Of a stretch of DNA of 63,158 nt, positions 1-63,158 are shown piece after piece. Origin of the DNA: Acidobacteriota bacterium (GTDB lineage Bacteria; Acidobacteriota; Holophagae; Holophagales; Holophagaceae); NCBI GenBank assembly GCA_021794095.1, contig JAJYRN010000016.1:1-63158 (forward strand), given 5' to 3'. The number at the start of each line of letters is the position of its first letter. The stretch's first letter is position 1. The position numbers and the translations under genes are program-made. The notes under the pieces are model-generated. The model saw only the letters and a list, made by a program, of their open reading frames with translations. It was not told the DNA's origin and did not search any database.

Positions 1-147
1 CTTGACTGGGCGTCCCTATCCAGTCTGCCGACATGCCTGCTGGCCCGCACCTTTGTGTTACCCCCAATGGAGGATGCACCGCCATTTTCATGCACCGCGG
101 CGCCCCGTGGGGCATCGGCGTCTTATTCCGTTCCAGCTCCTTAGAAC
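1..147. other. Window edge, no gene recognised
   Basis: The first 147 bases hold no reading frame that resembles a known protein. The frame open on the plus strand from base 2 has no protein-like composition and runs antisense into rplS. The segment is the downstream flank of the rplS operon and perhaps the start of an unseen neighbour. Confidence 0.4.
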
Positions 148-177
148 GTCAAAGGCGCCCGATCGGGCGCCTTTGAC
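148..177 (-). terminator. Hairpin terminator after rplS
   Basis: A perfect 13-bp stem (148-160 with 165-177) closes a GATC loop 18 bases past the rplS stop. The U-tract that should follow on the minus strand is short (GTTCT), so it is a plausible but not ideal intrinsic terminator for the trmD-rplS transcript. Confidence 0.6.
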
Positions 178-195
178 GCAAAGAGATGGGGCGGG

Positions 196-552
196 CTATT
201 CCGCGTTTTCGCGGCGCTCCTTGAGGCGGCCGGCCTTGCCCAGCTTCTCGCGGAGGAAGTAGAGCTTGGCGCGACGGACCTGGCCGTGGCGGACCACTTC
301 CAGCTTGTCAATGGTGGGGCTGTTCAGAGGGAAGATGCGCTCCACACCCACGCCGCTCGCGATCTTGCGGACGGTGAAGGAGGTGCGCATGCCGCCGCCC
401 TTGATGCCGATGATGATGCCCTGGAAGAGCTGGATGCGCTCCTTCTCGCCTTCCTTCACCTTGACGTGCACCTTCACGGTGTCGCCGGGCTGGATGCGGG
501 GCAGATCGGTGCGAAGCAGGCCGGCTTCGAGCTGGTCAATGATGTGGCTCAT
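196..552 (-). CDS. rplS: Large ribosomal subunit protein bL19
   Basis: This is bL19, a structural protein at the 30S-50S interface. The 118-residue product has the usual family length. It starts [11 protein letters not shown] and carries the family signatures [27 protein letters not shown] and [21 protein letters not shown]. The ATG at 552 was chosen because the frame upstream of it (to 741) reads as non-protein sequence antisense to the flank. It lies 110 bases downstream of trmD, the common trmD-rplS order, but rpsP and rimM are not next to it. A hairpin follows the stop. Confidence 0.97.
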
Positions 553-662
553 GGTGGGCTCCTGGGCCAGCGGTCCCAAGCCTTCGTTCAGGCGGACATG
601 GCACGATGGTCCCCGGAATGGGGAGTCCCCCAGTCTACCGGAAGGGCGGGAAAAGGGAAGCG

Positions 663-1451
663 TCAGGCGCCCGGCCAACGCCATCCCTTCGGCTTGGGGC
701 GGTCCCCGGTTTCGGGATGCTCCACCTGCCAGGCGCACCACTGGGCAGGGCGATCCAGGCCGGCCACCCGGTCGCGCAGGTAGGCGCCCCAGAGGTCCGG
801 CCGAAGCCGCTTGGTCCGGGCCATGGCCTCCCGCAGGCGCCAGAGCCGGATGGCCCCGTGGTCGCCGCCCTGCAACACCACCGGCACCTCCAGCCCCTCG
901 AAGAGGGCCGGCCGGGTGAAGTGGGGATGGTCCAGCAGGCCCGTGGCGAAGCTGTCCGCCTCGGCGCTGGCCTCGTTGCCCAGCACGCCGGGCAGCCAGC
1001 GGCAGACCGCATCCACCAGGCAGAGGGCCGGCAGCTCGCCGCCGCTCAGCACCGCCTCGCCCACGCTCAACTCTTCGTCCACACAGCGGTCCACAGCCCG
1101 CTGGTCCAGCCCCTCATAGCGGGTACAGACGAGGATGAGCTGATCCAGCCGGGCCAGCTCCCGCACCTTGGCGTGGGTGAGCGGCGGCGCGGCGGGACTG
1201 AAGTGGATCACGCGGCCCGCCCCGGCCCGCGGGACGGAGGCCAGGGTGTCCCGCAGCACCTCGGGACGCAGCACCATGCCAGGCCCTCCGCCGAAGGGCG
1301 CATCGTCCACATGGCCGAACGCATTGCCCGCGAAGGGCCGGTAGTTGTGCGTGTGCAGGCCGTGGCCCAGGTCGCGGAAGGCGCGGCCCGTGATGCCGAG
1401 GCGGGCGGCCTCGAAGAATTCCGGGAAGAGGGTCAGGGCATCGAAGCGCAT
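663..1451 (-). CDS. trmD: tRNA (guanine-37-N1)-methyltransferase TrmD
   Basis: TrmD methylates G37 next to the anticodon of tRNAs reading CNN codons, using S-adenosylmethionine and preventing +1 frameshifting. The 262-residue protein begins [14 protein letters not shown]. It has the trefoil-knot SPOUT signatures [26 protein letters not shown] and the [14 protein letters not shown] segment of the SAM-binding knot. The ATG is preceded by a 4-base gap from the ExoD-like stop, so translation is probably coupled. The last ~30 residues are less conserved. Confidence 0.96.
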
Positions 1452-1455
1452 GCGG

Positions 1456-2046
1456 TCACCTCAGGAGCGCATGAAGCGCGGCCTTCAGGGCCCCCCAGAG
1501 GAGGCGGCCCGAGAGGGCGAAATAGACCGTGGTCAGGAGGCTGCAGCCCGCCCCCAGCCACGTGAGCAGGGGCCACTCCTCCAGCAGGGCGACGCCGAAC
1601 AGCACCAGACCGATTGCGGGCAGGACATTGGCCAGGGGCAGGGGCACCGGCAGCGCCGCCAGGAAGGCGGTCCAGCTAACCAGGAACCCCAGGAGGCGCC
1701 GCCCCGGGGCCCGCCGCGGCGCGGTACGCGCGCCCAGCCAGGCCAGCCGCGCCTCCACCTGGGCCAGCAGGGCTTTCACGTGGCCCCGCTGCAGTTCGTG
1801 CCGCTGGAGCGCCTCCGGAAGCCAAGGGTGGTTCCGGCCCCACCAGAGCTGGAGCCCCAGGGCCAGCGTCCCAAGGCTCAATACGTTCGCCACACCCGGA
1901 ATGAAGGTCAGGAGGGCCAGGATGAGCAGGGCCAAGCCATAGGTCTGCTCCTTCGCCGCATCAAGCAGTTCCCGCACCGAGACGGTCCCTTCCGCTTCCA
2001 GGAGCCGATCCAGGAGGCGGAACAGGGAAAGGGGCGGGGTGGGCAC
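1456..2046 (-). CDS. ExoD-family membrane protein
   Basis: This 196-residue protein resembles the ExoD (exopolysaccharide synthesis) family: an amphipathic start (SLFRLLDRLLEAEG), a hydrophobic hairpin near residues 38-66 containing a Pro-Gly break, an arginine-rich loop (HPWLPEALQRHELQRGHVKALL), and two more membrane segments near 115-180. The molecular function of ExoD proteins is poorly defined. The start is GTG at 2046; nearby ATGs are out of frame. It lies 33 bases after rlmN and 4 bases before trmD, probably in one operon. Confidence 0.8.
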   Translation of the reverse strand: MPTPPLSLFRLLDRLLEAEGTVSVRELLDAAKEQTYGLALLILALLTFIPGVANVLSLGTLALGLQLWWGRNHPWLPEALQRHELQRGHVKALLAQVEARLAWLGARTAPRRAPGRRLLGFLVSWTAFLAALPVPLPLANVLPAIGLVLFGVALLEEWPLLTWLGAGCSLLTTVYFALSGRLLWGALKAALHALLR

Positions 2047-2079
2047 GGCATCAGCATGACGGAAAACGGTGTCAACGCC

Positions 2080-3474
2080 TCAGTCCTCGCCCTCCGTCGC
2101 AGGAAGACCGCGGCGAAGGCTCCGCACCAGCTGGCCGCAGGCGCCGCCCACATCCTGGCCCCGGGAGCGCCGGACACTCACGGTCAGACCGGCCTCCACG
2201 AGCTGGCGGCAGAGGGCGCCGATCCGTGCCTCGTCCGGGGGCTCGAAGCCGCTGCCCGCATGCGGATTGAAGGGGATGAGGTTCACCTTGCTGGGGAAGC
2301 GGCGGGCAAAGGCGGCCAGGCGCCGGCCATCCTCCAGGCTGTCGGTGAGGCCTTTCAGAAGGACGTACTCCAGGGTGATCCGCTCACCAGACTGGAGTGG
2401 GAAGCGCCCCAGGGCCTCGGCCAAGGCCTCCAGGTTCCAGACACGGTTCACGGGCATGATGCGGGAACGGTGCTCGTCCGTGGTGGCATTGAGGCTCAGC
2501 GCGAGGCGCGGCCGCTTAGGATAGGTGCCCAGCCGCTCGATGCCGCTCACCAGGCCCGAGGTGGAGACGGTGATGCGGCGGGGCGGGATGGCCAGGCCCT
2601 TCGGATCCGTGAGGATGGCGAAGGCGGCCATGAGGTGGTCCAGGTTGTGCAGCGGCTCGCCCATGCCCATGAACACCAGGTTGACCGGCACGTCGGCGGG
2701 ATGTCCGTGATGGTTCAGCATGGCCACCACCTGGCCCACGATCTCCGCCGCCGTGAGGTTGCGCAGGATGCCCATCTGCCCCGTGGCGCAGAACGTGCAC
2801 CCCATGGCACAACCCACCTGGCTGGAGAGACAGAGCGTCACCCGGTCGAGGGTATTGATGTCCGGGGGCGTAGGTCGCAGACCGGCCCCCCGGACAGCAA
2901 AGCCCGGGGCAGGCTCCGCCTGAACCGGGCGCGGGGGCTCCGGGGGCGTAGGTCCCAGACCGGACCCCCGGACGGCAAAGCCCGGAGCAGGCTCCGCCTG
3001 ACCCGGGCGCGGGGGCTCCGGGGGCGTAGGTCGCAGACCGGCCCCCCGGACAGCAAAGCCCGGAGCAGGCTCCGCCTGAACCGGGCGCGGGGGCTCCGGG
3101 GGTGTAGGTCGCAGACCGGACCCCCGGACAACATAGGGCATGAAGACGCCCTCGATCTGCTTCCCATCCGCCAGCTGGAAGACATGTTTGGTGGCGCCAT
3201 CCTCGGAGGGCTGGCTCTGGACGATCTCCGGACCGCGCAGATCCACGGACTCCGCCAACCGGGCCCGCAACGGTTTCGGCAGGACGGTGAAACGCTCCCA
3301 CGCGGTCCATCGCTGGCGGTAGAGCCCCTCGAAGAGCTGGCCGCCGCGCCAGGCGGGCTCGCCCAGGGATTCCATCAGCCTGCGGAGCGCGGGCAGATCC
3401 AGGCCTGCGGCATCGGGCCGGGCCAGGGGGGTGGCTTCCGGCGCAGGCCGGTCCCAGGCGGCGCCCAAGCTCAA
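2080..3474 (-). CDS. rlmN: Dual-specificity RNA methyltransferase RlmN with an in-frame repeat insertion
   Basis: RlmN is a radical-SAM enzyme that makes m2A2503 in 23S rRNA and m2A37 in tRNA. The N-terminal accessory domain is present (MESLGEPAWRGGQLFEGLYRQRW). So are the cluster motif CAMGCTFC near residues 223-230, the GMGEPLHN motif, and the second catalytic cysteine in the C-terminal GGACGQL. At 464 residues it is about 90 longer than usual because residues ~116-205 are a proline-rich tandem repeat of 26 residues (GLRPTPPEPPRP...) between the accessory and radical-SAM domains. The likely start is TTG at 3474, overlapping the upstream stop; a later start is possible. Confidence 0.93.
   Translation of the reverse strand: MSLGAAWDRPAPEATPLARPDAAGLDLPALRRLMESLGEPAWRGGQLFEGLYRQRWTAWERFTVLPKPLRARLAESVDLRGPEIVQSQPSEDGATKHVFQLADGKQIEGVFMPYVVRGSGLRPTPPEPPRPVQAEPAPGFAVRGAGLRPTPPEPPRPGQAEPAPGFAVRGSGLGPTPPEPPRPVQAEPAPGFAVRGAGLRPTPPDINTLDRVTLCLSSQVGCAMGCTFCATGQMGILRNLTAAEIVGQVVAMLNHHGHPADVPVNLVFMGMGEPLHNLDHLMAAFAILTDPKGLAIPPRRITVSTSGLVSGIERLGTYPKRPRLALSLNATTDEHRSRIMPVNRVWNLEALAEALGRFPLQSGERITLEYVLLKGLTDSLEDGRRLAAFARRFPSKVNLIPFNPHAGSGFEPPDEARIGALCRQLVEAGLTVSVRRSRGQDVGGACGQLVRSLRRGLPATEGED
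2860..3129. repeat. 78-bp palindromic tandem repeat inserted in rlmN
   Basis: There are three full 78-bp units and a half unit, starting at 2861, 2939, 3017 and 3095. Each unit contains a hairpin from GTCCGGGGGC to GCCCCCCGGAC with an inner GGTC/GACC stem, then a second hairpin GCCCGG..CAGGC-TCC-GCCTG..CCGGGC. The array begins and ends with the first hairpin. Its 270 bp equal exactly 90 codons, so the rlmN frame is kept. Copies differ at a few bases, so it is not a simple assembly duplication. Confidence 0.9.
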
Positions 3475-3719
3475 TCCATCCGGATCCGGAAGGACTTCAT
3501 GAGGCGCTTATCGTCTTCAGAGAAAGGCAGCTCCGATTCCTCCATCCCGGAGACAGCCGAAAGCTTCAGGTGGGCCGCTTCCAGAATCAGGAGCAGCCCG
3601 TAGCCCTCGGACTGGATCTGGATGGCCAGATCCCGGCAGTGGTCATCCTCGGCCAGAACTTTCACCAAGGAGTCCCCCAGCTCGCTCACCAGGTGGTGCA
3701 GGTGCTCGGGCAGTTCCAT
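3471..3719 (-). CDS. Small conserved hypothetical protein (82 aa)
   Basis: I do not recognise this family. The 82-residue product (MELPEHLHHLVSELGDSL...) is acidic and probably mostly helical, with two leucine/isoleucine-rich stretches (LAIQIQSEGYGLLLILEAAHLKLSAV is amphipathic rather than a membrane span). Codon usage fits a real gene: G/C-ending codons throughout. Its stop overlaps the rlmN start by 4 bases, so translation is likely coupled, and it lies 44 bases after the ThiE-like gene. It has no signal peptide or cysteine motif. Confidence 0.7.
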   Translation of the reverse strand: MELPEHLHHLVSELGDSLVKVLAEDDHCRDLAIQIQSEGYGLLLILEAAHLKLSAVSGMEESELPFSEDDKRLMKSFRIRMD

Positions 3720-3763
3720 GGGACCTCCGGGGGCCCCATGTTAGCAGCGCCCGGGGCCCGGGT

Positions 3764-4327
3764 TCATCTGTCCCAGGCGGTCTGGAACCGCGCAACGGCC
3801 GCGGCGGGATCCTCCGACCAGAAGGCCCGGATGGCGGCCAGCCCGTCGAGGCGGGGATGGCGCAGGGGGCCCGCGTTCGAGGGATCGAGGCCACCAAGGG
3901 CCAGGATCCGGGGCCCCGCCGCCGGCAGGCCATCAAGGAAGCGGTGCAGACGGACCACCCCCCAGGGCTCTCCCTTCCCGGGACTCGGGAGGATGGGGGA
4001 CACCAGCAATTGCGCACACCCGCTCCGGACCGGCCATTGGGACTCCGCATGGAGGGGCCGGGAAAGCGGCAGCCAGGTCGGATCCAGCTCGGGATGGCCC
4101 TCGGGCGCATGCAGGCCCACGCCCGCAGCCAGGGCCACATCCAGCCGCCCGCCCAGCCAGATTTCCACCACCGGAGCAGCCTCCCGGCACCACCGGGCGG
4201 CATCCAGGAGCGCCCGGGCCTCCAGGGCCTGCTCCCGGATCAGGAGGCCCTGGATGCCGGAGCGGAGCACCGCCCCCCAGCGGGCCCGGTCGAAGCCGAG
4301 GCCCGGGGTGATGGCCAGGAGGAACAT
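3764..4327 (-). CDS. Thiamine-phosphate synthase-like protein (ThiE/TenI family)
   Basis: The 187-residue sequence follows the TIM-barrel layout of the ThiE/TenI family: MFLLAITPGLGFD, LLIREQALEARALLDAA, LDVALAAGVGLHAPEG, LLVSPILPSPGK and LALGGLDPSNAG before a C-terminal IRAFW. Canonical ThiE residues are partly degenerate: the usual substrate-binding Asn-Asp-Arg is replaced by LGGR. It may therefore be a TenI-type paralogue rather than a working thiamine-phosphate synthase. No other thiamine gene is near. Its ATG overlaps the bamD stop by one base (TGATG). Confidence 0.75.
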   Translation of the reverse strand: MFLLAITPGLGFDRARWGAVLRSGIQGLLIREQALEARALLDAARWCREAAPVVEIWLGGRLDVALAAGVGLHAPEGHPELDPTWLPLSRPLHAESQWPVRSGCAQLLVSPILPSPGKGEPWGVVRLHRFLDGLPAAGPRILALGGLDPSNAGPLRHPRLDGLAAIRAFWSEDPAAAVARFQTAWDR

Positions 4328-5256
4328 CAGCTGTCCAGGTGTTCCTTCACGCCCGAGGTGCCCATGTCAATGAGGCGGTCCGCCGCACGGGCAGCCCATT
4401 CGGACTTGGGATAGCTCTCCACGAGCTTCTGGTAGTAGTCCTTGGCCTCGGCCCGGAAGGTGGCGATGCGCTCGGTGGCGAAGGCCTTGAACGCCTTGAC
4501 GTACTCCGTCTTTTCCGCCGGAGACAAGTCCTCGAAGTGTTCCTTGCCCTTCTTGGCGAGGAAGCCCTTCAGGAACTGCTCGGTCTCCATGGGGATGAGT
4601 ACCCGCTGGCGCATGGCCTCGCCCAGGTAGTAGTAGGTCCGCTCCCGGTCCACGTAATCCGGATAGGCCGCCAGGGCGCCCTTGAGGCGGGTTTCCGCGC
4701 CGTAGTACCAGTAGGTGTTGACGTAGAAGATGCCGACCTGCAGTTCGTGCTCGGCCAGGCGGCGCCAGCATTGGGTGATCTTCGACCGGGCCTCGGTGGC
4801 ATAGGGGCTGCCCGGGGCCTCCTGGAGCAGCGCCTGGAAGGCGGTGATGGCCTTCCGCGTTTCTGCCTGGTCCCGTTCGGCGCTCTCGATGGCGGAGTAG
4901 TGGCAGAGGGCGAGGTGGTACAGGGCGTAGTCCCGCAGGGGGCTGCGCGGGAAATAATTCAGGAAGCTCTGGTACTCCACGGCCGCTTCGGGGTAGCTCG
5001 GGCTGGACTGGAAGAAGTAGCTGTCCGCCAGCATGATCTTGGCCCGCGGGAATTCCACGGAACCGGGCAGGTTCTCCTCGATTGCGTGCAGGCTGCGACG
5101 GGCCTGAGCGTACTTGCCCTCCTTCATCAGACGGTCGGCCGTGGCGAGCAATTCCGGCGCGGAATAGGTATTCTGGGCCGTCTTGGGCTTGCGGCAGCCC
5201 AGGCCTGGGCCCACCAGACAGGCGGCGGCAAGCAGCAGGGTGAGGGTTCGCTTCAT
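4327..5256 (-). CDS. bamD: Outer membrane protein assembly factor BamD-like lipoprotein
   Basis: BamD is the essential lipoprotein of the BAM complex, which folds beta-barrels into the outer membrane. The 309-residue product has a lipoprotein signal ending in a lipobox-like LVGPGLGC (Cys at ~21). TPR-like helices follow (YAQARRSLHAIEENLPGS, YPEAAVEYQSFLNYFPRSPLRDYALYHLALC), a typical BamD signature. The C-terminal region (YYQKLVESYPKSEWAARAADRL) forms the last repeat. It overlaps the alpha/beta hydrolase stop by 4 bases and the next gene by one base, a tightly coupled cluster. A paralogous YfiO-like TPR lipoprotein is the alternative. Confidence 0.85.
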   Translation of the reverse strand: MKRTLTLLLAAACLVGPGLGCRKPKTAQNTYSAPELLATADRLMKEGKYAQARRSLHAIEENLPGSVEFPRAKIMLADSYFFQSSPSYPEAAVEYQSFLNYFPRSPLRDYALYHLALCHYSAIESAERDQAETRKAITAFQALLQEAPGSPYATEARSKITQCWRRLAEHELQVGIFYVNTYWYYGAETRLKGALAAYPDYVDRERTYYYLGEAMRQRVLIPMETEQFLKGFLAKKGKEHFEDLSPAEKTEYVKAFKAFATERIATFRAEAKDYYQKLVESYPKSEWAARAADRLIDMGTSGVKEHLDS

Positions 5257-6263
5257 GCGGACTCCGGGGAAGTCTGGGACAGGGTCGGAACCAGGAAAGT
5301 GGACATGGAAGGAATGGCAGAACGGGCGGCCGGGTTCCAGGCCAGACGCAGGTTTTCAAGCCAGGGCGCGACCAGTGCCTGGGCCTCTCCGCGGTGCCGG
5401 TCATGGAAGATCTCATGGAAGAACCCGAGCAGTCGGTGGCGCTCCAGCACATCGGGCCGAACAGAGGCCCACAGCGCCTCGGACGCATCAGGATCCACCA
5501 CTGTATCCGCGCCGGCTTCCAGCAGCAGGATGGGGCGATCCAGCTCGTGCCCCAGCTGCAGAATTTCGGCGCGACCCTCATCCAGGACCGCGCCGAAGGC
5601 GGCGGTGGCCATCCGGTGGCAGAGGGGATCAGCTTCGTAGCGCTGCACCAGCACCGGATCAGAGCAGACCTGGCTTTTATCCCCGCGCAGACGCAGGGGG
5701 CGGTGCGGCGCCACCCAGCGGAGCACCCAGGACAACCGGATGAGCGCGCGGGTGTGGGGCCGGACAGCCACACTCGGGCTGGAGAGCACCAACCCATCCA
5801 GGGTGTCCGCGTGCCATAGCAGGGTGAGCAGGGCTACCAGGCCACCGAAGCTGTGGCCGAGCACCACCTGGGGGCAGACCGGCAAGGGCGGCATGGGCAC
5901 GCCATCCACCACCCGGGCCGATGCTCCGGTCCGTCCCGCGTCGTGGCGGCGCTCCTGCCGCAGGAAGAGGGCGAGATCATCCACGAAGGCCCGGATGCCC
6001 ACCGCATCCCCGCGGATGCCGCCGGAGCGGCCGAAGCCGCGGTGATCCATGCTCGACACCGCCCAGCCCTGGTGGTGCAACCAGTGGGCCGTGTGCCGGT
6101 AGCGTTCGCCGTGTTCACCGTAGCCGTGGGAGATGACCACCCGGCCCTTCGGCTCGGGATGCTCCCACCGGGCCCAGGCCAGGGGGGTGCCGCCATGGCC
6201 GGTCAGGATCCCACGGGTGGTGGGCTCCAGATCGGCGGGCAGGACGGGAATCGGTTCCGGCAT
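5253..6263 (-). CDS. Alpha/beta hydrolase, monoacylglycerol-lipase-like
   Basis: This 336-residue cytosolic hydrolase resembles bacterial monoacylglycerol lipases and lysophospholipases. Visible features are the oxyanion-hole region VVISHGYGEHGERY, the strand MDHRGFGRSGG, the nucleophile elbow VVLGHSFGGLVAL (Ser nucleophile), and late Asp and His regions (LEAGADTVVDPDAS, GFFHEIFHD) that complete the triad. The ATG at 6263 was chosen because the upstream extension to 6716 is antisense to prfB and not protein-like. It is the first gene of the bamD cluster and diverges from prfB. Confidence 0.88.
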   Translation of the reverse strand: MPEPIPVLPADLEPTTRGILTGHGGTPLAWARWEHPEPKGRVVISHGYGEHGERYRHTAHWLHHQGWAVSSMDHRGFGRSGGIRGDAVGIRAFVDDLALFLRQERRHDAGRTGASARVVDGVPMPPLPVCPQVVLGHSFGGLVALLTLLWHADTLDGLVLSSPSVAVRPHTRALIRLSWVLRWVAPHRPLRLRGDKSQVCSDPVLVQRYEADPLCHRMATAAFGAVLDEGRAEILQLGHELDRPILLLEAGADTVVDPDASEALWASVRPDVLERHRLLGFFHEIFHDRHRGEAQALVAPWLENLRLAWNPAARSAIPSMSTFLVPTLSQTSPESA

Positions 6264-6345
6264 CCCGCCAGAATACCGTGGGGGCGCAGGCTCCCGCCTT
6301 GGTTTAAAGTGGAAGGTTCCCCCACGGTCGGGGGCGGCGAGGCGG

Positions 6346-7455
6346 ATGATGGACTTCGAGAGCCTGGTGCGGGCCAAGAACGAGCTGGAGCCACGGGTCC
6401 GCCAGCTGGTCGCCCACCTGGATCCCGAACGGAAGGCCCTGGAGCTGGAGCAGATTGAGGAACAGACGACCGTGCCCGGCTTCTGGGACGATCCGGACGC
6501 GGCCAAGCCCCTGCTCCAGAAGCGGGGCTCCCTGAGCGGGGACATCACCCTCGCCAAGAAACTCTCCGGCAGCCTCGAGGACCTGGAGACCGCCCTGGAA
6601 CTCGCCCGCGAAGACACGGACATGCTGGCCGAAGCGGATACGGTCGAGGGCGGGCTCCGGAAGGCGATCGAGGATGCCGAGCTGCGCATGATGCTCAGCG
6701 GCGACCTGGACAACAATCACGCCATCGTGGCCATTGCGCCCGGCGCCGGTGGCACCGAGAGCCAGGACTGGGCGGCCATGCTGCTGCGAATGTACCTCCG
6801 CTTCTGCGAAGCCAAGGGCTGGGCCACGGAGATGATTGACTATCAGGATGGGGAGGAGGCCGGCATCAAGGGCGCCACCTTCATCGTGGACGCACCCTTC
6901 TCCTACGGCTACCTGCGGGCGGAGGCGGGCGTCCACCGCCTGGTACGCATCAGCCCCTTCGATGCCGCCAAGCGCCGCCACACCAGCTTCGCCGCGGTGT
7001 ACGTAAGCCCCGAGCTGGACGACACCATCAACGTGGACATCCCCGAGAAGGATCTGAAGATTGATGTCTTCCGCGCCAGCGGCGCCGGCGGCCAGCACGT
7101 GAACCGCACCGAATCCGCCGTGCGCTTCACCCACCTCCCCACCGGCATCGTGGTGAGCTGCCAGAACGAACGCAGCCAGATCAAGAACCGCGCAACCGCC
7201 CTGAAGGTGCTGCAGGGCCGCTTGTACGAGCTGGAGCAGCGGAAGTTCCTGGAGAAGGTGGCCGCCGCCAGCGGCGACAAGGCCGATGTGGCCTGGGGCA
7301 GCCAGATCCGCAGCTACGTCCTCCAGCCCTACCAGATGGTGAAGGACCACCGCACCGGCGAAGAGACGAGCCAGACTCAAAAAGTGCTGGACGGCGACCT
7401 CGACGGCTTCATCCGCGCCCAGCTCCTGGCCAAGAGCCTCAAGACCGAGGGCTGA
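6346..7455 (+). CDS. prfB: Peptide chain release factor 2 without programmed frameshift
   Basis: RF2 decodes UGA and UAA stop codons and triggers peptide release. The 369-residue protein has the stop-recognition tripeptide SPF (RISPFDAAKRR) and the catalytic GGQ loop (ASGAGGQHVNRTES). The start is one of two tandem ATGs (6346 or 6349). Upstream frame to 6133 is antisense to the hydrolase. In many bacteria codon 26 is an in-frame UGA read by +1 frameshift; here the homologous Leu-Asp junction is CTG GAT in one open frame, so that autoregulation is absent. Confidence 0.96.
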   Translation: MMDFESLVRAKNELEPRVRQLVAHLDPERKALELEQIEEQTTVPGFWDDPDAAKPLLQKRGSLSGDITLAKKLSGSLEDLETALELAREDTDMLAEADTVEGGLRKAIEDAELRMMLSGDLDNNHAIVAIAPGAGGTESQDWAAMLLRMYLRFCEAKGWATEMIDYQDGEEAGIKGATFIVDAPFSYGYLRAEAGVHRLVRISPFDAAKRRHTSFAAVYVSPELDDTINVDIPEKDLKIDVFRASGAGGQHVNRTESAVRFTHLPTGIVVSCQNERSQIKNRATALKVLQGRLYELEQRKFLEKVAAASGDKADVAWGSQIRSYVLQPYQMVKDHRTGEETSQTQKVLDGDLDGFIRAQLLAKSLKTEG

Positions 7456-7475
7456 TCAGCTTCCGGAAGACAGCT

Positions 7476-7571
7476 GGTCACGGAAGACACGGAATGCCAC
7501 GGAAGGCACGGAAGAACTGCGGTTTCGCCTGCTTCCGTGTCTTCCTGTCCTTTTCCGTGTCTTCCGTGTCC
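7476..7571. repeat. Long imperfect inverted repeat made of CACGGAAG units
   Basis: The left arm 7476-7514 and the right arm 7532-7571 are imperfect reverse complements over ~39 bases. Both arms are built of a short tandem CACGGAAG(A/G)-type unit. It fills the gap between the convergent prfB and the DUF6677-like gene, so it probably works as a bidirectional terminator or roadblock. The tandem composition suggests a mobile or expanding repeat family. Confidence 0.8.
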
Positions 7572-7589
7572 AGCCTCCCGCCATTAGGG

Positions 7590-8090
7590 CTACTGGCCCT
7601 TGGCGATCTGCTCCTGCTCGTCCTTCGGCAGGCGGAAGACCCACCGGCCCGTGGCACGATCCCAGAGATCGAAGCAGCAGAGCCAGTTGAGAAGACCGGC
7701 GACCATCACGTAGCTGGCGCCGTACTCCTGGGTGAGGGTGCGGACCGGTTCCGAGCCCGCGCCGCCGAAGGCCCAGGCGAATACGCCATAGACTGGGCCG
7801 ACTCCCAGGGTCGCCAGCGCCCCCAGACTGGGAAGCCAGGCGCCGGGCGTCGGCACATAGATGCCCCCCTTGATTCCATTCACCGCGCCGAACTGGAGTT
7901 GCAAGGCGCCCAGCAGGCAGAACACCAGCCACACCCCGAAGAAGGCCTTGGCCCGGCCCTTCTGGCCGATGGCCCAGTAGCCCGCGCCCGGTACCAGCCA
8001 TTGCAGCAGCAGGGGCTTCCAGGCCGCCTTGAGGGCCTTCTGCTTGCGGAGCGGGGCGGGGAGTTTCGGGAGGGGTTTCTCGTCTGACAT
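7590..8090 (-). CDS. Small polytopic membrane protein (DUF6677-like)
   Basis: The 166-residue product has a charged start (MSDEKPLPKLPAPLRKQKA) and four likely membrane segments. The first contains LLLQWLVPGAGYWAIGQKGRAKAFF, a pattern seen in small DUF6677/TM2-like membrane proteins. Later hydrophobic segments lie near residues 47-66, 85-107 and 123-140. The tail (WVFRLPKDEQEQIAKGQ) is cytoplasmic and charged. Function is unknown. It is convergent with prfB and diverges from the diguanylate cyclase gene 108 bases away. Confidence 0.7.
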   Translation of the reverse strand: MSDEKPLPKLPAPLRKQKALKAAWKPLLLQWLVPGAGYWAIGQKGRAKAFFGVWLVFCLLGALQLQFGAVNGIKGGIYVPTPGAWLPSLGALATLGVGPVYGVFAWAFGGAGSEPVRTLTQEYGASYVMVAGLLNWLCCFDLWDRATGRWVFRLPKDEQEQIAKGQ

Positions 8091-8198
8091 GGACTCAGAC
8101 TACCCCAGCAGCGCCACCCCTCCAACTTGTCTCCGCACGCCTTGCTGGGCGGACCCATCGGTAGGAAGCTTGCATCGCCGCAGCCTGGGGACCATGCC

Positions 8199-9725
8199 GT
8201 GATCCGACTCCGATCCCTGTTCTCGACCTCCCCCCGGGAGGAGGCCTACCTCTGCGCCAAGCGCGAGGCCTTGGCTTCCTTCAGCATCCGCATGTGCCTC
8301 CTCATGGGCGCGACAGGTTTCCTGCTCTGGATCTGGGATTGGGATCTGGACCCGGCCGAGGCGTGGCACACCCTGTACTTGCGGGGGATGATCCTGGCAG
8401 CAGCCTTTCTCTATCCGATCGCGCTGAAGTATTCCCGCAGTCCGAGGATGCAGGCCTTCGCCGCCTTCGCGACCACCCTGTCCTGGCTGGGAGCCTTCTT
8501 CGGGATCCTGACCTGGGTGAAGGGCGGGATGGTCTATGGCATCGGGGGGTTCATGCTCTTCCAGCTGATGGGGATCCTGGTCCTGCAGGGGCTCTCCTTC
8601 CGCCTGAACCTGCTCTTCGACCTCCTCATCGTGTTCCTGCCACACCTCTTCGGACTGATCGAGCCTTCCCTGGGTTTCCCCCATCAGGCCTATGCCGTGC
8701 TCATCTGGCCGACTGCGGTCATGACCGCCCTCGCCCAGTGTTCCCTGGATAAGGGCTTCCGACGCCAGTACGAACTGGGGCAGGCCCTGGAGGATGCCGC
8801 CTTTTCAGACCCCCTGACGGGGGCCTGGAACCGGCGGTATTTCGGACAGATGATCCCGGCGGAATTGGCGAAATGCCGCCGCTACGGCCTGCCGATGGCA
8901 ATCCTGATGATGGATATTGACCACTTCAAGCGGGTGAACGACACCTTCGGCCACCGGGTTGGAGACGACGTGCTCCGGGAACTCGCGGACGTCATGCGCA
9001 AGCAGAGCCGGATCTCCGACATCCTCATCCGCTGGGGTGGTGAGGAGTTCCTGATGCTGCTGCCCACCACGACCGAGGCCGGGGCGATGGAACTGGCGGA
9101 GAAGATCCGGAAAGCCTGCGAAGAAACCGAAATCCCGCCAGTCGGGAACGTCACCCTGAGCTTCGGTGTCGCGGAATACCTGGGCGAAGCGACGGAGGCC
9201 TGGATCAAGCGCGCCGATGACGCGCTCTATGCGGCAAAGGCGGGCGGGAGGAACCGGGTGGTGTCCGCGGGCCTGCATCCTCCCCTCCATCCGGAATCTC
9301 CCACCCTGCTTCCGCTCATCCACATGCCCTGGCGGGACACCTACGCCCTGGGGCATCCCGTCATTGACGCCCAGCACAAGGCCATGCTGAACCTGTCCAA
9401 CGAACTCCTGGATCTGGTCGCTTCCGAGGCGGGGGCCTCCCGGATTGACGCGGCCATGGGAGCCCTGCAACAGCACATCAAAATCCACTTCTCGGAAGAG
9501 GAGCGGATCCTGGCCGGAGTCGGATATCCGCAGCTGGAAATCCACCAGCAGGCCCATCGGTACCTGCTGGAAACGACCGCCCAGATGCAGAAGAACCTCC
9601 ACCAGGGGGACACGGATTTCCGGTCGCTTCTGGATTTCCTCATCAACCGCGTGGTGAAGGAACACCTGCTCCAGGACGACATGGCCTTCAAGCGCTGGGT
9701 GAGTGGACAGGGACCGTCCAGGTAG
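8199..9725 (+). CDS. Diguanylate cyclase fused to a bacteriohemerythrin domain
   Basis: The ~508-residue protein has five or six N-terminal membrane segments, a GGDEF domain and a C-terminal hemerythrin. The GGDEF core has DPLTGAWNRRYF, MMDIDHFKRVNDTFGH and the active RWGGEEF signature, so it should make c-di-GMP. The hemerythrin domain shows the di-iron ligand pattern: HPVIDAQHKAM, HIKIHFSEEE, HQQAH and HLLQDD. The protein probably senses O2 or NO through the di-iron centre. The start is uncertain: GTG 8199 has a GGGG Shine-Dalgarno; an in-frame TTG lies at 8127. A stem-loop follows the gene. Confidence 0.9.
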   Translation: MIRLRSLFSTSPREEAYLCAKREALASFSIRMCLLMGATGFLLWIWDWDLDPAEAWHTLYLRGMILAAAFLYPIALKYSRSPRMQAFAAFATTLSWLGAFFGILTWVKGGMVYGIGGFMLFQLMGILVLQGLSFRLNLLFDLLIVFLPHLFGLIEPSLGFPHQAYAVLIWPTAVMTALAQCSLDKGFRRQYELGQALEDAAFSDPLTGAWNRRYFGQMIPAELAKCRRYGLPMAILMMDIDHFKRVNDTFGHRVGDDVLRELADVMRKQSRISDILIRWGGEEFLMLLPTTTEAGAMELAEKIRKACEETEIPPVGNVTLSFGVAEYLGEATEAWIKRADDALYAAKAGGRNRVVSAGLHPPLHPESPTLLPLIHMPWRDTYALGHPVIDAQHKAMLNLSNELLDLVASEAGASRIDAAMGALQQHIKIHFSEEERILAGVGYPQLEIHQQAHRYLLETTAQMQKNLHQGDTDFRSLLDFLINRVVKEHLLQDDMAFKRWVSGQGPSR

Positions 9726-9742
9726 CTTCCCCAGCCCAACAA

Positions 9743-9772
9743 CAGAAGGGGGGCCAAGCGGCCCCCCTTCTG
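9743..9772. terminator. Bidirectional terminator between the cyclase and rpsR
   Basis: A 13-bp GC-rich stem (9743-9755 with 9760-9772) closes an AAGC loop and is followed by AAAAA on the plus strand. The plus strand before it is also A-rich, giving U's for minus transcripts. It separates two convergent genes. Confidence 0.85.
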
Positions 9773-9793
9773 AAAAACCGACCGCGTCTGGAT

Positions 9794-10060
9794 CTAGTCC
9801 GTGGCGAACGGCAGCAGCGCGATGTTGCGCGCGCGCTTGATGGCTTCCACGAGCAGGCGCTGGTGGTTGGCACACACACCGCTGGTGCGGCGGGGCAGCA
9901 CCTTGCCGCGCTCGGGGGTGAAGGCCTGGAGGGTCTTCACATCCTTGTAGTCAATCTGGATGGCCTTCTCGACGCAGAACTTGCAGAACTTCGCGCGCCG
10001 GCCTCCAAAGGCCTTCTTCTTCTTGGGCTTGCCCTTCTTCGCGTCCGCTCGGCGCTTCAT
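9794..10060 (-). CDS. rpsR: Small ribosomal subunit protein bS18
   Basis: bS18 binds bS6 on the 30S platform. The 88-residue protein has a basic N-terminal tail ([18 protein letters not shown]), the signature [44 protein letters not shown] with its sense split here into recognisable blocks, and an [10 protein letters not shown] end. The cysteine trio suggests the zinc-capable form. Its ATG overlaps the rpsF stop by 4 bases. rplI, often next, is not present. Confidence 0.97.
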
Positions 10061-10446
10061 CCGACCACCTCCTCAGGTGCGCGATCCTTGATACCGGCCT
10101 GGGCCTTGCGCTTGCTCTCGCGCTCGATGCGCTGTTTGGCGCGGCCTGCGGCCTTGTCCGCCTCGTCCATGCGGACGGAGAGGAACTTGATCACGGTGTC
10201 GTCGTTGCGGAAGCGGCGCTCCAGCTCGGCGATGAGCGTGGGGCCCGCGTTCATCTCGAACAGCGTGTAGTAGCCCTCGCTGAACTTCTGGACTTCGTAG
10301 GCCAGTTTCTTGCGGCCCCATTTGTCGGTCTTGAGCAGTTCGCCACCCTGCTCGGCAATGATCCCCTCGAAGTGCTTGACGAGCTCGTCTGACTGCTCGT
10401 CCGTCAACGTGGGGGAGGCGATGAAGATGGTCTCGTAGCGACGCAT
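10057..10446 (-). CDS. rpsF: Small ribosomal subunit protein bS6
   Basis: bS6 heterodimerises with bS18 in the 30S central domain. The 129-residue protein opens [18 protein letters not shown] and has [23 protein letters not shown], the family core. A charged C-terminal tail of about 30 residues ([18 protein letters not shown]...) extends past the globular fold. No ssb or priB sits between it and rpsR; the genes overlap by 4 bases. A Shine-Dalgarno (AGGAGG on the minus strand) precedes the ATG. Confidence 0.96.
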
Positions 10447-10581
10447 CTATCCTCCTTGTGGATGTGAAGCCCCCTCGGGATTCCAGGGAGCAAGGAAGGC
10501 GCCCCCCGCGGAGGCGCGAAGGAGTAGTTTCCCGTGAAGCGGCATCCGGATCAAGGGATGTCTTCGGCGGAGGCGGTGGAC

Positions 10582-13164
10582 CTACACCTGGACGGTGTCC
10601 GCGATCGTCCGGAAGTCGGGGATCTGGTCGAAGTTCATGTAGCGGTAGATGTCGGCGGCCTTCTGGCCGACGATGCCGATCTGCTCCATGTACTCGGCCA
10701 CGGTGGGAATCCGGCCGATCAGGGCGCAGATGGCGGCCAGTTCGGCCGAGCCGAGGTAGACCCGGGTGTCAATGCCCAGGCGGTTGGGGAAGTTGCGGGT
10801 GGAGGTGGACATGGCCGTGCTGCCCTTGCGGATCTGGGCCTGGTTGCCCATGCACAGGGAGCAGCCGGCCATCTCCATGCGGGCGCCGGTGCGGCCCAGA
10901 ATGCCGTAGTAGCCCTCCTGGGTGAGCACGTAGGCGTCCATCTTGGTGGGAGGGGCGATCCACAGGCGGGTCGGCACGTCGGTCTTGCCATCCAGCAGCT
11001 TCCCGGCGGCGCGGAAGTGGCCGATGTTCGTCATGCAGGAGCCGATGAACACCTCGTCAATCGTGTCGCCAGCGACATCCGACAGCTTCTTGATGTCGTC
11101 GGGATCATTCGGGCAGGCCAGCAGCGGCTCCTTCACGTCCGCCAGGTTGATCTCGATCACCGCGGCGTATTCAGCGTCGCCATCCGGCGCCAGCAGTTCG
11201 GGCTTGGCGATCCAGGCCTCCATGGCCCTGATGCGGCGCTCCAGGGTCTCGCGGTGCTCGTAGCCGTTGGCGATCATCCACTTCATGAGCGTGATGTTCG
11301 ACGTCATGTACTCGATGATCGGTTCCTTATCGAGCCGCACGGTGCAGCCCGCGGCGGAGCGCTCGGCGGAGGCGTCGGAGAGCTCGAAAGCCTGCTCCAC
11401 CTTCAGCTTGGGCAGGCCTTCGATCTCGAGGATGCGGCCGCTGAAGACGTTCTTCTTGCCCTTCTTCTCAACCGTCAGCAGACCCTGCTGGATGGCGTAG
11501 TAGGGGATGGCGTTCACCAGGTCGCGAAGCGTCACGCCCGGCTGCAGCTCACCCTTGAAGCGCACCAGCACCGATTCCGGCATATCGAGGGGCATGACTC
11601 CGGCGGCGGCGGCGAAGGCCACCAAGCCCGAGCCTGCGGGGAAGGAGATGCCGATGGGGAAGCGGGTGTGGGAGTCGCCCCCCGTGCCGACGGTGTCCGG
11701 CAGGAGCAGGCGGTTCAGCCAAGAGTGGATGATGCCGTCGCCGGGGTTGAGGGATACGCCGCCCCGGTTCGTGATGAACGGCGGCAGTTCGCGGTGGTTC
11801 TTCACGTCCACCGGCTTGGGGTAGGGCGCGGTATGGCAGAAGGACTGCATCACCAGGTCGGCGGAGAACTGGAGGCAGGCAAGATCCTTCAGCTCGTCGC
11901 GGGTCATCGGGCCCGTGGTGTCCTGGGAACCCACGGTGGTCATCTTCGGTTCGCAGTAGGTGCCAGGGCGGATGCCCTTCAGGCCGCAGGCGCGGCCCAC
12001 CATCTTCTGGGCCAGGGAAAAGCCCTTGCCGGTGTCCTTCGGGATGGCAGGAAGCCGGAAGATCGTAGAAGGCGCGAGCTTCAGGGCCTCGCGGGCCTTG
12101 GCGGTGAGGCCGCGGCCGATGATGAGCGGAATGCGGCCGCCGGCGCGGACCTCGTCGAAGAGCACCTCGGACTTGACCTTGAACTCGGCGATGACCTGGC
12201 CGTTCTTCAGGGCCTTGCCCTCGAAGGGGCGCAGCTCCACCACATCGCCCATGTCCATTTTCGACACGTCCAGCTCGATGGGCAGGGCGCCGGAGTCCTC
12301 CATGGTGTTGAAGAAGATGGGCGCGATCTTGGAACCCAGGCAGACGCCGCCGAAGCGCTTGTTGGGCACAAAGGGGATGTCCTCGCCCGTGAACCACAGC
12401 ACGGAGTTGGTGGCGGACTTGCGGGAGGATCCCGTGCCCACCACGTCGCCCACGTAGGCAATGAGATGCCCCTTGGCCTTGAGGCCCTCGAGCTGCTTGA
12501 GGGGGCCCACCTTGCCGGGCTCGTCGGGTTCGATGCCGGGCCGGGGATTCTTCAACATGGCCAGGGCGTGGAGCGGGATGTCAGGGCGGCTCCACGCGTC
12601 CGGCGCGGGGGAGAGGTCGTCAGTGTTGGTCTCGCCGGTCACCTTGAAGATGGTGACGGTCAGACTCTGGGGCACCTCGGGGCGGCTGGTGAACCACTCG
12701 GCCTCGGCCCAGCTCTTCAGCACGGCCTGGGCGTTCGCGTTGCCCTTGTCGGCCTTGGCCTTCACATCCCCGAAGGCATCGAAAATCAGGAGCGTCTTCT
12801 TCAGGCCCTCGGCGGCGAGGGGGCCGACCTTGGCGTCATCCAGCAGGTCAATGAGGGGCTTCACGTTGAAGCCGCCAAGCATGGTGCCCAGCAGGTCCGT
12901 GGCCTTCTCGCGGCTCACCAGGGGACAGGCTTCCTTGCCTTTCGCAACAGAATCCAGGAACGCGGCCTTGACGCGGGCGGCATCATCCACGCCTGCGGGG
13001 ACGCGATGGACGAGGAGATCGAGGAGGAAGGCCTCCTCGCCGGCCGGAGGGGCCATCAGCAGATCCACCAGCGCGTGGGTCTGGGCCTCGGTCAGCGGGA
13101 GGGCGGGAATGCCCAGAATGGCTCGTTCGGCAACGTGTTGACGGTAGGCTTGCAGCACAATCAT
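10582..13164 (-). CDS. acnB: Bifunctional aconitate hydratase 2 / 2-methylisocitrate dehydratase
   Basis: AcnB interconverts citrate and isocitrate through a [4Fe-4S] cluster in the TCA cycle. It can also dehydrate 2-methylisocitrate and bind mRNA when iron is short. The 860-residue protein matches the family length (E. coli 865). It begins [15 protein letters not shown] and has the cluster-ligand region [13 protein letters not shown] and CSLCMGNQ near the C-terminus. The ATG at 13164 follows a GGGGGAG Shine-Dalgarno; the frame to 13272 upstream is not AcnB-like. It is monocistronic and diverges from the HD-GYP gene. Confidence 0.97.
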
Positions 13165-13339
13165 CTCCCCCAAAAGTACGCCGCCCGGCGCGGCCCGAAG
13201 CTCCATTCTACATCCCGCTCCGGGAGGGTGGACCGGCCCTGGACGGCGCCCAGCCTTCCAGGTGCCTGACACAACGCCCTGGATTCAACCCCGGCGGGGA
13301 ACGCGCCGATCGGGCAGGCAGGGGGCGGGAGTCGGCGGC

Positions 13340-14548
13340 ATGGCCATCAAGCGGGTGCGGGTGGAGGATCTCCGGCCAGGGATGTTCATCCATGACCTCG
13401 CCTGCGGCTGGCTGGATCACACCTTCATCCGGTCGCAGTTCATGGTCCGCCGCCAGAGCCAAGTCGAGCGGATCAAAGCCCAGGGCATCCGGGAACTCGA
13501 CATTGACACCCGCCGCGGCGATGACGTCCCCGAGGCGCCCACCCGGGACGAGGTTCAACAGGTGTTGCAGGCCCGGCTCCTGGAATCAGGGATGGACGCG
13601 CCCAGCCTGGAGCAGCCGCGAATTTCCCGGCGGGAGGAAGCGCCTGCGGCGCGGCGCATTCTCGGGGAGGCGGCCGGAGTCATCAGCGGCCTGTTGCAGG
13701 ATGTCCGGCTCGGCCGGCAGCTCGAACCCGCCAAGGCCCGGCCCCTCGTGAAAGCCATGCACGCCTCGGTGACGCGGAATCCAGGCGCGCTGCTCAGCCT
13801 CGGCCGCATCAAGCAGGCCGACACCTACACCTTCCAGCATTCCGTAAGCACCTGCGCCCTGCTGGTCGCCTTCTGCCACACCCTGGGCATGGATGCGGCC
13901 ACGGTGGAGGAGGCGGGGCTCGGCGCCCTGCTCCACGATGTCGGGAAGATGAAAATCCCCGATGCCATCCTCAACAAACCCGGGAAGCTGACGGCGGCCG
14001 AGCTCGTCATCATGAGATCCCATGCCTCCCTTGGGCCGGAGATCCTGGCGGAAGTCCCCGGTCTCTCGGCTCTGGTGATCCAGATCGCCGCCGAGCACCA
14101 CGAGCAGGTGAGCGGCGGCGGCTACCCCCGGGGCCTGTCGGGCCCGGAGATCTCCGAGCTGGGGCGGATGACCGCCATCGTGGATGTCTACGACGCCATG
14201 ACCTCCGATCGCATCTACCACGCCCGGTCCGAACCGACCGCAGTCCTGAAGCGGCTGCTGGAGTGGGGCCACATCCAGCTCGACCACGACCTGGTGCAGC
14301 AGTTCATCCGGGCGCTGGGCATCTATCCCGTGGGCTCCCTGGTCCGCCTCGCCAGCGGGCGCCTGGCCGTGGTCTCGGACCAGGGCGAGAACCTGCTCCG
14401 CCCCAAGGTGCGGGTCATCTTCGACAGCGGCACCGGCACCGCCCTCCCGCCCGGCGACCTCGACTTGGCCACGGCCGGCGCAGAGGAGATCGTGGACTAC
14501 GAGGATCCCGCGGACTGGCACCTCGATCCCCTTGCCCACCTCGCCTGA
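13340..14548 (+). CDS. HD-GYP domain c-di-GMP phosphodiesterase with DUF3391
   Basis: The 402-residue cytosolic protein has an N-terminal DUF3391 domain (MAIKRVRVEDLRPGMFIHDL, then RRQSQVERIKAQGIRELDID) and a C-terminal HD-GYP domain. The metal-binding motifs are LLHDVGKMKIP, HHEQVSGGGYPRGLSG and VDVYDAMTSDRIYH. HD-GYP enzymes hydrolyse c-di-GMP. The GYP loop keeps GYP but has SGG where DGx is usual. The ATG at 13340 was chosen as the family start. No receiver domain is present, so the input signal is unclear. tRNA-Thr follows. Confidence 0.92.
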   Translation: MAIKRVRVEDLRPGMFIHDLACGWLDHTFIRSQFMVRRQSQVERIKAQGIRELDIDTRRGDDVPEAPTRDEVQQVLQARLLESGMDAPSLEQPRISRREEAPAARRILGEAAGVISGLLQDVRLGRQLEPAKARPLVKAMHASVTRNPGALLSLGRIKQADTYTFQHSVSTCALLVAFCHTLGMDAATVEEAGLGALLHDVGKMKIPDAILNKPGKLTAAELVIMRSHASLGPEILAEVPGLSALVIQIAAEHHEQVSGGGYPRGLSGPEISELGRMTAIVDVYDAMTSDRIYHARSEPTAVLKRLLEWGHIQLDHDLVQQFIRALGIYPVGSLVRLASGRLAVVSDQGENLLRPKVRVIFDSGTGTALPPGDLDLATAGAEEIVDYEDPADWHLDPLAHLA

Positions 14549-14603
14549 ACGAGGATGGCGCTCCCCCTTGGCAGTCCCCGTGCAAAGTGGCCGGATCCTC
14601 CGC

Positions 14604-14609
14604 TAGACT
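14604..14609 (+). promoter_or_regulatory. Putative -10 box of tRNA-Thr
   Basis: TAGACT lies 10 bases before the tRNA. The same TAGA(C/A)T box recurs before tRNA-Arg, before the cold-shock gene and before the acyl-CoA dehydrogenase. The matching -35 region (14581-14586) is weak. Confidence 0.45.
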
Positions 14610-14618
14610 GGGTTCCGT

Positions 14619-14694
14619 GCCGCTATAGCTCAGTTGGTAGAGCGCCCGCCTTGTAAGCGGATGGTCGTTGGTTCAATTCCGACTAGCGGCTCCA
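14619..14694 (+). tRNA. tRNA-Thr (anticodon UGU)
   Basis: The 7-bp acceptor stem GCCGCTA/TAGCGGC, D-arm GCTC..GAGC, anticodon loop CTTGTAA (UGU) and T-arm with GTTCAATTC fold as a class I tRNA. The CCA end is encoded (TCCA at 14691-14694). The outer anticodon-stem pair appears to be a C-A mismatch. Confidence 0.95.
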
Positions 14695-14734
14695 GTCTGT
14701 GCGAATCCCCGGGCCGCGGCTCGGGGCTGGAGGG

Positions 14735-15448
14735 TCAGTCGTGGCCGCAGCCACACCCGCCGGAGAAGTCGGGTTTGAGGGAGGCGCGGAAGCTTTCCAG
14801 GCCCTCCCGGGCGATCAGGGCCGAGACGCCCAGGGCCGTCACTGCGTCCACCCACCACAGCCGGGGGGCCATCCAGAAGACCAGGCTGCCGCCGAGCACG
14901 ACCGTGGAAAGCTGCATGCAGGCGAGGCTGCACGCGGCATCGCTCCTCATGGCAGGGCTCTCCAGGGCAGCGGCGGTCCGCCGTTTCGCCCGCCAGAACA
15001 CGAACATGACGGCCAGACTCGCGACCGAGATCAGCACGCCCGGCAGGGTGGTCTCAGGAGCCGCGTGGCGGGTCAAGTCCAGGGTGGCTCCCACCGCCGT
15101 CCCTCCGGCAAGCACGAGGAGCATGCCCCCGATGCCGCGCGTGGCCAGGCGTTCCCGCGCGGCTCCGGCCTCATGCCCAAGCAGCCGGTCGTTGCGGAAT
15201 CGCCAGAAGATCAACGCCGCGGCAGCGACCTCCACCAGGCTGTCCACGCCAAATCCGAACAGGGCGACCGAATGATCGGCCCATCCGAACCCGATGGAGA
15301 CCCCGCCCTCCAGCAGATTGAAGGCCATCGTGGCAACGGATAACCCGATCGCCACCCCGACCCACCTCGTTCGCGCTGGGGGATTCTTGGCCACGGCTCG
15401 CCCACCTCCCCGGACCGGGAAATGCCGGGACATCCAGAGTCTATCCAT
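14735..15448 (-). CDS. Cation transporter, CDF-superfamily-like (TMEM163-type)
   Basis: The ~237-residue protein has six likely membrane segments and resembles short cation diffusion transporters of the TMEM163 kind. The second segment holds ADHSVALFGFGVDSLVEVAAA, where acidic residues usually bind metal. The fifth carries MRSDAACSLACMQLS. It ends in GGCGCGHD, a cysteine/histidine tail that could bind metal. The chosen ATG (15448) follows a GGAG Shine-Dalgarno and starts 22 bases after the DUF2835 stop. Earlier in-frame codons read into that gene's antisense frame. Substrate is unknown. Confidence 0.75.
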   Translation of the reverse strand: MDRLWMSRHFPVRGGGRAVAKNPPARTRWVGVAIGLSVATMAFNLLEGGVSIGFGWADHSVALFGFGVDSLVEVAAAALIFWRFRNDRLLGHEAGAARERLATRGIGGMLLVLAGGTAVGATLDLTRHAAPETTLPGVLISVASLAVMFVFWRAKRRTAAALESPAMRSDAACSLACMQLSTVVLGGSLVFWMAPRLWWVDAVTALGVSALIAREGLESFRASLKPDFSGGCGCGHD

Positions 15449-15470
15449 GAACTCCGGCCGGGCGCAGGGT

Positions 15471-15701
15471 TCAGGCGCCGCCCTGACGGCGCTGGAGCAC
15501 GGCGCCCTTGTTCTGGTCGTCGCAGGTGAGCAGGAAGTCGCCGTGGACGCCTGCCGCGGTGACGAACGGCTGCAGCAGCGAGGCCGGAAACTGGACGGTG
15601 GAGCCATCCCGGTCCCGCACCACGACCTGCTGGATGAGGCCCCGGTAGTAGTCCAGGTACTGCTCCGGCGAAATCCTGAGTTGGAACTCGAACCGTTTCA
15701 T
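15471..15701 (-). CDS. DUF2835 family protein
   Basis: The 76-residue protein matches the small DUF2835 family: MKRFEFQLRISPEQYLDYYRG, VVVRDRDGSTVQFPASLLQPFVT and a LTCDDQNKGAVLQR end. The family has no known function; a beta-rich fold is likely. The ATG at 15701 gives the normal family length. It lies upstream of the cation transporter in the same direction, 22 bases apart. Confidence 0.85.
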   Translation of the reverse strand: MKRFEFQLRISPEQYLDYYRGLIQQVVVRDRDGSTVQFPASLLQPFVTAAGVHGDFLLTCDDQNKGAVLQRRQGGA

Positions 15702-15893
15702 GGGCCAGCCTTCCTCTGTCCGTCCCGGCCTCCGCCCGGAGCGGGGAGACGCTACCATGACCCCTGTTCCTCCGGTCGAGCCGACCTTGCCGCCACACCT
15801 TCCCAACCCGGGCTGAACCTGTTCACCCGGCCCCAGGCTGGAAGCCGATCATCCCCCCGGGAGCCCCATGGACCGCCCCACCCCGATCCGGCC

Positions 15894-17498
15894 GTGAGCG
15901 CCCCTTCCCGCCCCAGCCTCCTCCGCTCCGCGGGCGTCGTCGGCCTGATGACCCTGCTGAGCCGCCTGTCCGGGCTGGTCCAGACGTTCTTCTTGAGCCA
16001 TTTCCTGGGCGCTGGCGCCGCGGCCGATGCCTATGCCATCGCCTTCCGGCTGCCCGCCCTGCTCCGCCGCTTCACGGCCGAAGGCACCATGACGGCGGCC
16101 TTCCTGCCCACGCTGGCCGAAGCCGAAGCCGCCGAAGGCGCCGCCGCCATGCGGGCCGTGGCGGCACGCTTCCTGGGCACCCTGCTGACGATCCTGCTGG
16201 CGGGCGTGGCGCTGGTGATCCTCTTCATGGGGCCCCTGGCGCATGTGCTCACCCTCGGCCGGCCCGCGGCCCAGGGCGCCCTCACGGCCTTCCTGGGCCG
16301 CCTGATGTTCCCCTACCTGGCGCTGGTGAGCCTCACAGCGGGCTTTGCGGGCCTGCTGAACCTGCGCCATCGCTTCGCCCTGGCGGCCTCCGTCTCCATC
16401 TTCTGGAACGCAGCCTTCATCGCCTTCGGCTGGACCACCCTGCATCTCCTCCAGCGGCGCGGTCCGGTGCCCATGGAGACCGTGGCGACAGTCTGCGCCT
16501 TCGGTGTGCTGGCGGGCGGCGCCGTGCAACTGCTGGTGCTGCTCCCCGCCGTGCGGAAGGAGGGCTTCGGCCTCGCCTTCGGGCTGCACCTGCGCGATCC
16601 CTGGGTGGCGCGCACCCTCCGCCGCATGGGCCCGGGCCTGCTGGCGGCGGGCATCTATCCCATCAACGCCCTCATCAGCCTCACGCTCGCCTCGGAATTG
16701 GCCACCGGCGCCCAGATGGTGCTCTACAACAGCGGCATGATGAGCGAGATGGTGCTGGGACTCTTCGCCATGAGCCTCGCCACCGCCAGCCTGCCCACCC
16801 TGTCGCGGCAGGCCGAGGCCCGGGATTGGCCCGCCTTGAACCGGAGCCTCGTGCAGGCCCTCTCGGCCTCCCTGCTGCTGGTGCTGCCAGCCTCCGTGGG
16901 CCTCGCGGTGCTTTCGCGGCCCATCTGCGCCCTGCTCTTCCACACCGGCGCCTACGGGCGAGCCGCCGCGGACTGGACCGCCACCACCCTCGTCTTCCAG
17001 TGCGTGGGCCTGGCCTTCGTGGCCGCCCAGCGCCTGGGCAACCAGGCCCACTACGCCCTGAAGGACTACCGGGGCCCCGCCGCCATCGCGGGTATGACCA
17101 TGCTGCTGAACGTGGCGCTGAGCCTCGCCCTGCTGAAGCCCCTGGGCACCGGCGGCCTGGCGCTCGCCAACGGCCTCGCCAGCCTCGCGGGCATGCTCGG
17201 ACTGGCCCTCCGCCTGCGGCCCCGGCTGCCGGGCATGGATCTGCGGCCCCTCCTCCGGTCCACGGCCCTCGTGCTGGGCGCTTGCCTCCTGATGGGCCTC
17301 GCCGCCTGGGGCGGCGCGCGATTCCTGGGTCTGGATGCCCCCTACGCCTTCCGCCGCATTCCCCTCGCCCTGCGCCTGCTGCCGCTCATCGTGCTCTGCG
17401 CCGCCCTCTACGGCGCCGCCACCGCCGCCCTCGGCCATCCCGAAGCCCGGGCGCTGGCGGGCAGGCTCCGGCGGAAGCGGGGCCAGCGTCGCCCATGA
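15894..17498 (+). CDS. murJ: Lipid II flippase MurJ
   Basis: MurJ flips lipid-linked peptidoglycan precursor across the inner membrane. The 534-residue protein shows the MVF/MOP-superfamily pattern of about 14 membrane segments with the opening RSAGVVGLMTLLSRLSGLVQTFFLSHFLGAGAAADAYAIAFRLP split over the first helices and FTAEGTMTAAFLP after them. The likely start is GTG 15894. A nine-codon upstream ATG frame (15868) with a GGGAG site ends on the GTG (GTGA overlap), so initiation may be coupled to this mini-cistron. Its stop overlaps dtd by 4 bases. Confidence 0.93.
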   Translation: MSAPSRPSLLRSAGVVGLMTLLSRLSGLVQTFFLSHFLGAGAAADAYAIAFRLPALLRRFTAEGTMTAAFLPTLAEAEAAEGAAAMRAVAARFLGTLLTILLAGVALVILFMGPLAHVLTLGRPAAQGALTAFLGRLMFPYLALVSLTAGFAGLLNLRHRFALAASVSIFWNAAFIAFGWTTLHLLQRRGPVPMETVATVCAFGVLAGGAVQLLVLLPAVRKEGFGLAFGLHLRDPWVARTLRRMGPGLLAAGIYPINALISLTLASELATGAQMVLYNSGMMSEMVLGLFAMSLATASLPTLSRQAEARDWPALNRSLVQALSASLLLVLPASVGLAVLSRPICALLFHTGAYGRAAADWTATTLVFQCVGLAFVAAQRLGNQAHYALKDYRGPAAIAGMTMLLNVALSLALLKPLGTGGLALANGLASLAGMLGLALRLRPRLPGMDLRPLLRSTALVLGACLLMGLAAWGGARFLGLDAPYAFRRIPLALRLLPLIVLCAALYGAATAALGHPEARALAGRLRRKRGQRRP

Positions 17499-17737
17499 AG
17501 GCCGTGATCCAGCGGGTGACGCGGGCGGAGGTGCGCAGCGGCGGCCAGCGCGCGGCCATCGGCCGGGGGCTGCTGGTGCTGGTGGGGCTCGAAACCGGCG
17601 ACACGGTGGAGACCTGCGCCTGGGCCGCCGCCAAGATCGCCTCGCTGCGCCTCTTCGAGGACGCGGGCTTCTTCCAGGAACACATGCAGGTCGAGCTGGT
17701 GAACGACGGCCCCGTGACCTTCATCCTGGAACGCTGA
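17495..17737 (+). CDS. dtd: Internally deleted D-aminoacyl-tRNA deacylase (dtd remnant)
   Basis: Full-length DTD (~145 aa) removes D-amino acids mischarged on tRNA. This copy is 80 residues. It starts normally (MKAVIQRVTRAEV...IGRGLLVLVGLETGD) to LRLFEDAG, then jumps directly to the family C-terminus FFQEHMQVELVNDGPVTFILE. About 65 residues are missing, including the catalytic SQFTL motif, yet the frame stays open. The NDGPVT motif remains. The protein is probably inactive or altered. An assembly collapse cannot be excluded. It overlaps murJ by 4 bases, and a terminator follows. Confidence 0.85.
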   Translation: MKAVIQRVTRAEVRSGGQRAAIGRGLLVLVGLETGDTVETCAWAAAKIASLRLFEDAGFFQEHMQVELVNDGPVTFILER

Positions 17738-17764
17738 GGCCCCCGCCAGATCAACGGGGGCCTC
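17736..17764. terminator. Bidirectional terminator after dtd
   Basis: A 10-bp stem GAGGCCCCCG/CGGGGGCCTC with a 9-base loop sits between the convergent dtd and CsgG-like genes and overlaps the dtd stop codon. Confidence 0.75.
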
Positions 17765-17779
17765 GGCTTCCAGCGGGCG

Positions 17780-18979
17780 CTACAGGGTCTTGATGATCTC
17801 GGCGCGCTTCTGCTCGTACTCGTGCTTGGTGATGAGGCCCTTCTTCAGCAGCACCTTGAGGTTGGCCAGGCGGTCTTCGGCGGAGCCGCCCGTCGAGGCG
17901 GTCTTGACCGGAGCCGCCGCGGGCGCCGGGGCCGCGGCCGGCGCCGCGGCCTGGGACTGGGCCTCCGCTTCCGCCCGCCGCTGGGCCTCGGTGCGGTCAT
18001 CCACCTGCTGGCTTTCCTGGCGCAGTTGGAGGGCGCGCTGGCAGTTGCCAAAGCTCTGCTGGAAGATGTCGGCCTTGGGATTGATCTCCAGGGCCGCCTG
18101 GAGGAAGGGCTTGGCCGAGTCGTAGTCGCCCTCGATGAAATAGACCATGCCCAGGTTGTAGTTCACCCGGGCCAGGTACTTGGGCTTCACGGCCGGATCA
18201 GCCTTGGCGGCGGCGAGGGTGGCCTGGGCCTTCTCCAGGGCGGCGGGGACGTTCTGCGCCTCGAGGGACTGGTAGGCGCCCTTCATGCCGTAGTCCTTGT
18301 CGTCGAAGAAGATCAGCTTCTGGGCTTCGGTCCAGGGCAGGAACATCCGGTGGACGGTTCCCGTGGCGGCGTTGATGGCGGCCTCGCGCACCTGGAGTTC
18401 GTCGGGAAACTCCGGATAGCCCTGCTCCGATTCGTTCGAAAGGGATGGATCCAGCACCACCCGCTGGGATTTGTAGATCTTGCCGGTGGTGAGATCCGTC
18501 ACCTGGATGGACGCGACGAACTGCACGGAGGTCTTGGAGAAGTAGTGGATGTTGCGGTGGTAGCCACCGTTCTTGTCGGTGTAGGACTGGTCGTTCGTCA
18601 GGTGAACCTGGCTCCCCTTGCAGACCGGCACACTCACCGTCACCAGCGCGGCCGCCCCCAGCAGCTTGCCCAGGCGCGTCACGGTCGCCGGGTCAATGTA
18701 GCCGGATTCGCCCAGGGACTGCTCCTTGAGGATGGCGTCGAAATTCGCGCGGTCGAGGATCTCCATCTTCCCCGAGGCGGAGAGATCGGTCGTGAGGGCC
18801 GAGATCAGATCCTGGGTGTTCGCCCCGCCCACGGGCAGGAAGGCGATGCGGGTGACCTTCAGACCCAGGCTGGGCGGATGGATCAGGTTGACCTGAACCT
18901 CGGGGTTGATCAGGCGGGCCCAGAACTGGGCCGAGGCGGTGGCGGAGATCGCCATCACAAGCAGGATGGACCGCAACAT
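17780..18979 (-). CDS. Exported CsgG/LpoB-like protein with TPR and SHOCT domains
   Basis: The 399-residue protein has a signal peptide (MLRSILLVMAISATASAQ). A CsgG/LpoB-like domain follows, marked by VTRIAFLPVGG, LTTDLSASGKMEILDR and DLTTGKIYKSQRV. Next is a TPR pair (YNLGMVYFIEGDYDSAKPFLQAALEINP), an alanine/proline linker, and a C-terminal SHOCT motif (LKKGLITKHEYEQKRAEI). No lipobox is evident. A role in the envelope is likely but unproved. The ATG at 18979 was preferred because the signal peptide begins there. Confidence 0.8.
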   Translation of the reverse strand: MLRSILLVMAISATASAQFWARLINPEVQVNLIHPPSLGLKVTRIAFLPVGGANTQDLISALTTDLSASGKMEILDRANFDAILKEQSLGESGYIDPATVTRLGKLLGAAALVTVSVPVCKGSQVHLTNDQSYTDKNGGYHRNIHYFSKTSVQFVASIQVTDLTTGKIYKSQRVVLDPSLSNESEQGYPEFPDELQVREAAINAATGTVHRMFLPWTEAQKLIFFDDKDYGMKGAYQSLEAQNVPAALEKAQATLAAAKADPAVKPKYLARVNYNLGMVYFIEGDYDSAKPFLQAALEINPKADIFQQSFGNCQRALQLRQESQQVDDRTEAQRRAEAEAQSQAAAPAAAPAPAAAPVKTASTGGSAEDRLANLKVLLKKGLITKHEYEQKRAEIIKTL

Positions 18980-19063
18980 GGGTGACCTTTCAGGAAAACG
19001 GGTTTCCTGAATCATATAAAAGACCCGCCCGTAAGGTGATCACCCTTTTTTGCCCACCCGGCG

Positions 19064-20458
19064 CTACTCCGCCGCTGCCGCCATGTACTGTTCCAGCTTC
19101 CCGCCGGGCAGGGTGTAGGTCCACACCCGCACGGTTTTCTTGGGGAAGACGGCCTTGTACCGGCGCACCACCATGCCGCCCCGCAGGCCCTGGGAGGCCT
19201 GGGTGAACGCCTTCGGCGTCCCCAGCGGGCCGAGGCTGTCCGCGAAGTCCCGGAGGGCCTGGGGGGTGAAGTAGGCATTGGCGTTCGCGGAGAACAGGCT
19301 GCGGTCGAGCCGGCCCTTCTGGAGCCCCGCGAAAACCGCGCGCGCCTGGGCCAGGGCTGCGGGCGTGCCGGGATCGGCGGTTGCGAAAACCGCCTGGGCG
19401 GCCTTCGCCGCGAGGTCGCCGGAGGCCCCGGTGGCATCGAGGTTGGTGAGCACCACCACGGCCACGCCCTGATCGGGATAGACCACATTCTCCGCCGTGA
19501 ACCCGGAGACTTCCCCGCTGTGGGAGATGACCCGGCGGCCATCAGCCAAGGCTACCTGCACGCCCAGGCCGTACCGGGTGCCGGCGCCGTCCGCCAGCCG
19601 GACTTCCGTTTCCAGGGTGTGCCAGGAGGCTGGTGTGAGGATCTTCCGGGCGATCATCGCCTCATCCCACCGGGCCAGATCCTCGGCGGTCATGGCCAGT
19701 TCGCCCGCCGCGAACATCCAGCCCTTGCCTTCCTTCGGCGCCGGCCGCGCGGGCCCCAGGGCGTAGCGCAGGTAGCGCATGGGCTCGCCCGGCCTCAGGG
19801 GCGCGTCATCGGTATCCACCACGGAGGTCATGCCCAGGGGCTTGAAGATCCGCGCCTTCAGGAACGCGAGGAGCGGCTGGCCCGCAACCTTCTCCACGAT
19901 CTGCCCGGCGATTACATAGTTCGTGTTGCTGTATTGCCACTTCGTGCCCGGTTCGAAATCCAGCGGCTTCCGTGCCCAGCCATCCAGGATGGCCTGGGCG
20001 CTGACGGGCTTCAGCATGCCGGGCATCACGTAGTCCTGGGGCCAGTAGTCCTGATAGCCCGAGGTCATGGACAGGATCTGTCGAACCGTGATGTCCTTGG
20101 CGCGGGTGAGCTGGGGGAACCAGCGGGCCAGGGGATCGTCCAGGGAGAGCTTCCCCTCTTCGGCCAGCAGCAGAATGGCGGCCGCCGTGAACTGCTTGGA
20201 GATGGAGCCGATGCTGTACGTCATGACGGGCGTCGCAGCGGTCTTCGTGGCCAGGACGGCGGTGCCGTAGGCCTTCAGGTAAGCCACCTTCCCATCCTTC
20301 ACCACGGCCAGCGAGGCGCTGGGCGCCGCCGTCCGCGCCAGGATGGCCGTCGCGGCCTTGTCCATGGCGGCCCGGGTGGCCGGAGGAAGGGCAGCCTGGG
20401 CCGCCAGTGGGGCGCCTGCCAGGCAGGCCGCGAGAAATCCAACGCAATAGGTACGCAT
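19064..20458 (-). CDS. Serine hydrolase of the beta-lactamase class C / esterase family
   Basis: The 464-residue secreted protein has a signal peptide (MRTYCVGFLAACLAGAPLAAQA) and a class C beta-lactamase-like domain. Visible catalytic motifs are SISKQFT (SxxK), YSNTNY (YxN) and HSGEVSG where KTG is usual, typical of esterases and D-aminopeptidases in this family rather than true AmpC. About 100 C-terminal residues form an extra domain ending YKAVFPKKTVRVWTYTLPGG. It lies 16 bases downstream of dinB, so co-transcription is likely. Substrate is unknown. Confidence 0.85.
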   Translation of the reverse strand: MRTYCVGFLAACLAGAPLAAQAALPPATRAAMDKAATAILARTAAPSASLAVVKDGKVAYLKAYGTAVLATKTAATPVMTYSIGSISKQFTAAAILLLAEEGKLSLDDPLARWFPQLTRAKDITVRQILSMTSGYQDYWPQDYVMPGMLKPVSAQAILDGWARKPLDFEPGTKWQYSNTNYVIAGQIVEKVAGQPLLAFLKARIFKPLGMTSVVDTDDAPLRPGEPMRYLRYALGPARPAPKEGKGWMFAAGELAMTAEDLARWDEAMIARKILTPASWHTLETEVRLADGAGTRYGLGVQVALADGRRVISHSGEVSGFTAENVVYPDQGVAVVVLTNLDATGASGDLAAKAAQAVFATADPGTPAALAQARAVFAGLQKGRLDRSLFSANANAYFTPQALRDFADSLGPLGTPKAFTQASQGLRGGMVVRRYKAVFPKKTVRVWTYTLPGGKLEQYMAAAAE

Positions 20459-20474
20459 GAGCAGCTCCAGAGGT

Positions 20475-20993
20475 TCAAACGTTCGGGGCATCCAGACCGA
20501 GCCCGGCCCAGCCTTCCTTCGTGGGGCCGTAGAGCGCGGGCGGCTTGAGCCCCGCCTGCCGCATGAGCACGGTCATCTGGGCACGGTGGTGGGTCTGGTG
20601 CGCCACCAGCACGTAGAAGGCGTAGGCGCCGGTCCAGGACTCGCCATAGAGGCTGAAGGACCGTCCCAGTTCCGTGTTGCTCCAGGAACCGAGGTGGTCG
20701 AGAAGGGAATCGCTCACCACCCGGTAGGCGGCGGCGATCTCCGCCATGGTGGGCGGCGGCGCGGCGATGAAGCCATCCGGCCCCAGGGCCACGGGCCCCT
20801 TCACACGCAGGCCCAGGTTCTGGGGCAGCTCCAGCACGGTCTCCACCAGATGCCACGCCAGCCGGCGCAGATCCCGGTGGTGCGCGTCCACCGCCTGGTG
20901 GGCGGCGGCATCCGGAATGGCATCAAAGACGGCGAGGGTCTTCTCCGCCTCCTGGCCCCAGATGGTCTTCACATCCTCGACGCGACGGAACAT
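20475..20993 (-). CDS. DinB family protein
   Basis: The 172-residue protein fits the DinB/YfiT-like four-helix bundle with a metal site made by three histidines: HHRDLRRLAWHLVE early and HQTHHRAQM late. Members include thiol transferases such as mycothiol- or bacillithiol-dependent S-transferases, but most are uncharacterised. It is upstream of the serine hydrolase in the same direction. Confidence 0.8.
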   Translation of the reverse strand: MFRRVEDVKTIWGQEAEKTLAVFDAIPDAAAHQAVDAHHRDLRRLAWHLVETVLELPQNLGLRVKGPVALGPDGFIAAPPPTMAEIAAAYRVVSDSLLDHLGSWSNTELGRSFSLYGESWTGAYAFYVLVAHQTHHRAQMTVLMRQAGLKPPALYGPTKEGWAGLGLDAPNV

Positions 20994-21026
20994 GGCTGCC
21001 TCCTCAGGATGCGGCCAGGATACCGC

Positions 21027-22550
21027 TCACACGGGCGTGACGCTGCGTCGCTTCGCGGGCCAGGTCTCCCGGCGCCGGGCGCGGGCCAGGCGCTGGATCA
21101 GCTCGCTGCGGAGGTCGGCGGGATCCACCAGGGCATCCACATGGAGGTTGGCCCCGAGTTTGCGCAGATCAATATCCTCGTTGTACTCGTCCCGGAGCTG
21201 CTGGACGTAGGCGACGCGCTCTTCCTCGGGCTTCTCGGCGATCTTGTTGGCGAAGACGGCATTCACGGCGGCCTCGGCACCCATCACGGCGATGCTGGCC
21301 GTGGGCAGGGCGAGCGTGGCGTCGGGATCGAAGCCCGGCCCGCTCATGGCGTAGAGGCCCGCGCCGTAGGCCTTGCGCACCACCACGCAGAAGCGCGGCG
21401 TGCTGCAGCCGGCCATGGCGCTGATCATCTTGGCGCCGTGCCGGATGATGCCCTGTTTCTCCACGGCGCTGCCGATCATGAAGCCCGGCACGTCGCTGAG
21501 GAAGACGAGAGGAATGCCGAAGGCGTCGCAGAGGCTGATGAAGCGGGTGGCCTTGTCGGCGCTGTCCACGAAGAGGACGCCGCCCTTCACCCGCGGCTGG
21601 TTGGCCAGGATGCCCACGGGGCGGCCGTCCATGCGGGCCAGGCCCGTGATGATCTCGCCCGCGTAGAGCTTCTTGATCTCCAGGAAGCTGCCCTCGTCCA
21701 CCAGGCCCTCGATGAAGTCCTTCATCTGGAAGGGAGAATTGATGTCCTGAGGCACCAGGGCGCCCAAGGCCTTCGCTTTGGGCGAGACCGCCTTCGGCGG
21801 AGCGGCGGGGAGCGCATCCTCGCAGTGCTGGGGAAAGTAGGCCAGGTACTGGCGGCAGAGGGCGATGGCCTCCGGTTCGGTCTTGCAGAGGAAATCCCCG
21901 CAGCCGCTCACGGAGCAGTGCATCCGCGCGCCGCCGAGATCCTCGAGTGAGATCTTTTCGCCGATGACCATCTCGGCCATGCGGGGCGAACCCAGGTACA
22001 TGCTGGCGTTGCCCTCCACCATTATCACCACGTCGCAGAAGGCCGGGATGTAGGCGCCACCGGCCGCCGAAGGCCCGAAGAGGAGGCAGACCTGGGGCAC
22101 CAGGCCCGAGAGCGCCACCTCCATGTGGAAGATGGTCCCGGCGTGGCGGCGGCCCGGGAACATGTCGAGCTGGTCGGTGATGCGGGCCCCGGCGCTGTCC
22201 ACCAGGTAGAGCATGGGAATCTTCATGCGCATCGCCACTTCCTGGATGCGGATGATCTTCTCCACCGTCCGGGAGCCCCAGCTCCCGGCCTTGATGGTGC
22301 TGTCGTTGGCCATGAGGGCCACCGGGCGACCATCCACCAGGGCCGTGCCCGTCACCACGCCATCGGCGGGAAGGTCCTTGTGCAGGGCGTTGGCGAAGAG
22401 GCCATCCTCCACGAAGGAACCCTCGTCCACCAGCAGGCGGATGCGCTCCCGGGCGAAGAGCTTGCCGGCTTCGGCATTCTTCTCGTGGGCCTTGGCCGCG
22501 CCGCCCTTCTTGATGCGTTCGGCTTCCGCGTGGAACTGGTCGAGCTGCAT
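21027..22550 (-). CDS. Acyl-CoA carboxylase carboxyltransferase (beta) subunit
   Basis: The 507-residue cytosolic enzyme transfers carboxyl from carboxybiotin to an acyl-CoA. Family signatures are KLFARERIRLLVDEGSFVED, the oxyanion glycine region GPSAAGGAYIPAF in the N-half, and the C-half GAEAAVNAVFANKIAE and GAYAMSGPGFDPD-like block (AYGAGLYAMSGPGFD). Propionyl-, methylcrotonyl- or geranyl-type specificity cannot be set from sequence. A 70-residue biotinyl protein and an AUH-like hydratase elsewhere in the window fit a methylcrotonyl/leucine route, but no biotin carboxylase is present here. The ATG at 22550 is the family start. Confidence 0.9.
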   Translation of the reverse strand: MQLDQFHAEAERIKKGGAAKAHEKNAEAGKLFARERIRLLVDEGSFVEDGLFANALHKDLPADGVVTGTALVDGRPVALMANDSTIKAGSWGSRTVEKIIRIQEVAMRMKIPMLYLVDSAGARITDQLDMFPGRRHAGTIFHMEVALSGLVPQVCLLFGPSAAGGAYIPAFCDVVIMVEGNASMYLGSPRMAEMVIGEKISLEDLGGARMHCSVSGCGDFLCKTEPEAIALCRQYLAYFPQHCEDALPAAPPKAVSPKAKALGALVPQDINSPFQMKDFIEGLVDEGSFLEIKKLYAGEIITGLARMDGRPVGILANQPRVKGGVLFVDSADKATRFISLCDAFGIPLVFLSDVPGFMIGSAVEKQGIIRHGAKMISAMAGCSTPRFCVVVRKAYGAGLYAMSGPGFDPDATLALPTASIAVMGAEAAVNAVFANKIAEKPEEERVAYVQQLRDEYNEDIDLRKLGANLHVDALVDPADLRSELIQRLARARRRETWPAKRRSVTPV

Positions 22551-22647
22551 GGGAACCTCGGGTGGAACCTCCAGCATACCGGCCGGCCCCCGGAAGCCCC
22601 AGCTTCCAGGTTCCTGGCAGCCCACGGCCAGGGATCCGTTCGGAGGT

Positions 22648-23415
22648 TCAGGCCCGGCGGTGGACCTTGAACGCGCTGCCCTGGTCGCGGGGCTTCACGA
22701 TCAGCTCGTCAATGTTCACGTGGTCGGGCAAGTCCAGGCACCAGCGGATGCACTCGGCAACGTCCAGGCCTGTGAGGGGCTCCATGCCCTGATAGACGGC
22801 CTTGGCCTTGGTGTCGTCCTTCAGGCGTACGTTGGAGAATTCGGTTTCCGCGAGCCCCGGATCCACGGAGGTCACGCGGATGGGCTCGCCGCACACTTCC
22901 AGGCGGAGGCTTTGGGCCATGGCCTTCACGCCGTGCTTGGAGGCGCAGTAGACGCCGCCGCCCTCGTAGGCCTGGTGGCCCGCCACGGAGCCGATGAAGA
23001 AGATGTGGCCCCAACCGGCCTTCCGCAGGTGCGGCAATCCGGCGCGGATGGTCTTCACCACGCCCTCGACGTTGGTGCGCAGCATGGCCTCGAGATCCTC
23101 GTCCGGCGTCTCCCACAGCTTGAAGGTGCCGCTGGCCAGGCCCGCGTTGGCCACCAGGACATGCAGCCCGCCCAGAGCCTCGGCGGCCTCGGCCACGAAG
23201 GTGTCCACGCTGGCGGTATGGCGGGTGTCCACGGCGCCCGCGAAGGTTCGGATGCCATGGGCCTTCGCCAGTTCGTCCGCCAGGGCCCGCACGCGCTCCG
23301 CGCGCCGTGCGCCGAGGGCCAGGTGACAGCCCCGGGCGGCCAGCAGGCGGGCGGTGGCCTCCCCGAACCCGCTGGAGGCGCCGGTGATGAGGACGATGGG
23401 ATGCTCAGGGCGCAT
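22648..23415 (-). CDS. Short-chain dehydrogenase/reductase (YdfG-like)
   Basis: The 255-residue protein is a classical SDR: the NAD(P)-binding TGASSGFGEATA near residue 11, the NAG motif (LVANAGLASG), catalytic Ser in GSVAGHQAY and YCASKHG (YxxxK). The final residues resemble YdfG/serine-dehydrogenase-type enzymes (VNIDELIVKPRDQ), which oxidise 3-hydroxy acids. It lies 8 bases downstream of the aminotransferase, so the two are probably co-transcribed. Substrate is inferred only from family. Confidence 0.88.
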   Translation of the reverse strand: MRPEHPIVLITGASSGFGEATARLLAARGCHLALGARRAERVRALADELAKAHGIRTFAGAVDTRHTASVDTFVAEAAEALGGLHVLVANAGLASGTFKLWETPDEDLEAMLRTNVEGVVKTIRAGLPHLRKAGWGHIFFIGSVAGHQAYEGGGVYCASKHGVKAMAQSLRLEVCGEPIRVTSVDPGLAETEFSNVRLKDDTKAKAVYQGMEPLTGLDVAECIRWCLDLPDHVNIDELIVKPRDQGSAFKVHRRA

Positions 23416-23423
23416 GACGGCTC

Positions 23424-24779
23424 CTAACGGTAGGTGCGGTGGAATTCGCCGAGACTCGCCACCACCTTCTGGATCTTCTCGGTGGGCGGCAGGATGGTGG
23501 TGCGGAAGTGGGCGGTGCCCTCCGCCTGGCCGAAACCAGAGCCCGGCACCACGCAGATGCCGGTCTGCTCCAGCAGGGCCATGGCGTAGTCCGCATCGGT
23601 GCGGCCCGGTGGCAGGGCGATGCTGGGGAAGGCGTACATGGCGCCGGCGATGACGTTGCAGGTGATGCCCTCGATGCGGTTCAGCCCCTCCGCCAGCAGC
23701 ACGGCCCGGTGCTTCAGGGTGTCGAGGATCCCCTTTCGCTCCGCCGCGTACGTGTCGTACGAGGGCATGCCGGGCTTCGGCGGGCGCACCATGGCGTAGG
23801 TGGCCACCTGGCCCGCCAGGTTGGCGCAGAGGCTCACGGACTGGAGTTTGAGAATCTGGGCGGCCACATCCTCGGGCACGTTGCGGTACTCGAAGTAGCC
23901 GCCGCGCACGCCGCACTCGCCCAGGAAGCCCTTGGAGCAGGAGTGGAAGCTGAAGAGGGAGACATCCCGCATCCCCTTCTGGTGCAGCGTCTTGGCGAAG
24001 GACGTGAAGCTGTCACCCGCCAGGTAGATGTTCTCCTGGTACACCTCGTCGGCCAGCACGGAGAGCCCGTGCGCCTGGGCGAAATCGAGGATCATCCCGA
24101 TGTTCTCCGCGTCCAGCACGGCGCCCGTGGGATTGCCCGGGTTGATCACACAGATCGCCTTCACGCGCGTCCCTTGGGCCTTCGCCTCGGCCAGGGACTG
24201 TTCCAGCATGGCGCGGTTGAGCTTCCAGCCCTGGGCCTCGTCCAGGTAGTAGGGCACCATGCGGCCTGCATAGAGGGTGATGGTGGCGGAATAGAGCGGG
24301 TACTGGGGGATGGGGATCATGATCCCGTCCTCGGGACCGGCGATGAGCAGGCGGAGGATGGTCTGCACGCCCTTGCTGGCGCCGTCCGTGAGGAAGATGG
24401 CATCGGGATCCACGCGCATGTGGTCGCGCTCGAGGATGAATTCGGCCACGGCCTCGCGGATGAAGCGCACGCCCCGGCTCTCGCTGTAGGCCCCCAGGCC
24501 GTGCTTCGTGCCGGCGAGGATGGCCCGGGCCGTCTCCACCACATCCACGGGGAAGGCCCCGGCAGCCGCCGCCATCAGCTCCGGGTACTCGCAGAGGGCC
24601 AGGATCTGCCGGTTCCAGGTCAGGGGCTTCTGGCCCAGGGACTGGGGGTTGCCGATGTTGCAGTAGATGATTTCCCGGCCCTGCTTTTCGAGTTCGTGGG
24701 CCCGGGCCACGATGGGGCCCCGGACGGCGTACTCCGTATCCAGGACGGCCTTGCCGAGATCCTTCATCTGCACGGTCAT
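23424..24779 (-). CDS. PLP-dependent aminotransferase, alanine-aminotransferase type
   Basis: The 451-residue fold-type I enzyme resembles eukaryotic-type alanine aminotransferases: REIIYCNIGNPQSLGQKPLT, YSESRGVRFIREAVAEFI, INPGNPTGAVLD, LADEVYQENIY and the PLP-lysine region SFHSCSKGFLGECGVRGGY. The last conserved arginine region is near the C-terminus (GTAHFRTTILPP). It would transfer amino groups between alanine and 2-oxoglutarate. The ATG at 24779 was chosen; a second in-frame ATG lies four codons on. It is divergent from the acyl-CoA dehydrogenase. Confidence 0.88.
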   Translation of the reverse strand: MTVQMKDLGKAVLDTEYAVRGPIVARAHELEKQGREIIYCNIGNPQSLGQKPLTWNRQILALCEYPELMAAAAGAFPVDVVETARAILAGTKHGLGAYSESRGVRFIREAVAEFILERDHMRVDPDAIFLTDGASKGVQTILRLLIAGPEDGIMIPIPQYPLYSATITLYAGRMVPYYLDEAQGWKLNRAMLEQSLAEAKAQGTRVKAICVINPGNPTGAVLDAENIGMILDFAQAHGLSVLADEVYQENIYLAGDSFTSFAKTLHQKGMRDVSLFSFHSCSKGFLGECGVRGGYFEYRNVPEDVAAQILKLQSVSLCANLAGQVATYAMVRPPKPGMPSYDTYAAERKGILDTLKHRAVLLAEGLNRIEGITCNVIAGAMYAFPSIALPPGRTDADYAMALLEQTGICVVPGSGFGQAEGTAHFRTTILPPTEKIQKVVASLGEFHRTYR

Positions 24780-24926
24780 GGAAGCTCCTCCGCCGGACTC
24801 CGAGTGTACTGCCAGGCCCCCGTTCCAGGCGGCTGGCGGGACGAAATGGGGCCTTGGTCACGTCCCGGGAAAGGATAGACTGGGGGCGCCATCCGCCGTT
24901 CCCATCACCTTCCTCGAGAGGTTTTC

Positions 24927-26072
24927 ATGCCTGATTTTGGTCTCACCCCCGAACTGAAAGCGATCAAGGATCGCGCCCACGAATTCGCGGTGAAGGTCAT
25001 CCGCCCGGTGGCCCGCAAGTACGACGAGACCGGCGAATGGGCGGTGGATGTCTACAAGCAGGCCTGGGACCAGGGCTACCTCCAGTCCCTGGTGCCCGTG
25101 GATTGCGGCGGACCGGGCGTCAGCCAGTTCGAGGAGGCCCTTGTGTGCGAGGAGTTGTCCTGGGGCTGCGGCGGCCTCTACACCTCCATCATGGCCAACG
25201 GGCTGGCCATGACGCCGGTACTCATCGCGGGGAGCCCCGAGCAGAAGAAGAAGTACCTGGGCATGCTGGCCGAGGAGCCCAAGTTCGCCGCCTTCTCCCT
25301 CTCCGAGCCCAACGCCGGGTCCGATGCGGGCTCCATGAGCTGCCGGGCCGAAAAGAAGGGCGACAAATACATCATCAACGGCACCAAGTGCTACTGCACC
25401 AACGGCGGCTACGCCGACTGGTACGCCCTCTTCTGCAGCACCGATCCCAGCAAGGGCGCCCGCGGCACCAGCTGCATCATCGTGCCCCGCAACACGCCCG
25501 GTCTCGTGGTGGGCAAGGCCCTGGACAAGATGGGTCAGCGCGCCTCCAACCAGGTGGAGCTCTACTTCAACGACGCCGAGGTTCCGGTCGAGAACATCCT
25601 CGGCAAGGAAGGCATGGGCTTCGTCATCGCCATGAAGACGCTGGATCAGACCCGCGCCGCCGTGGCCGCGGGGGGTGTGGGCGTGGCCCGGGCCGCCTTC
25701 GAGATCGCCCTGGAGTACGCCAAGACCCGCATCCAGTTCGGCCAGCCCATCTTCGCCAACCAGGCCATCAGCTTCATGCTCGCGGACATGGCCAAGAAGA
25801 TCGAGGCGGCGCGGCTGCTCACCTGGCAGGCCGCCTGGATGACCGACAACGGCATCAAGAACTCCAAGCAGAGCGCCATCGCCAAGACCTTCGCCACCGA
25901 CACGGCCATGGAAGTCACCACCGACGCTGTCCAGATCCTCGGCGGCAACGGCTACAGCCGCGACTACCTCGTCGAGAAGTGCATGCGCGACGCCAAGCTC
26001 CTCCAGATCTACGAGGGGACGAACCAGATCCAGCGGCTCGTCATCGCGAAGGAAATCCAGCAGGGCAACTGA
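24927..26072 (+). CDS. Acyl-CoA dehydrogenase
   Basis: The 381-residue FAD enzyme introduces a 2,3-double bond into acyl-CoA. Signatures are FSLSEPNAGSDAGS, INGTKCYCTNGGYAD, GQRASNQVELYF and the catalytic-base region QIYEGTNQIQRLVIAKEI, where the Glu acts as base. Its length matches short-chain/branched-chain enzymes (butyryl, isovaleryl or glutaryl), but the substrate is not resolved. A TAGACT -10-like box lies upstream near 24877, and an intrinsic terminator follows. Confidence 0.93.
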   Translation: MPDFGLTPELKAIKDRAHEFAVKVIRPVARKYDETGEWAVDVYKQAWDQGYLQSLVPVDCGGPGVSQFEEALVCEELSWGCGGLYTSIMANGLAMTPVLIAGSPEQKKKYLGMLAEEPKFAAFSLSEPNAGSDAGSMSCRAEKKGDKYIINGTKCYCTNGGYADWYALFCSTDPSKGARGTSCIIVPRNTPGLVVGKALDKMGQRASNQVELYFNDAEVPVENILGKEGMGFVIAMKTLDQTRAAVAAGGVGVARAAFEIALEYAKTRIQFGQPIFANQAISFMLADMAKKIEAARLLTWQAAWMTDNGIKNSKQSAIAKTFATDTAMEVTTDAVQILGGNGYSRDYLVEKCMRDAKLLQIYEGTNQIQRLVIAKEIQQGN

Positions 26073-26093
26073 ACCGCTGGATCGCCCGCAGAG

Positions 26094-26120
26094 AAGGCCC
26101 TTCCCGGGGCCTTTTTGCGT
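26094..26120 (+). terminator. Intrinsic terminator after the acyl-CoA dehydrogenase
   Basis: A 7-bp stem AAGGCCC/GGGCCTT with a short loop is followed by TTTTT and soon by a second T-run, a good intrinsic terminator. Confidence 0.85.
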
Positions 26121-26129
26121 TTTTGACCC

Positions 26130-26158
26130 TTGAAGGGGCTACCTACCGCCCCTAGAAT
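26130..26158 (+). promoter_or_regulatory. Promoter of the cold-shock gene
   Basis: TTGAAG (26130-26135), a 17-base spacer and TAGAAT (26153-26158) form a good sigma-70-type promoter. Transcription would begin near 26165, giving a 5' leader of about 160 bases before the cold-shock ATG. Confidence 0.6.
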
Positions 26159-26164
26159 CCCAGC

Positions 26165-26323
26165 CATACATCCACTGCCGGCCCCCCGGCCGAGAAGCTG
26201 GAAGAGGGATACCCGCCGGGGTTCCCGTTGATTCCGGAGCGCAAGCCCCCGTGATCCGCCCGCCTGGAGCCGGGTCGCGCGATCACCCTCCAGGCGCAGG
26301 GGCGCGTCCCCGGGAAGAAAGTC
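26165..26323 (+). promoter_or_regulatory. Long 5' leader of the cold-shock gene
   Basis: About 160 bases with no reading frame lie between the promoter and the ATG. Cold-shock genes often have long structured leaders that act as thermosensors; a GC-rich stretch with several complementary segments is visible but I could not fold it. Confidence 0.4.
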
Positions 26324-26527
26324 ATGTCCGAAGGCACCGTCAAATGGTTCAACGCCGAAAAAGGGTTCGGCTTCATCACCCCGGATGAAGGGGGGGCCGA
26401 TATTTTCGTCCACTATTCGGCCGTCCAGGCCAAAGGCTTCCGCAGCCTCGAGGAGAAACAGCGCGTCTCCTTCGATATCGTGCAGGGACCGAAGGGCCCC
26501 CAGGCCGCCAACGTCCAGAAGGTCTAG
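26324..26527 (+). CDS. Cold-shock domain protein
   Basis: The 67-residue protein is a single OB-fold cold-shock domain. It has both RNA-binding motifs: [15 protein letters not shown] (RNP1) and DIFVHYSAV (RNP2). Such proteins act as RNA chaperones that melt mRNA structure. The length matches CspA-type proteins. A terminator follows 20 bases after the stop. Confidence 0.97.
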
Positions 26528-26543
26528 CCGGTCCACCGCAAGG

Positions 26544-26576
26544 CCAGGGCCCTGGTCCCACCGGGGCCCTGGTTTT
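26544..26576 (+). terminator. Intrinsic terminator after the cold-shock gene
   Basis: A 9-bp stem CCAGGGCCC/GGGCCCTGG with an 11-base loop is followed by TTTT. Confidence 0.85.
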
Positions 26577-26601
26577 GCGCGCCTGGCGGCATACTGATCC
26601 C

Positions 26602-28293
26602 ATGTGGAACCGCCTGCTGACGGGCCTCCGGGTGGGGGCCGCCCTGATTCTCATCGCGATCCTGGCCGGCGCCCTGCTGGTGGATCCCGCCCCCGCCACC
26701 CGGGGCGAGGTCCTGGCCACCCTCATCCTGGGCCTGGCCGTAGGCACCTGGCTCCGGCAGGCACTCACGAATGCCTGGGCCCGCCCCCGTCTCCAGCGCG
26801 CCGAAGCGGCCTGGGCGGAGGGAATCCCCCTGGACGCTGTCCTGGCCCAGTTGCCCACCCGGATCCACGTCCCAGGGGAGCTGGGCTACCGCATCGAGCT
26901 GCTGCGGGGCCAGTGCCTCTGGGCCCAGGGGCAAAAGGAACGGGCCTGGTTGGCTTTTCTCAAGGCTCAGCTCGCCCGCGTGCCGCTCCTGTGGCGGCCC
27001 GCGGTGGCCTGGTGTTTCCGGGCGGTGCCCGGGCAGCCCTCGGAGCGCCGCCTCGCCTGGGGGGACTGGCTCATCCGCCGGGTTCCCCACATGGCGCGCC
27101 TGCGGCATCTGCACGGCATCCTGCTGCTCCGGCAGGCCTCGGAGGCCGCCCTGCCCGCCGCCTGGCAGCGGTTTGCCGAAGCCCTGCCCCTGGCCAGCGA
27201 TGACCCCATGCTGCTGGAAGATCTGCTGCTCGCCAGCCTCCAGCACGGGCATGAACCTCTGGCGGAAGCCGCCCTGCGCACGCTCCAGCACCGCTTCGGC
27301 GAGCCCCGCCTGCCCTGGGACCGCGCGACCCCAGCCTTCCATCACCTGCAGCAGGGGCGCTGGCAGGAAGCCCTCGCCCTGGTGGCCCCGCTGGCGCCGG
27401 AACAGCGGGACCAGCCCCTGCATTGGCTGGTGGAGATCACCGCCCGGCGGAACCTGGGCGACCGGGAGGGCGCGTGGCAGGCGGTCGAAGCCGGACTGGC
27501 CCAGCTGCCCGGCGCCTTCCGGCTCTGGATGGAACGCTACCAGACCGCCCTGGAGCGGCGAGAGGACGAACCCGCGCTGCAAAGCCTGGAACGGGCCTGG
27601 GGGCTGATCCCTGAAGGCTCTGAAGGAGAGATCCTCCGGCAAGAGTGGCGCCTGCGCCGGGCCGAGTTCGCCTTCTGGTGGGAGGATGACCCCGACACGG
27701 CCTGGGACCTGCTCCAGCAGGTGCCGGCCGCCTGGCGGAACAGCCATCATCCGCCCCTGGCCCTCCAGGTCCAGGTGGCCCGGGGCGAGTACGAGGCGGC
27801 GCACCGGGAGGTGGCGGCCCTCCTGGCGGCGCAGCCAGCAGATCTGGACCTGCTCTTCCTCCAGGCGGAGTGTCTGGCCGGGATGGAAACCTGGGAAGCC
27901 CTGCTGCCCTTCCTGGACGGCCTGGATGAAAAGGCCCGCTCACGACCGGAATTCTGGCATCTCCGGGGGCTGGCCCTGGCCAACCTGGGAGACGCCCTGC
28001 CCGCCCGGCTGGCCCTGGAGCGCGCGGCCCGCATGGATCCGGACGATCTCCGCTGCCTGCTGGATGCCGGCCACGGCTGCGCCGAACTGGGCGAATGGGA
28101 GCGGGCCGAACAGCACTGGCGCGAGGCACTCCAGGTGGATGGGCAGTCGGAGGAGGCCCTGATCCACCTGGCGGAGGCCCGGCGCGAGCTGCAGGATCCG
28201 GAGGGCTCCCGCCGCTACCTCCGGGAATGCCTGCTCCTCCATCCCCAGAGCGCCGATGCCCAGCTCCGGCTCGCGGAACTGGAAGCCAATTGA
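26602..28293 (+). CDS. Membrane-anchored TPR protein
   Basis: The 563-residue protein has two N-terminal membrane segments (residues ~9-27 and ~36-51: VGAALILIAILAGALLV and LATLILGLAVGTWL) followed by a long helical-repeat domain. Clear TPR units are near the C-terminus (WHLRGLALANLGDALPARLALERAARMDPDD and CAELGEWERAEQHWREALQVD). This probably makes a scaffold facing the cytoplasm or periplasm. Function is not known. The final TGA lies inside the first copy of a repeat element (TTGACATCAACG), so the element seems to supply the stop codon. Confidence 0.75.
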   Translation: MWNRLLTGLRVGAALILIAILAGALLVDPAPATRGEVLATLILGLAVGTWLRQALTNAWARPRLQRAEAAWAEGIPLDAVLAQLPTRIHVPGELGYRIELLRGQCLWAQGQKERAWLAFLKAQLARVPLLWRPAVAWCFRAVPGQPSERRLAWGDWLIRRVPHMARLRHLHGILLLRQASEAALPAAWQRFAEALPLASDDPMLLEDLLLASLQHGHEPLAEAALRTLQHRFGEPRLPWDRATPAFHHLQQGRWQEALALVAPLAPEQRDQPLHWLVEITARRNLGDREGAWQAVEAGLAQLPGAFRLWMERYQTALERREDEPALQSLERAWGLIPEGSEGEILRQEWRLRRAEFAFWWEDDPDTAWDLLQQVPAAWRNSHHPPLALQVQVARGEYEAAHREVAALLAAQPADLDLLFLQAECLAGMETWEALLPFLDGLDEKARSRPEFWHLRGLALANLGDALPARLALERAARMDPDDLRCLLDAGHGCAELGEWERAEQHWREALQVDGQSEEALIHLAEARRELQDPEGSRRYLRECLLLHPQSADAQLRLAELEAN

Positions 28294-28490
28294 CATCAAC
28301 GAGGGGGGACCGCCTGCTCGCCTTCGGCTCGCGATGTCCCCCCTCCTCCACCCCCACGGGGTATCCCGGCCAAGCCGGGACACCCCGTCTGCCATCAACG
28401 AGGGGGGACCGCCTGCTCACCTTCGGTTCGCGATGTCCCCCCTCCTCCACCCCCACGGGGTATCCCGGCCAAGCCGGGACACCCCGTCTG
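28291..28490 (+). repeat. Dual-hairpin element, two tandem 99-bp copies
   Basis: Two copies start at 28294 and 28393. Each has a hairpin GAGGGGGGAC...GTCCCCCCTC capped by a C(TTCG)G loop, then CCCCAC, then a second 12-of-13-bp hairpin with a CAA loop, ending in GTCTG. Between the two copies the inner stem changes GCC/GGC to ACC/GGT, a compensatory pair change around the same TTCG loop. The array starts at the stop codon of the TPR gene. Confidence 0.9.
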
Positions 28491-28501
28491 ATTCCAGAGC
28501 C

Positions 28502-29557
28502 TCAAGGTTTGCGACCCTGCAGGAGGGCGATCTTGCTGGCGAAGCGGGCCTGTTCCTCCGGGGAGGCCCAGCGCTGGGCGCGCTCCAGGGACCGGATGGC
28601 GGCCTTGGTGTCGCCCTCCGCGAGGAACACCCGGGCCTGGAGAAAGTGGAATTCCGGTTCCTGCGGGAGCAGGCGGATGGCGCGCTTGATCCGGCTGCCT
28701 GCCTCCTTGAAGTCCAGGTTCTCCAACGCCTCCCGGGCCAGGAAGGCATTGAAGTACGGATCATCCTTGCGCACCTCGAGGCCCTGCTTCCGGTAGACCT
28801 CCGCTTCCGCCATGCGGCCTTCGGTCCGCAGCAGGGCTTCGAGGTTCCCGCAGGCAGCCCCGTCCTTGGGATCCACCTTCAGGGCCTGCCGGAACGAGGC
28901 CTCCGCCGCCACCGGCTGCCCCTGCTCCCGCTGAACCACGCCCAGGATGTTCAGGCCGACACTGGAAGACGGATCCACATCAATGGATTTCTGGGCCTCC
29001 ACCAAGGCTTCCTGGGTATGCAGCCCTCCGAGCAGTTCCACGGCCCGGTTGCTGTAGAAGAGGGCCAGGGCCCGCTTGGGATCCATGGGGGCGATCATCT
29101 GGGATCCATGCCGGAGTTCAGGCAGGAAATCGGCGACCATCTGGTTACCAAGGCTGCCGGAGGGGACGATGGCCACGACATGGCGCTCATTGCGGATAAG
29201 GCCCCCCACCCGCCGCCAGAGGCTGATGCGGAGGGACTCGCCGAAGCGCGCCTCCAGCCCGATGGATCGGCAGGCGGTGATGTAGAAGGCCGTGAGGGTC
29301 AGGCAGTTCGCCTTATGGTCGCGCCAGGCTTCCGCCACCGTGCGGGTATAGGTGTCGTCATACACCATGCCGAGCCCGCCCTGCGCCTCAGGGGCGAAGA
29401 TGGCCTTGAGCAGGCTTCCGGTCTTGGCCCGCGTGCCGGCCTGATTCATGGTGGCCTCCCGGGCGAAGGCCTGGAGACCCGGCGGGGCGGCGAAGGGGTC
29501 TTCCATCGCCGCAAGGCTCATGGTGCCAAGGAGAAGGGCCAGCAGGATCCGGCGCAT
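28502..29557 (-). CDS. Transglutaminase-like protein with TPR repeats
   Basis: The 351-residue exported protein has a signal peptide (MRRILLALLLGTMSLA). The N-half resembles a transglutaminase-like core: HKANCLTLTAFYITACRSIGLEARF supplies the cysteine, and ERHVVAIV a histidine. The C-half has TPR repeats (SSVGLNILGVVQREQGQPVAAEASFRQALKVDPKD). The architecture occurs in bacterial periplasmic proteins of unknown role. The ATG at 29557 follows a GGGAG site. It diverges from the formyltransferase. Confidence 0.78.
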   Translation of the reverse strand: MRRILLALLLGTMSLAAMEDPFAAPPGLQAFAREATMNQAGTRAKTGSLLKAIFAPEAQGGLGMVYDDTYTRTVAEAWRDHKANCLTLTAFYITACRSIGLEARFGESLRISLWRRVGGLIRNERHVVAIVPSGSLGNQMVADFLPELRHGSQMIAPMDPKRALALFYSNRAVELLGGLHTQEALVEAQKSIDVDPSSSVGLNILGVVQREQGQPVAAEASFRQALKVDPKDGAACGNLEALLRTEGRMAEAEVYRKQGLEVRKDDPYFNAFLAREALENLDFKEAGSRIKRAIRLLPQEPEFHFLQARVFLAEGDTKAAIRSLERAQRWASPEEQARFASKIALLQGRKP

Positions 29558-29637
29558 GGGAGACTCCCGTCTCAACATAGGTCTACGGCTTGGACGTTCC
29601 ATCGGTTATGAGATGCTTGAAATTGAATGGAGGCAGC

Positions 29638-30558
29638 ATGGCCACCCCCACCGCCGTTGTGTGCGCCTATTCGAGCGTGGGCACCGCCGCCCTGGAGGGC
29701 CTGCTGGAAGCCGGCACACGCGTCCAGGCCCTGTACACCTATGCCCAGGGGCCCGATGAACGCTGGTTCACCCCGCCGGCCGCGATTGCCGAAGCCCATG
29801 GCATCCCCGTGCACATCGTGCCCTCCTTCAACGACGACACGGTCTACGAGGCGATCCGGAGCCTGGCCCCGGATGTCCTGTTCAGCTTCTATTTCCGGGA
29901 GATGATCCAGGCCCGGTTCCTCGAAGTGCCTCGTCTCGGCGCCTACAACCTGCACGGCAGCCTGCTGCCGAAGTACCGGGGCCGCGCGCCCATCAACTGG
30001 GTGCTGGTGAAGGGCGAGACGGAAACGGGTGTCACCCTTCACGCCATGACGCCCAAGCCCGATGACGGCCACATCCTGGCCCAGGCCCGCCTGCCCATCG
30101 CCTGGGATGAGACCGCCCTCAGCCTCACCCGCAAGGCCGCGATCGCCGGGCACGACCTGGTCCGGGACGCCCTGCCGGGCCTGGCGGCGGGCAGCTTGAC
30201 CCCCATTCACCAGAAAACCCTGGGGCCCTCCACCTACTTCGGCGGCCGCAAGCCTGCGGATTCCCGCCTGGACTTCGCCATGACCGTCCAGGAAGCCTTC
30301 AACCAGATCCGCGCCGTGGCGGATCCCTGGCCCAACGCTTTCCTGGAGACCGAGCGTGGCACCGTGAAGGTGGCCTGGGCACTCCCCAGCGCCGCATCCT
30401 GCCCACCGGGCCGCTTCCGCGCCACCCACGAAGGCGTGCTGCTCGGCTTCGCCGATGGGGCGCTCGCCCTGCGGACCCTGCGGGTGGAAGGCGAACGCCT
30501 CGAACGGCCCACCGAGCAGGCGGTGGCCCTGCGGACCCTGGGGCTGGACGAGGCCTGA
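29638..30558 (+). CDS. Formyltransferase, ArnA N-terminal-domain-like
   Basis: The 306-residue protein aligns by eye with the 10-formyltetrahydrofolate-dependent formyltransferase half of ArnA, which formylates UDP-4-amino-4-deoxy-L-arabinose. It has VLFSFYFREMIQ, NLHGSLLPKYRGRAPINWVLVKGETETGVTLH, DDGHILAQ and RAVADPWPNAF. The catalytic Asn-His-Asp set (N and H in NLHG, D in DDGH) is present. Methionyl-tRNA formyltransferase is a more distant alternative. The decarboxylase half of ArnA is absent and no arn genes are near. ATG 29638 follows GGAGG. Confidence 0.82.
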   Translation: MATPTAVVCAYSSVGTAALEGLLEAGTRVQALYTYAQGPDERWFTPPAAIAEAHGIPVHIVPSFNDDTVYEAIRSLAPDVLFSFYFREMIQARFLEVPRLGAYNLHGSLLPKYRGRAPINWVLVKGETETGVTLHAMTPKPDDGHILAQARLPIAWDETALSLTRKAAIAGHDLVRDALPGLAAGSLTPIHQKTLGPSTYFGGRKPADSRLDFAMTVQEAFNQIRAVADPWPNAFLETERGTVKVAWALPSAASCPPGRFRATHEGVLLGFADGALALRTLRVEGERLERPTEQAVALRTLGLDEA

Positions 30559-30615
30559 CCGGATTGCCCCCGGCGCGAAGGCCCGGCTAGAATTCTGGAA
30601 ACCCCGGAGTTTCCC

Positions 30616-30954
30616 ATGCGATTCAGCCACATGGCCTGCGGCGTCGCCTTGATGCTGCTTCCTGTCTGCGTCCTCCAGGCCGGCACCCGCCGCCCGTCGA
30701 AAAGACATGCCTCGGGACCCGTCCACACCGCCAAAGAAGCCAAGGCGATCGCCGAGCGCGAGACCGGCGGCCTGGCGGTCAGCGCCCGCCAGATCCCCCT
30801 CAACGGCGCCTCCGGCGGCTGGGAGGTGGATGTGCATATGCCCAACGAGGAGCGCGGCTGGCGCTGCATCGTGGACGACGACACGCACATGGTCTTCACC
30901 AAGACCCACATCGCCAACCCGGCCACGGGCCGGCATACGTCCCACCGGCGCTGA
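30616..30954 (+). CDS. Small exported PepSY-like protein
   Basis: The 112-residue protein has a signal peptide (MRFSHMACGVALMLLPVCVLQAG) and a PepSY-like fold: AKAIAERETGGLAVSARQIPL and GGWEVDVHMPNEERGWRCIVDDDTHMV resemble one PepSY repeat. PepSY domains often inhibit proteases, but no protease is adjacent. Function is a guess. A TAGAAT -10-like box is near 30590. Confidence 0.65.
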   Translation: MRFSHMACGVALMLLPVCVLQAGTRRPSKRHASGPVHTAKEAKAIAERETGGLAVSARQIPLNGASGGWEVDVHMPNEERGWRCIVDDDTHMVFTKTHIANPATGRHTSHRR

Positions 30955-31072
30955 GCCTCGCCACTCCGAGCCTCCACCGGCCCTCCCCGCCGGTTCACCG
31001 GTTCCGGCCGGGACGGCTTGACACCGGCTCCTAGAATCATGGATGCGGCCGATGCCGCGAGGAGACACCCAC

Positions 31073-32110
31073 ATGGGTCTGATGGACTGGGGCAAGGCCC
31101 AATTCATTGAAATCATCGAGTGGCTGGACGACTCGAACGACACGCTGGCCTGGCGCTTCCCCGTGCGGGATCAGGAGATCAAGAACGGCGCGAAGCTGGT
31201 CGTCCGGGAGAGCCAGGAGGCGGTCTTCGTCAACGAGGGCCAACTGGCGGATGTCTTCAAGCCCGGCACCCACACCCTCACCACCCAGAACCTGCCGGTC
31301 CTGGCGGATCTGAAGGGCTGGAAGTACGGCTTCGAGAGCCCCTTCAAGGCCGAGACCTACTTCACCTCCACCAAGCTCTACAACGACCTGAAGTGGGGCA
31401 CCTCGAACCCGATCATGATGCGCGACGCCGACTTCGGCATGCTGCGCATCCGGGCCTTCGGCATCTACTCGATCAAGGTCGCCGACAGCGGCACCTTCCT
31501 CAAGCAGATCGTCGGCACCAACGGCGTCTATACCGTGGAGGACATCTCCGAGCAGCTGCGCAAGACCATTATGAGCCGCTTCACGGACACCCTGGGCGAG
31601 GCGAAGATTCCCGCCCTGGACCTGGCGGCCAAATACGATGAATTGTCGGACCTGGTGAAGCAGAAGCTCCAGGACGAGTTCAAGACCATGGGCCTGGAGC
31701 TGTCGAAGTTCTTCGTGGAGAACATCAGCCTCCCCGAGGAGGTCGAGGCCATGCTGGACAAACGCACCAGCGTGGGCATGATGGCCCCCGTCATGGGCGC
31801 CTATACCCAGATGCAGGTGGCCGACAGCATTCCCCTCGCCGCCCAGAACTCCGGCGGCATCGCGGGCATGGGCATGGGCATGGGCGTCGGCTTCGGCATG
31901 GGCAACATGATGGGTCAGCAAATGGCCGGAGCCCAGCAGCAGATGGGTCAGCAGACCTTCCCGGCTGGCGCTACCCCCGCCGCGCCTGCCAAGTCCCTCA
32001 AGGATGAGCTGACGGAGCTGAAGGAGCTGTTCGACGGCCAGCTCATCACCCAGGCCGAATACGACACCCAGCGCGCCGCCATCATGAAGAAGCACGGCAT
32101 GGGCGCCTGA
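31073..32110 (+). CDS. SPFH-domain protein with C-terminal SHOCT motif
   Basis: The 345-residue protein matches the cytosolic SPFH (virion-core-like, YdjI-type) family: MGLMDWGKAQFIEIIEW, VVRESQEAVFVNEGQLADVF, FESPFKAETYFTSTKLYNDLKWGT and LRIRAFGIYSIKVAD. A methionine/glycine-rich linker (~265-300) leads to a SHOCT motif (ELKELFDGQLITQAEYDTQRAAIMKK). Related proteins in other bacteria sit near PspA/stress modules, but not here. The ATG at 31073 is preferred. A hairpin follows near the stop. Confidence 0.82.
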   Translation: MGLMDWGKAQFIEIIEWLDDSNDTLAWRFPVRDQEIKNGAKLVVRESQEAVFVNEGQLADVFKPGTHTLTTQNLPVLADLKGWKYGFESPFKAETYFTSTKLYNDLKWGTSNPIMMRDADFGMLRIRAFGIYSIKVADSGTFLKQIVGTNGVYTVEDISEQLRKTIMSRFTDTLGEAKIPALDLAAKYDELSDLVKQKLQDEFKTMGLELSKFFVENISLPEEVEAMLDKRTSVGMMAPVMGAYTQMQVADSIPLAAQNSGGIAGMGMGMGVGFGMGNMMGQQMAGAQQQMGQQTFPAGATPAAPAKSLKDELTELKELFDGQLITQAEYDTQRAAIMKKHGMGA

Positions 32111-32134
32111 CGGCGACCTTCGACCGGCAGGAAC

Positions 32135-32158
32135 CTGAGGCGGCGCGAGCCGCCTCAG
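32135..32158. terminator. Bidirectional terminator between SPFH and CDF genes
   Basis: A 10-bp stem CTGAGGCGGC/GCCGCCTCAG with a GCGA loop overlaps the CDF stop and lies 24 bases past the SPFH stop. Confidence 0.75.
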
Positions 32159-33105
32159 TCATGTTCGCAGCCGTGGTCGTGCCCGTGGGGGTCCGCATCG
32201 TGCTGGTGGATGAAGCGATGGTCATGGCGCCCGGCCATCTCCTGCGTCTCGAAGTGGAGGGTGAGATGGCGGACGCCGAAACGGTCGGCCATCAGGTGCT
32301 CGATGGCATGGAGGTACGGTTCGGTCTCCTCGAGCCGCTGGGCCTCCACGATGACATGCGCCGTGCAGACGGTGAGGTGGCTGCAGACCCGCCAGGAGCG
32401 GAGATCCTCGACCCCGAGGATGCCCGGCAGCCCCAGCAGCTCCATCCGGGCCTGCTCCTGGTCGAACGCGGCCCGGTGCATGAGGATGCCCACCGCATCC
32501 CGCAACAGCTTCCCCGCGCCCCACAGGATCAGACCGGCGATGGCGGCGGCCAGCAGGGGATCCACCCAGCGCCAGCCCGTGAAGTGGATGACCACCATCG
32601 AAGCCATCACCGCCAGGTTGGCCAGACTATCGCCCAGGGCGTGCAGGTAGGCGCTGCGCAGGTTCAGATCCCGCTCCTGCCGGGTTCCCTCCGAGGGCAC
32701 CAGGATCCAGGTCGCCAGCAGGTTCATCACCAGGCCGGCCCCGGAAAACGTGATGGCCCAGCCCAGATGGATGGGGTGGGGATGCCGCACCCGGTCCCAG
32801 GCCTCGATGAGCACCGCCCCCGCGAGCACCACCAGGAGGAGCACCCCCATCAGGGTGTTGAAGATCTCCAGGCGGTGCCAGCCATAGGTCCAGCGGTCGT
32901 CCGGTTCCTTCCGGTTGGCCACCCGGATGCTTCCCATGGCCAGCAGGTTCACCACGGCGTCGTTCAGGTTCTCCAGGCTGTCGGACACCAGGCCCAGGGA
33001 ACCTGTCCAGAGGCCCCCGAGGCCCTGGACCAGGAAGTTCACGCCGAAAACCAGGGAGCTGAGCGCCAGCCGCCCCGCGGTGGTGGGCCCGTGGCTGTGG
33101 CTCAT
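32155..33105 (-). CDS. Cation diffusion facilitator (CzcD-type) transporter
   Basis: The 316-residue six-segment transporter exports divalent metal in exchange for protons. The second segment has DSLENLND where many Zn/Cd transporters have DxxHxxxD, so the histidine is replaced by Glu. The fifth segment has the usual HALGD. The cytosolic C-terminal domain is followed by a histidine-rich tail (FIHQHDADPHGHDHGCEHD). The metal is unknown. ATG 33105 overlaps the hydratase stop by one base (a GTG lies one codon upstream). Confidence 0.88.
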   Translation of the reverse strand: MSHSHGPTTAGRLALSSLVFGVNFLVQGLGGLWTGSLGLVSDSLENLNDAVVNLLAMGSIRVANRKEPDDRWTYGWHRLEIFNTLMGVLLLVVLAGAVLIEAWDRVRHPHPIHLGWAITFSGAGLVMNLLATWILVPSEGTRQERDLNLRSAYLHALGDSLANLAVMASMVVIHFTGWRWVDPLLAAAIAGLILWGAGKLLRDAVGILMHRAAFDQEQARMELLGLPGILGVEDLRSWRVCSHLTVCTAHVIVEAQRLEETEPYLHAIEHLMADRFGVRHLTLHFETQEMAGRHDHRFIHQHDADPHGHDHGCEHD

Positions 33106-33890
33106 CACTCGCCCGTGTACCGGGGTTTCCGCTTTTCCCGGAAGGCCGCGAGACCCTCCAGGCGATCCTTGGTAGGGATCACCTGGGCGTAGCAGGCCTG
33201 TTCGAAGGCCAGCCCGGAATCCCGGTCCAGCGCCCCTCCTCGATTCACCGCCAGCTTGGCCATGCGCAGCGCCACGGGGCCATTGGGCAGGATCTCGCGG
33301 GCCAAGCCGAGGGCAGCCTCCAGGGCGTTCCCGGCGGGAACGACACGATCCACCAGCCCGATGCGTCCCGCTTCCTCCGCGCCCAGGCGGCGGGCGGTGA
33401 AGATCAGTTCCTTGGCCCGGGAGGCCCCGATGAGCCGGGGCAGGCGCTGGGTTCCCCCCGCGCCGGGGATGATGGCCAGCGACGTCTCTACCAGGCCCAG
33501 CTTCGCTTCGGCCCCGGCCACGCGGAGGTCCGCCGCCAGGGCCAATTCCAACCCACCACCGAAGGCCGCACCTTCGAGGGCGGCGATCACCGGCATGGGC
33601 AGGTCCTCGAGTTCCGTGAACCCGCTCCGGAGCCCGTGGACGAAGGCGGCGACCTCCGGCTGGGACATCGCGGCCCGCTCCTTCAGGTCTGCCCCGGCGC
33701 AGAAGACGCCCGCCACCAGGCTATGCACGATCACCACCCGCACCGATGGGTCGAAACGCAGCTCCGCGAGGGCCTGGCGGAATGCGTCCATGAGGCGGCG
33801 CCCCAGGGCGTTCTTCGCCTCGGGCCGGTCCAGTCCCAGGAGGACAATGCCGAGATCCTCACCGGTCAGTCGTTCGAGACGGATCTCCAT
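33105..33890 (-). CDS. Enoyl-CoA hydratase/isomerase family, AUH-like
   Basis: The 261-residue crotonase-fold enzyme has the oxyanion-hole motifs FCAGADLKE and [22 protein letters not shown], and catalytic-Glu region [24 protein letters not shown], a pattern like methylglutaconyl-CoA hydratase (AUH). This suits leucine breakdown, consistent with the carboxyltransferase at 21-22.5 kb, but 3-hydroxybutyryl-CoA dehydratase activity is also possible. A biotinyl protein sits 16 bases upstream, so both are likely in one operon. Confidence 0.88.
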
Positions 33891-33906
33891 GGTCGGGCCT
33901 GCCGGA

Positions 33907-34119
33907 TCAGCCCAGTTCCACGATGGGATCGCCTTCGTTCAGGAACTGGTCAGGGGTCACAAAGACCTTTTTGACCGTTCCTTCCTCGGGGCTGCCCACG
34001 GGAATCTGCATCTTCATGCTCTCGATGATGACGAGGTCCTGGTCCTCGCTGACCGCGTCGCCCTCCGCCACGCATACTTCCAGCACCTTGCCCGCCATCT
34101 CGGCTCGAACCACGGCCAT
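33907..34119 (-). CDS. Biotin carrier (biotin/lipoyl attachment) protein, 70 aa
   Basis: The 70-residue protein is a single biotinyl domain. Its core is [22 protein letters not shown], with the biotinylated lysine in MKM. It is likely the carboxyl carrier of an acyl-CoA carboxylase, such as the carboxyltransferase elsewhere in the window. The ATG at 34119 is the family start; the upstream in-frame extension to 34377 reads through a MITE-like element and is discarded. It is 16 bases upstream of the hydratase. Confidence 0.9.
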
Positions 34120-34150
34120 CGTCCACCTCGTCGCATGCGATGGTCCCAGT

Positions 34151-34426
34151 CTAGGAGCCTGTCCAAGTAATTGGAACGCCCCGCGCGAGTGGCGCCGCGC
34201 GAGGCAGGCAAGGAAGGCGAGGAGAGTGTAGCGGGCACTACGCGATCCGAGCCTGACGCCGCATGGCGATGCGCGCCGCCACTCGCCTCTTAGGCTGGAC
34301 CCAGGCGGGCGCTCCGCAGCGTCACGGCCCTTGAACAACGCGCCACGTTGCCCGGCGGGCCATTCCTTGCGGCGCATCCCGCTTGGGTCCAGCGCGGGGC
34401 ACTCGAATACTTGGACAGGCTCCTAG
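34151..34426. mobile_element. MITE-like element with 19-bp terminal inverted repeats
   Basis: CTAGGAGCCTGTCCAAGTA (34151-34169) and its exact reverse complement (34408-34426) bound 276 bp with no gene. Either the CTAG is a duplicated target or the element ends inside it. Internal inverted repeats (GCGAGTGGCG..CGCCACTCGC and TGGACCC..GGGTCCA) make a long folded structure. There is no transposase, so it would move with help from an IS elsewhere. It separates two biotinyl-like genes. Confidence 0.8.
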
Positions 34427-34438
34427 CCAGGAGTGGGC

Positions 34439-34675
34439 CTACTCGTCCTTGTCCGAGTCGCCGATGACCACCAGATCGTCGTCCTCGTAGGCGAAGTCGC
34501 CCTCCTCGATGAGGATCTCCCGGACCCGCCCGCCTTCCGGGGCGTTGATGTAGAAGGAGGTGCGGGAGGCATCCGTGCCCTCCAGGATCATGAGGGGCTC
34601 ATCTTCCTCCACTTCCTGGCCGAGACGGACGAGAACGTCCACCACATAGCCCGGCCATTCCGCCCGCACGATCAT
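34439..34675 (-). CDS. Biotin/lipoyl-like domain protein lacking the attachment lysine
   Basis: The 78-residue protein is a single biotinyl/lipoyl-like hammerhead (MIVRAEWPGYVVDVLVRLGQEVEEDEPLMIL, then NAPEGGRVREILIEEGDFAYEDDDLVVI). Where carriers have MKM, it has EGTDASRTS, with no lysine and about three extra residues, so biotinylation or lipoylation is not expected. It may be a structural or regulatory partner of the carboxylase. A MITE-like element separates it from the intact carrier. ATG 34675 is the likely start. Confidence 0.75.
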   Translation of the reverse strand: MIVRAEWPGYVVDVLVRLGQEVEEDEPLMILEGTDASRTSFYINAPEGGRVREILIEEGDFAYEDDDLVVIGDSDKDE

Positions 34676-34803
34676 GCCGCCTCCCCACGCGTTCCCGCGA
34701 TCTGGCGGGGAGAGTATGCCGCCGGAGGGCCCGGCGCAAGCCCTGGAACGCCTTCTTTCCGTCACATCTGCCCTCTGGGATACTGGAGGGCTTGGAGGAT
34801 CGA

Positions 34804-35904
34804 ATGGCCGTCGCCTGTGGCATCGTGGGGCTCCCCAATGTCGGGAAATCCACCCTTTTCAACGCCCTCACCCGTGCGGGCGCGGCTTCGGCCAACTACC
34901 CCTTCTGCACCATCGAGCCCAATACCGGCGTGGTGGATGTGCCGGATGCCCGCCTGGCGGCCCTGGCGGAGATCGTGAAACCGCAGCGGGTGCTGCCGGC
35001 CGCCCAGGAGTTCGTGGACATCGCCGGCCTCGTGCGCGGCGCCAGCAAGGGCGAGGGGCTCGGAAACGCCTTCCTGGGCCATATCCGCGAGACCGATGCC
35101 CTCGTCCAGGTGGTCCGCTGCTTCGAGGATGGCAATGTCACCCACGTCGAGGGCGGCGTGGATCCCGAGCGGGATCTGGGCATCATCGAGACGGAGCTGG
35201 TGCTGAAGGATCTGGAGGCCGTGGAAAAGGGCCTGGAGCGGCACCGCAAGGCCGCGAAGACCGGCAACAAGGAATCCCAGGCCCTCGCGGCGGTGCTGGA
35301 GCCGGTCTATGCGCTCCTGAACCAGGGCCGCTGGGCCCGCTCGGCCAGGCTCAGCCTGGAGGACCAGGCGCTCATCAAGAGCTACGGGCTGATCACCCTC
35401 AAGCCCACCCTGTTCGTCGGCAACATCGGCGAGGAGGACATCCGGGAGCCCCTGGCCAATCGCCACTACCGCGCCCTCGTGGACCTGGCCGCCGCCCGCC
35501 ACGCGCCCTGCATCCCCATCTGCTCCAAGCTAGAGGCCGAAATCCAGGATCTGCCCGCCGAGGACCGGCCGCTCTTCCTGGAGGAGGCCGGCCTGGCCGA
35601 ACCCGGCCTGAACATCCTCATCCGCACCAGCTTCGACCTGCTGGGGCTCCAGACCTACTTCACCGCCGGCGTGAAGGAAGTGCGCGCCTGGACCATCCAC
35701 AAGGGCGACAGCGCCCCCCAGGCCGCCGGCGTCATCCACACGGACTTCGAAAAGGGGTTCATCCGGGCCCAGGTCATCGCCTATCCAGACTTCATCCAGT
35801 TCCGGGGCGAACAGGGTGCCAAGGATGCCGGGAAGATGCGGACGGAAGGGAAGGACTACGTGGTGCAGGATGGCGATGTGATGCATTTCCTGTTCAATGT
35901 TTGA
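34804..35904 (+). CDS. ychF: Redox-regulated ATPase/GTPase YchF (OBG family)
   Basis: YchF is a ribosome-associated P-loop NTPase of the Obg family, ATP-preferring and linked to stress responses. The 366-residue protein has GLPNVGKSTLF (Walker A), NTGVVDVPDARL, DIAGLVRGASKGEGLGNAFL and a C-terminal TGS domain (VRAWTIHKGDSAPQAAGVIHTDFEKGFIRAQVI). The ATG at 34804 follows a GGAGG site. A GATACT box (34776-34781) could serve as the -10. Confidence 0.95.
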   Translation: MAVACGIVGLPNVGKSTLFNALTRAGAASANYPFCTIEPNTGVVDVPDARLAALAEIVKPQRVLPAAQEFVDIAGLVRGASKGEGLGNAFLGHIRETDALVQVVRCFEDGNVTHVEGGVDPERDLGIIETELVLKDLEAVEKGLERHRKAAKTGNKESQALAAVLEPVYALLNQGRWARSARLSLEDQALIKSYGLITLKPTLFVGNIGEEDIREPLANRHYRALVDLAAARHAPCIPICSKLEAEIQDLPAEDRPLFLEEAGLAEPGLNILIRTSFDLLGLQTYFTAGVKEVRAWTIHKGDSAPQAAGVIHTDFEKGFIRAQVIAYPDFIQFRGEQGAKDAGKMRTEGKDYVVQDGDVMHFLFNV

Positions 35905-35955
35905 CCTGGAACTCAATACCGAACAGCCCAGATCCGATGGGATGGGAGGGGCACC

Positions 35956-37203
35956 ATGAGCCAGGGCAAGACCTCCCGTGGAATCGGATCGGCACAACCG
36001 GTGGAAGATGCCGATCAGATCCGCCATGTCCTGGACGATTTACAGACGACGGAAACCGAGTTCCCCATCAAGGTGGAAGGCACCCATACCCTGCCCTACA
36101 CGGCGCGGGTCGAAACGCTCGGCCCAGGCTGGATGGACCTCAAGCTGATCCGGCCGCTGCCCCACGAACTCGCCCCGGGCGCGCCCTTCGAGATGCTGCT
36201 CGCCACGGCGGAGCAGCGGTGCCGCGCCCTCGTGGAATTCCGCGGACGCCAGACCTATCTGCGCTACCGGTTCACCCTTCCGGTCCAGCTGATGCCCTGC
36301 GACCAGCGGCGCTATCCCCGCTACCCGTTCCGGCCCCGGGAAAAGGCCTACGTCCTGGCCCAGGATGGGACCCTCCCCGGCCACGGGCTGGCGGGACCGC
36401 TCGTGAACCTGTCGCTGGGAGGATTGGCCTTCCGGGTGGACCGGGTGCTCCGCCTGGACGATCACCTGCTGATCAAGCCGGGGCTGGGATTCTTCGAGCG
36501 GGGCAAGGCCCTGCCCATCCTCAAGATCCATGACCTCCCCAAGCTGCCCCTGTTCAACGCCCGAGGCAAGGTGGCCCATGCCTGCGAGCGGGACGGCGAG
36601 ATCATCGTCGGGCTCCAGTTTGGCGAACTGAATGCCGCTGAACTGGCCCAACTCCAGGAGGTGCTCACCCTCCGCGAACACATGAAGCACGCCCCCGCTT
36701 CGATCCTCGCGTCCGCGGGCCGGGAACCGCGGGGTGGCGCTGGCGCTGCGGAGGATCCAGCCGGCCTGCGCGTGCCACCCGCTGGCCAGGAGAATCCCCA
36801 GGCCCTGCGCCTCCTGGGACGCCGCACCACCGATATCCTCATCGCCATGGCCTCCGGCCCCGCCCGGGACCAGGTCTTCGAGGCCTTGATCCTGGCGGGG
36901 TACCTGCGGGTGGAAGCCGTGGACTCCCTGTCCCAGGCCCTGGCCATCCTCCGTGCGGAACGCCCCCTGGCCAATCGCCTCTTCATGGTCGCCGCGGAGG
37001 CCCTCCGGCCGGAGGAACATGCGGACATCCTCGCCCTCCAGCAGGATCTCGGGGATCTCCGTGATCTGCCGGTGGCCCTGCTCGGCGCCTCTGCCCCGCA
37101 GGAGCCGGGTCCGGCCGAAGCGCTCATCCGCAACCTGCCCATCCCCTCCACCGGAACACAGGATTGGCTCGAGGCCCTGGACGAACTCGCGGGGCTGGTC
37201 TAG
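35956..37203 (+). CDS. PilZ-domain protein with a C-terminal receiver-like region
   Basis: The 415-residue protein begins with a YcgR-like N-terminal domain (FPIKVEGTHTLPYTARVETLGPGWMDLKL) and then a PilZ domain with the c-di-GMP motif RRYPRYPF and downstream NLSLGGLAF. A linker leads to a C-terminal domain (residues ~280-410) that looks like a degenerate receiver (RRTTDILIAMASGPARDQVFEALILAGYL). It probably responds to c-di-GMP. Its TAG stop is part of CTAG, which also encodes the stop of the convergent kinase gene, so the two genes overlap by 4 bases. Confidence 0.8.
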   Translation: MSQGKTSRGIGSAQPVEDADQIRHVLDDLQTTETEFPIKVEGTHTLPYTARVETLGPGWMDLKLIRPLPHELAPGAPFEMLLATAEQRCRALVEFRGRQTYLRYRFTLPVQLMPCDQRRYPRYPFRPREKAYVLAQDGTLPGHGLAGPLVNLSLGGLAFRVDRVLRLDDHLLIKPGLGFFERGKALPILKIHDLPKLPLFNARGKVAHACERDGEIIVGLQFGELNAAELAQLQEVLTLREHMKHAPASILASAGREPRGGAGAAEDPAGLRVPPAGQENPQALRLLGRRTTDILIAMASGPARDQVFEALILAGYLRVEAVDSLSQALAILRAERPLANRLFMVAAEALRPEEHADILALQQDLGDLRDLPVALLGASAPQEPGPAEALIRNLPIPSTGTQDWLEALDELAGLV

Positions 37204-39368
37204 CGCCCTTCGAGCGGCGCGACCTTGACGGGACTGCCGGTCGCGTCCATCCGGAGAAACCCATCATCAATGCGATTGGCGCCGCGCAGGATGGGATCGG
37301 AGGCATCGCGGGCCAACAGGATGCCGCAGCGGGCATTGCGGTGCACCACGCACTCCTCCAGCGTGGCCTGGGAATCCTCCAGCAGGAGCAGCCCCGTGGC
37401 GCGGCCCTCCTTGAGGGTGCAGCGCACCAGGAGCAGGCTGCCACCGGGTTCCACCTGGACGCCCACCCCGGCGTTGCCGGCGACCTCACAGCCGTCCAGC
37501 ACCGCCTGGCCGCCTTCCGCGCAATCCACGCCCAGGGAGCGCCCCTCGGAAAAGGAGCAGGTGCGGGCCTGGAGGACCGCGCCATGGTGAATGAGCAGCC
37601 CGGCGCCTCCATTGGCCTGCACTGAACACCCATCCAGGGTGGCCAATCCGCGGTCCATGACCGAGATGCCGAAGCCCTGGTTCTCATGGACCCGGCACTG
37701 GCGGAGCAGAACATTGGCCCCGGCCAGCACGTGGACCCCGCTGCAGGCATGGCCTGCCACATCGCAATCCTCCAGCACCGCATGGCTGCGTTCCAGGGCG
37801 AGGAGCCCGGCGAAGCGGCTGCCCTCCAGCCGGCAGTGGGAGAGCTGGACCCGGCCATCGGGCTCCACCTCCACGCCGCCCGCGCCCGCGCCGAGGATGT
37901 CGCAGGCGTCCAGGGTGGCCTGCCCGTGTTCCTGCACCCGAACCCCGACGCCGGCGCCTCCCTCGAGGGTGGTGCCATGGGCCAAGGCCTGGCCGCCGGG
38001 CAACACCAGGAGCCCCGCAGAGGTGAAGCCCGAGATGCACCCCCCTTCCAGCCGCACCTGGGCTTTTTCGCCCACCCGGAGCCCCAGGGGACCCTCCGCC
38101 TGGATCTGGCAGTCCTGGAACTGGAGGGACGCACCGCTTTCCAGATCGGCGCACCCATGGGGGCCCTGGAGGATGCAGCCCTCGAACTGGGCACCCCCGC
38201 CCGCGCTCAGCACGGCGGGCCCCTGGGCGGAGCCCCGGAGCGTCAGCCCCTTCAGCACCACCCCAGGCACCTGCAAGGTCAGGGCGGGGCCCGTGCTGCC
38301 TTCCAGAACGACCTCGCCGGGGTTCCCCTCCACCAGGATGGTCACGCACTTGTCCACCACCACGGATTCGCGGTAGTGGCCGGGCAGCATCAGGATCTGG
38401 GAACCGGGGCGCGCGTTCCGGAGGGCCACCCGGAGGCTCAGGCAGTGACCGCTCCCCCCCTTGCCCACGCGGATGGGTTGGGTCCACCCTTCGGGGCGCA
38501 CTCGGGTGGCCGGTTCCTGGGGGGCGGGGACAGCCTCCAGAGGAGGAGTCACGGCCAGCACCTGCCGAAGGGCCTCCGCCAGGGCCTGGCCATCCGGATA
38601 GCGAGCCTCGGGATGCTTGGCCAGAGCCCGGTCGAGCACCGCCAGCAGACGCCCGGGAATGCCGGCGAGATCCTGCGGGCGCAAGGGCTCCGCGGGGTGC
38701 AGCAGGATTCGGTTCAGCACAGCGGTCGCCGTATCCCCCTGGAAGGGTTTCCGGCCCCCGGTGAGCACCTCGTAGAGCATCACCCCCACGGCGAAGAGGT
38801 CCGAGCTGGCGCTGGCCCGGCCCGTATCAAGGTACTCGGGGGCCATGTAGTTCACCGTGCCCATCCAGGTGCCGGACTGGGTGAGGGAGGATTGCCCCAT
38901 CTGGGCCACACCGAAATCCATGAGCTTGGCGTGGAGGCGATCTCCGAGGCGGGTGACCAGCACGTTCGAGGGCTTCATATCCCGGTGGACCACGCCCCGG
39001 GCATGCGCATAGGCGAGGCCCTCGCACACCTGGGCCAGCAGTTCCAGCAGCTCGGCTTTGGAAACCTCGCCCCGCTTGATGAGGGCATCCAGATCCTCCC
39101 CGGCGAGGTATTCCATCACCAGGTAGTGGATGCCATCTTCCTCCCCGAAGTCGTACACCGTCACCACATGGGGATGGTTCAAGGCCGCGGCGGCCTGGGC
39201 TTCCCGTTCAAACCGGGCCTGGGCTTCGTCCCCGAAGGCGGTGCCGGTGTGGATCACCTTCACGGCCACCTCGCGCCCCAGCCGCAGATCCTTGGCCAGG
39301 TACACCTCCCCCATTGCCCCTTTCCCGAGGAGCCGCAGGATCTTGAATTTCCCGAGCTGTTCCAGCAT
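37200..39368 (-). CDS. Ser/Thr protein kinase fused to a right-handed beta-helix domain
   Basis: The 722-residue protein starts with a eukaryotic-type kinase domain: GKGAMGEV (15-22), Lys37, HRD (128-130), DFG (151-153) and APE (176-178), all active-looking. From about residue 320 to 710 it has parallel beta-helix repeats of the CASH/NosD-like kind, with repeating G-x-N/D and 'CDIAGH / GVHVLAG / AVLDGC' turns. No membrane segment is evident, so it may be cytoplasmic. The ATG at 39368 is the first with a kinase start. The fusion is unusual; function is unknown. Confidence 0.85.
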   Translation of the reverse strand: MLEQLGKFKILRLLGKGAMGEVYLAKDLRLGREVAVKVIHTGTAFGDEAQARFEREAQAAAALNHPHVVTVYDFGEEDGIHYLVMEYLAGEDLDALIKRGEVSKAELLELLAQVCEGLAYAHARGVVHRDMKPSNVLVTRLGDRLHAKLMDFGVAQMGQSSLTQSGTWMGTVNYMAPEYLDTGRASASSDLFAVGVMLYEVLTGGRKPFQGDTATAVLNRILLHPAEPLRPQDLAGIPGRLLAVLDRALAKHPEARYPDGQALAEALRQVLAVTPPLEAVPAPQEPATRVRPEGWTQPIRVGKGGSGHCLSLRVALRNARPGSQILMLPGHYRESVVVDKCVTILVEGNPGEVVLEGSTGPALTLQVPGVVLKGLTLRGSAQGPAVLSAGGGAQFEGCILQGPHGCADLESGASLQFQDCQIQAEGPLGLRVGEKAQVRLEGGCISGFTSAGLLVLPGGQALAHGTTLEGGAGVGVRVQEHGQATLDACDILGAGAGGVEVEPDGRVQLSHCRLEGSRFAGLLALERSHAVLEDCDVAGHACSGVHVLAGANVLLRQCRVHENQGFGISVMDRGLATLDGCSVQANGGAGLLIHHGAVLQARTCSFSEGRSLGVDCAEGGQAVLDGCEVAGNAGVGVQVEPGGSLLLVRCTLKEGRATGLLLLEDSQATLEECVVHRNARCGILLARDASDPILRGANRIDDGFLRMDATGSPVKVAPLEGR

Positions 39369-39394
39369 GGATGACCCATCGGCAGGTGGCGCGC

Positions 39395-39436
39395 AGGGCT
39401 TCAATCCAGACGGGGTGTCCCCCCTCGATCATGTCA
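39395..39436 (-). repeat. Remnant of the dual-hairpin element after htpX
   Basis: On the minus strand, just after the htpX stop, TTGACATGATCGAGGGGGGAC is joined directly to ACACCCCGTCTG. These are the head and tail of the element seen at 28.3 and 40.4 kb, with the hairpins' middle lost. Confidence 0.7.
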
Positions 39437-39438
39437 AC

Positions 39439-40278
39439 CTAGCGGGCCTCGACCGCCATGCGCCGGAGGCGTTCCACCCGAGCCGCCATGGGCGGGTGGG
39501 TGGAGAAGAGGTTCTTCAGGCCGCCGCCGCTCAGGGGGTTCACGATCATCATGTGCGCCGTGGCGGGCTGGGCGGCCCGCATGGGCGCCTGCTGGTTGTA
39601 GGCGTGCAGGCGCTCAAGGGCCGAAGCCAGCATGTCCGGGCGCCCGGTGAGGTGGGCACTGTAGTCATCGGCCAGATACTCCCGCGACCGGCTGAGGGCC
39701 ATCTGGAGCATGATCGCCGCGAGGGGCCCGAGGATCATGATGGCGATGCCCGCGAGGGGATTGGAGCGGCCTTCGTCGTCCCGGGGGCTGAACCACAGGG
39801 CCATGCGGGAGAGGAACATGATGGCCTGCGCCAACACCGCCGCCAGACTGCCGATGAGGATATCCCGGTGCTTCACGTGGCCCAGTTCGTGGCCGATGAC
39901 CGCCTCCAGCTCGGGGCGGCTGAGGATGCGCATGATGCCCTCGGTGACCGCCACGACGGCGTGCTCGGGATCCCGACCAGTGGCGAAGGCATTGGGCGTG
40001 TCATCGGAGATGACGGCGATCCGCGGCGTGGGCAGGCCGGCGCGCTGGGCCAGGTTGGCCACGATGGCGTAGAGTTCCGGGGCCTCGGCCTGGGTGACGA
40101 TCCGGGCCCCATAGCTGGCCAGGACGATCTTGTCCGAGAAGAAGTAGCTGATGCCATTCATGGCGAGGCCGATCACCAGGGCCAGCACCATCCCCGACTG
40201 ACCGCCGTACATCCCGCCGATCCACACCAGAAGGCCTGTCAGGGCCACGATGAGGATCAAGGTCTTCATCTGGTTCAT
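39439..40278 (-). CDS. htpX: Membrane zinc metalloprotease HtpX
   Basis: HtpX is an M48-family protease that degrades damaged inner-membrane proteins with FtsH. The 279-residue protein has two N-terminal membrane segments, then the zinc motif HELGH (130-134) and SREYLADDYSA with the third ligand Glu, followed by further membrane-facing helices. It is divergent in direction from no partner; it is followed by the kinase gene and preceded by the PP2C operon on the same strand. The ATG at 40278 is followed by an in-frame ATG three codons on. Confidence 0.92.
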   Translation of the reverse strand: MNQMKTLILIVALTGLLVWIGGMYGGQSGMVLALVIGLAMNGISYFFSDKIVLASYGARIVTQAEAPELYAIVANLAQRAGLPTPRIAVISDDTPNAFATGRDPEHAVVAVTEGIMRILSRPELEAVIGHELGHVKHRDILIGSLAAVLAQAIMFLSRMALWFSPRDDEGRSNPLAGIAIMILGPLAAIMLQMALSRSREYLADDYSAHLTGRPDMLASALERLHAYNQQAPMRAAQPATAHMMIVNPLSGGGLKNLFSTHPPMAARVERLRRMAVEAR

Positions 40279-40322
40279 GCAACACCCCTCCGGTACCAGG
40301 ATACGGCTCAGGGCAAGGAGGT

Positions 40323-40427
40323 TTCAGACGCGGTGTCCCGGCTCAGCCGGGACGCCGCGTGGGGATGCACGAGGGGGGACATCGCGAGCCGAAGGCGAGC
40401 AGGCGGTCCCCCCTCGTTTATGTTCAG
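40323..40427 (-). repeat. Dual-hairpin element after the PP2C gene
   Basis: Read on the minus strand, this copy begins ~10 bases after the PP2C stop, with CATAAACGAGGGGGGACCGCC, a C(TTCG)G-capped hairpin, CCCCAC and then a second hairpin GCGGCGTCCCGGC-TGA-GCCGGGACACCGC. Its outer stem GCGG/CCGC differs from GGGG/CCCC in the 28.3-kb copies by compensatory changes, and GTCTG follows again. Confidence 0.9.
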
Positions 40428-41999
40428 TCACGTGCCCTCGCGTTTCACCACCACCAGGGTCACATCGTCGCGGAACTTGCCGTCACCGAGATGGCGGAAG
40501 ACTTCCACCAGCAAGGCCACCAACAGGTCGTCGGCGGAGGCGCCCGGATGGGCCAGGACGATGTCGGCCAAGGGCGCATCGCCCAGCTCGTCGCCCGCCG
40601 GGTTCTCGGCCTCCACGAGGCCATCGGTGAAAGCCACCAGGACATCGCCCGGTTCCATCTGGGCCCGGCCTTCTTCGAAGGTCACCCCCGGCAGCAGGCC
40701 GACCATGGGCCCCGTGGGCGCCAGCCGGACGATCTCTCCCGAGGCCCGGACCAGGAGCGGCGGATTGTGGCCGCCGTTGACGTAGCGCAAATCGCCGTTG
40801 AGGGGATTCAGGCTGGCGGCAAACAGCGTGGTGTAGCGGTTGCCATCCCGCACATCATTCATGCGCCGGTTCAGGCGCTCGGCCAGGCGCCCCCAGTGCT
40901 CGACCCGGTGGTCCGCCATGGCCCGCAGGAAGGCCGAGAGCTGCACCATCATCATTGAGGCGGGCAGGCCCTTGCCAGAGATGTCGCCCACGGCCACATG
41001 CAGACGGTCGCCCAGCTGATCGTCCCGGGCCATCCACAGGTCGTACAGATCGCCCCCCACCGCCTGGTAGGGGAGGTTGGCCGCGGCACAATCCCAGCCC
41101 GGAGGCGCGGGCAGCCGCTTGGGCAGCATCTGGCGCTGGATGTCGCGGGCCAGATCGAGATCCTTCTCCAGCCGCTCGGCCTGGCGCCTGGATTCCCGCA
41201 GCTCCAGCGCCGAGAGCTGCGTGGAGGTGAGGTTCAGGAGCGTGCGGAGGAAGAGCAGATCGTCCTCGGAAAGCTGTCCCACGGCGGGCTCGGCGGTGTA
41301 GGCGAAGCCGTGGCTGTGGGCCTGATCGAGCAGCTCGATGGCATGCACCAGCCCCTTGGCCTGGACCATGTCGCGGAGCGCTTCGCCTTCCAGCACCCGC
41401 GGCACCTCCCCGACGCCCTTGGCGTGGAGCACCTGACCCTCGGCATCCACCACCAGCAAACGCATGATCCGGAACTCGCCCATGAGCGTGTTGGCCATGA
41501 GACGCACCAGGTCGCGGCGGTTGTCCACCTCGCCCAGGTTCCGGGTGAGTTCGAACACGGTGTTCAACCGCGAGAGCTGGAGGGCCAGGGCCTGGGTCTG
41601 AACGCTCCGCTGGACCTCCAGGCGCCGCCAGGCCAGCAGGGGCGCGGAGATGGACAGCAGCAGCGGCACCGCTTCCGGAACAGCCTCGGCCCGCAGGACC
41701 AGATGGCCGAAGGTATCGTCCCCATAGGCCCAGGGCAGAACCTGCCAGCCCTCGCCCGGGTGTGTCGGGAAGGCGGGAGCAGCCCCCCGCAGCCACAGCC
41801 ACGCCGCGCCATCCCAGATGCCGCCCTGGCCGGCCTTGGCGATGCCCATGGCCGTGATGCCCACCAGATGGACCAGATCCTCCTCGCTCCCCTGGTCGGG
41901 AAAGGTTTCGAGGAAATCAATGAGTGGCAGCAGTTCCCGGGCCCCCTCGGGGATCCGGAGGGCCAATTCACGCAGGCGGTCGAAGGGGGTGGTCCGCAT
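40428..41999 (-). CDS. RsbU-like PP2C phosphatase with GAF-like sensor
   Basis: The 523-residue protein has an N-terminal region with a GAF-like domain (LSRLNTVFELTRNLGEVDNRRDL through LLVVDAEGQVLHAKG). A short coiled coil (ERLEKDLDLARDIQRQMLP) leads to a SpoIIE/PP2C phosphatase domain with VGGDLYDLW, VGDISGKGLPASMMM and FTDGLVEAENPAGDE metal-binding motifs. It is expected to dephosphorylate the STAS antagonist two genes upstream. ATG 41999 lies 14 bases after the RsbW-like stop. A dual-hairpin element follows the stop. Confidence 0.88.
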   Translation of the reverse strand: MRTTPFDRLRELALRIPEGARELLPLIDFLETFPDQGSEEDLVHLVGITAMGIAKAGQGGIWDGAAWLWLRGAAPAFPTHPGEGWQVLPWAYGDDTFGHLVLRAEAVPEAVPLLLSISAPLLAWRRLEVQRSVQTQALALQLSRLNTVFELTRNLGEVDNRRDLVRLMANTLMGEFRIMRLLVVDAEGQVLHAKGVGEVPRVLEGEALRDMVQAKGLVHAIELLDQAHSHGFAYTAEPAVGQLSEDDLLFLRTLLNLTSTQLSALELRESRRQAERLEKDLDLARDIQRQMLPKRLPAPPGWDCAAANLPYQAVGGDLYDLWMARDDQLGDRLHVAVGDISGKGLPASMMMVQLSAFLRAMADHRVEHWGRLAERLNRRMNDVRDGNRYTTLFAASLNPLNGDLRYVNGGHNPPLLVRASGEIVRLAPTGPMVGLLPGVTFEEGRAQMEPGDVLVAFTDGLVEAENPAGDELGDAPLADIVLAHPGASADDLLVALLVEVFRHLGDGKFRDDVTLVVVKREGT

Positions 42000-42013
42000 G
42001 ACCGGGGACCGGC

Positions 42014-42439
42014 TCAGCTGATCTTCTTGATCAGGCAGCATTCGTTGCGGCCCGAGCCACTGTCCTGACCGAAGCGGACTTCATCCATGAACCGGCTCAT
42101 CAGCAGCAGGCCGAGACCGCCCTTGCGGGGATGCCGGATGTATTCCTTGGGATCCGGGAGGACCACCTGATCCTGCCGGAGCCCCTGCCCGGCGTGCAGG
42201 ATGTGGATCTCGAGGGCGGCGCTGGTGAAGCGCAGCTCCAGTTCCACGCTGTGATCCCCCTCGCCATGGTAGGCGTGGAGGATGATGTTCGTGACCGCCT
42301 CGTCCACGGCGATGCTCACCTTCGCCGCGGCGGCATCGTCCATGCCCGCCACCAGGGAGGCGCGCTTGGCCAGGCCGGTGACCAGGTTGAGGTACCGGGT
42401 CTGGCTCGGGATCACAAGCCGGAACTGGGCATGGTCCAT
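42014..42439 (-). CDS. RsbW-like anti-sigma factor kinase (HATPase_c_2)
   Basis: The 141-residue protein is a GHKL-type kinase of the RsbW/SpoIIAB kind. The N-box is DEAVTNIILHAY and the G-box is RKGGLGLLLMSRFMDEV. It would bind or phosphorylate the STAS protein encoded just upstream. The ATG at 42439 is the family start; the upstream frame is antisense to the STAS gene. It is between the STAS gene and the PP2C gene, completing a partner-switching triad; no sigma factor gene is adjacent. Confidence 0.88.
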   Translation of the reverse strand: MDHAQFRLVIPSQTRYLNLVTGLAKRASLVAGMDDAAAAKVSIAVDEAVTNIILHAYHGEGDHSVELELRFTSAALEIHILHAGQGLRQDQVVLPDPKEYIRHPRKGGLGLLLMSRFMDEVRFGQDSGSGRNECCLIKKIS

Positions 42440-42452
42440 GCCGGTGTCCACC

Positions 42453-42812
42453 TCAAGCCTGCCGCTGGGGCTGGATCGCGGCCAGGGCCTGGGCCTGATC
42501 GCCGAAGACCCGGTAGAGCTGGGTGAACCCGAGCGTATCGAAAATGGCAAACACATTGGCCTGGAGGTTGGACAGCAGGATATCCCCGCCATGTTCCCGC
42601 ACCGTTTCAATCAACCCCATGATGGCGCCCAGGCCCGCCGAGCTGATGTAAGTGAGGTGGCGGCAGTCGAGCAGGATCGTGTAGCGTCCGGCCTTGACCA
42701 GAGCCTCCATCGCTTCCTCGAAGTCCCGGACGGTGTGGGCATTGATGAAGCCGGCCGGCAGGAGCACCGCCGCGCCATCCACCTCGTGCACCTCGATCGA
42801 AAGATCCGACAT
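42453..42812 (-). CDS. STAS-domain anti-sigma-factor antagonist (RsbV-like)
   Basis: The 119-residue STAS protein has the phosphorylation-site region LTYISSAGLGAIMGLI (Ser in SSAGL), as in RsbV/SpoIIAA. It is switched by phosphorylation from the RsbW-like kinase and dephosphorylation by the PP2C protein. It begins the operon STAS-kinase-phosphatase; the stop to next start spacing is 13 bases. The ATG at 42812 is the family start. Confidence 0.9.
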   Translation of the reverse strand: MSDLSIEVHEVDGAAVLLPAGFINAHTVRDFEEAMEALVKAGRYTILLDCRHLTYISSAGLGAIMGLIETVREHGGDILLSNLQANVFAIFDTLGFTQLYRVFGDQAQALAAIQPQRQA

Positions 42813-42927
42813 CCACCGTCTCCAGAGAACCTGGGCCATCCTAGCCGCCTGAACCGCCAATTGCCAGGGACGGGCGTTTCCACCCCAGGTCGGATACCCT
42901 GGGGACCGACCTCCCACGGACGCTCCG

Positions 42928-43947
42928 ATGAACGATGCCCGGCCTGCGGCCATTCCCAGTCAAGACGCCCTGCGGGGCCCCCTCGAGGCTTGGCTGACCC
43001 GCCGCGACCAGGCGCTGCTGGAGGAGGTGATGGCGGCCTGGCAGGAGAATCTCGCCCGCTCCATGCCGGACGAAGCGTTCCTGGCCCGGCTCGTGGAAGC
43101 CACCTCCGCCGCTGTGCCCCCGGGGGATGCCACTGAATCCGACCGCCAGCTCGGTTTGGCCCTGGATCTGCTGGAGGGAGCCACCTCCCAGAGCGATCTG
43201 CTCCGCCGCTTACTGGATGCCCTCGCACCGCTCGTCGAGCGCAGCGCCCTGTTCATCCTGAAGCAAGGCCTGGCCAGCCTCTATGCCCAGCGCGGCTTTG
43301 ACGGCGAGGCCAGCCGCCGCCCGGGCAGCGTGGTTCCGCCCCTCGAACTCGAAACCCTCATCCGGGATGGCTCGGCCATCCGCCGGCCAGGACCGGCCTA
43401 CCGGGCCCTGCTGGGTGCCCTGGGCACCCTCGAGGCCTCGGATCTGGCCATCCTCCCCCTGCGCCACAAGCGCAAGACGGTGGCCCTGCTTCTGGTGGAC
43501 AGCGGCGTGCGCAACGTCCTCGACCAGCCCGAACAGATCCGCGCCCTGGTGCTGGCCACCTCGGCCCTGCTGGCGGCCCTGGCTTCGAACCGGGACGAGG
43601 AGCGCTCCGCCCCGGCTGCGCCCAGCGCGCAGACCCAGGTGGTGCCCGAGCCGATCGAAGCCCGCCCCGAAGTCGCCCTGGATCCCAGGACCCGCGCCAA
43701 CGCAGAGCGGCTCGCCCGGGTGCTGGTGGGCGATGTGGAGCTCTACTTCCCGGCCAAGGTGGCCCAGGCCCGATCGCAGGGAAACCTGTACGGCCTGCTC
43801 CGGGACGAGCTGGAGCGCAGCCGCGCCACCTTCGTGGAGCGGTTCGGTGAAGACGTGGAGCTTCAGCACCGGATTTTCACCAATACCGTCATCCAGCAGC
43901 TCTGCGAAGGGAACGCGCACAACCTCGGTCCTGCCCCCTGGATCTGA
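42928..43947 (+). CDS. GAF-like conserved protein
   Basis: The 339-residue cytosolic protein has a GAF-like middle: SQSDLLRRLLDALAPLVERSALFILKQG, LAILPLRHKRKTVALLLVDSG and a following helix. The C-terminal ~90 residues (RANAERLARVLVGDVELYFPAKVAQARSQGNLYGLLRDELERSRATFVERFG) form a separate helical domain which I recognise only as recurrent in acidobacterial-type proteins. It lies divergently next to the partner-switching operon, so it may share that signalling role, but this is inference. Confidence 0.6.
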   Translation: MNDARPAAIPSQDALRGPLEAWLTRRDQALLEEVMAAWQENLARSMPDEAFLARLVEATSAAVPPGDATESDRQLGLALDLLEGATSQSDLLRRLLDALAPLVERSALFILKQGLASLYAQRGFDGEASRRPGSVVPPLELETLIRDGSAIRRPGPAYRALLGALGTLEASDLAILPLRHKRKTVALLLVDSGVRNVLDQPEQIRALVLATSALLAALASNRDEERSAPAAPSAQTQVVPEPIEARPEVALDPRTRANAERLARVLVGDVELYFPAKVAQARSQGNLYGLLRDELERSRATFVERFGEDVELQHRIFTNTVIQQLCEGNAHNLGPAPWI

Positions 43948-44015
43948 TGTTGCGTGACAAGTCCCTTCGGCTCTGGTAGAACCTTGTTCCTTTGAGTGCG
44001 GACGAGGGCGAGGCC

Positions 44016-44309
44016 ATGGCGGATCTGGGCAAGAAATTCACCTGCTACCAATGCGCGACGAAGTTCTACGACTTCGGCAAGCCGGAGGCACTCTGTCCCA
44101 AATGCGGGGCCAACCAGAAGAGCGCCCCCGCCAAACCCAAGGCCCAGAAGCGGGAAAAGGTCGCCCACGTCATCGAGGACGACTTCACCCCCGAGGCCGA
44201 AACGGAGAACCTCGACGAGGCTTTCACGGAAAGCGGTGTTCCCATCGAGCGGGGGCGTGGGGAAGGCTACGACCCGGGCGATCTCCGCATGGACGACTAC
44301 GACGAGTAG
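44016..44309 (+). CDS. FYDLN-acid domain-like zinc-ribbon protein
   Basis: The 97-residue protein has an N-terminal zinc ribbon (KKFTCYQCATKFYDFGKPEALCPKCGA, Cys pairs CxxC) that resembles the FYDLN-acid family (TIGR02300). The C-terminal half is acidic (EDDFTPEAETENLDEAF ... DDYDE). The family has no assigned function. The ATG at 44016 is preferred over an upstream alternative start. It precedes the adenosine deaminase homologue by 57 bases. Confidence 0.8.
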   Translation: MADLGKKFTCYQCATKFYDFGKPEALCPKCGANQKSAPAKPKAQKREKVAHVIEDDFTPEAETENLDEAFTESGVPIERGRGEGYDPGDLRMDDYDE

Positions 44310-44366
44310 AGCGGACTTCCCCGGCCCGCGGAGCGAAGGCCCAGCGCGGGTGGGCATAATGTCCGA

Positions 44367-45299
44367 GTGATCCCGGCCCCCGATCTTCCCCTCATTGATC
44401 GCCACACCCACCTTGAGGGCGCCCTCGATCCGGACTGGGTGTGCGGCGAGGCGGAACGCCGGCGGCTGGCCCTGCCAGCGTCCCTTGAGGCCCTGTGGAA
44501 CGGAGCGGCGCTGCCTTTCCAGAGCTTCATCGAAGCCTTCCTCTTCGGCGCCTCTCTCCTCGACAGCCGTGAAGCCGTCCGGCAGGCGGCGCTGGCCGTG
44601 GCCCGGCGCACCCTGGCCGCCGGGGCCACAGGCGTGGATCTCTGGGTGTCCCCCCATTTCCTCGTGGTCTACCGGGGCCAGATCAGCCTCGAGAACCTCT
44701 GGCGCGGCCTGGATGACGGGCTGGCGGAGGCCCGGGCTCTCGGTCTGCGGAGCAGCGTCGTGGTGGATGCCGTCAACCACTTCGGCCCGAAGCACGGCCA
44801 CGCGGTCTTGGACCTCGTGCTGCCAGAACGGCCCGCCTTCCTGAAGGGCTTCTCCACCGGCGGCCTGGAAGGCACCCCCTTCCGCGAGTGGGCCCCGGTC
44901 TTCGCCCGCGCCCGTGCCGCGGGGTTGCGCCTGGCCGCCCATGCCGGAGAGAACGGACCCGGCTCGAACGTGCGCGAGGCGATTCTGGAAGCCGGCGTGG
45001 AGCGCATTGTCCACGGCCTTCGGGCCGATGACGCGACCCTGGCCCTCCTGGCCGAACGGCGCATTCCCGTGGATGTCTGCCCCCGCTCCAACGCTGGCCT
45101 CGCCGCCGATGTCCAGCCCCATCCCCTGCCGCGCATGCTGAAGGCCGGCGTGCGCTGTGCCCTTGGCACCGACGATCCCGGCGTCCTGCCCTGCGACCTC
45201 GCCTCCGAGCGGGAAGCCGCCCGGGCCATGGGCCTGGAAGAAGCCGACCTGACCCTCCTGGACCGCCACGGGGCCGAGGACGCCTGGTGCCTAGCCTGA
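44367..45299 (+). CDS. Adenosine deaminase family protein
   Basis: The 310-residue protein is an amidohydrolase of the adenosine/AMP deaminase type. It has the N-terminal metal motif DRHTHLEGAL, the middle AAHAGENG, HGLRADD and the late ALGTDDPGVL. These match the ADA zinc and catalytic residues. Adenine deaminase or aminofutalosine-type deaminase activity is also possible. The start is GTG 44367. A CATAAT box (44355-44360) lies only 6 bases upstream, so the mRNA may be leaderless. A dual-hairpin element begins at its stop. Confidence 0.82.
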   Translation: MIPAPDLPLIDRHTHLEGALDPDWVCGEAERRRLALPASLEALWNGAALPFQSFIEAFLFGASLLDSREAVRQAALAVARRTLAAGATGVDLWVSPHFLVVYRGQISLENLWRGLDDGLAEARALGLRSSVVVDAVNHFGPKHGHAVLDLVLPERPAFLKGFSTGGLEGTPFREWAPVFARARAAGLRLAAHAGENGPGSNVREAILEAGVERIVHGLRADDATLALLAERRIPVDVCPRSNAGLAADVQPHPLPRMLKAGVRCALGTDDPGVLPCDLASEREAARAMGLEEADLTLLDRHGAEDAWCLA

Positions 45300-45399
45300 A
45301 CGAAGGGGACCGCCCGCGCCCTCCAGGCGCTCTGCGTCCCCCTCGTGCTCCCCACATGGTGTTCAGGCTAAGCCTGATCACCATGTCTGGCCTAAACTC
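45297..45399 (+). repeat. Divergent dual-hairpin element after the deaminase gene
   Basis: It begins at the stop codon (TGAACGAAGGGGAC), has a hairpin capped by GCGCC-CTCCA-GGCGC, then CCCCAC, then a 12-of-13-bp hairpin ATGGTGTTCAGGC-TAA-GCCTGATCACCAT, and GTCTG. Nearly every stem base differs from the other copies while the pairing is kept. Confidence 0.85.
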
Positions 45400-45467
45400 C
45401 ATGGCGGATCCGGACGCCCCAAGCCCACCCAGCCAACCCGGGGGTCGAAGCCCGGAAGACTTCCAGC

Positions 45468-45473
45468 TAGACT
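45468..45473 (+). promoter_or_regulatory. Putative -10 box before the tRNA pair
   Basis: TAGACT lies 16 bases before tRNA-Arg. The -35 region (45445-45450) is a weak match. It may serve both tRNAs and the tig operon. Confidence 0.4.
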
Positions 45474-45488
45474 AGGGGGTTCCGGTGC

Positions 45489-45565
45489 GCGCCCATAGCT
45501 CAGTTGGATAGAGCATCAGGCTTCGAACCTGAGGGTCGGGCGTTCGAGTCGCTCTGGGCGCACCA
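45489..45565 (+). tRNA. tRNA-Arg (anticodon UCG)
   Basis: Acceptor stem GCGCCCA/TGGGCGC, D-arm GCTC..GAGC, anticodon loop CTTCGAA (UCG) and T-loop TTCGAGTC form a class I tRNA. CCA is encoded. Confidence 0.95.
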
Positions 45566-45588
45566 CTGGCATGACAATTAGGCACCCC

Positions 45589-45673
45589 GCGAGCGTGGCG
45601 GAACTGGTAGACGCACTGGATTTAGGTTCCAGCGGTTCACACCATGTCGGTTCGAGTCCGACCGTTCGCACCA
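45589..45673 (+). tRNA. tRNA-Leu (anticodon UAG)
   Basis: The 85-base sequence has acceptor stem GCGAGCG/CGTTCGC, an anticodon stem CTGGA/TCCAG with loop TTTAGGT (UAG), a long class II variable arm and the T-loop TTCGAGTC. CCA is encoded. It sits 23 bases after tRNA-Arg. Confidence 0.95.
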
Positions 45674-45746
45674 CCGTCTGAATCGCCTGCGGCGATCCAT
45701 GCGCGAGCCAGCAAGGCAGCACCCGAACTGAAACCACGGAGCCTCC

Positions 45747-47279
45747 ATGCCCACCACACTCCACCAGCAGTCCCCCACCCGCATGGCGGTCGAAGTGACC
45801 GTGCCCGCCGCCGAGGTAAGCGCCGCCTTCAACGATGTGGTGGCCAAGATCGCCCCCAAGGTCCGCATCCCGGGCTTCCGGGCCGGCAAGGCTCCGCGGA
45901 ATGTCCTGATGCAGCGCTATGCCCGGGAGATCCACTCTGACGTGGCCGAGCAGCTGGTGGACCGCCACTTCTGGAAGGCCGCCCAGGAGGCCGGCGCCCA
46001 GCCCATTTCCCGCCCGGCACTCGAGAAGCTGGATCTCAAGGAGGGGACGGATGCCGTCTTCCGTGCCCAGTTCGACGTGGCCCCGGAGGTGCAGCTGCCG
46101 GACTACAAGACCCTGCAGCTCACCAAGCGGAAGCGGATGATTGACGAGGCCGCCATTGAGGAGCACCTGGAAAACCTCCGCCAGCGCGCCACCAAGCTGA
46201 TTCCGGTGGACGGCCCCGCGGCCGAGGGTCTGGTCGTGACCTGCGACATTCGCGTGAAGCCCCAGGGCCTCAAGGCCCAGAGCTACGCGGATCAGGTCAT
46301 CCAACTCGAGGCGGGGCGGCCCTTCGACGCGCAGCTGCTGGGGCTGACGGCCGAGGCCAAGAAGAGCTTCTCCCTGGTCCACCCGGAGGATGACCCGAAC
46401 CGGGCTTTGGCCGGCAAGACCCTGGCCTACGATGTGACCGTCAAGGATGTCCGCCGAAAGGAGACGCCCGAGCTCAACGACGAGTTCGCCAAGGACATGG
46501 GCGACTTCGAGACCCTGGAAGCCCTCCGCGCCGCGATCCGCAAGGATCTGGAAGAGGCCGCCGAACGTGATGCGGCCAGCCGCCTTCAGGCCACCCTGCT
46601 GGACAGCCTGCTGGAGGCCGCTCCCTTCGAAGTGCCCCGCACCATGGTCGCCCTTCAACTGGATGACTACTGCCAGGAGTTCGCCCAGTCCGTGGCCCGC
46701 GAAGGCCTGGACCCCAAGAAGGTGAACTGGGAAGCCTACCGGCGCCACCGCCTCAACGATGCAGAGCGCGCGGTGCGCAGCGGCTACCTCCTGCAGGCCA
46801 TTGGCAACGCCGAGGACATCCAGGTTTCGGACGATGAGATTGATGCCGACATCCGCGAATACATGGAGGAGAACAAGATCCAGCAGCCCTTCGCGCCGTT
46901 CAAGGCCGAGTTGGAGCGCCGCGGGACCACCACGGAAATCAAGGGCCGCATCCGCACCGACAAGATCTTCGAGCGCCTGCTGGCCGCCATCACCATCACC
47001 GAGGAAGTCCTGGACAGGGCCGCGTTCGAGGAGCTGCTGGAGCTGGAGCGCCGCCGGGAGGCTGGCCTCCCGGTGAACCGTTTCGACGCCGGCGGCCTGG
47101 AAGGCGGCGAGCTGGAGGCCCAGGAAGGCGGGGAGCCGGCGGCGGTGGCGCCGGCGGGCCATGTCCACGGCCCAGACTGCGACCACGATCACGGCACCCC
47201 CGAAGCCGCCGCGGCGGAACCCGCCGAGTCCCCTGCCCCGGCAAAACCCCGGGCCAAGAAAACCGCTGCCAAGAAGTAG
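45747..47279 (+). CDS. tig: Trigger factor with an extended His/Ala/Lys tail
   Basis: Trigger factor is the ribosome-bound chaperone and prolyl isomerase. The 510-residue protein has the ribosome-docking signature GFRAGKAPRNVLMQRY, an FKBP-like PPIase domain (residues ~150-245) and the C-terminal chaperone arms. It is about 70 residues longer than usual: after ~440 comes a glycine/alanine segment, a histidine cluster (GHVHGPDCDHDHG) and a Lys/Ala tail (AKPRAKKTAAKK). The tail could bind metal. clpP follows 60 bases downstream. Confidence 0.93.
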   Translation: MPTTLHQQSPTRMAVEVTVPAAEVSAAFNDVVAKIAPKVRIPGFRAGKAPRNVLMQRYAREIHSDVAEQLVDRHFWKAAQEAGAQPISRPALEKLDLKEGTDAVFRAQFDVAPEVQLPDYKTLQLTKRKRMIDEAAIEEHLENLRQRATKLIPVDGPAAEGLVVTCDIRVKPQGLKAQSYADQVIQLEAGRPFDAQLLGLTAEAKKSFSLVHPEDDPNRALAGKTLAYDVTVKDVRRKETPELNDEFAKDMGDFETLEALRAAIRKDLEEAAERDAASRLQATLLDSLLEAAPFEVPRTMVALQLDDYCQEFAQSVAREGLDPKKVNWEAYRRHRLNDAERAVRSGYLLQAIGNAEDIQVSDDEIDADIREYMEENKIQQPFAPFKAELERRGTTTEIKGRIRTDKIFERLLAAITITEEVLDRAAFEELLELERRREAGLPVNRFDAGGLEGGELEAQEGGEPAAVAPAGHVHGPDCDHDHGTPEAAAAEPAESPAPAKPRAKKTAAKK

Positions 47280-47339
47280 GCGGCACGCGCCGGCGAAGGG
47301 CCGCCCCTTTGCTATCCTGATCACCCCGCAGGAGGGCCC

Positions 47340-47936
47340 ATGCCCAGCAGCTACTATCCCCCGATCGTCATCGAGCAGACGCCCCGCGGCGAGCGCAGCT
47401 ACGACATCTACTCCCGCCTGCTCAAGGACAACATCATCTTCCTGGGCACGGCCATTGACGACAATGTCGCCAACGCGGTTGTGGCGCAGATGCTCTTCCT
47501 GGAGAGCGAGGATCCGGACAAGGACATCCAGATCTACGTCAACAGCCCCGGCGGCAGTGTCACCGCCGGCCTGGCCATCTACGACACCATGCAGTTCGTG
47601 AAGAACGACATCGTCACCTACTGCGTGGGACAGGCCGCGAGCATGGGCGCCCTGCTGCTCTGCGCCGGCACCAAGGGCAAGCGGTTCAGTCTTCCCAACA
47701 GCCGCATCATGATCCACCAGCCCTCCGGCGGCGCCCAGGGCCAGGCCAGCGACATCGAGATCACCTTCAAGGAGATCCAGCGCCTCAAGGAGATGCTCTC
47801 CGAGATCATCTCCAAGCACACCAGCCAGCCCCTGAAGAAGCTCATGAAGGACATGGACCGCGACTACTTCATGAGCCCCGAGGAGGCCCTCCAGTACGGC
47901 CTCGTGGACAAGGTCCTCTCCGAACGGCCCCTGTGA
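47340..47936 (+). CDS. clpP: ATP-dependent Clp protease proteolytic subunit
   Basis: ClpP forms the double-ring peptidase chamber used by ClpX/ClpA. The 198-residue protein has the catalytic triad in [11 protein letters not shown] (Ser101), IMIHQPSGG (His126) and DMDRDYFM (Asp175), and begins [34 protein letters not shown]-type site precedes the ATG. The usual neighbour clpX is absent; hisC overlaps by one base, so the gene order tig-clpP-hisC-recQ is unusual. Confidence 0.97.
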
Positions 47937-49063
47937 TGAACACCGCGCTCTCCAGCCTTCCCGCCTTCGAGCACCTGGGGCAGATTCCCCTCTATGTGCC
48001 CGGCAAGCCCATCCAGGAAGTCCAGCGGGAACTGGGCCTCACCCGCATCGTCAAGCTGGCTTCCAACGAGAACCCCTGGGGCCCCACGGAAGCGGTGAAA
48101 GCGCGGGTGGCCGCTGCTGTGGCGGGCACGGACGTGGAGGGGCTCGGTCTCTATCCCGTCAGTGACGGATGGTACCTGCGCCAACGCATTGCCCAGCGGA
48201 AGGGCCTCACGCCGGACCGGGTGATCCTCGGCAATGGCAGCAGCGAAATCCTGGAGATGGTGGCCAAGGCCGCCTTCCTCGACGGCGGTAGCGCGGTCAT
48301 CCCCAAGCACAGCTTCGCGATCTACGGCATCGCCACCCAGACCGCCGGCGGGCGGGTCATCGAGTCCCGCGCCAGCGCCACGGAACTCGATGCCGATGAC
48401 ATCCTCCGCTGTGTCGCGCCCGACACGCGGCTGGTGTACCTGGGGCATCCCAACAACCCCACGGGCATCCGCCTGGAGCGCGCGGCCGTGGAACGCCTCG
48501 TGCGCGGCCTGCGCGAAGACATCATCCTGGTGGTGGACCAGGCCTATGCGGAGTACGAGGATCCCGCCGAATACCCGGACGCCGCCGCCTACCTGGACGA
48601 GCGCCCGAACCTGCTCGTCCTCCACACCTTCTCCAAGATCCACTGCCTGGCGGGCATGCGGATGGGCTACGGGATGGGTTCCCGCGAGATCATGCAGTAC
48701 CTGGAGCGGGTCCGGAGCCCCTTCAACACCAACCACCTCGCCCAGGTGGCCGCGGAAACCGCCGTGCAGGATCTGGCGTTCGAGGCCTTCTCCCGCCAGA
48801 AGAACCGCGAGGCCCGCGCCGCGTTCGTGGCCGAGGCCGCGAAGCACCGCTGCCGCCTGTCGGGAACCAGCGGAAACTTCATCCTGCTGGAAAGCGCCTT
48901 CCCCGCCGCCGAGCTGTTCCAGGAACTGCTCAAGCGCGGCGTCATCGTCCGTCCCATGCAGGGCTACGGGCTCCCGAACCACATCCGCATCTCTTTCGGC
49001 AAGCCCGAGGAGATGGAGGCCTTCTGGAGGGCCGCCGCGCCCCTGCTGGACGGCGGCTGCTGA
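47936..49063 (+). CDS. hisC: Histidinol-phosphate aminotransferase
   Basis: HisC converts imidazole-acetol phosphate to histidinol phosphate with PLP. The 375-residue protein has KLASNENPWGPTEAV, LGNGSSEILEMVAKAAF, HPNNPTGIRLE, VVDQAYAEYED and the PLP-lysine region HTFSKIHCLAGMRMGYG. A role on aromatic amino acids is possible because many HisC-like enzymes are broad. No other his genes are adjacent. The ATG overlaps the clpP stop (TGATG); recQ follows at once. Confidence 0.9.
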   Translation: MNTALSSLPAFEHLGQIPLYVPGKPIQEVQRELGLTRIVKLASNENPWGPTEAVKARVAAAVAGTDVEGLGLYPVSDGWYLRQRIAQRKGLTPDRVILGNGSSEILEMVAKAAFLDGGSAVIPKHSFAIYGIATQTAGGRVIESRASATELDADDILRCVAPDTRLVYLGHPNNPTGIRLERAAVERLVRGLREDIILVVDQAYAEYEDPAEYPDAAAYLDERPNLLVLHTFSKIHCLAGMRMGYGMGSREIMQYLERVRSPFNTNHLAQVAAETAVQDLAFEAFSRQKNREARAAFVAEAAKHRCRLSGTSGNFILLESAFPAAELFQELLKRGVIVRPMQGYGLPNHIRISFGKPEEMEAFWRAAAPLLDGGC

Positions 49064-50752
49064 TTGGGGCCGATCGCCGACGAGATCGGACGCCTGCGCG
49101 CCCTGCTCGCGCAAGGCGCGAGGGCCGCGTGCCGCGAGGGCCTGGAGCGCCTGCGCGCCCGCTACAAGATTGAATCATCGGCCTTCCCTCCGGCCGCCAT
49201 CGAGGCCCTGAAGGCCCTGGCCTCCGAGCTGGAGGCCACCCCGGACCTGCGTGCCGCCCTGAAGGCCACCTTCGGCTACGCCGATTTCCGCCCCGGCCAG
49301 CGGGAGATCATCGAAGCCATCCTCGCGGGACGCGATGTGCTGGGCGTCATGCCCACCGGCGCCGGCAAGTCCCTCACCTACCAGCTGCCCGCGCGCCTGC
49401 TGGGCGGCGTGACCCTGGTGGTGTCGCCCCTCATCGCCTTGATGAAGGATCAGGTGGATGCCCTCACGGAGGCCGGCCTCCGGGCGACGTTCCTGAATTC
49501 CAGCCTGGCTCCAGAGGCCCGGCGCGAGCGCATCCGCGCCCTCATGAATGGCGAGATCGAGCTGGTCTATGCCGCGCCGGAGGGCCTCGATCTCTACCTG
49601 GCCGACCTGCTGCGCGAGGTGGACCTCCGCCTCATCGCCGTGGATGAAGCCCACTGCATCAGCCACTGGGGCCACGATTTCCGCCCGGCCTACCGGACCC
49701 TCGCAGGCCTGAAGCGCCGCTTCCCTGGTGTTCCCGTGCTGGCCCTCACGGCCACCGCCACCCCCGAGGTGCGCCTCGACATCGCCGAGCAGCTGGAGAT
49801 GCGTTCGCCCCTGGAGGTGAAAGGTTCCTTCTTCCGCGCCAATCTCCGCATCAGCGCCTACCGCAAGGGCGACGAGGGCCAGCCGCCCGTGCGAGAGGCC
49901 CTGCTCCGGCTGGCGCTGGCGCGGCGCGGCGAAAGCGGCATCATCTATTGCCTGTCGCGGAAATCCGTGGAGGCCACGGCGGCCTACCTCTCCGAGCGCG
50001 GCCTGCGGGCTGCGGCCTATCATGCGGGCCTGGACGCGGAGACGCGCAGTCGCGCCCAGGACGCCTTCCAGCGGGATGACGTGGATGTCATCGTCGCCAC
50101 GGTCGCCTTCGGCATGGGCATTGACAAGAGCAACATCCGCTACGTCATCCACCGCGACCTGCCCAAGAGCATCGAGGGCTGGTACCAGGAAATCGGCCGC
50201 GCCGGGCGCGATGGCGCCAATTCCGACTGCATACTCTTCTATGGCTGGGGGGACGTGCTCAGCTACGACCGGTTTACGGATGGGCTGGAGCCCGCCCTGG
50301 CCCAGGCTCAGCAGCGCCAGACCCGTGATCTGTTCCGACTGGCGGAATCGGCGCGCTGCCGTCACCAGGCCCTGCTGGCCCATCTCGGCGAACGCATGGC
50401 CCCCTGCGGAGGCTCCTGCGACATCTGCGCGGGCCTGGATCCCCTGGCTTCCGCTGCGCCGGTTCCGCGCGGGCAGCGTGGTTCTCCGCGGGGCGAGCGC
50501 CCCCCGGTGCCGCCGGGCCCGGTGGAAGGGGAGGCGGCCCTCTATGCCGAGCTGAAAGCCCTGCGCAAGCGTCTGGCCGATGCTCGCGGCGTGCCCGCCT
50601 ACGTGGTGTTCAACGATGCCACCCTCCAACAGATGGCCCGGTTCCGGCCCGCTTCCGAAGCGGAATTCCTCGCCCTCAGCGGCGTCGGTCCAAAGAAGCT
50701 GATCGAGTACGGAAGCGCCTTCCTCACCCTGCTTCGCGAGCACGGGGACTGA
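49064..50752 (+). CDS. recQ: RecQ-family helicase lacking the winged-helix domain
   Basis: RecQ unwinds DNA 3'-5' during recombination and repair. The 562-residue protein has the helicase core motifs [31 protein letters not shown] and IGRAGRDG. A zinc-cysteine region follows ([25 protein letters not shown]). The RQC winged helix that normally comes next is missing; a short linker goes directly to an HRDC domain ([31 protein letters not shown]). An extra ~65-residue N-terminus is present. The start is TTG 49064, overlapping the hisC stop. Confidence 0.9.
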
Positions 50753-50913
50753 GGCGATTTCGGTCACATTTCAACCGCGCAGCCCGCGCCAGGTCTGCAT
50801 TTCCGGATCCAAGCGGATCTCCGGGTCTTGTGGGCTCCCCCCGGGACCATTAAGGTTGGAATGTATTTCGTACCCAGGCATCTTCTGTCTGGACAACCTT
50901 CAGAGGTGATCGC

Positions 50914-52368
50914 ATGACGTTCGGAGAACGCTCCCGCGAAGCGGGACGCATGTTGTTCTACGCAGGGAAGAACTGGATCACGATCCTGGGCTTCCTCCTC
51001 ACCACCGGCACCGGCGTGAGCATGATCATCTTCTGGGGTCAGGAGCTGGTGAGCTCCCGGCCCATCCATCCCTACGCCGGGATCCTGCTCTTCGTCATGC
51101 TTCCTGGTCTCTTCGTGGCAGGCCTGCTGCTCATGCCCCTGGGCATCGTCCTGCGGCGCCGCAAGCTCAAGCACGCCGGCACCCTGCCCACCATCTATCC
51201 CCAGGTGGATTTCACCCAGCCTGCCATTCGCCACCTGCTCCTGGGCGTGGGGCTCGCCACTGCGGCCAACATCATCATCGTGGGCACCGCCAGCTTCAAG
51301 GGCGTGGAATACATGGATTCCACCCGGTTCTGCGGCCTGACCTGCCACACGGTCATGCAGCCGGAATACACGGCCTTCCTGGATTCCCCGCACTCCCGCG
51401 TGGGCTGCGCCCAGTGCCACATCGGCCCCGGCGCCAGCTGGTTCGTGAAATCCAAGCTCTCCGGCACCCGGCAGCTCTTCGCGGTGCTCTTCAAGACCTA
51501 CCACCGGCCCATCGAGGATCCCGTCAAGAACCTCCGCCCGGCCCGGGAAACCTGCGAGCAGTGCCACTGGCCCAACAAATTCACCAACGACAAGCTCTAC
51601 ATCCACACCAAGTACGCGGATGACGAGGCCAACACGCCCTCCACGTCCGTCCTCCTGGTGAAGATCGGCGGCAACACCGCCCTGGGTCAGGTGGGCATCC
51701 ACGGCTTCCACATGGCGGCCGGCACCACCATCACCTACGTGAGCACGGACGAGCATCGCCAGGTCATCCCCGAGGTCACCTACCGCGACAAGACCGGCAA
51801 GGTCGAGGTCTTCAAGGCGGACGGATTCAATGCCATCCCAGCGGCCACCCTGGCCAAGGGCGAGACCCGCGTCATGGATTGCATTGACTGCCACAACCGG
51901 CCCACCCACGAGTTCCTGCTGCCCGATCGCGCCGTGGACAATGCCATGGGCGGCGGCGCCATCAGCCCCACCCTCCCCTACATCAAGAAGAAGGCCATCG
52001 AGGTTCTGAAGGTGAACTACCCGGACCGGAACACGGCCCGCCAGCAGATCCCCGCGGCCATCACTGCCTTCTACCAGTCCTCCTATCCTGCGGTGTACCA
52101 GCAGCACCAGGACCTCGTGGACCAGGCGGCCAAGAGCGTGCTGGCCATCTACCTGCGGAACATCTTCCCCGCCATGAGGGTCACCTGGGGCGTCCACCCG
52201 AACAACCTGGGCCACGATGACTTCCCGGGCTGCTTCCGCTGCCACGATGGCAGCCACACCTCCGCGGACGGCACGACGATCCCGGCGGACTGCGATACCT
52301 GCCATGTGCTGCTGGCCCAGGACGAGAAGGATCCCAAGATCCTCAAGGAACTGGATCTGGCCAAGTAG
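50914..52368 (+). CDS. Inner-membrane NapC/NirT-related multiheme cytochrome c
   Basis: The 484-residue protein has three membrane segments (~20-40, 55-80, 106-126) and a periplasmic multiheme domain. Heme motifs are CGLTCH (140-145, a CX3CH variant), CAQCH, CEQCH, CIDCH, CFRCH and CDTCH, so five CXXCH and one CX3CH. It resembles quinol-oxidising NapC/NirT-type inner-membrane cytochromes, like ImcH of Geobacter in overall plan, used to pass electrons to the periplasm. ImcH equivalence is only a hypothesis. No partner reductase is adjacent. A terminator follows. Confidence 0.88.
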   Translation: MTFGERSREAGRMLFYAGKNWITILGFLLTTGTGVSMIIFWGQELVSSRPIHPYAGILLFVMLPGLFVAGLLLMPLGIVLRRRKLKHAGTLPTIYPQVDFTQPAIRHLLLGVGLATAANIIIVGTASFKGVEYMDSTRFCGLTCHTVMQPEYTAFLDSPHSRVGCAQCHIGPGASWFVKSKLSGTRQLFAVLFKTYHRPIEDPVKNLRPARETCEQCHWPNKFTNDKLYIHTKYADDEANTPSTSVLLVKIGGNTALGQVGIHGFHMAAGTTITYVSTDEHRQVIPEVTYRDKTGKVEVFKADGFNAIPAATLAKGETRVMDCIDCHNRPTHEFLLPDRAVDNAMGGGAISPTLPYIKKKAIEVLKVNYPDRNTARQQIPAAITAFYQSSYPAVYQQHQDLVDQAAKSVLAIYLRNIFPAMRVTWGVHPNNLGHDDFPGCFRCHDGSHTSADGTTIPADCDTCHVLLAQDEKDPKILKELDLAK

Positions 52369-52387
52369 CCATCGTCCTTCACGGAAC

Positions 52388-52416
52388 AGGGGCGCCTGCA
52401 TCGGGCGCCCCTTTTT
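52388..52416 (+). terminator. Intrinsic terminator after the cytochrome gene
   Basis: A 9-bp stem AGGGGCGCC/GGCGCCCCT is followed by TTTTT, a strong intrinsic terminator. Confidence 0.9.
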
Positions 52417-52460
52417 CGTGCCCCGTGGACCTGAGGCGACCCTGGCTCCAGAATCGAGGC

Positions 52461-53141
52461 ATGGACCTGATGCCCGCCCGCTCCGCGACCCTGCCCTTGA
52501 TCGCCCTCGACGGGCCCAGTGGGGTGGGCAAATCCACCACCGCCCGGGGGGTGGCCCGAGCGCTCGGCTGGGACTACCTGGACACCGGCGCCATGTACCG
52601 CGCCGTGACCCTGGCGGTGACCCGCGCCGGAACCGATCCCGCGGACCAGGCGGCGCTGAATCGCGTCCTGGCGGACCTCTCCCTGGCCCTTGAGGGCTCC
52701 CGCGTCTTCCTCGCCGGTGAAGACGTGAGCGAGGCCATCCGCAGCCCGGAGGTGACCCGCGCGGTCTCCCGGGTCAGCGCCGAACCCCGGGTGCGCGAGG
52801 TCATGGTGGAGCAGCAGCGTGCCATCGGCCAGCGGGGGCGCTGGGTGGTGGACGGCCGCGACATCGGCACCGTGGTGTTCCGGGAGGCCTGCTGCAAGAT
52901 CTTTCTCACCGCCAGCCCCGAAGCCCGGGCCCATCGCCGGTACCTGGAGCTGGACGCCAAGGGCTCAGCTCCCACCTTCGAGGAGGTGCTGGCCGACCTC
53001 CAGCGCCGGGACGCGGCCGACAGCACCCGCGCCGTGGCGCCCCTGCGGAAGGCCGACGACGCGCTGGAGCTGGATTCCAGCCATCTCAGCCTGGAGGCGG
53101 TGGTGGCCCAGATCGTGGACCACCACCGCCTCCACGGTTGA
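52461..53141 (+). CDS. cmk: (d)CMP kinase
   Basis: Cmk phosphorylates CMP and dCMP. The 226-residue protein has the P-loop LDGPSGVGKSTTA, DYLDTGAMYRAVTLA, VVDGRDIGTVVF and LTASPEARAHRRY, all family hallmarks. The start is ATG 52461; an ATG three codons on (52470) is better spaced from a GAGG site. It ends 5 bases from the convergent peptidase stop. Confidence 0.95.
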   Translation: MDLMPARSATLPLIALDGPSGVGKSTTARGVARALGWDYLDTGAMYRAVTLAVTRAGTDPADQAALNRVLADLSLALEGSRVFLAGEDVSEAIRSPEVTRAVSRVSAEPRVREVMVEQQRAIGQRGRWVVDGRDIGTVVFREACCKIFLTASPEARAHRRYLELDAKGSAPTFEEVLADLQRRDAADSTRAVAPLRKADDALELDSSHLSLEAVVAQIVDHHRLHG

Positions 53142-53145
53142 CGCT

Positions 53146-55224
53146 CTACCAGATCCGCACGCGATCCTTGGGCGCCAGGTAGAGCTTCTGGCCGGGTTTC
53201 ACGTCGAACGCCGTATACCAGGCATCAAGGTTGCGCACCGTGTCGGCGCGGTACTCGGCGGGCGCATGACCATCCCCCACCAGCCGCTGGCGCAGGGCCG
53301 CCTCGCGCATCTTGGTGCGCCAGCTCTGGCCAAAGCTCAGGAAGAACTGCTGGTCGCCGGTGAATCCATCCACCACGGGCGCAGGCTTGCCCGCCAGCGA
53401 GAGGTGGAAGGCGTCGAGGGAAGCGGCCAATCCCGCCACATCGGCGATGTTCTCGCTGAGGGTGAGCTTGCCGTTCACATGGACATCCGGGAAGGGCCGG
53501 TACGCGTCGAACTGGCGTACCAGTTGGTCGCCCGAGGCTGTGAAGTGGGCGAAATCCTTCGGCGTCCACCAGTTCTCCAGGCGTCCCTCGGCATCGAAGA
53601 GGGCGCCCTGGTTGTCGAAGCTGTGGCTGATTTCGTGCCCCATGACCGCCCCGATGGAGCCGTAGTTCATGGCCGCGGGCCGTTTCGGATCGAAGAAGGG
53701 CGGCTGGAGGATGGCGGCGGGGAAGTTCAGCGCGTTCATCACCGGCAGGTTCACGGCGTTCACCGTCTGCGGGGTCATCACCCAATCGCCGCGGTCCACG
53801 GGTTGGCTGAGCTTGGCGATGGCCTGATGCAGATGGAACAGCTCCACGCGGTTCGCGTTGCCGAGGGCGTCGCCCCGCTTGATCAGGAGGCCCCGGTCAT
53901 CCTGCCAGTGGTCGGGGTAGCCCACGTACACCTTCAGGGCCGCGAGCTTGGCCTTGGCCTTGGCCTTCGTCTCGGGAGCCATCCAGTCCAGGCGGTCAAT
54001 GCGGGCGCGGAAGGCCGCCAGGATGTTCTGAACCATGGCTTCGGCCTGGGCCTTCGCGGAGGCCGGGAAATACTTCGCCACGTAGCGCCGCCCCACCGCC
54101 TCGCCCAGCGCGGCATTGGTGGCATCCACGGCCCGGGCCTGGAGGGCGCGGTTCTGCGGGGTGCCCATGATCGTCTTCCCGTGGAACGCGAAGGCCGCTT
54201 CGCCGAAGGCCTTCGGCAGCACGGCGGCGCGATGGTCCAGGGCGTGGAAGCGGAGGTAGTCCCTCCAGGTCGCCAGCGGCTGGCTGGCCACCAGGGCCGA
54301 CAGCCCGGTGATGGCGGCGGGCTGCCAGGCCACGAAGGTCTGTTGGGCCCCCAGGCCCGCGGCCGCGAAATAGGCATCCCAGTCGAGGCCCGGGGCCCGG
54401 GTGGCGAAGTCCTGCCGCGTCCAGTGGTTGTCGCCGCGGCGCACCTCCTCCGTCTCCTCCCGGCTGGCGTGGACTTCCGCCATGCGGTGCTCCAGGTCAA
54501 GGATGCGGGCCGCCCGGGCCTGCGCATCCTTCTCGCCGGACAGGGCCAGAACCTTGGCGACATAGGCCTGATAGGCCTCGCGGACCGTCTTCATGTGGGG
54601 CGAGGGATCCAGGTAGTAGTCCCGGTCGGGCATGCCCAGGCCGCCCTGGATCAGGAAGGGGGCGTAGCGGGTGGGATGATCCAGGTCCGCGGCCACCCAG
54701 AGGCCGAACAGGTTGTCGGTGTAGGTGTTCGTCGCATTGAGCACATCCACATCGGCGCGAAGGGTGCTGCCGAGGTAGCTGGCCAGGGCCTTGCGATCCG
54801 TGATGGCCTCAATCCCGGCCAGCAGCGGCTGGACGGGCTTCAGGCCCGCCGCATCAATGGCGGACCGGTCCAGGAAGCTGGCGTAGAAGTCGCCGATCTG
54901 CTGGGTCTCCGAACCCGCTGGCGCTTTGGCGTGGGCGGCCGCGCGGATGATGTCGCCCGTACGGCGATTCGTGAGGTCGAAGAGGTGGTTGAACGGGCCC
55001 TCCGAACTCTGGTCCGCCGCGATCACCGTGCGCTGGTACCAGCCGCCATTGGCGTAGGCGAAAAAGTTGTCCCCGGGCGCCACGGCGCGGTCCATGCCGG
55101 CGAAGTCGAGGCCAGCGGCCTGGCCCTTCGAAACGGCCTTGGGGGCCGGTCCAGCCGGCAGCGCCGGCTGCCCCACGACCAGGGCAACCGCGAGCAGAGA
55201 CCATCGTTTCCAGGACATGCGCAT
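53146..55224 (-). CDS. M13-family (neprilysin/PepO-like) metallopeptidase
   Basis: The 692-residue exported protease has a signal peptide (MRMSWKRWSLLAVALVVGQPALP) and an M13 fold: DFYASFLDRSAID early, NAVNLPVMNALNFPAAILQPPFF, zinc motif GHEISHSFDNQG (HExxH), SENIADVAG (third ligand Glu) and the C-terminal YRADTVRNLDAWYTAFDV. It would cut peptides in the periplasm. The start chosen (55224) is well placed after a GGGAGG site. An in-frame ATG two codons on is an alternative. Confidence 0.92.
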   Translation of the reverse strand: MRMSWKRWSLLAVALVVGQPALPAGPAPKAVSKGQAAGLDFAGMDRAVAPGDNFFAYANGGWYQRTVIAADQSSEGPFNHLFDLTNRRTGDIIRAAAHAKAPAGSETQQIGDFYASFLDRSAIDAAGLKPVQPLLAGIEAITDRKALASYLGSTLRADVDVLNATNTYTDNLFGLWVAADLDHPTRYAPFLIQGGLGMPDRDYYLDPSPHMKTVREAYQAYVAKVLALSGEKDAQARAARILDLEHRMAEVHASREETEEVRRGDNHWTRQDFATRAPGLDWDAYFAAAGLGAQQTFVAWQPAAITGLSALVASQPLATWRDYLRFHALDHRAAVLPKAFGEAAFAFHGKTIMGTPQNRALQARAVDATNAALGEAVGRRYVAKYFPASAKAQAEAMVQNILAAFRARIDRLDWMAPETKAKAKAKLAALKVYVGYPDHWQDDRGLLIKRGDALGNANRVELFHLHQAIAKLSQPVDRGDWVMTPQTVNAVNLPVMNALNFPAAILQPPFFDPKRPAAMNYGSIGAVMGHEISHSFDNQGALFDAEGRLENWWTPKDFAHFTASGDQLVRQFDAYRPFPDVHVNGKLTLSENIADVAGLAASLDAFHLSLAGKPAPVVDGFTGDQQFFLSFGQSWRTKMREAALRQRLVGDGHAPAEYRADTVRNLDAWYTAFDVKPGQKLYLAPKDRVRIW

Positions 55225-55370
55225 GGAACCTCCCATCCAGCCGCGCCCCTCAGGCGCGCAACGTCTCAGGATGCCACGGCTCAGCTGAAGTGGATCTTTG
55301 TTGCCCGCACCGGAACATCCCCCGCCCCGGACGCACCCGGGGTATGGTTCTCCCAAACCTGGAGCTGGCC

Positions 55371-55973
55371 ATGTCCTTCCGCCCGTCCGTTCTTCTCGCC
55401 GCCTCCATGCTTTGGTCCGCGGGCCTGCTGGCGGGGACACCCAAGCCCCCCCACATGGACCCCAAGACCCTCCAGGGATGGATGGCCCAGGGCATGCCCG
55501 TGGCCGAACACGCCCGCCTCCGCGATTACGTGGGCACCTGGGTCACCCATCAGACGGACTGGCTTCCCACGGGAAAAACCTGGAACGAAGCCGATGGCAC
55601 CGCCACCTACCACCTGACGCTCGGCGGCCGTTTCGTCCAGGAGGACTATACCGCCGCCCTGAATGGGCATCCATTCCACGCCATGGGCCTGATGGGGTTT
55701 GACCGGCAGGCGAAGTCCTACATCATGCTCTGGATGGACGACCTGAACACCGGATTCGTCTCCCTCGCGGGCACCTTCGATGGCACGGGGCGGGTGCTGA
55801 CCCTGCTCGGGGCGCTGCCCCAGGGCGCCGTCGGCCAGGTGGCCGCCCCTGGCTGGCGCGTCACAGACACCTGGTGGGACGTCAACCATCACGCCGTGGT
55901 CTGGTGGGGGTTGAGCGCCGCCGGCCAGCCGACGAAGCTCTCCCAGATCCTCTACACCCGGCAATTGCCTTGA
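55371..55973 (+). CDS. DUF1579-like exported protein
   Basis: The 200-residue protein has a signal peptide (MSFRPSVLLAASMLWSAGLLAG) and a domain like DUF1579: LRDYVGTWVTHQTDW, GGRFVQEDYTAALNGHPFHAMGLMGFDRQAKSYIMLWMDD and GWRVTDTWWDVN. The family has a lipocalin-like barrel and no known role. It diverges from the M13 peptidase and converges on cydB. Confidence 0.8.
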   Translation: MSFRPSVLLAASMLWSAGLLAGTPKPPHMDPKTLQGWMAQGMPVAEHARLRDYVGTWVTHQTDWLPTGKTWNEADGTATYHLTLGGRFVQEDYTAALNGHPFHAMGLMGFDRQAKSYIMLWMDDLNTGFVSLAGTFDGTGRVLTLLGALPQGAVGQVAAPGWRVTDTWWDVNHHAVVWWGLSAAGQPTKLSQILYTRQLP

Positions 55974-55980
55974 GCTAAAA

Positions 55981-56011
55981 GCGGGTGACCGGACAGAAGC
56001 CGGCCACCCGC
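55981..56011. terminator. Putative terminator between DUF1579 and cydB genes
   Basis: GCGGGTG (55981-55987) pairs with CACCCGC (56005-56011), with a shorter CCGG/CCGG inner stem, in the convergent gap. No strong U-tract follows. Confidence 0.55.
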
Positions 56012-56019
56012 CGGAACGT

Positions 56020-57066
56020 TCAGTACCCTTCGCCATCCGCGGCGGCCTTCACCTTGCCCCGGTGGAAGCGGAACAGGAAGGTGTAGTAGCCCAGCACGAG
56101 CAGGAAGGCGATGAACCACCAGCCCAGGGCCGCATGGAGACCCACGGTGCCCGCCAGGGCGTTCTGGGCCGTCAGCGAGAAGGCGGGATCCAGGGTGGAC
56201 TTCAGCATCACCGGATAGACACAGGCTGCGGTGGCCGCGAGGATCCCCAGGATGAAGGCACCCGATCCCAGGAAGGCCATCAGGTGGCGCCCGGCCTTCA
56301 GGCCACTGAACACAAGCAGCAGCCCCGCCAGGAAGATCACCACCGCCAGCCAGGCCAGGGGCGCGTGGGGCAGCGCGCCGAACAGCGCGGGCGTCACCTT
56401 GAAACTGGCCACCGTGGCCAGCAGCCACATCACCACCACGCCCCCCCAGAGGCGGGGGGCGAGGGCCGCGGCGCGGTCATGGACGGAACCGCCGGTCCGC
56501 CAGGCCAGGAAGAGGGAGCCGTGGGCGGCCACCGTCACCAGGGCGAAGACCCCGATGAGCACGGTGTACCAGTCCAGGATGCCGGGCAGGGCGCTCACCC
56601 GGAAATTCGTCCACAGCGCCAGCTCGAAGTAGCCCGACCCATCCAGAGGCACCCCCCGCAGCACATTGCCCAGCGCCGCGCCTAGGAGCACCGGCAGGAC
56701 GAAGCTGGCCACCGTGAAGCCCGTATCCCACAACTGGCGCCAGAGGACATCCTGCACATGGGAGCGGAACTCGATGGCGATGGCCCGCAGGATGAGGAAC
56801 CAGAGCACCAGGAACAGCGCGAGGTAGAAGCCGGAGAAGCCCGCCGCGAGCACCTTCGGGAAGGCCAGGAACATGGAGCCGCCACCGGCGAGGAGCCAGA
56901 CTTCGTTCCCATCCCACAGGGGCCCCACGGCGCCCAGCACTTCCCGGCGCTCCTGGTCCGTCCGGGCAACGAACAGATGCAGGATGCCAGCTCCGAAATC
57001 AAAGCCATCCATCACCACGTAGATGGCCACCAGCACAGACACAAGCCAGAACCAGAGCATCGCCAT
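56020..57066 (-). CDS. cydB: Cytochrome bd-type quinol oxidase subunit II
   Basis: CydB is the second core subunit of the bd oxidase, which reduces O2 to water with quinol without pumping protons. The 348-residue protein has about eight membrane segments and the family start WFWLVSVLVAIYVVMDGFDFGAGIL, with GPLWDGNEVWLLAGGG. It lies 9 bases after cydA. No cydX or cydCD is next to it. Confidence 0.95.
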   Translation of the reverse strand: MAMLWFWLVSVLVAIYVVMDGFDFGAGILHLFVARTDQERREVLGAVGPLWDGNEVWLLAGGGSMFLAFPKVLAAGFSGFYLALFLVLWFLILRAIAIEFRSHVQDVLWRQLWDTGFTVASFVLPVLLGAALGNVLRGVPLDGSGYFELALWTNFRVSALPGILDWYTVLIGVFALVTVAAHGSLFLAWRTGGSVHDRAAALAPRLWGGVVVMWLLATVASFKVTPALFGALPHAPLAWLAVVIFLAGLLLVFSGLKAGRHLMAFLGSGAFILGILAATAACVYPVMLKSTLDPAFSLTAQNALAGTVGLHAALGWWFIAFLLVLGYYTFLFRFHRGKVKAAADGEGY

Positions 57067-57075
57067 GGGAATCTC

Positions 57076-58410
57076 CTAGGCCTTGGCGCCGGTGGGAGCG
57101 GGCCCATGGGCCACTTCCCGCGCGACGAGATAGAGGAAGAGAAAGCCCAGCACCACATAGATGCCGGCGAAACCCAGGCTGGTGAAGATGGTGCTGCCGC
57201 TGTGCACCGTGGGGCTGGCGCCCTGGGCCGTGCGCAGCAGTCCGTAGACGAGCCAGGGCTGGCGGCCGAATTCAGCCACGGCCCAACCCGCCGTGGTGGC
57301 GATGAACGGGAAGGGGAAGGCCAGCATCAGCACCCAGAGCATGGCGCGGGTGTGATCCAGACGCTGCTTCCAGAGCAGCAGCGACCCCAGGGCCATGATG
57401 GCGATGAGGACGGTGCCGAGGCCCACCATGATGTGATAGGCGTAGTAGAGCATCTCGATGCTGGTGGGCCACTGGTCCCGGGGGAACGCCTTGAGCCCCT
57501 TCACATCGGCCGAGAAGTGGCCGTAGGCCAGGAAACTGAGGATGGCCGGCACCCGGATGGGATTGTCAATGCGGGCTTGGGCCACGTTGGGCTGGCCGAT
57601 CATCACCAGATCGGCATAGGGGCCGCTCTCGAACCGGCCTTCCATGGCGGCCAGGGAAACCGGCTGGTACTTGGCGACCATCTTCCCGGAGATGTCCCCC
57701 GTGGGGAACGCCAGCAGCGCGCTGAAGATGAACCCGAGGATGACCCCGGTCCGGAGGTTGAGCCGGGCCTGCTCCGGGTGCAGCCCCTTGAGGGTCCAGA
57801 AGGCCCCCACCGCGGCCACCACGAAGGAGCCGGTCACCACCGTGGCCAGCATGTTGTGGGCGTACTGGGCGAAGGCCCAGGGATTCAGGAGGAACGTCCA
57901 GAAGCTCGCCATCTGGAAGACCCCGCCGGGCGCCATCGTGTAGCCCACGGGATGCTGCATGAAGGCATTGGTGACGATGATGAAGTAGCCCGAAAGCCAG
58001 CTTCCGATCCAGAGGGCGAGGGCGGCGCCGAAGTGGCCCTTCCGGCTGAGCTTTTTCTCGCCCCACACCAGCAGGGCGAGGAAGCTGCTTTCCAGGAAAA
58101 AGGCGAACATGCCCTCCATCGCCAGCGACTGGCCGATGACGCCGCCGGCGAGGCGCGAGAACTCCGCCCAGTTGGTGCCGAACTGGAACTCCATGGGAAT
58201 GCCCGTCACCACGCCCACGGCGAAGCTGATGCCGAAGATGCGGATCCAGAACCGGGCCGCTTCGTCGTACTTCGTATCCCCGGTCTTGAGGCCCATGGCC
58301 TTCAGCACCACGATGATGAAGGCCAGCCCCATGGTGAGCTGCGGGAACAGGTAGTGGTAGGTGACCGTGAAGCCGAACTGGAGCCGGTGCCAGAAGAGCG
58401 GATCGCCCAT
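57076..58410 (-). CDS. cydA: Cytochrome bd-type quinol oxidase subunit I, short Q-loop type
   Basis: CydA carries the heme b and heme d sites. The 444-residue protein has FWHRLQFGFTVTYHYLFPQLTMG with the distal His near its start. The Q-loop is short (AAMEGRFESGPYADLVMIG), so it belongs to the cyanide-insensitive CioA-like group. The GWAVAEFGRQPWLVYG motif fits the quinol site. The ATG at 58410 is the family start. Two CRP-like palindromes lie within 160 bases upstream. Confidence 0.95.
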   Translation of the reverse strand: MGDPLFWHRLQFGFTVTYHYLFPQLTMGLAFIIVVLKAMGLKTGDTKYDEAARFWIRIFGISFAVGVVTGIPMEFQFGTNWAEFSRLAGGVIGQSLAMEGMFAFFLESSFLALLVWGEKKLSRKGHFGAALALWIGSWLSGYFIIVTNAFMQHPVGYTMAPGGVFQMASFWTFLLNPWAFAQYAHNMLATVVTGSFVVAAVGAFWTLKGLHPEQARLNLRTGVILGFIFSALLAFPTGDISGKMVAKYQPVSLAAMEGRFESGPYADLVMIGQPNVAQARIDNPIRVPAILSFLAYGHFSADVKGLKAFPRDQWPTSIEMLYYAYHIMVGLGTVLIAIMALGSLLLWKQRLDHTRAMLWVLMLAFPFPFIATTAGWAVAEFGRQPWLVYGLLRTAQGASPTVHSGSTIFTSLGFAGIYVVLGFLFLYLVAREVAHGPAPTGAKA

Positions 58411-58459
58411 GGTGTCTCCCTGCCTGAGGAAAGGTCCAGAAGAGCCTAGACCGATCGTG

Positions 58460-58475
58460 AGTGACAAGTATCACA
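58460..58475. promoter_or_regulatory. CRP-like palindrome upstream of cydA
   Basis: AGTGA-CAAGTA-TCACA matches TGTGA-N6-TCACA at 9 of 10 positions. It is centred 57 bases upstream of the cydA ATG, a position suited to a CRP/FNR-family regulator acting on the oxidase operon. Confidence 0.5.
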
Positions 58476-58552
58476 CAAGGCCGGGGCCAAGCTTCCGACG
58501 CGGCGAAGCCAAAAGTCTGGACACAGGCAGGATGCCCCTCCAGCCTTGGGCC

Positions 58553-58568
58553 CGTGACGCCCATCACA
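58553..58568. promoter_or_regulatory. Second CRP-like palindrome upstream of cydA
   Basis: CGTGA-CGCCCA-TCACA matches TGTGA-N6-TCACA at 9 of 10 positions and is centred 93 bases from the first site, about nine helical turns away. Confidence 0.5.
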
Positions 58569-58577
58569 CGGAAAACA

Positions 58578-58691
58578 TTAGAACTACATTCTTAATTGAC
58601 TATATTCTTGTCCAAGCCTGACCAAGCCCGCGAAGTGGCGGCTGAGGAATCAGGGGTAGGGGAGGCGGGCCCAGGGGGGCCCGCCATTTTT
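58578..58691 (+). ncRNA. Candidate small RNA (promoter to terminator)
   Basis: TTAGAA (58578-58583), a 17-base spacer and TATATT (58601-58606) form a promoter. About 50 bases later a strong 9-bp GC stem (58664-58672 with 58677-58685) is followed by ATTTTT, an intrinsic terminator. The ~75-base transcript carries no meaningful reading frame. It would lie between cydAB and the ars operon, antisense to neither. Confidence 0.4.
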
Positions 58692-58707
58692 GTGCGCCCC
58701 GTTCAGT

Positions 58708-58941
58708 TCACCCCTGCAGCAGCTGCGCCAGGCTGCGCACCGTGGGCACATGGCCCTGGAGCTTCACCACCCCGTCCACCACCAGGGCGGGGGTGTTCAT
58801 CACGCCACGGGCCATGATCTCGGGGATCTCCTTGACATAGCTCAGTTCGTAGTCGAGGCCGAGGGAGCGGGCAGCCTCGTCGGCGTGCTTGCCCAGCAGG
58901 GCGCACTTGGCGCATCCCGTGCCGAGGATTTCGATTTTCAT
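58708..58941 (-). CDS. Small thioredoxin-family redox protein
   Basis: The 77-residue protein has a thioredoxin-like core with a GCAKC redox pair near residues 9-13 (MKIEILGTGCAKCALLG) and cis-Pro NTPALVVDG. It matches the small redox-active disulfide protein 2 / MTH895-like family seen with metal-resistance permeases. As the last gene of the ars operon, it could reduce the permease or the arsenate reductase. It ends 9 bases after the permease stop. Confidence 0.85.
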   Translation of the reverse strand: MKIEILGTGCAKCALLGKHADEAARSLGLDYELSYVKEIPEIMARGVMNTPALVVDGVVKLQGHVPTVRSLAQLLQG

Positions 58942-58950
58942 GGGCGGCTC

Positions 58951-60030
58951 CTACAGGATCGCGTTGAACAGGTAGCCCACCAGGAGGATCCCGGCGGTCA
59001 CCACGGCGAGAAAGACGGCGATGAGGCGCGGCTTCAGCACCTTGCGGAGGATGATGGTCTCCGGCAGCGAGAGGGCGGTGACGGCCATCATGAACGCCAG
59101 CACCGTGCCCAGGGCGGCGCCCTTGCCCAGAAGGGCCTGAACGATGGGAATCACGCCCGCCGCGTTGCTGTAGAGGGGCACGCCGATGAGGATCGCCAAA
59201 GGCACGCTCCACCAGGCGGCCTTGCCCATGATGTGCGCCATGAGCGCCTGGGGCGCGTAGCCGTGGATGAAGGCGCCTACGGCGATGCCCGCCAGCAGGT
59301 AGGGCCACACCTTGCCCACGATGTCGCGCACGCCGTCCACCGCCAAGTCGAGCCGGTCGGAAAAGGACTTCCTGGTCTCGGCCACGGTGGACGGATTGAA
59401 ATCAATCTGCATCACCCAGTCCTCCAGGTGCTTCTCCATGCGCAGCTTCCCGATCACCCAGCCGGCGAGGAAGGCCACCGCGAGGCCCGTGCCGGCATAG
59501 ATCAACGCGATCTTCCAGCCGAAAAGCCCCAGCAGCAGGAACAGCGCCACCTCGTTCACCATGGGCGCGGAAACCAGGAAGCTGAAGGTCACGCCCAGGG
59601 GCACGCCCACGCGCACGAAGCCGATGAAGAGCGGCACCGCCGAGCAGGAGCAGAAAGGGGTGAAGATCCCGAAGACCGAGGCCAGCAGGTTGCCCCAGAT
59701 CCCGGCGCGGCCCGCGAGGATATCCCGGGTACGGTCGGGGCTGATGAAGGTCTGCACGAAGGTGACGCCCAGCACCACCAGGACCAGGAGCATGACCACC
59801 TTGGGCGCATCGTAGGCGAAGAAGGCCAAGGCTGATCCCAGGCGGCTCGATTCAGCCAGCCCCAGGCGGGTGTAGGCCAGCCAGTTCGCGAAGGGTTCCA
59901 GGAAGTGGTAGAGCACGAACCAGAGCGGGAGGGCCGGCAGCAGCCAGCCGCCCCGGCGCCAGAAGCCAGGATCGGGACTGGCGGGCGGACTGCCGCTGCA
60001 ACAGGCCATTTCATTCCTCGCATCGGACAT
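58951..60030 (-). CDS. ArsP-like permease in the ars operon
   Basis: The 359-residue protein has about eight membrane segments and the permease motif SVFGIFTPFCSCSAVPLFIGFVRVGVPLG, as in the PF03773/ArsP group. Campylobacter ArsP exports organoarsenicals, which suits the arsM gene in this operon. A second cysteine region, MACCSG, is at the N-terminus. Exact substrate is inferred from context. The thioredoxin gene follows 9 bases downstream. Confidence 0.82.
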   Translation of the reverse strand: MSDARNEMACCSGSPPASPDPGFWRRGGWLLPALPLWFVLYHFLEPFANWLAYTRLGLAESSRLGSALAFFAYDAPKVVMLLVLVVLGVTFVQTFISPDRTRDILAGRAGIWGNLLASVFGIFTPFCSCSAVPLFIGFVRVGVPLGVTFSFLVSAPMVNEVALFLLLGLFGWKIALIYAGTGLAVAFLAGWVIGKLRMEKHLEDWVMQIDFNPSTVAETRKSFSDRLDLAVDGVRDIVGKVWPYLLAGIAVGAFIHGYAPQALMAHIMGKAAWWSVPLAILIGVPLYSNAAGVIPIVQALLGKGAALGTVLAFMMAVTALSLPETIILRKVLKPRLIAVFLAVVTAGILLVGYLFNAIL

Positions 60031-60057
60031 CGGATGTCTCCTTGGCGCATGGGGTGT

Positions 60058-60471
60058 TCAGGCGAGGCCGCGTTCGCGCCCCAGCGCTTCAAGGCGCCGG
60101 CGGAGCTCCTCCCGCGTCGCCCGGAAGCGCGCGCGGAGATCCTCCGGCTTCAGTGCGGGATCGTCGCTGGCGGGATCCTGCAAGGGCCAATGCAGCCGTT
60201 CCGCCTTCCCCAGGAAGAGGGGGCAGACCTCCTCGGCGCAGAGGGTGATGACCAGGCCCACGGAAGCTGGGTCAATCGTCTCCACGGATTTCGAGGTGTG
60301 GCCCGAGAGGTCAATCCCATCTTCCGCCAGAACCTCGATGGCGTAGGGGTTCACGCGGCTAGGGCGGCTCCCCGCGCTCTGGATGCGCAGGCCCGGGAAC
60401 ATCGCCCGGGCGAGGCCTTCGGCCATCTGGGAACGGGCGCTGTTGGCCACGCAGAGAAAGAGGATGGACAT
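60058..60471 (-). CDS. arsC: Arsenate reductase, low-molecular-weight phosphatase type
   Basis: ArsC of the LMW-PTP type reduces arsenate to arsenite with thioredoxin. The ~137-residue protein has the P-loop [16 protein letters not shown] (CX5R) and downstream LCAEEVCP, the two cysteines that relay disulfides. The start used is ATG 60471; a GTG at 60480 would overlap the acr3 stop by 4 bases and is also possible. It lies between acr3 and the permease gene. Confidence 0.92.
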
Positions 60472-60476
60472 CGGCT

Positions 60477-61571
60477 TCACGATCGGTCCTCGGGGGGTAC
60501 AGCCGGGCAGCAGGTGGCGCCGGTCAGGGTTTCAGGGCTCTCTGGGTACCAGCGGGCCTTGAGCCAGAGGGAGACGTTCACCAGCCCGATGAGCACGGGC
60601 ACCTCCACCAGCGGCCCGATGACCGCCGCGAAGGCCGCACCGTGGGCGATGCCGAAGGTGGCCACGGCCACGGCGATGGCCAGTTCGAAGTTGTTGGAGG
60701 CCGCCGTGAAACTCAGCGTGGCGCTCTGCGGGTAGGTGGCACCCACCTTCTTCGCCATCCAGAAGCTGACGAAGAACATCACGACGAAATAGATCAGCAG
60801 CGGAACCGCGATGCGGACGACATCGAGGGGCAGCCGCACGATGGCATCGCCCTTGAGGCTGAACATCACGACGATGGTGAAGAGCAGGGCGACAAGCGTG
60901 ATCGGACTGATCCGCGGTACGAAGACCCGGTGGTACCACTCCAGTCCCTTGATCCGGCCCAGGATGAAGCGGGTCAGGAACCCCACGAGGAAGGGTATGC
61001 CCAGGTAGATGAAGACGCTCTCGGCGATCTGGCCGATGGTGATGGCGACGATGGCGCCGTGGAGGCCCAGCTTCGCCGGCAGCACCGTGACGAAGAACCA
61101 GGCGTACACGCTGAAGAAGAGCACCTGGAAGATCGAGTTGAAGGCCACGAGGCCCGCGCAGTATTCCGTGTCGCCCTTGGCCAGGTCGTTCCACACGATG
61201 ACCATGGCGATGCAGCGGGCCAGGCCGATGAGGATGAGGCCGATCATGTACTCTGGCCGGTCTCGCAGGAACAGCACGGCCAGCCCGAACATGAGCAGGG
61301 GCCCGACGATCCAGTTCTGCACCAGCGACAGCCCCAGCACCTTCTTGTTCTGGAAAACGAGGTGCAGTTCCTCGTACTTCACCTTGGCCAGCGGGGGAAT
61401 CATCATCAGGATCAGGCCCACGGCGAGGGGCACGCTGGTGGTGCCCACGTTCCAGGCGTTGATGGCCCGGTTGAAGCCGGGCACGGCATAGCCGAGCAGC
61501 ACGCCGAAGCCCATGGCCAGGAAGATCCAGAGCGTCAGGTAGCGGTCGAGGAAGGAGAGGCGCGGACGCAT
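60477..61571 (-). CDS. acr3: Arsenite efflux transporter Acr3
   Basis: Acr3 expels arsenite across the inner membrane using the proton-motive force. The 364-residue protein has about ten membrane segments and the signatures [19 protein letters not shown] (with the key Cys) and [21 protein letters not shown] (conserved Asn-Glu). The C-terminal tail ends TGATCCPAV. It lies 5 bases after arsM and overlaps the putative GTG start of arsC. arsB in the alternative family is not present. Confidence 0.95.
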
Positions 61572-61576
61572 GGGCG

Positions 61577-62416
61577 CTACCGGGGTTTGCGGGCGGAGAT
61601 GATCATGCTGGCCACGTAGTCAGTCAACCGGGCCGCAGCCGGGAGCTGCCCGGCCAGGCGCTCGGCCATGGGATCTCCGTCCGGCAGCATGGCGGCCACG
61701 GCGCCGGCCTTGTCCTCCAGCACCAGATTCACGAGCCCGGCCGCGGCAATCATGGCCTTCAGGGCCTCCACCAGCGGCGCACCGGCGATGCAGCCCACGT
61801 GGGCCAGTCCATCCGCACGGAGCGCCTCGGGCAGGGGCCGGAGCAGCACCATGTCCGAGATGGACACGCGGCCGCCGGGCTTCAGCACCCGCGCGATCTC
61901 CCGCCACACGGAAGCCTGGTCGGGGCTGAGGTTCAGCACGCAGTTGGAGATCACCACGTCCACCGAGGCATCGGGCAACGGAATGGCCTCGATCTGGCCC
62001 AGGTGGAATGCCACGTTGTCCAGGCCCGTGCGGCGGCGGAACTCCGTGGCATTCCGCCGGGCGCGCGCCACCATCTCCCGCGTCATGTCCAGGCCAAGCG
62101 CCCTGCCCTCCGGGCCCACCCGCTGGGCGGCCAGGAAGACATCCAGACCGCCACCCGACCCCAGGTCCAGCACCACCTCGCCGGCCTGCAAGCCGGCCAG
62201 GGCCGTGGGGTTGCCGCAGGAGAGGCCGAGGTTCGCGCCCTCTGGAAGGGTGGCCAGCTCCGCATCGCTGTAGCCGACGCCCAGGGCAACCGTGTCGGCG
62301 CCCGCGCCGCCGCAGCAGCTGGACTGGGGGCCGCAGCAGCCGCCCCGGACGGTGGCGATGGCGGAATAGGCCGAACGGACAGCCTCGTGGATCGGGTGGT
62401 TCGACAGCTCAGACAT
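61577..62416 (-). CDS. arsM: Arsenite methyltransferase
   Basis: ArsM methylates arsenite with S-adenosylmethionine, giving less toxic or volatile forms. The 279-residue protein has an N-terminal cysteine-rich lead ([16 protein letters not shown]), SAM motif [16 protein letters not shown] and conserved catalytic cysteines in [11 protein letters not shown] and the later [11 protein letters not shown]. The ATG at 62416 overlaps the arsR end by 8 bases. It is second in the operon. Confidence 0.94.
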
Positions 62417-62810
62417 GGGCTTCTCCCTGGGTCGCAGGTTTCCTGGGGGGCGGCGGGGCGCAACAGGCGCGCAGGGCCTGACTCCGGGCCTGAACGGCGG
62501 TGACCTGGTCGGCTTCCACCGCGGGATCCCCGGCCAGTTCGGGCCAGAGGACGCCCAGCAGGGCCGTGGGGAAGGGCTCGGGCACCAGGGCGTAGTAGAC
62601 CCAGCGCCCTGCCTTCCGCTCGGAGATGAAGCCCGCCCGGCGCAGGTCAGACAGGTGCTGGGAGATGGTCGAGGGCGCCAGCCCCACCACATCGGTGATC
62701 TCGCAGACGCAGAGTTCCCCGTCCCGGAGCATGGCCAGGATCCGCAGACGGACGGGATGGGCGAGGGCCTTGAGGCGGTCCACCAGGGGTGGCAGGGCCT
62801 GTTTCGTCAT
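62409..62810 (-). CDS. arsR: Arsenical resistance repressor ArsR
   Basis: ArsR is a winged-helix repressor released from DNA by arsenite. The 133-residue protein has LKALAHPVRLRILAML, the metal-thiolate motif GELCVCEI and the recognition helix STISQHLSDLRRAGFI, then VYYALVPE. Cysteines near the C-terminus (RACCAPP) may also bind arsenite. The ATG at 62810 is the family start and lies inside a palindromic operator, so repressor binding would cover translation start and probably the promoter. Confidence 0.95.
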   Translation of the reverse strand: MTKQALPPLVDRLKALAHPVRLRILAMLRDGELCVCEITDVVGLAPSTISQHLSDLRRAGFISERKAGRWVYYALVPEPFPTALLGVLWPELAGDPAVEADQVTAVQARSQALRACCAPPPPRKPATQGEAHV

Positions 62811-62829
62811 TTCGTTAGTCTCCGAAATG
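62808..62829. promoter_or_regulatory. Palindromic ArsR operator overlapping the arsR start codon
   Basis: CATTTCG and CGAAATG form a perfect 7-bp inverted repeat separated by 8 bases. On the minus strand the final ATG of the palindrome is the arsR start codon. This position and symmetry fit an autoregulatory ArsR operator. Confidence 0.65.
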
Positions 62830-63158
62830 AGAACATACCTCCTGTCCCACCCCACCGCAAGCGGGTAAGGAGCTGGAACGGAATAATCGTTGCCATCGTT
62901 GACGCCCAGCCGCGATGCATCCGCAGATATCCGTTCGTCTCGCGTATCGCCGCAGGCGATACCGAGAAGGAAGGGCCCGCAGGGCCATGTGGTTCATGGT
63001 TCAAGGGCCCTGACGCCGCGGGGCGCGCGGCTGGGCGTCCCCGCCCACGCAGGCGTGGGCGGGGATCTAAGGTCAACCCTCCGGGCGCGGGGTGGCGGGG
63101 AGGCTCCGACTCCGCGAGCTTGCGAGCGGGAGCCCCGCGCAGCGGGGCGTCAGGCGGA
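62830..63158. other. Hairpin-rich gene-free region at the window end
   Basis: No gene is supported here. At least four hairpins occur: GTATCGCC-GCA-GGCGATAC (62944-62962), GGCCC-GCA-GGGCC (62974-62986), a 12-bp perfect stem TCCCCGCCCACG/CGTGGGCGGGGA (63038-63065) and GCCCCGC-GCA-GCGGGGC (63132-63148). Three share a GCA loop. The region also holds the ars promoter side and probably belongs to a palindromic repeat cluster that continues beyond the window. Confidence 0.6.

Follow-up and report, generated by a model that had tools for sequence, protein, structure and literature searches.

The best-known cases of palindromic elements that code within genes come from Rickettsia, whose reduced genomes and genetic drift are natural suspects. 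Rickettsia RPEs are palindromes found in frame in unrelated genes, with a stop-free frame and apparently without inactivating the genes that carry them (PMC10969869 section 4.2). REPs are small palindromes, often two per element, lying mostly directly 3' of ORFs, and intragenic REPs of the GTAG and CGTC superfamilies have been reported from O. terrae, Thauera, Xanthomonas and R. conorii (PMC3733652). These code for 20-30 aa, or for 43-82 aa when clustered, and their targets include many DNA-repair and RNA genes such as uvrA/uvrB; in recB of two Xanthomonas the insertion lies at about the same site (PMC3733652). Arrays of the BIME-2/REPIN type repeat a two-hairpin module head to tail, and the number of copies varies (PMC2817692). 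Enterobacterial RU elements (PMC2759123) and the coding palindromes of Nematomorpha mitochondria (PMC6649704) are further cases in which a palindrome or small mobile element is part of a coding sequence. No earlier report of such elements in Acidobacteriota was found in the open-access literature searched, which is not proof of absence.

In the window, that is, the whole stretch of 63,158 nucleotides analysed here (contig JAJYRN010000016.1 of a Holophagaceae genome, assembly GCA_021794095.1), a palindromic array of this kind lies within rlmN:

2080-3474, minus strand: rlmN; the called ORF has 464 codons, its start codon being uncertain (Pfam RlmN_N and Radical_SAM; NCBIfam TIGR00048)
3130-3135, minus strand: left junction of the array, TAT-GTT before GTCC, like the left end TRATGYTGTCC of intergenic copies
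2860-3129, minus strand: tandem array in frame, 3.5 x 78 bp, (H1-H2)3-H1, encoding (VRGSGLRPTPPEPPRPVQAEPAPGFA)n
3052-3129, minus strand: array unit 1, with H1 at 3095-3129 and H2 at about 3058-3086 (covariance model R1, 97 bits)
2974-3051, minus strand: array unit 2 (R1, 88.1 bits)
2896-2973, minus strand: array unit 3 (R1, 88.4 bits)
2860-2895, minus strand: terminal half unit, H1 only (R1 match at 2854-2895, 40.1 bits)
2839-2859, minus strand: right junction of the array, ATCAATACC-CTCGAC-CGGGTG

The array is confirmed as a genuine feature of the sequence. The first-pass annotation had described an in-frame 78-bp repeat of 3.5 copies with two hairpins per unit in rlmN, and repeat finding, folding and RlmN profiles all bear this out. 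TRF (2861-3130) gives a period of 78 bp and 3.5 copies with 94% matches and zero indels, and each unit folds into two hairpins, H1 of 35 nt, formed by TCCGGGGG..CCCCCGGA plus an inner 4-bp stem, and H2 of about 29 nt, with as many as 13 base pairs in the stem around CAGGC..GCCTG. The fold of the 270-nt array transcript has a z of -4.55, with none of 200 dinucleotide shuffles equally stable, and intrinsic terminator calling found none within the array. The insertion had been put at exactly 90 codons, which is right for the 270-bp array itself; the net insert relative to empty alleles is 282 bp (94 codons), that is, the array and 12 bp of flank.

As had been proposed, the Pro-rich insert lies between the two domains of the protein (RlmN_N at residues 24-76, Radical_SAM at 218-379 of the 464-codon ORF). 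The array peptide, of about 90 residues, is missing from most relatives, and solved RlmN structures have 1 residue where this RlmN carries about 95. The protein scores 320 bits against the RlmN equivalog TIGR00048 (cut-off 290), and it retains the radical-SAM CxxxCxxC and the C-terminal Cys columns that are invariant in the alignment. AlphaFold predicts an RlmN fold, with the catalytic core mostly at pLDDT >90, and the best PDB matches of the predicted model are RlmN structures. Residues 119-199, all below pLDDT 50 except residue 158, are modelled as a loop joining the strands at 106-115 and 209-216. Core dN/dS in the compared pairs was 0.07-0.19 when at least one allele was filled and 0.07-0.28 when both were empty, which shows purifying selection on the rlmN core; a pseudogene was rejected on account of these low values. 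The array-bearing RlmN most likely retains its activity, and the insert is most likely a passenger element. In addition, C28:79840-80571 holds another RlmN-like gene with about 60% identity, which most congeners also have, and this redundancy may ease tolerance of the insert.

Searching the genome for the 78-bp unit, as the first-pass annotation had suggested, revealed dispersed copies genome-wide and a second genic site in frame. The covariance model R1, built from 37 units, detects 37 copies in the present genome at E <= 0.01, and an 86%-identical four-unit relative of the array lies on C28; single units and half units also exist besides tandem arrays. At E <= 0.001 all 43 same-genus genomes searched were matched, copy counts being lower bounds, and among the matches listed there was none from the 27 genomes that represent other genera in the class and phylum. 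In a further five genomes, all nearly complete, 10-23 matches were counted per genome. No Rfam family covers the elements at E <= 0.1. Both hairpins are kept by compensatory changes and covary strongly: 93 pair cells carry changes on both sides, where shuffles give 27.5 +- 4.7 and slid controls 11-21, and 90% of cells are paired in the hairpin alignment against 29-57% in slid controls. The inner stem of H1 occurs as GGTC/GACC, GGCC/GGCC, GGGC/GCCC and GCGC/GCGC.

The claim of a gene-invading element stands, with the qualification that its usual place is after stop codons and genic copies are exceptions. Gene context was assigned to 32 noncoding copies with a codon-score gene finder made for this analysis; 30 of the 32 are in sense orientation to the upstream gene, and 21 begin 3-8 nt past its stop codon, most commonly 4. 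Many overlap the stop codon with a motif like TRATGYTGTCC. In one clear example, a purH-like gene ends and is followed by H1-H2-TTTTC and then alaS (names from translations). From their position, intergenic copies probably act as terminators or mRNA-end hairpins, and several have H2 followed by CTTTTC downstream of genes; the T tract is weak in many, so that a terminator role is uncertain. Elements of 92-99 bp that probably share the architecture of the rlmN unit are present elsewhere in the window:

28300-28491, plus strand: related two-hairpin gene-end element of a 99-bp subfamily, 2 copies, 6 nt past a stop codon (R1 E = 6e-4 and 2.5e-3; TRF)
40324-40418, minus strand: related two-hairpin element directly 3' of the minus-strand gene at 40428-41999 (R1 E = 2.5e-4)
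45299-45390, plus strand: related two-hairpin element at the end of the plus-strand gene at 44367-45299 (R1 E = 6.5e-4)

Another diverged subfamily of the same genome is seen at L010:4692-4940, where a 94-bp unit with CAGGCTCCGCCTG as hairpin core is repeated 2.6 times.

The second genic site is in an ABC ATPase gene, where a unit of the rlmN type lies in the same frame shortly before the stop codon in 7 species (filled in G000, G027, G011, G060, G005 and G023, and a deleted remnant in G067). Empty orthologues end in ..LHPQTGA* and similar. The TGA at the left end of the element is out of frame here, but an origin of this tail by stop read-through was rejected, since the empty orthologues indicate insertion before the native stop. 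At L009:4815-5121 and L009:6946-7275 of the same genome, two 78-bp arrays occupy one ABC transporter operon, one in frame in the first ATPase gene and the other between genes, immediately past the stop codon of the second; about 2.5 kb further on there is a second rlmN-like gene.

A second family, consisting of multi-hairpin inserts that are GC-rich and about 75-81 bp long, was found in frame at two other rlmN sites (9 inserts):

rlmN site 2, after HHxHP: second family in G001, G009, G033, G034, G066 and G068 (loci L223, L225, L226, L227, L228 and L229)
rlmN site 3, before GFEPPDE: second family in G011, G014 and G027 (loci L221, L222 and L224)

RlmN of G014 and G034 carries inserts of both palindromic families. 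Copies of the second family are also in frame in RNase R (L247-L250, L252), UvrC (L251), CarB (L257) and an outer-membrane efflux protein (L253), with a recurring peptide like EAGAEAHRTEGSAQRARP / EAGAEAHRTEGSAQ; these proteins were identified by family-profile scans, and the second family was seen in the filled genes of congeners.

The recommended alignment of RlmN from relatives revealed clean empty sites at the array junction, commonly reading ..MPY-[E/D]DRVTL.. or near it in the genus, as in solved RlmN structures. The junction is filled in 14 of 46 congeners (13 placed on the tree, and G023, whose gene spans two contigs), with 0.5 (G028) to 3.5 units (G000). Insert length, from 0 to 285 bp among congeners, is patternless; in filled alleles it is always a multiple of three, and the frame is always VRGSGLRPTPPEPPRP.. 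Relatives with the same linker and no palindromic structure had been named as counter-evidence; filled relatives keep the hairpins. In Holophagaceae bacterium UBA692, RlmN is 77% identical and the site is empty, with no clear unit in the 5.7 kb examined. An extra Leu-Asp (CTCGAY, once CTTGAC), preceding the Arg/Trp-Val of the domain start, is found at the right junction of all filled alleles and of no empty one.

We consider it likely that the array arose when a REP-like two-hairpin repeat, specific to the genus and with a gene-end niche, was inserted in frame into rlmN, once and early, and that it afterwards changed in copy number and was lost or exchanged. In its usual niche the element starts about 4 nt past a stop codon and is read in the same sense as the gene, probably serving as a terminator or as a hairpin at the mRNA end. 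A single copy would have entered rlmN early in the genus, between codons that join the N-terminal and radical-SAM domains, in a frame and with a length (78 = 3 x 26) free of stops. The insert could be tolerated because the Pro-rich peptide is predicted to form a disordered loop that links two strands and stays clear of the catalytic fold. Its copy number may then have drifted from 0.5 to 3.5 units among lineages, as for any tandem repeat, many lineages later losing the insert or swapping the allele.

The main point of contention is whether rlmN was struck once. On the rlmN-core tree with inserts removed, 13 of 45 tips are filled and 11 changes are needed against a shuffled-label mean of 11.5, so filled alleles do not cluster beyond shuffled labels; the state differs even within the sister pairs G000/G027 and G028/G019. 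A single origin thus demands many losses or exchanges. Repeated site-specific insertion at the junction, by which filled species would mostly represent independent events, accounts well for this scatter, and also for three rlmN sites being struck by two families. Moreover, empty alleles have exactly the ancestral length, which makes precise loss hard to imagine. Recurrent insertion is also kept in play by the flanks of the junction, which show no sign of recent tract exchange (a recent long-tract horizontal spread of the filled allele was rejected, the flanks being hardly more alike than expected), and by the closeness of rlmN units to ABC units of the same genome, about 0.84 (ten pairs, nearly all G000) against 0.81 for rlmN units between species, which hints at possible within-genome copying. 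However, Leu-Asp stands beside the insert in every filled allele, and the inner stem of H1 is locus-specific, GGTC/GACC in most rlmN units, GGCC/GGCC in ABC units and GCGC/GCGC in many intergenic ones. Scattered presence together with the Leu-Asp common to every filled site suggests one old insertion, which would have been followed by many losses or allele exchanges, and we regard mostly independent insertion as unlikely, although a real possibility.

The early single entry also has to be weighed against readings in which the array is not a passenger or not an element at all. A Pro-rich linker of variable length may have been selected to tune RlmN, for example its access to rRNA versus tRNA, making the array a functional VNTR. 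All of 17 units are free of stops in the frame used, in which the H1 compensatory changes GGT/CGA -> GGC/CGG are also synonymous, and rlmN units are less diverse at codon positions 1 and 2 than at 3 (0.132/0.164/0.222), whereas noncoding units are flat (0.267/0.255/0.285); this third-position excess may be a weak sign of selection on the peptide. Yet most congeners have no insert, lengths vary without pattern, the loop is predicted to be disordered, the same peptide terminates an unrelated ABC ATPase, and the synonymous fraction in frame (0.46) is little above the intergenic one (0.42), which together make a tuned linker improbable. An ordinary Pro-rich coding minisatellite, grown by slippage and with hairpins as a by-product of high GC, would suit the GC-rich region and the tandem layout, but it fits badly with single and half units, with noncoding copies genome-wide bearing the same two hairpins, and with compensatory changes far above shuffles, and we hold it to be very improbable. 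Even though the assembly is a draft of 28 contigs, the same codon junction is filled, with other copy numbers, in the one- or two-contig assemblies of G002, G032 and G067, which leaves an assembly artefact with a practically negligible chance.

With regard to mobility, no match to PF01797 (RAYT-type Y1 transposase) was found in this genome, which is 99% complete, the E. coli control being positive, nor in 22 of 24 other same-genus genomes searched; RAYT/TnpA-REP was thus rejected as mobiliser here. The only congeners with PF01797 among the 24 are G019 (L083, L094), with seven matches, six of them equal-scoring, and G014 (L084). A plasmid or phage carrier was also discarded, as comparison with plasmid and phage sequences left the array unmatched. 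MITEs carry terminal inverted repeats and a target-site duplication; here the two ends of a unit do not form an inverted repeat, and by eye the filled and empty junctions of rlmN and the ABC gene gave no clear target-site duplication. Entry into reading frames occurs here without an evident transposase. Perhaps the genus has an undescribed, RAYT-independent system that spreads gene-end hairpins and repeatedly places them in frame in core genes, with rlmN preferred (three sites, two families), and the two families would then be a continuing source of new disordered protein segments; we find this speculative and rather doubtful. In any case, two families code within genes here, in a genus of acidobacteria whose genomes measure 3-4 Mb and which has dozens of sister species, and its empty and filled alleles, together with the copy series from 0.5 to 3.5, make the route of entry, loss versus exchange and the relevance of the segments testable.

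Compared with the systems described, the phenomenon is of the kind known from RPEs and intragenic REPs. The likeness to Rickettsia drawn by the first-pass annotation holds for the invasion of reading frames: like RPEs, the element is palindromic and in frame in unrelated genes (rlmN, ABC ATPase) with known empty orthologues. The resemblance is one of mode of insertion, by description, and across the 70 genomes of the phylum searched the unit was confined to a single genus. Unlike RPEs, it resides in another phylum, in genomes of about 3-4 Mb, usually just after stop codons, and has a 78-bp two-hairpin tandem unit where an RPE is a lone element of about 150 bp. RU elements and the palindromes of Nematomorpha belong to different hosts and are likened by description. 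A repeated two-hairpin module of variable copy number is shared with BIME-2/REPIN, where, however, regularly spaced REPs alternate in orientation, while H1 and H2 here differ in sequence and stem layout. As with REPs, the palindromes are dispersed, of 20-40 bp and near ORF 3' ends (H1 35 nt, H2 about 29 nt). In rlmN and ABC units H1 contains GTAG when read on the reverse strand, whereas most intergenic copies of this genome have GTGTGCGCGC or similar in its place; a constant GTAG/CGTC end tag is not present in the two-hairpin family. Also unlike REPs are its covariation-diverged subfamilies and the filling of one site in 14 species with varying copy number. Without a constant tag, with no RAYT gene in this genome and with two unlike hairpins, the element is outside REP as defined; CGTC REPs likewise lack a RAYT gene (PMC3733652). 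Intragenic REP dimers and clusters are nonetheless as near a precedent as Rickettsia RPEs, and the two are the nearest described.
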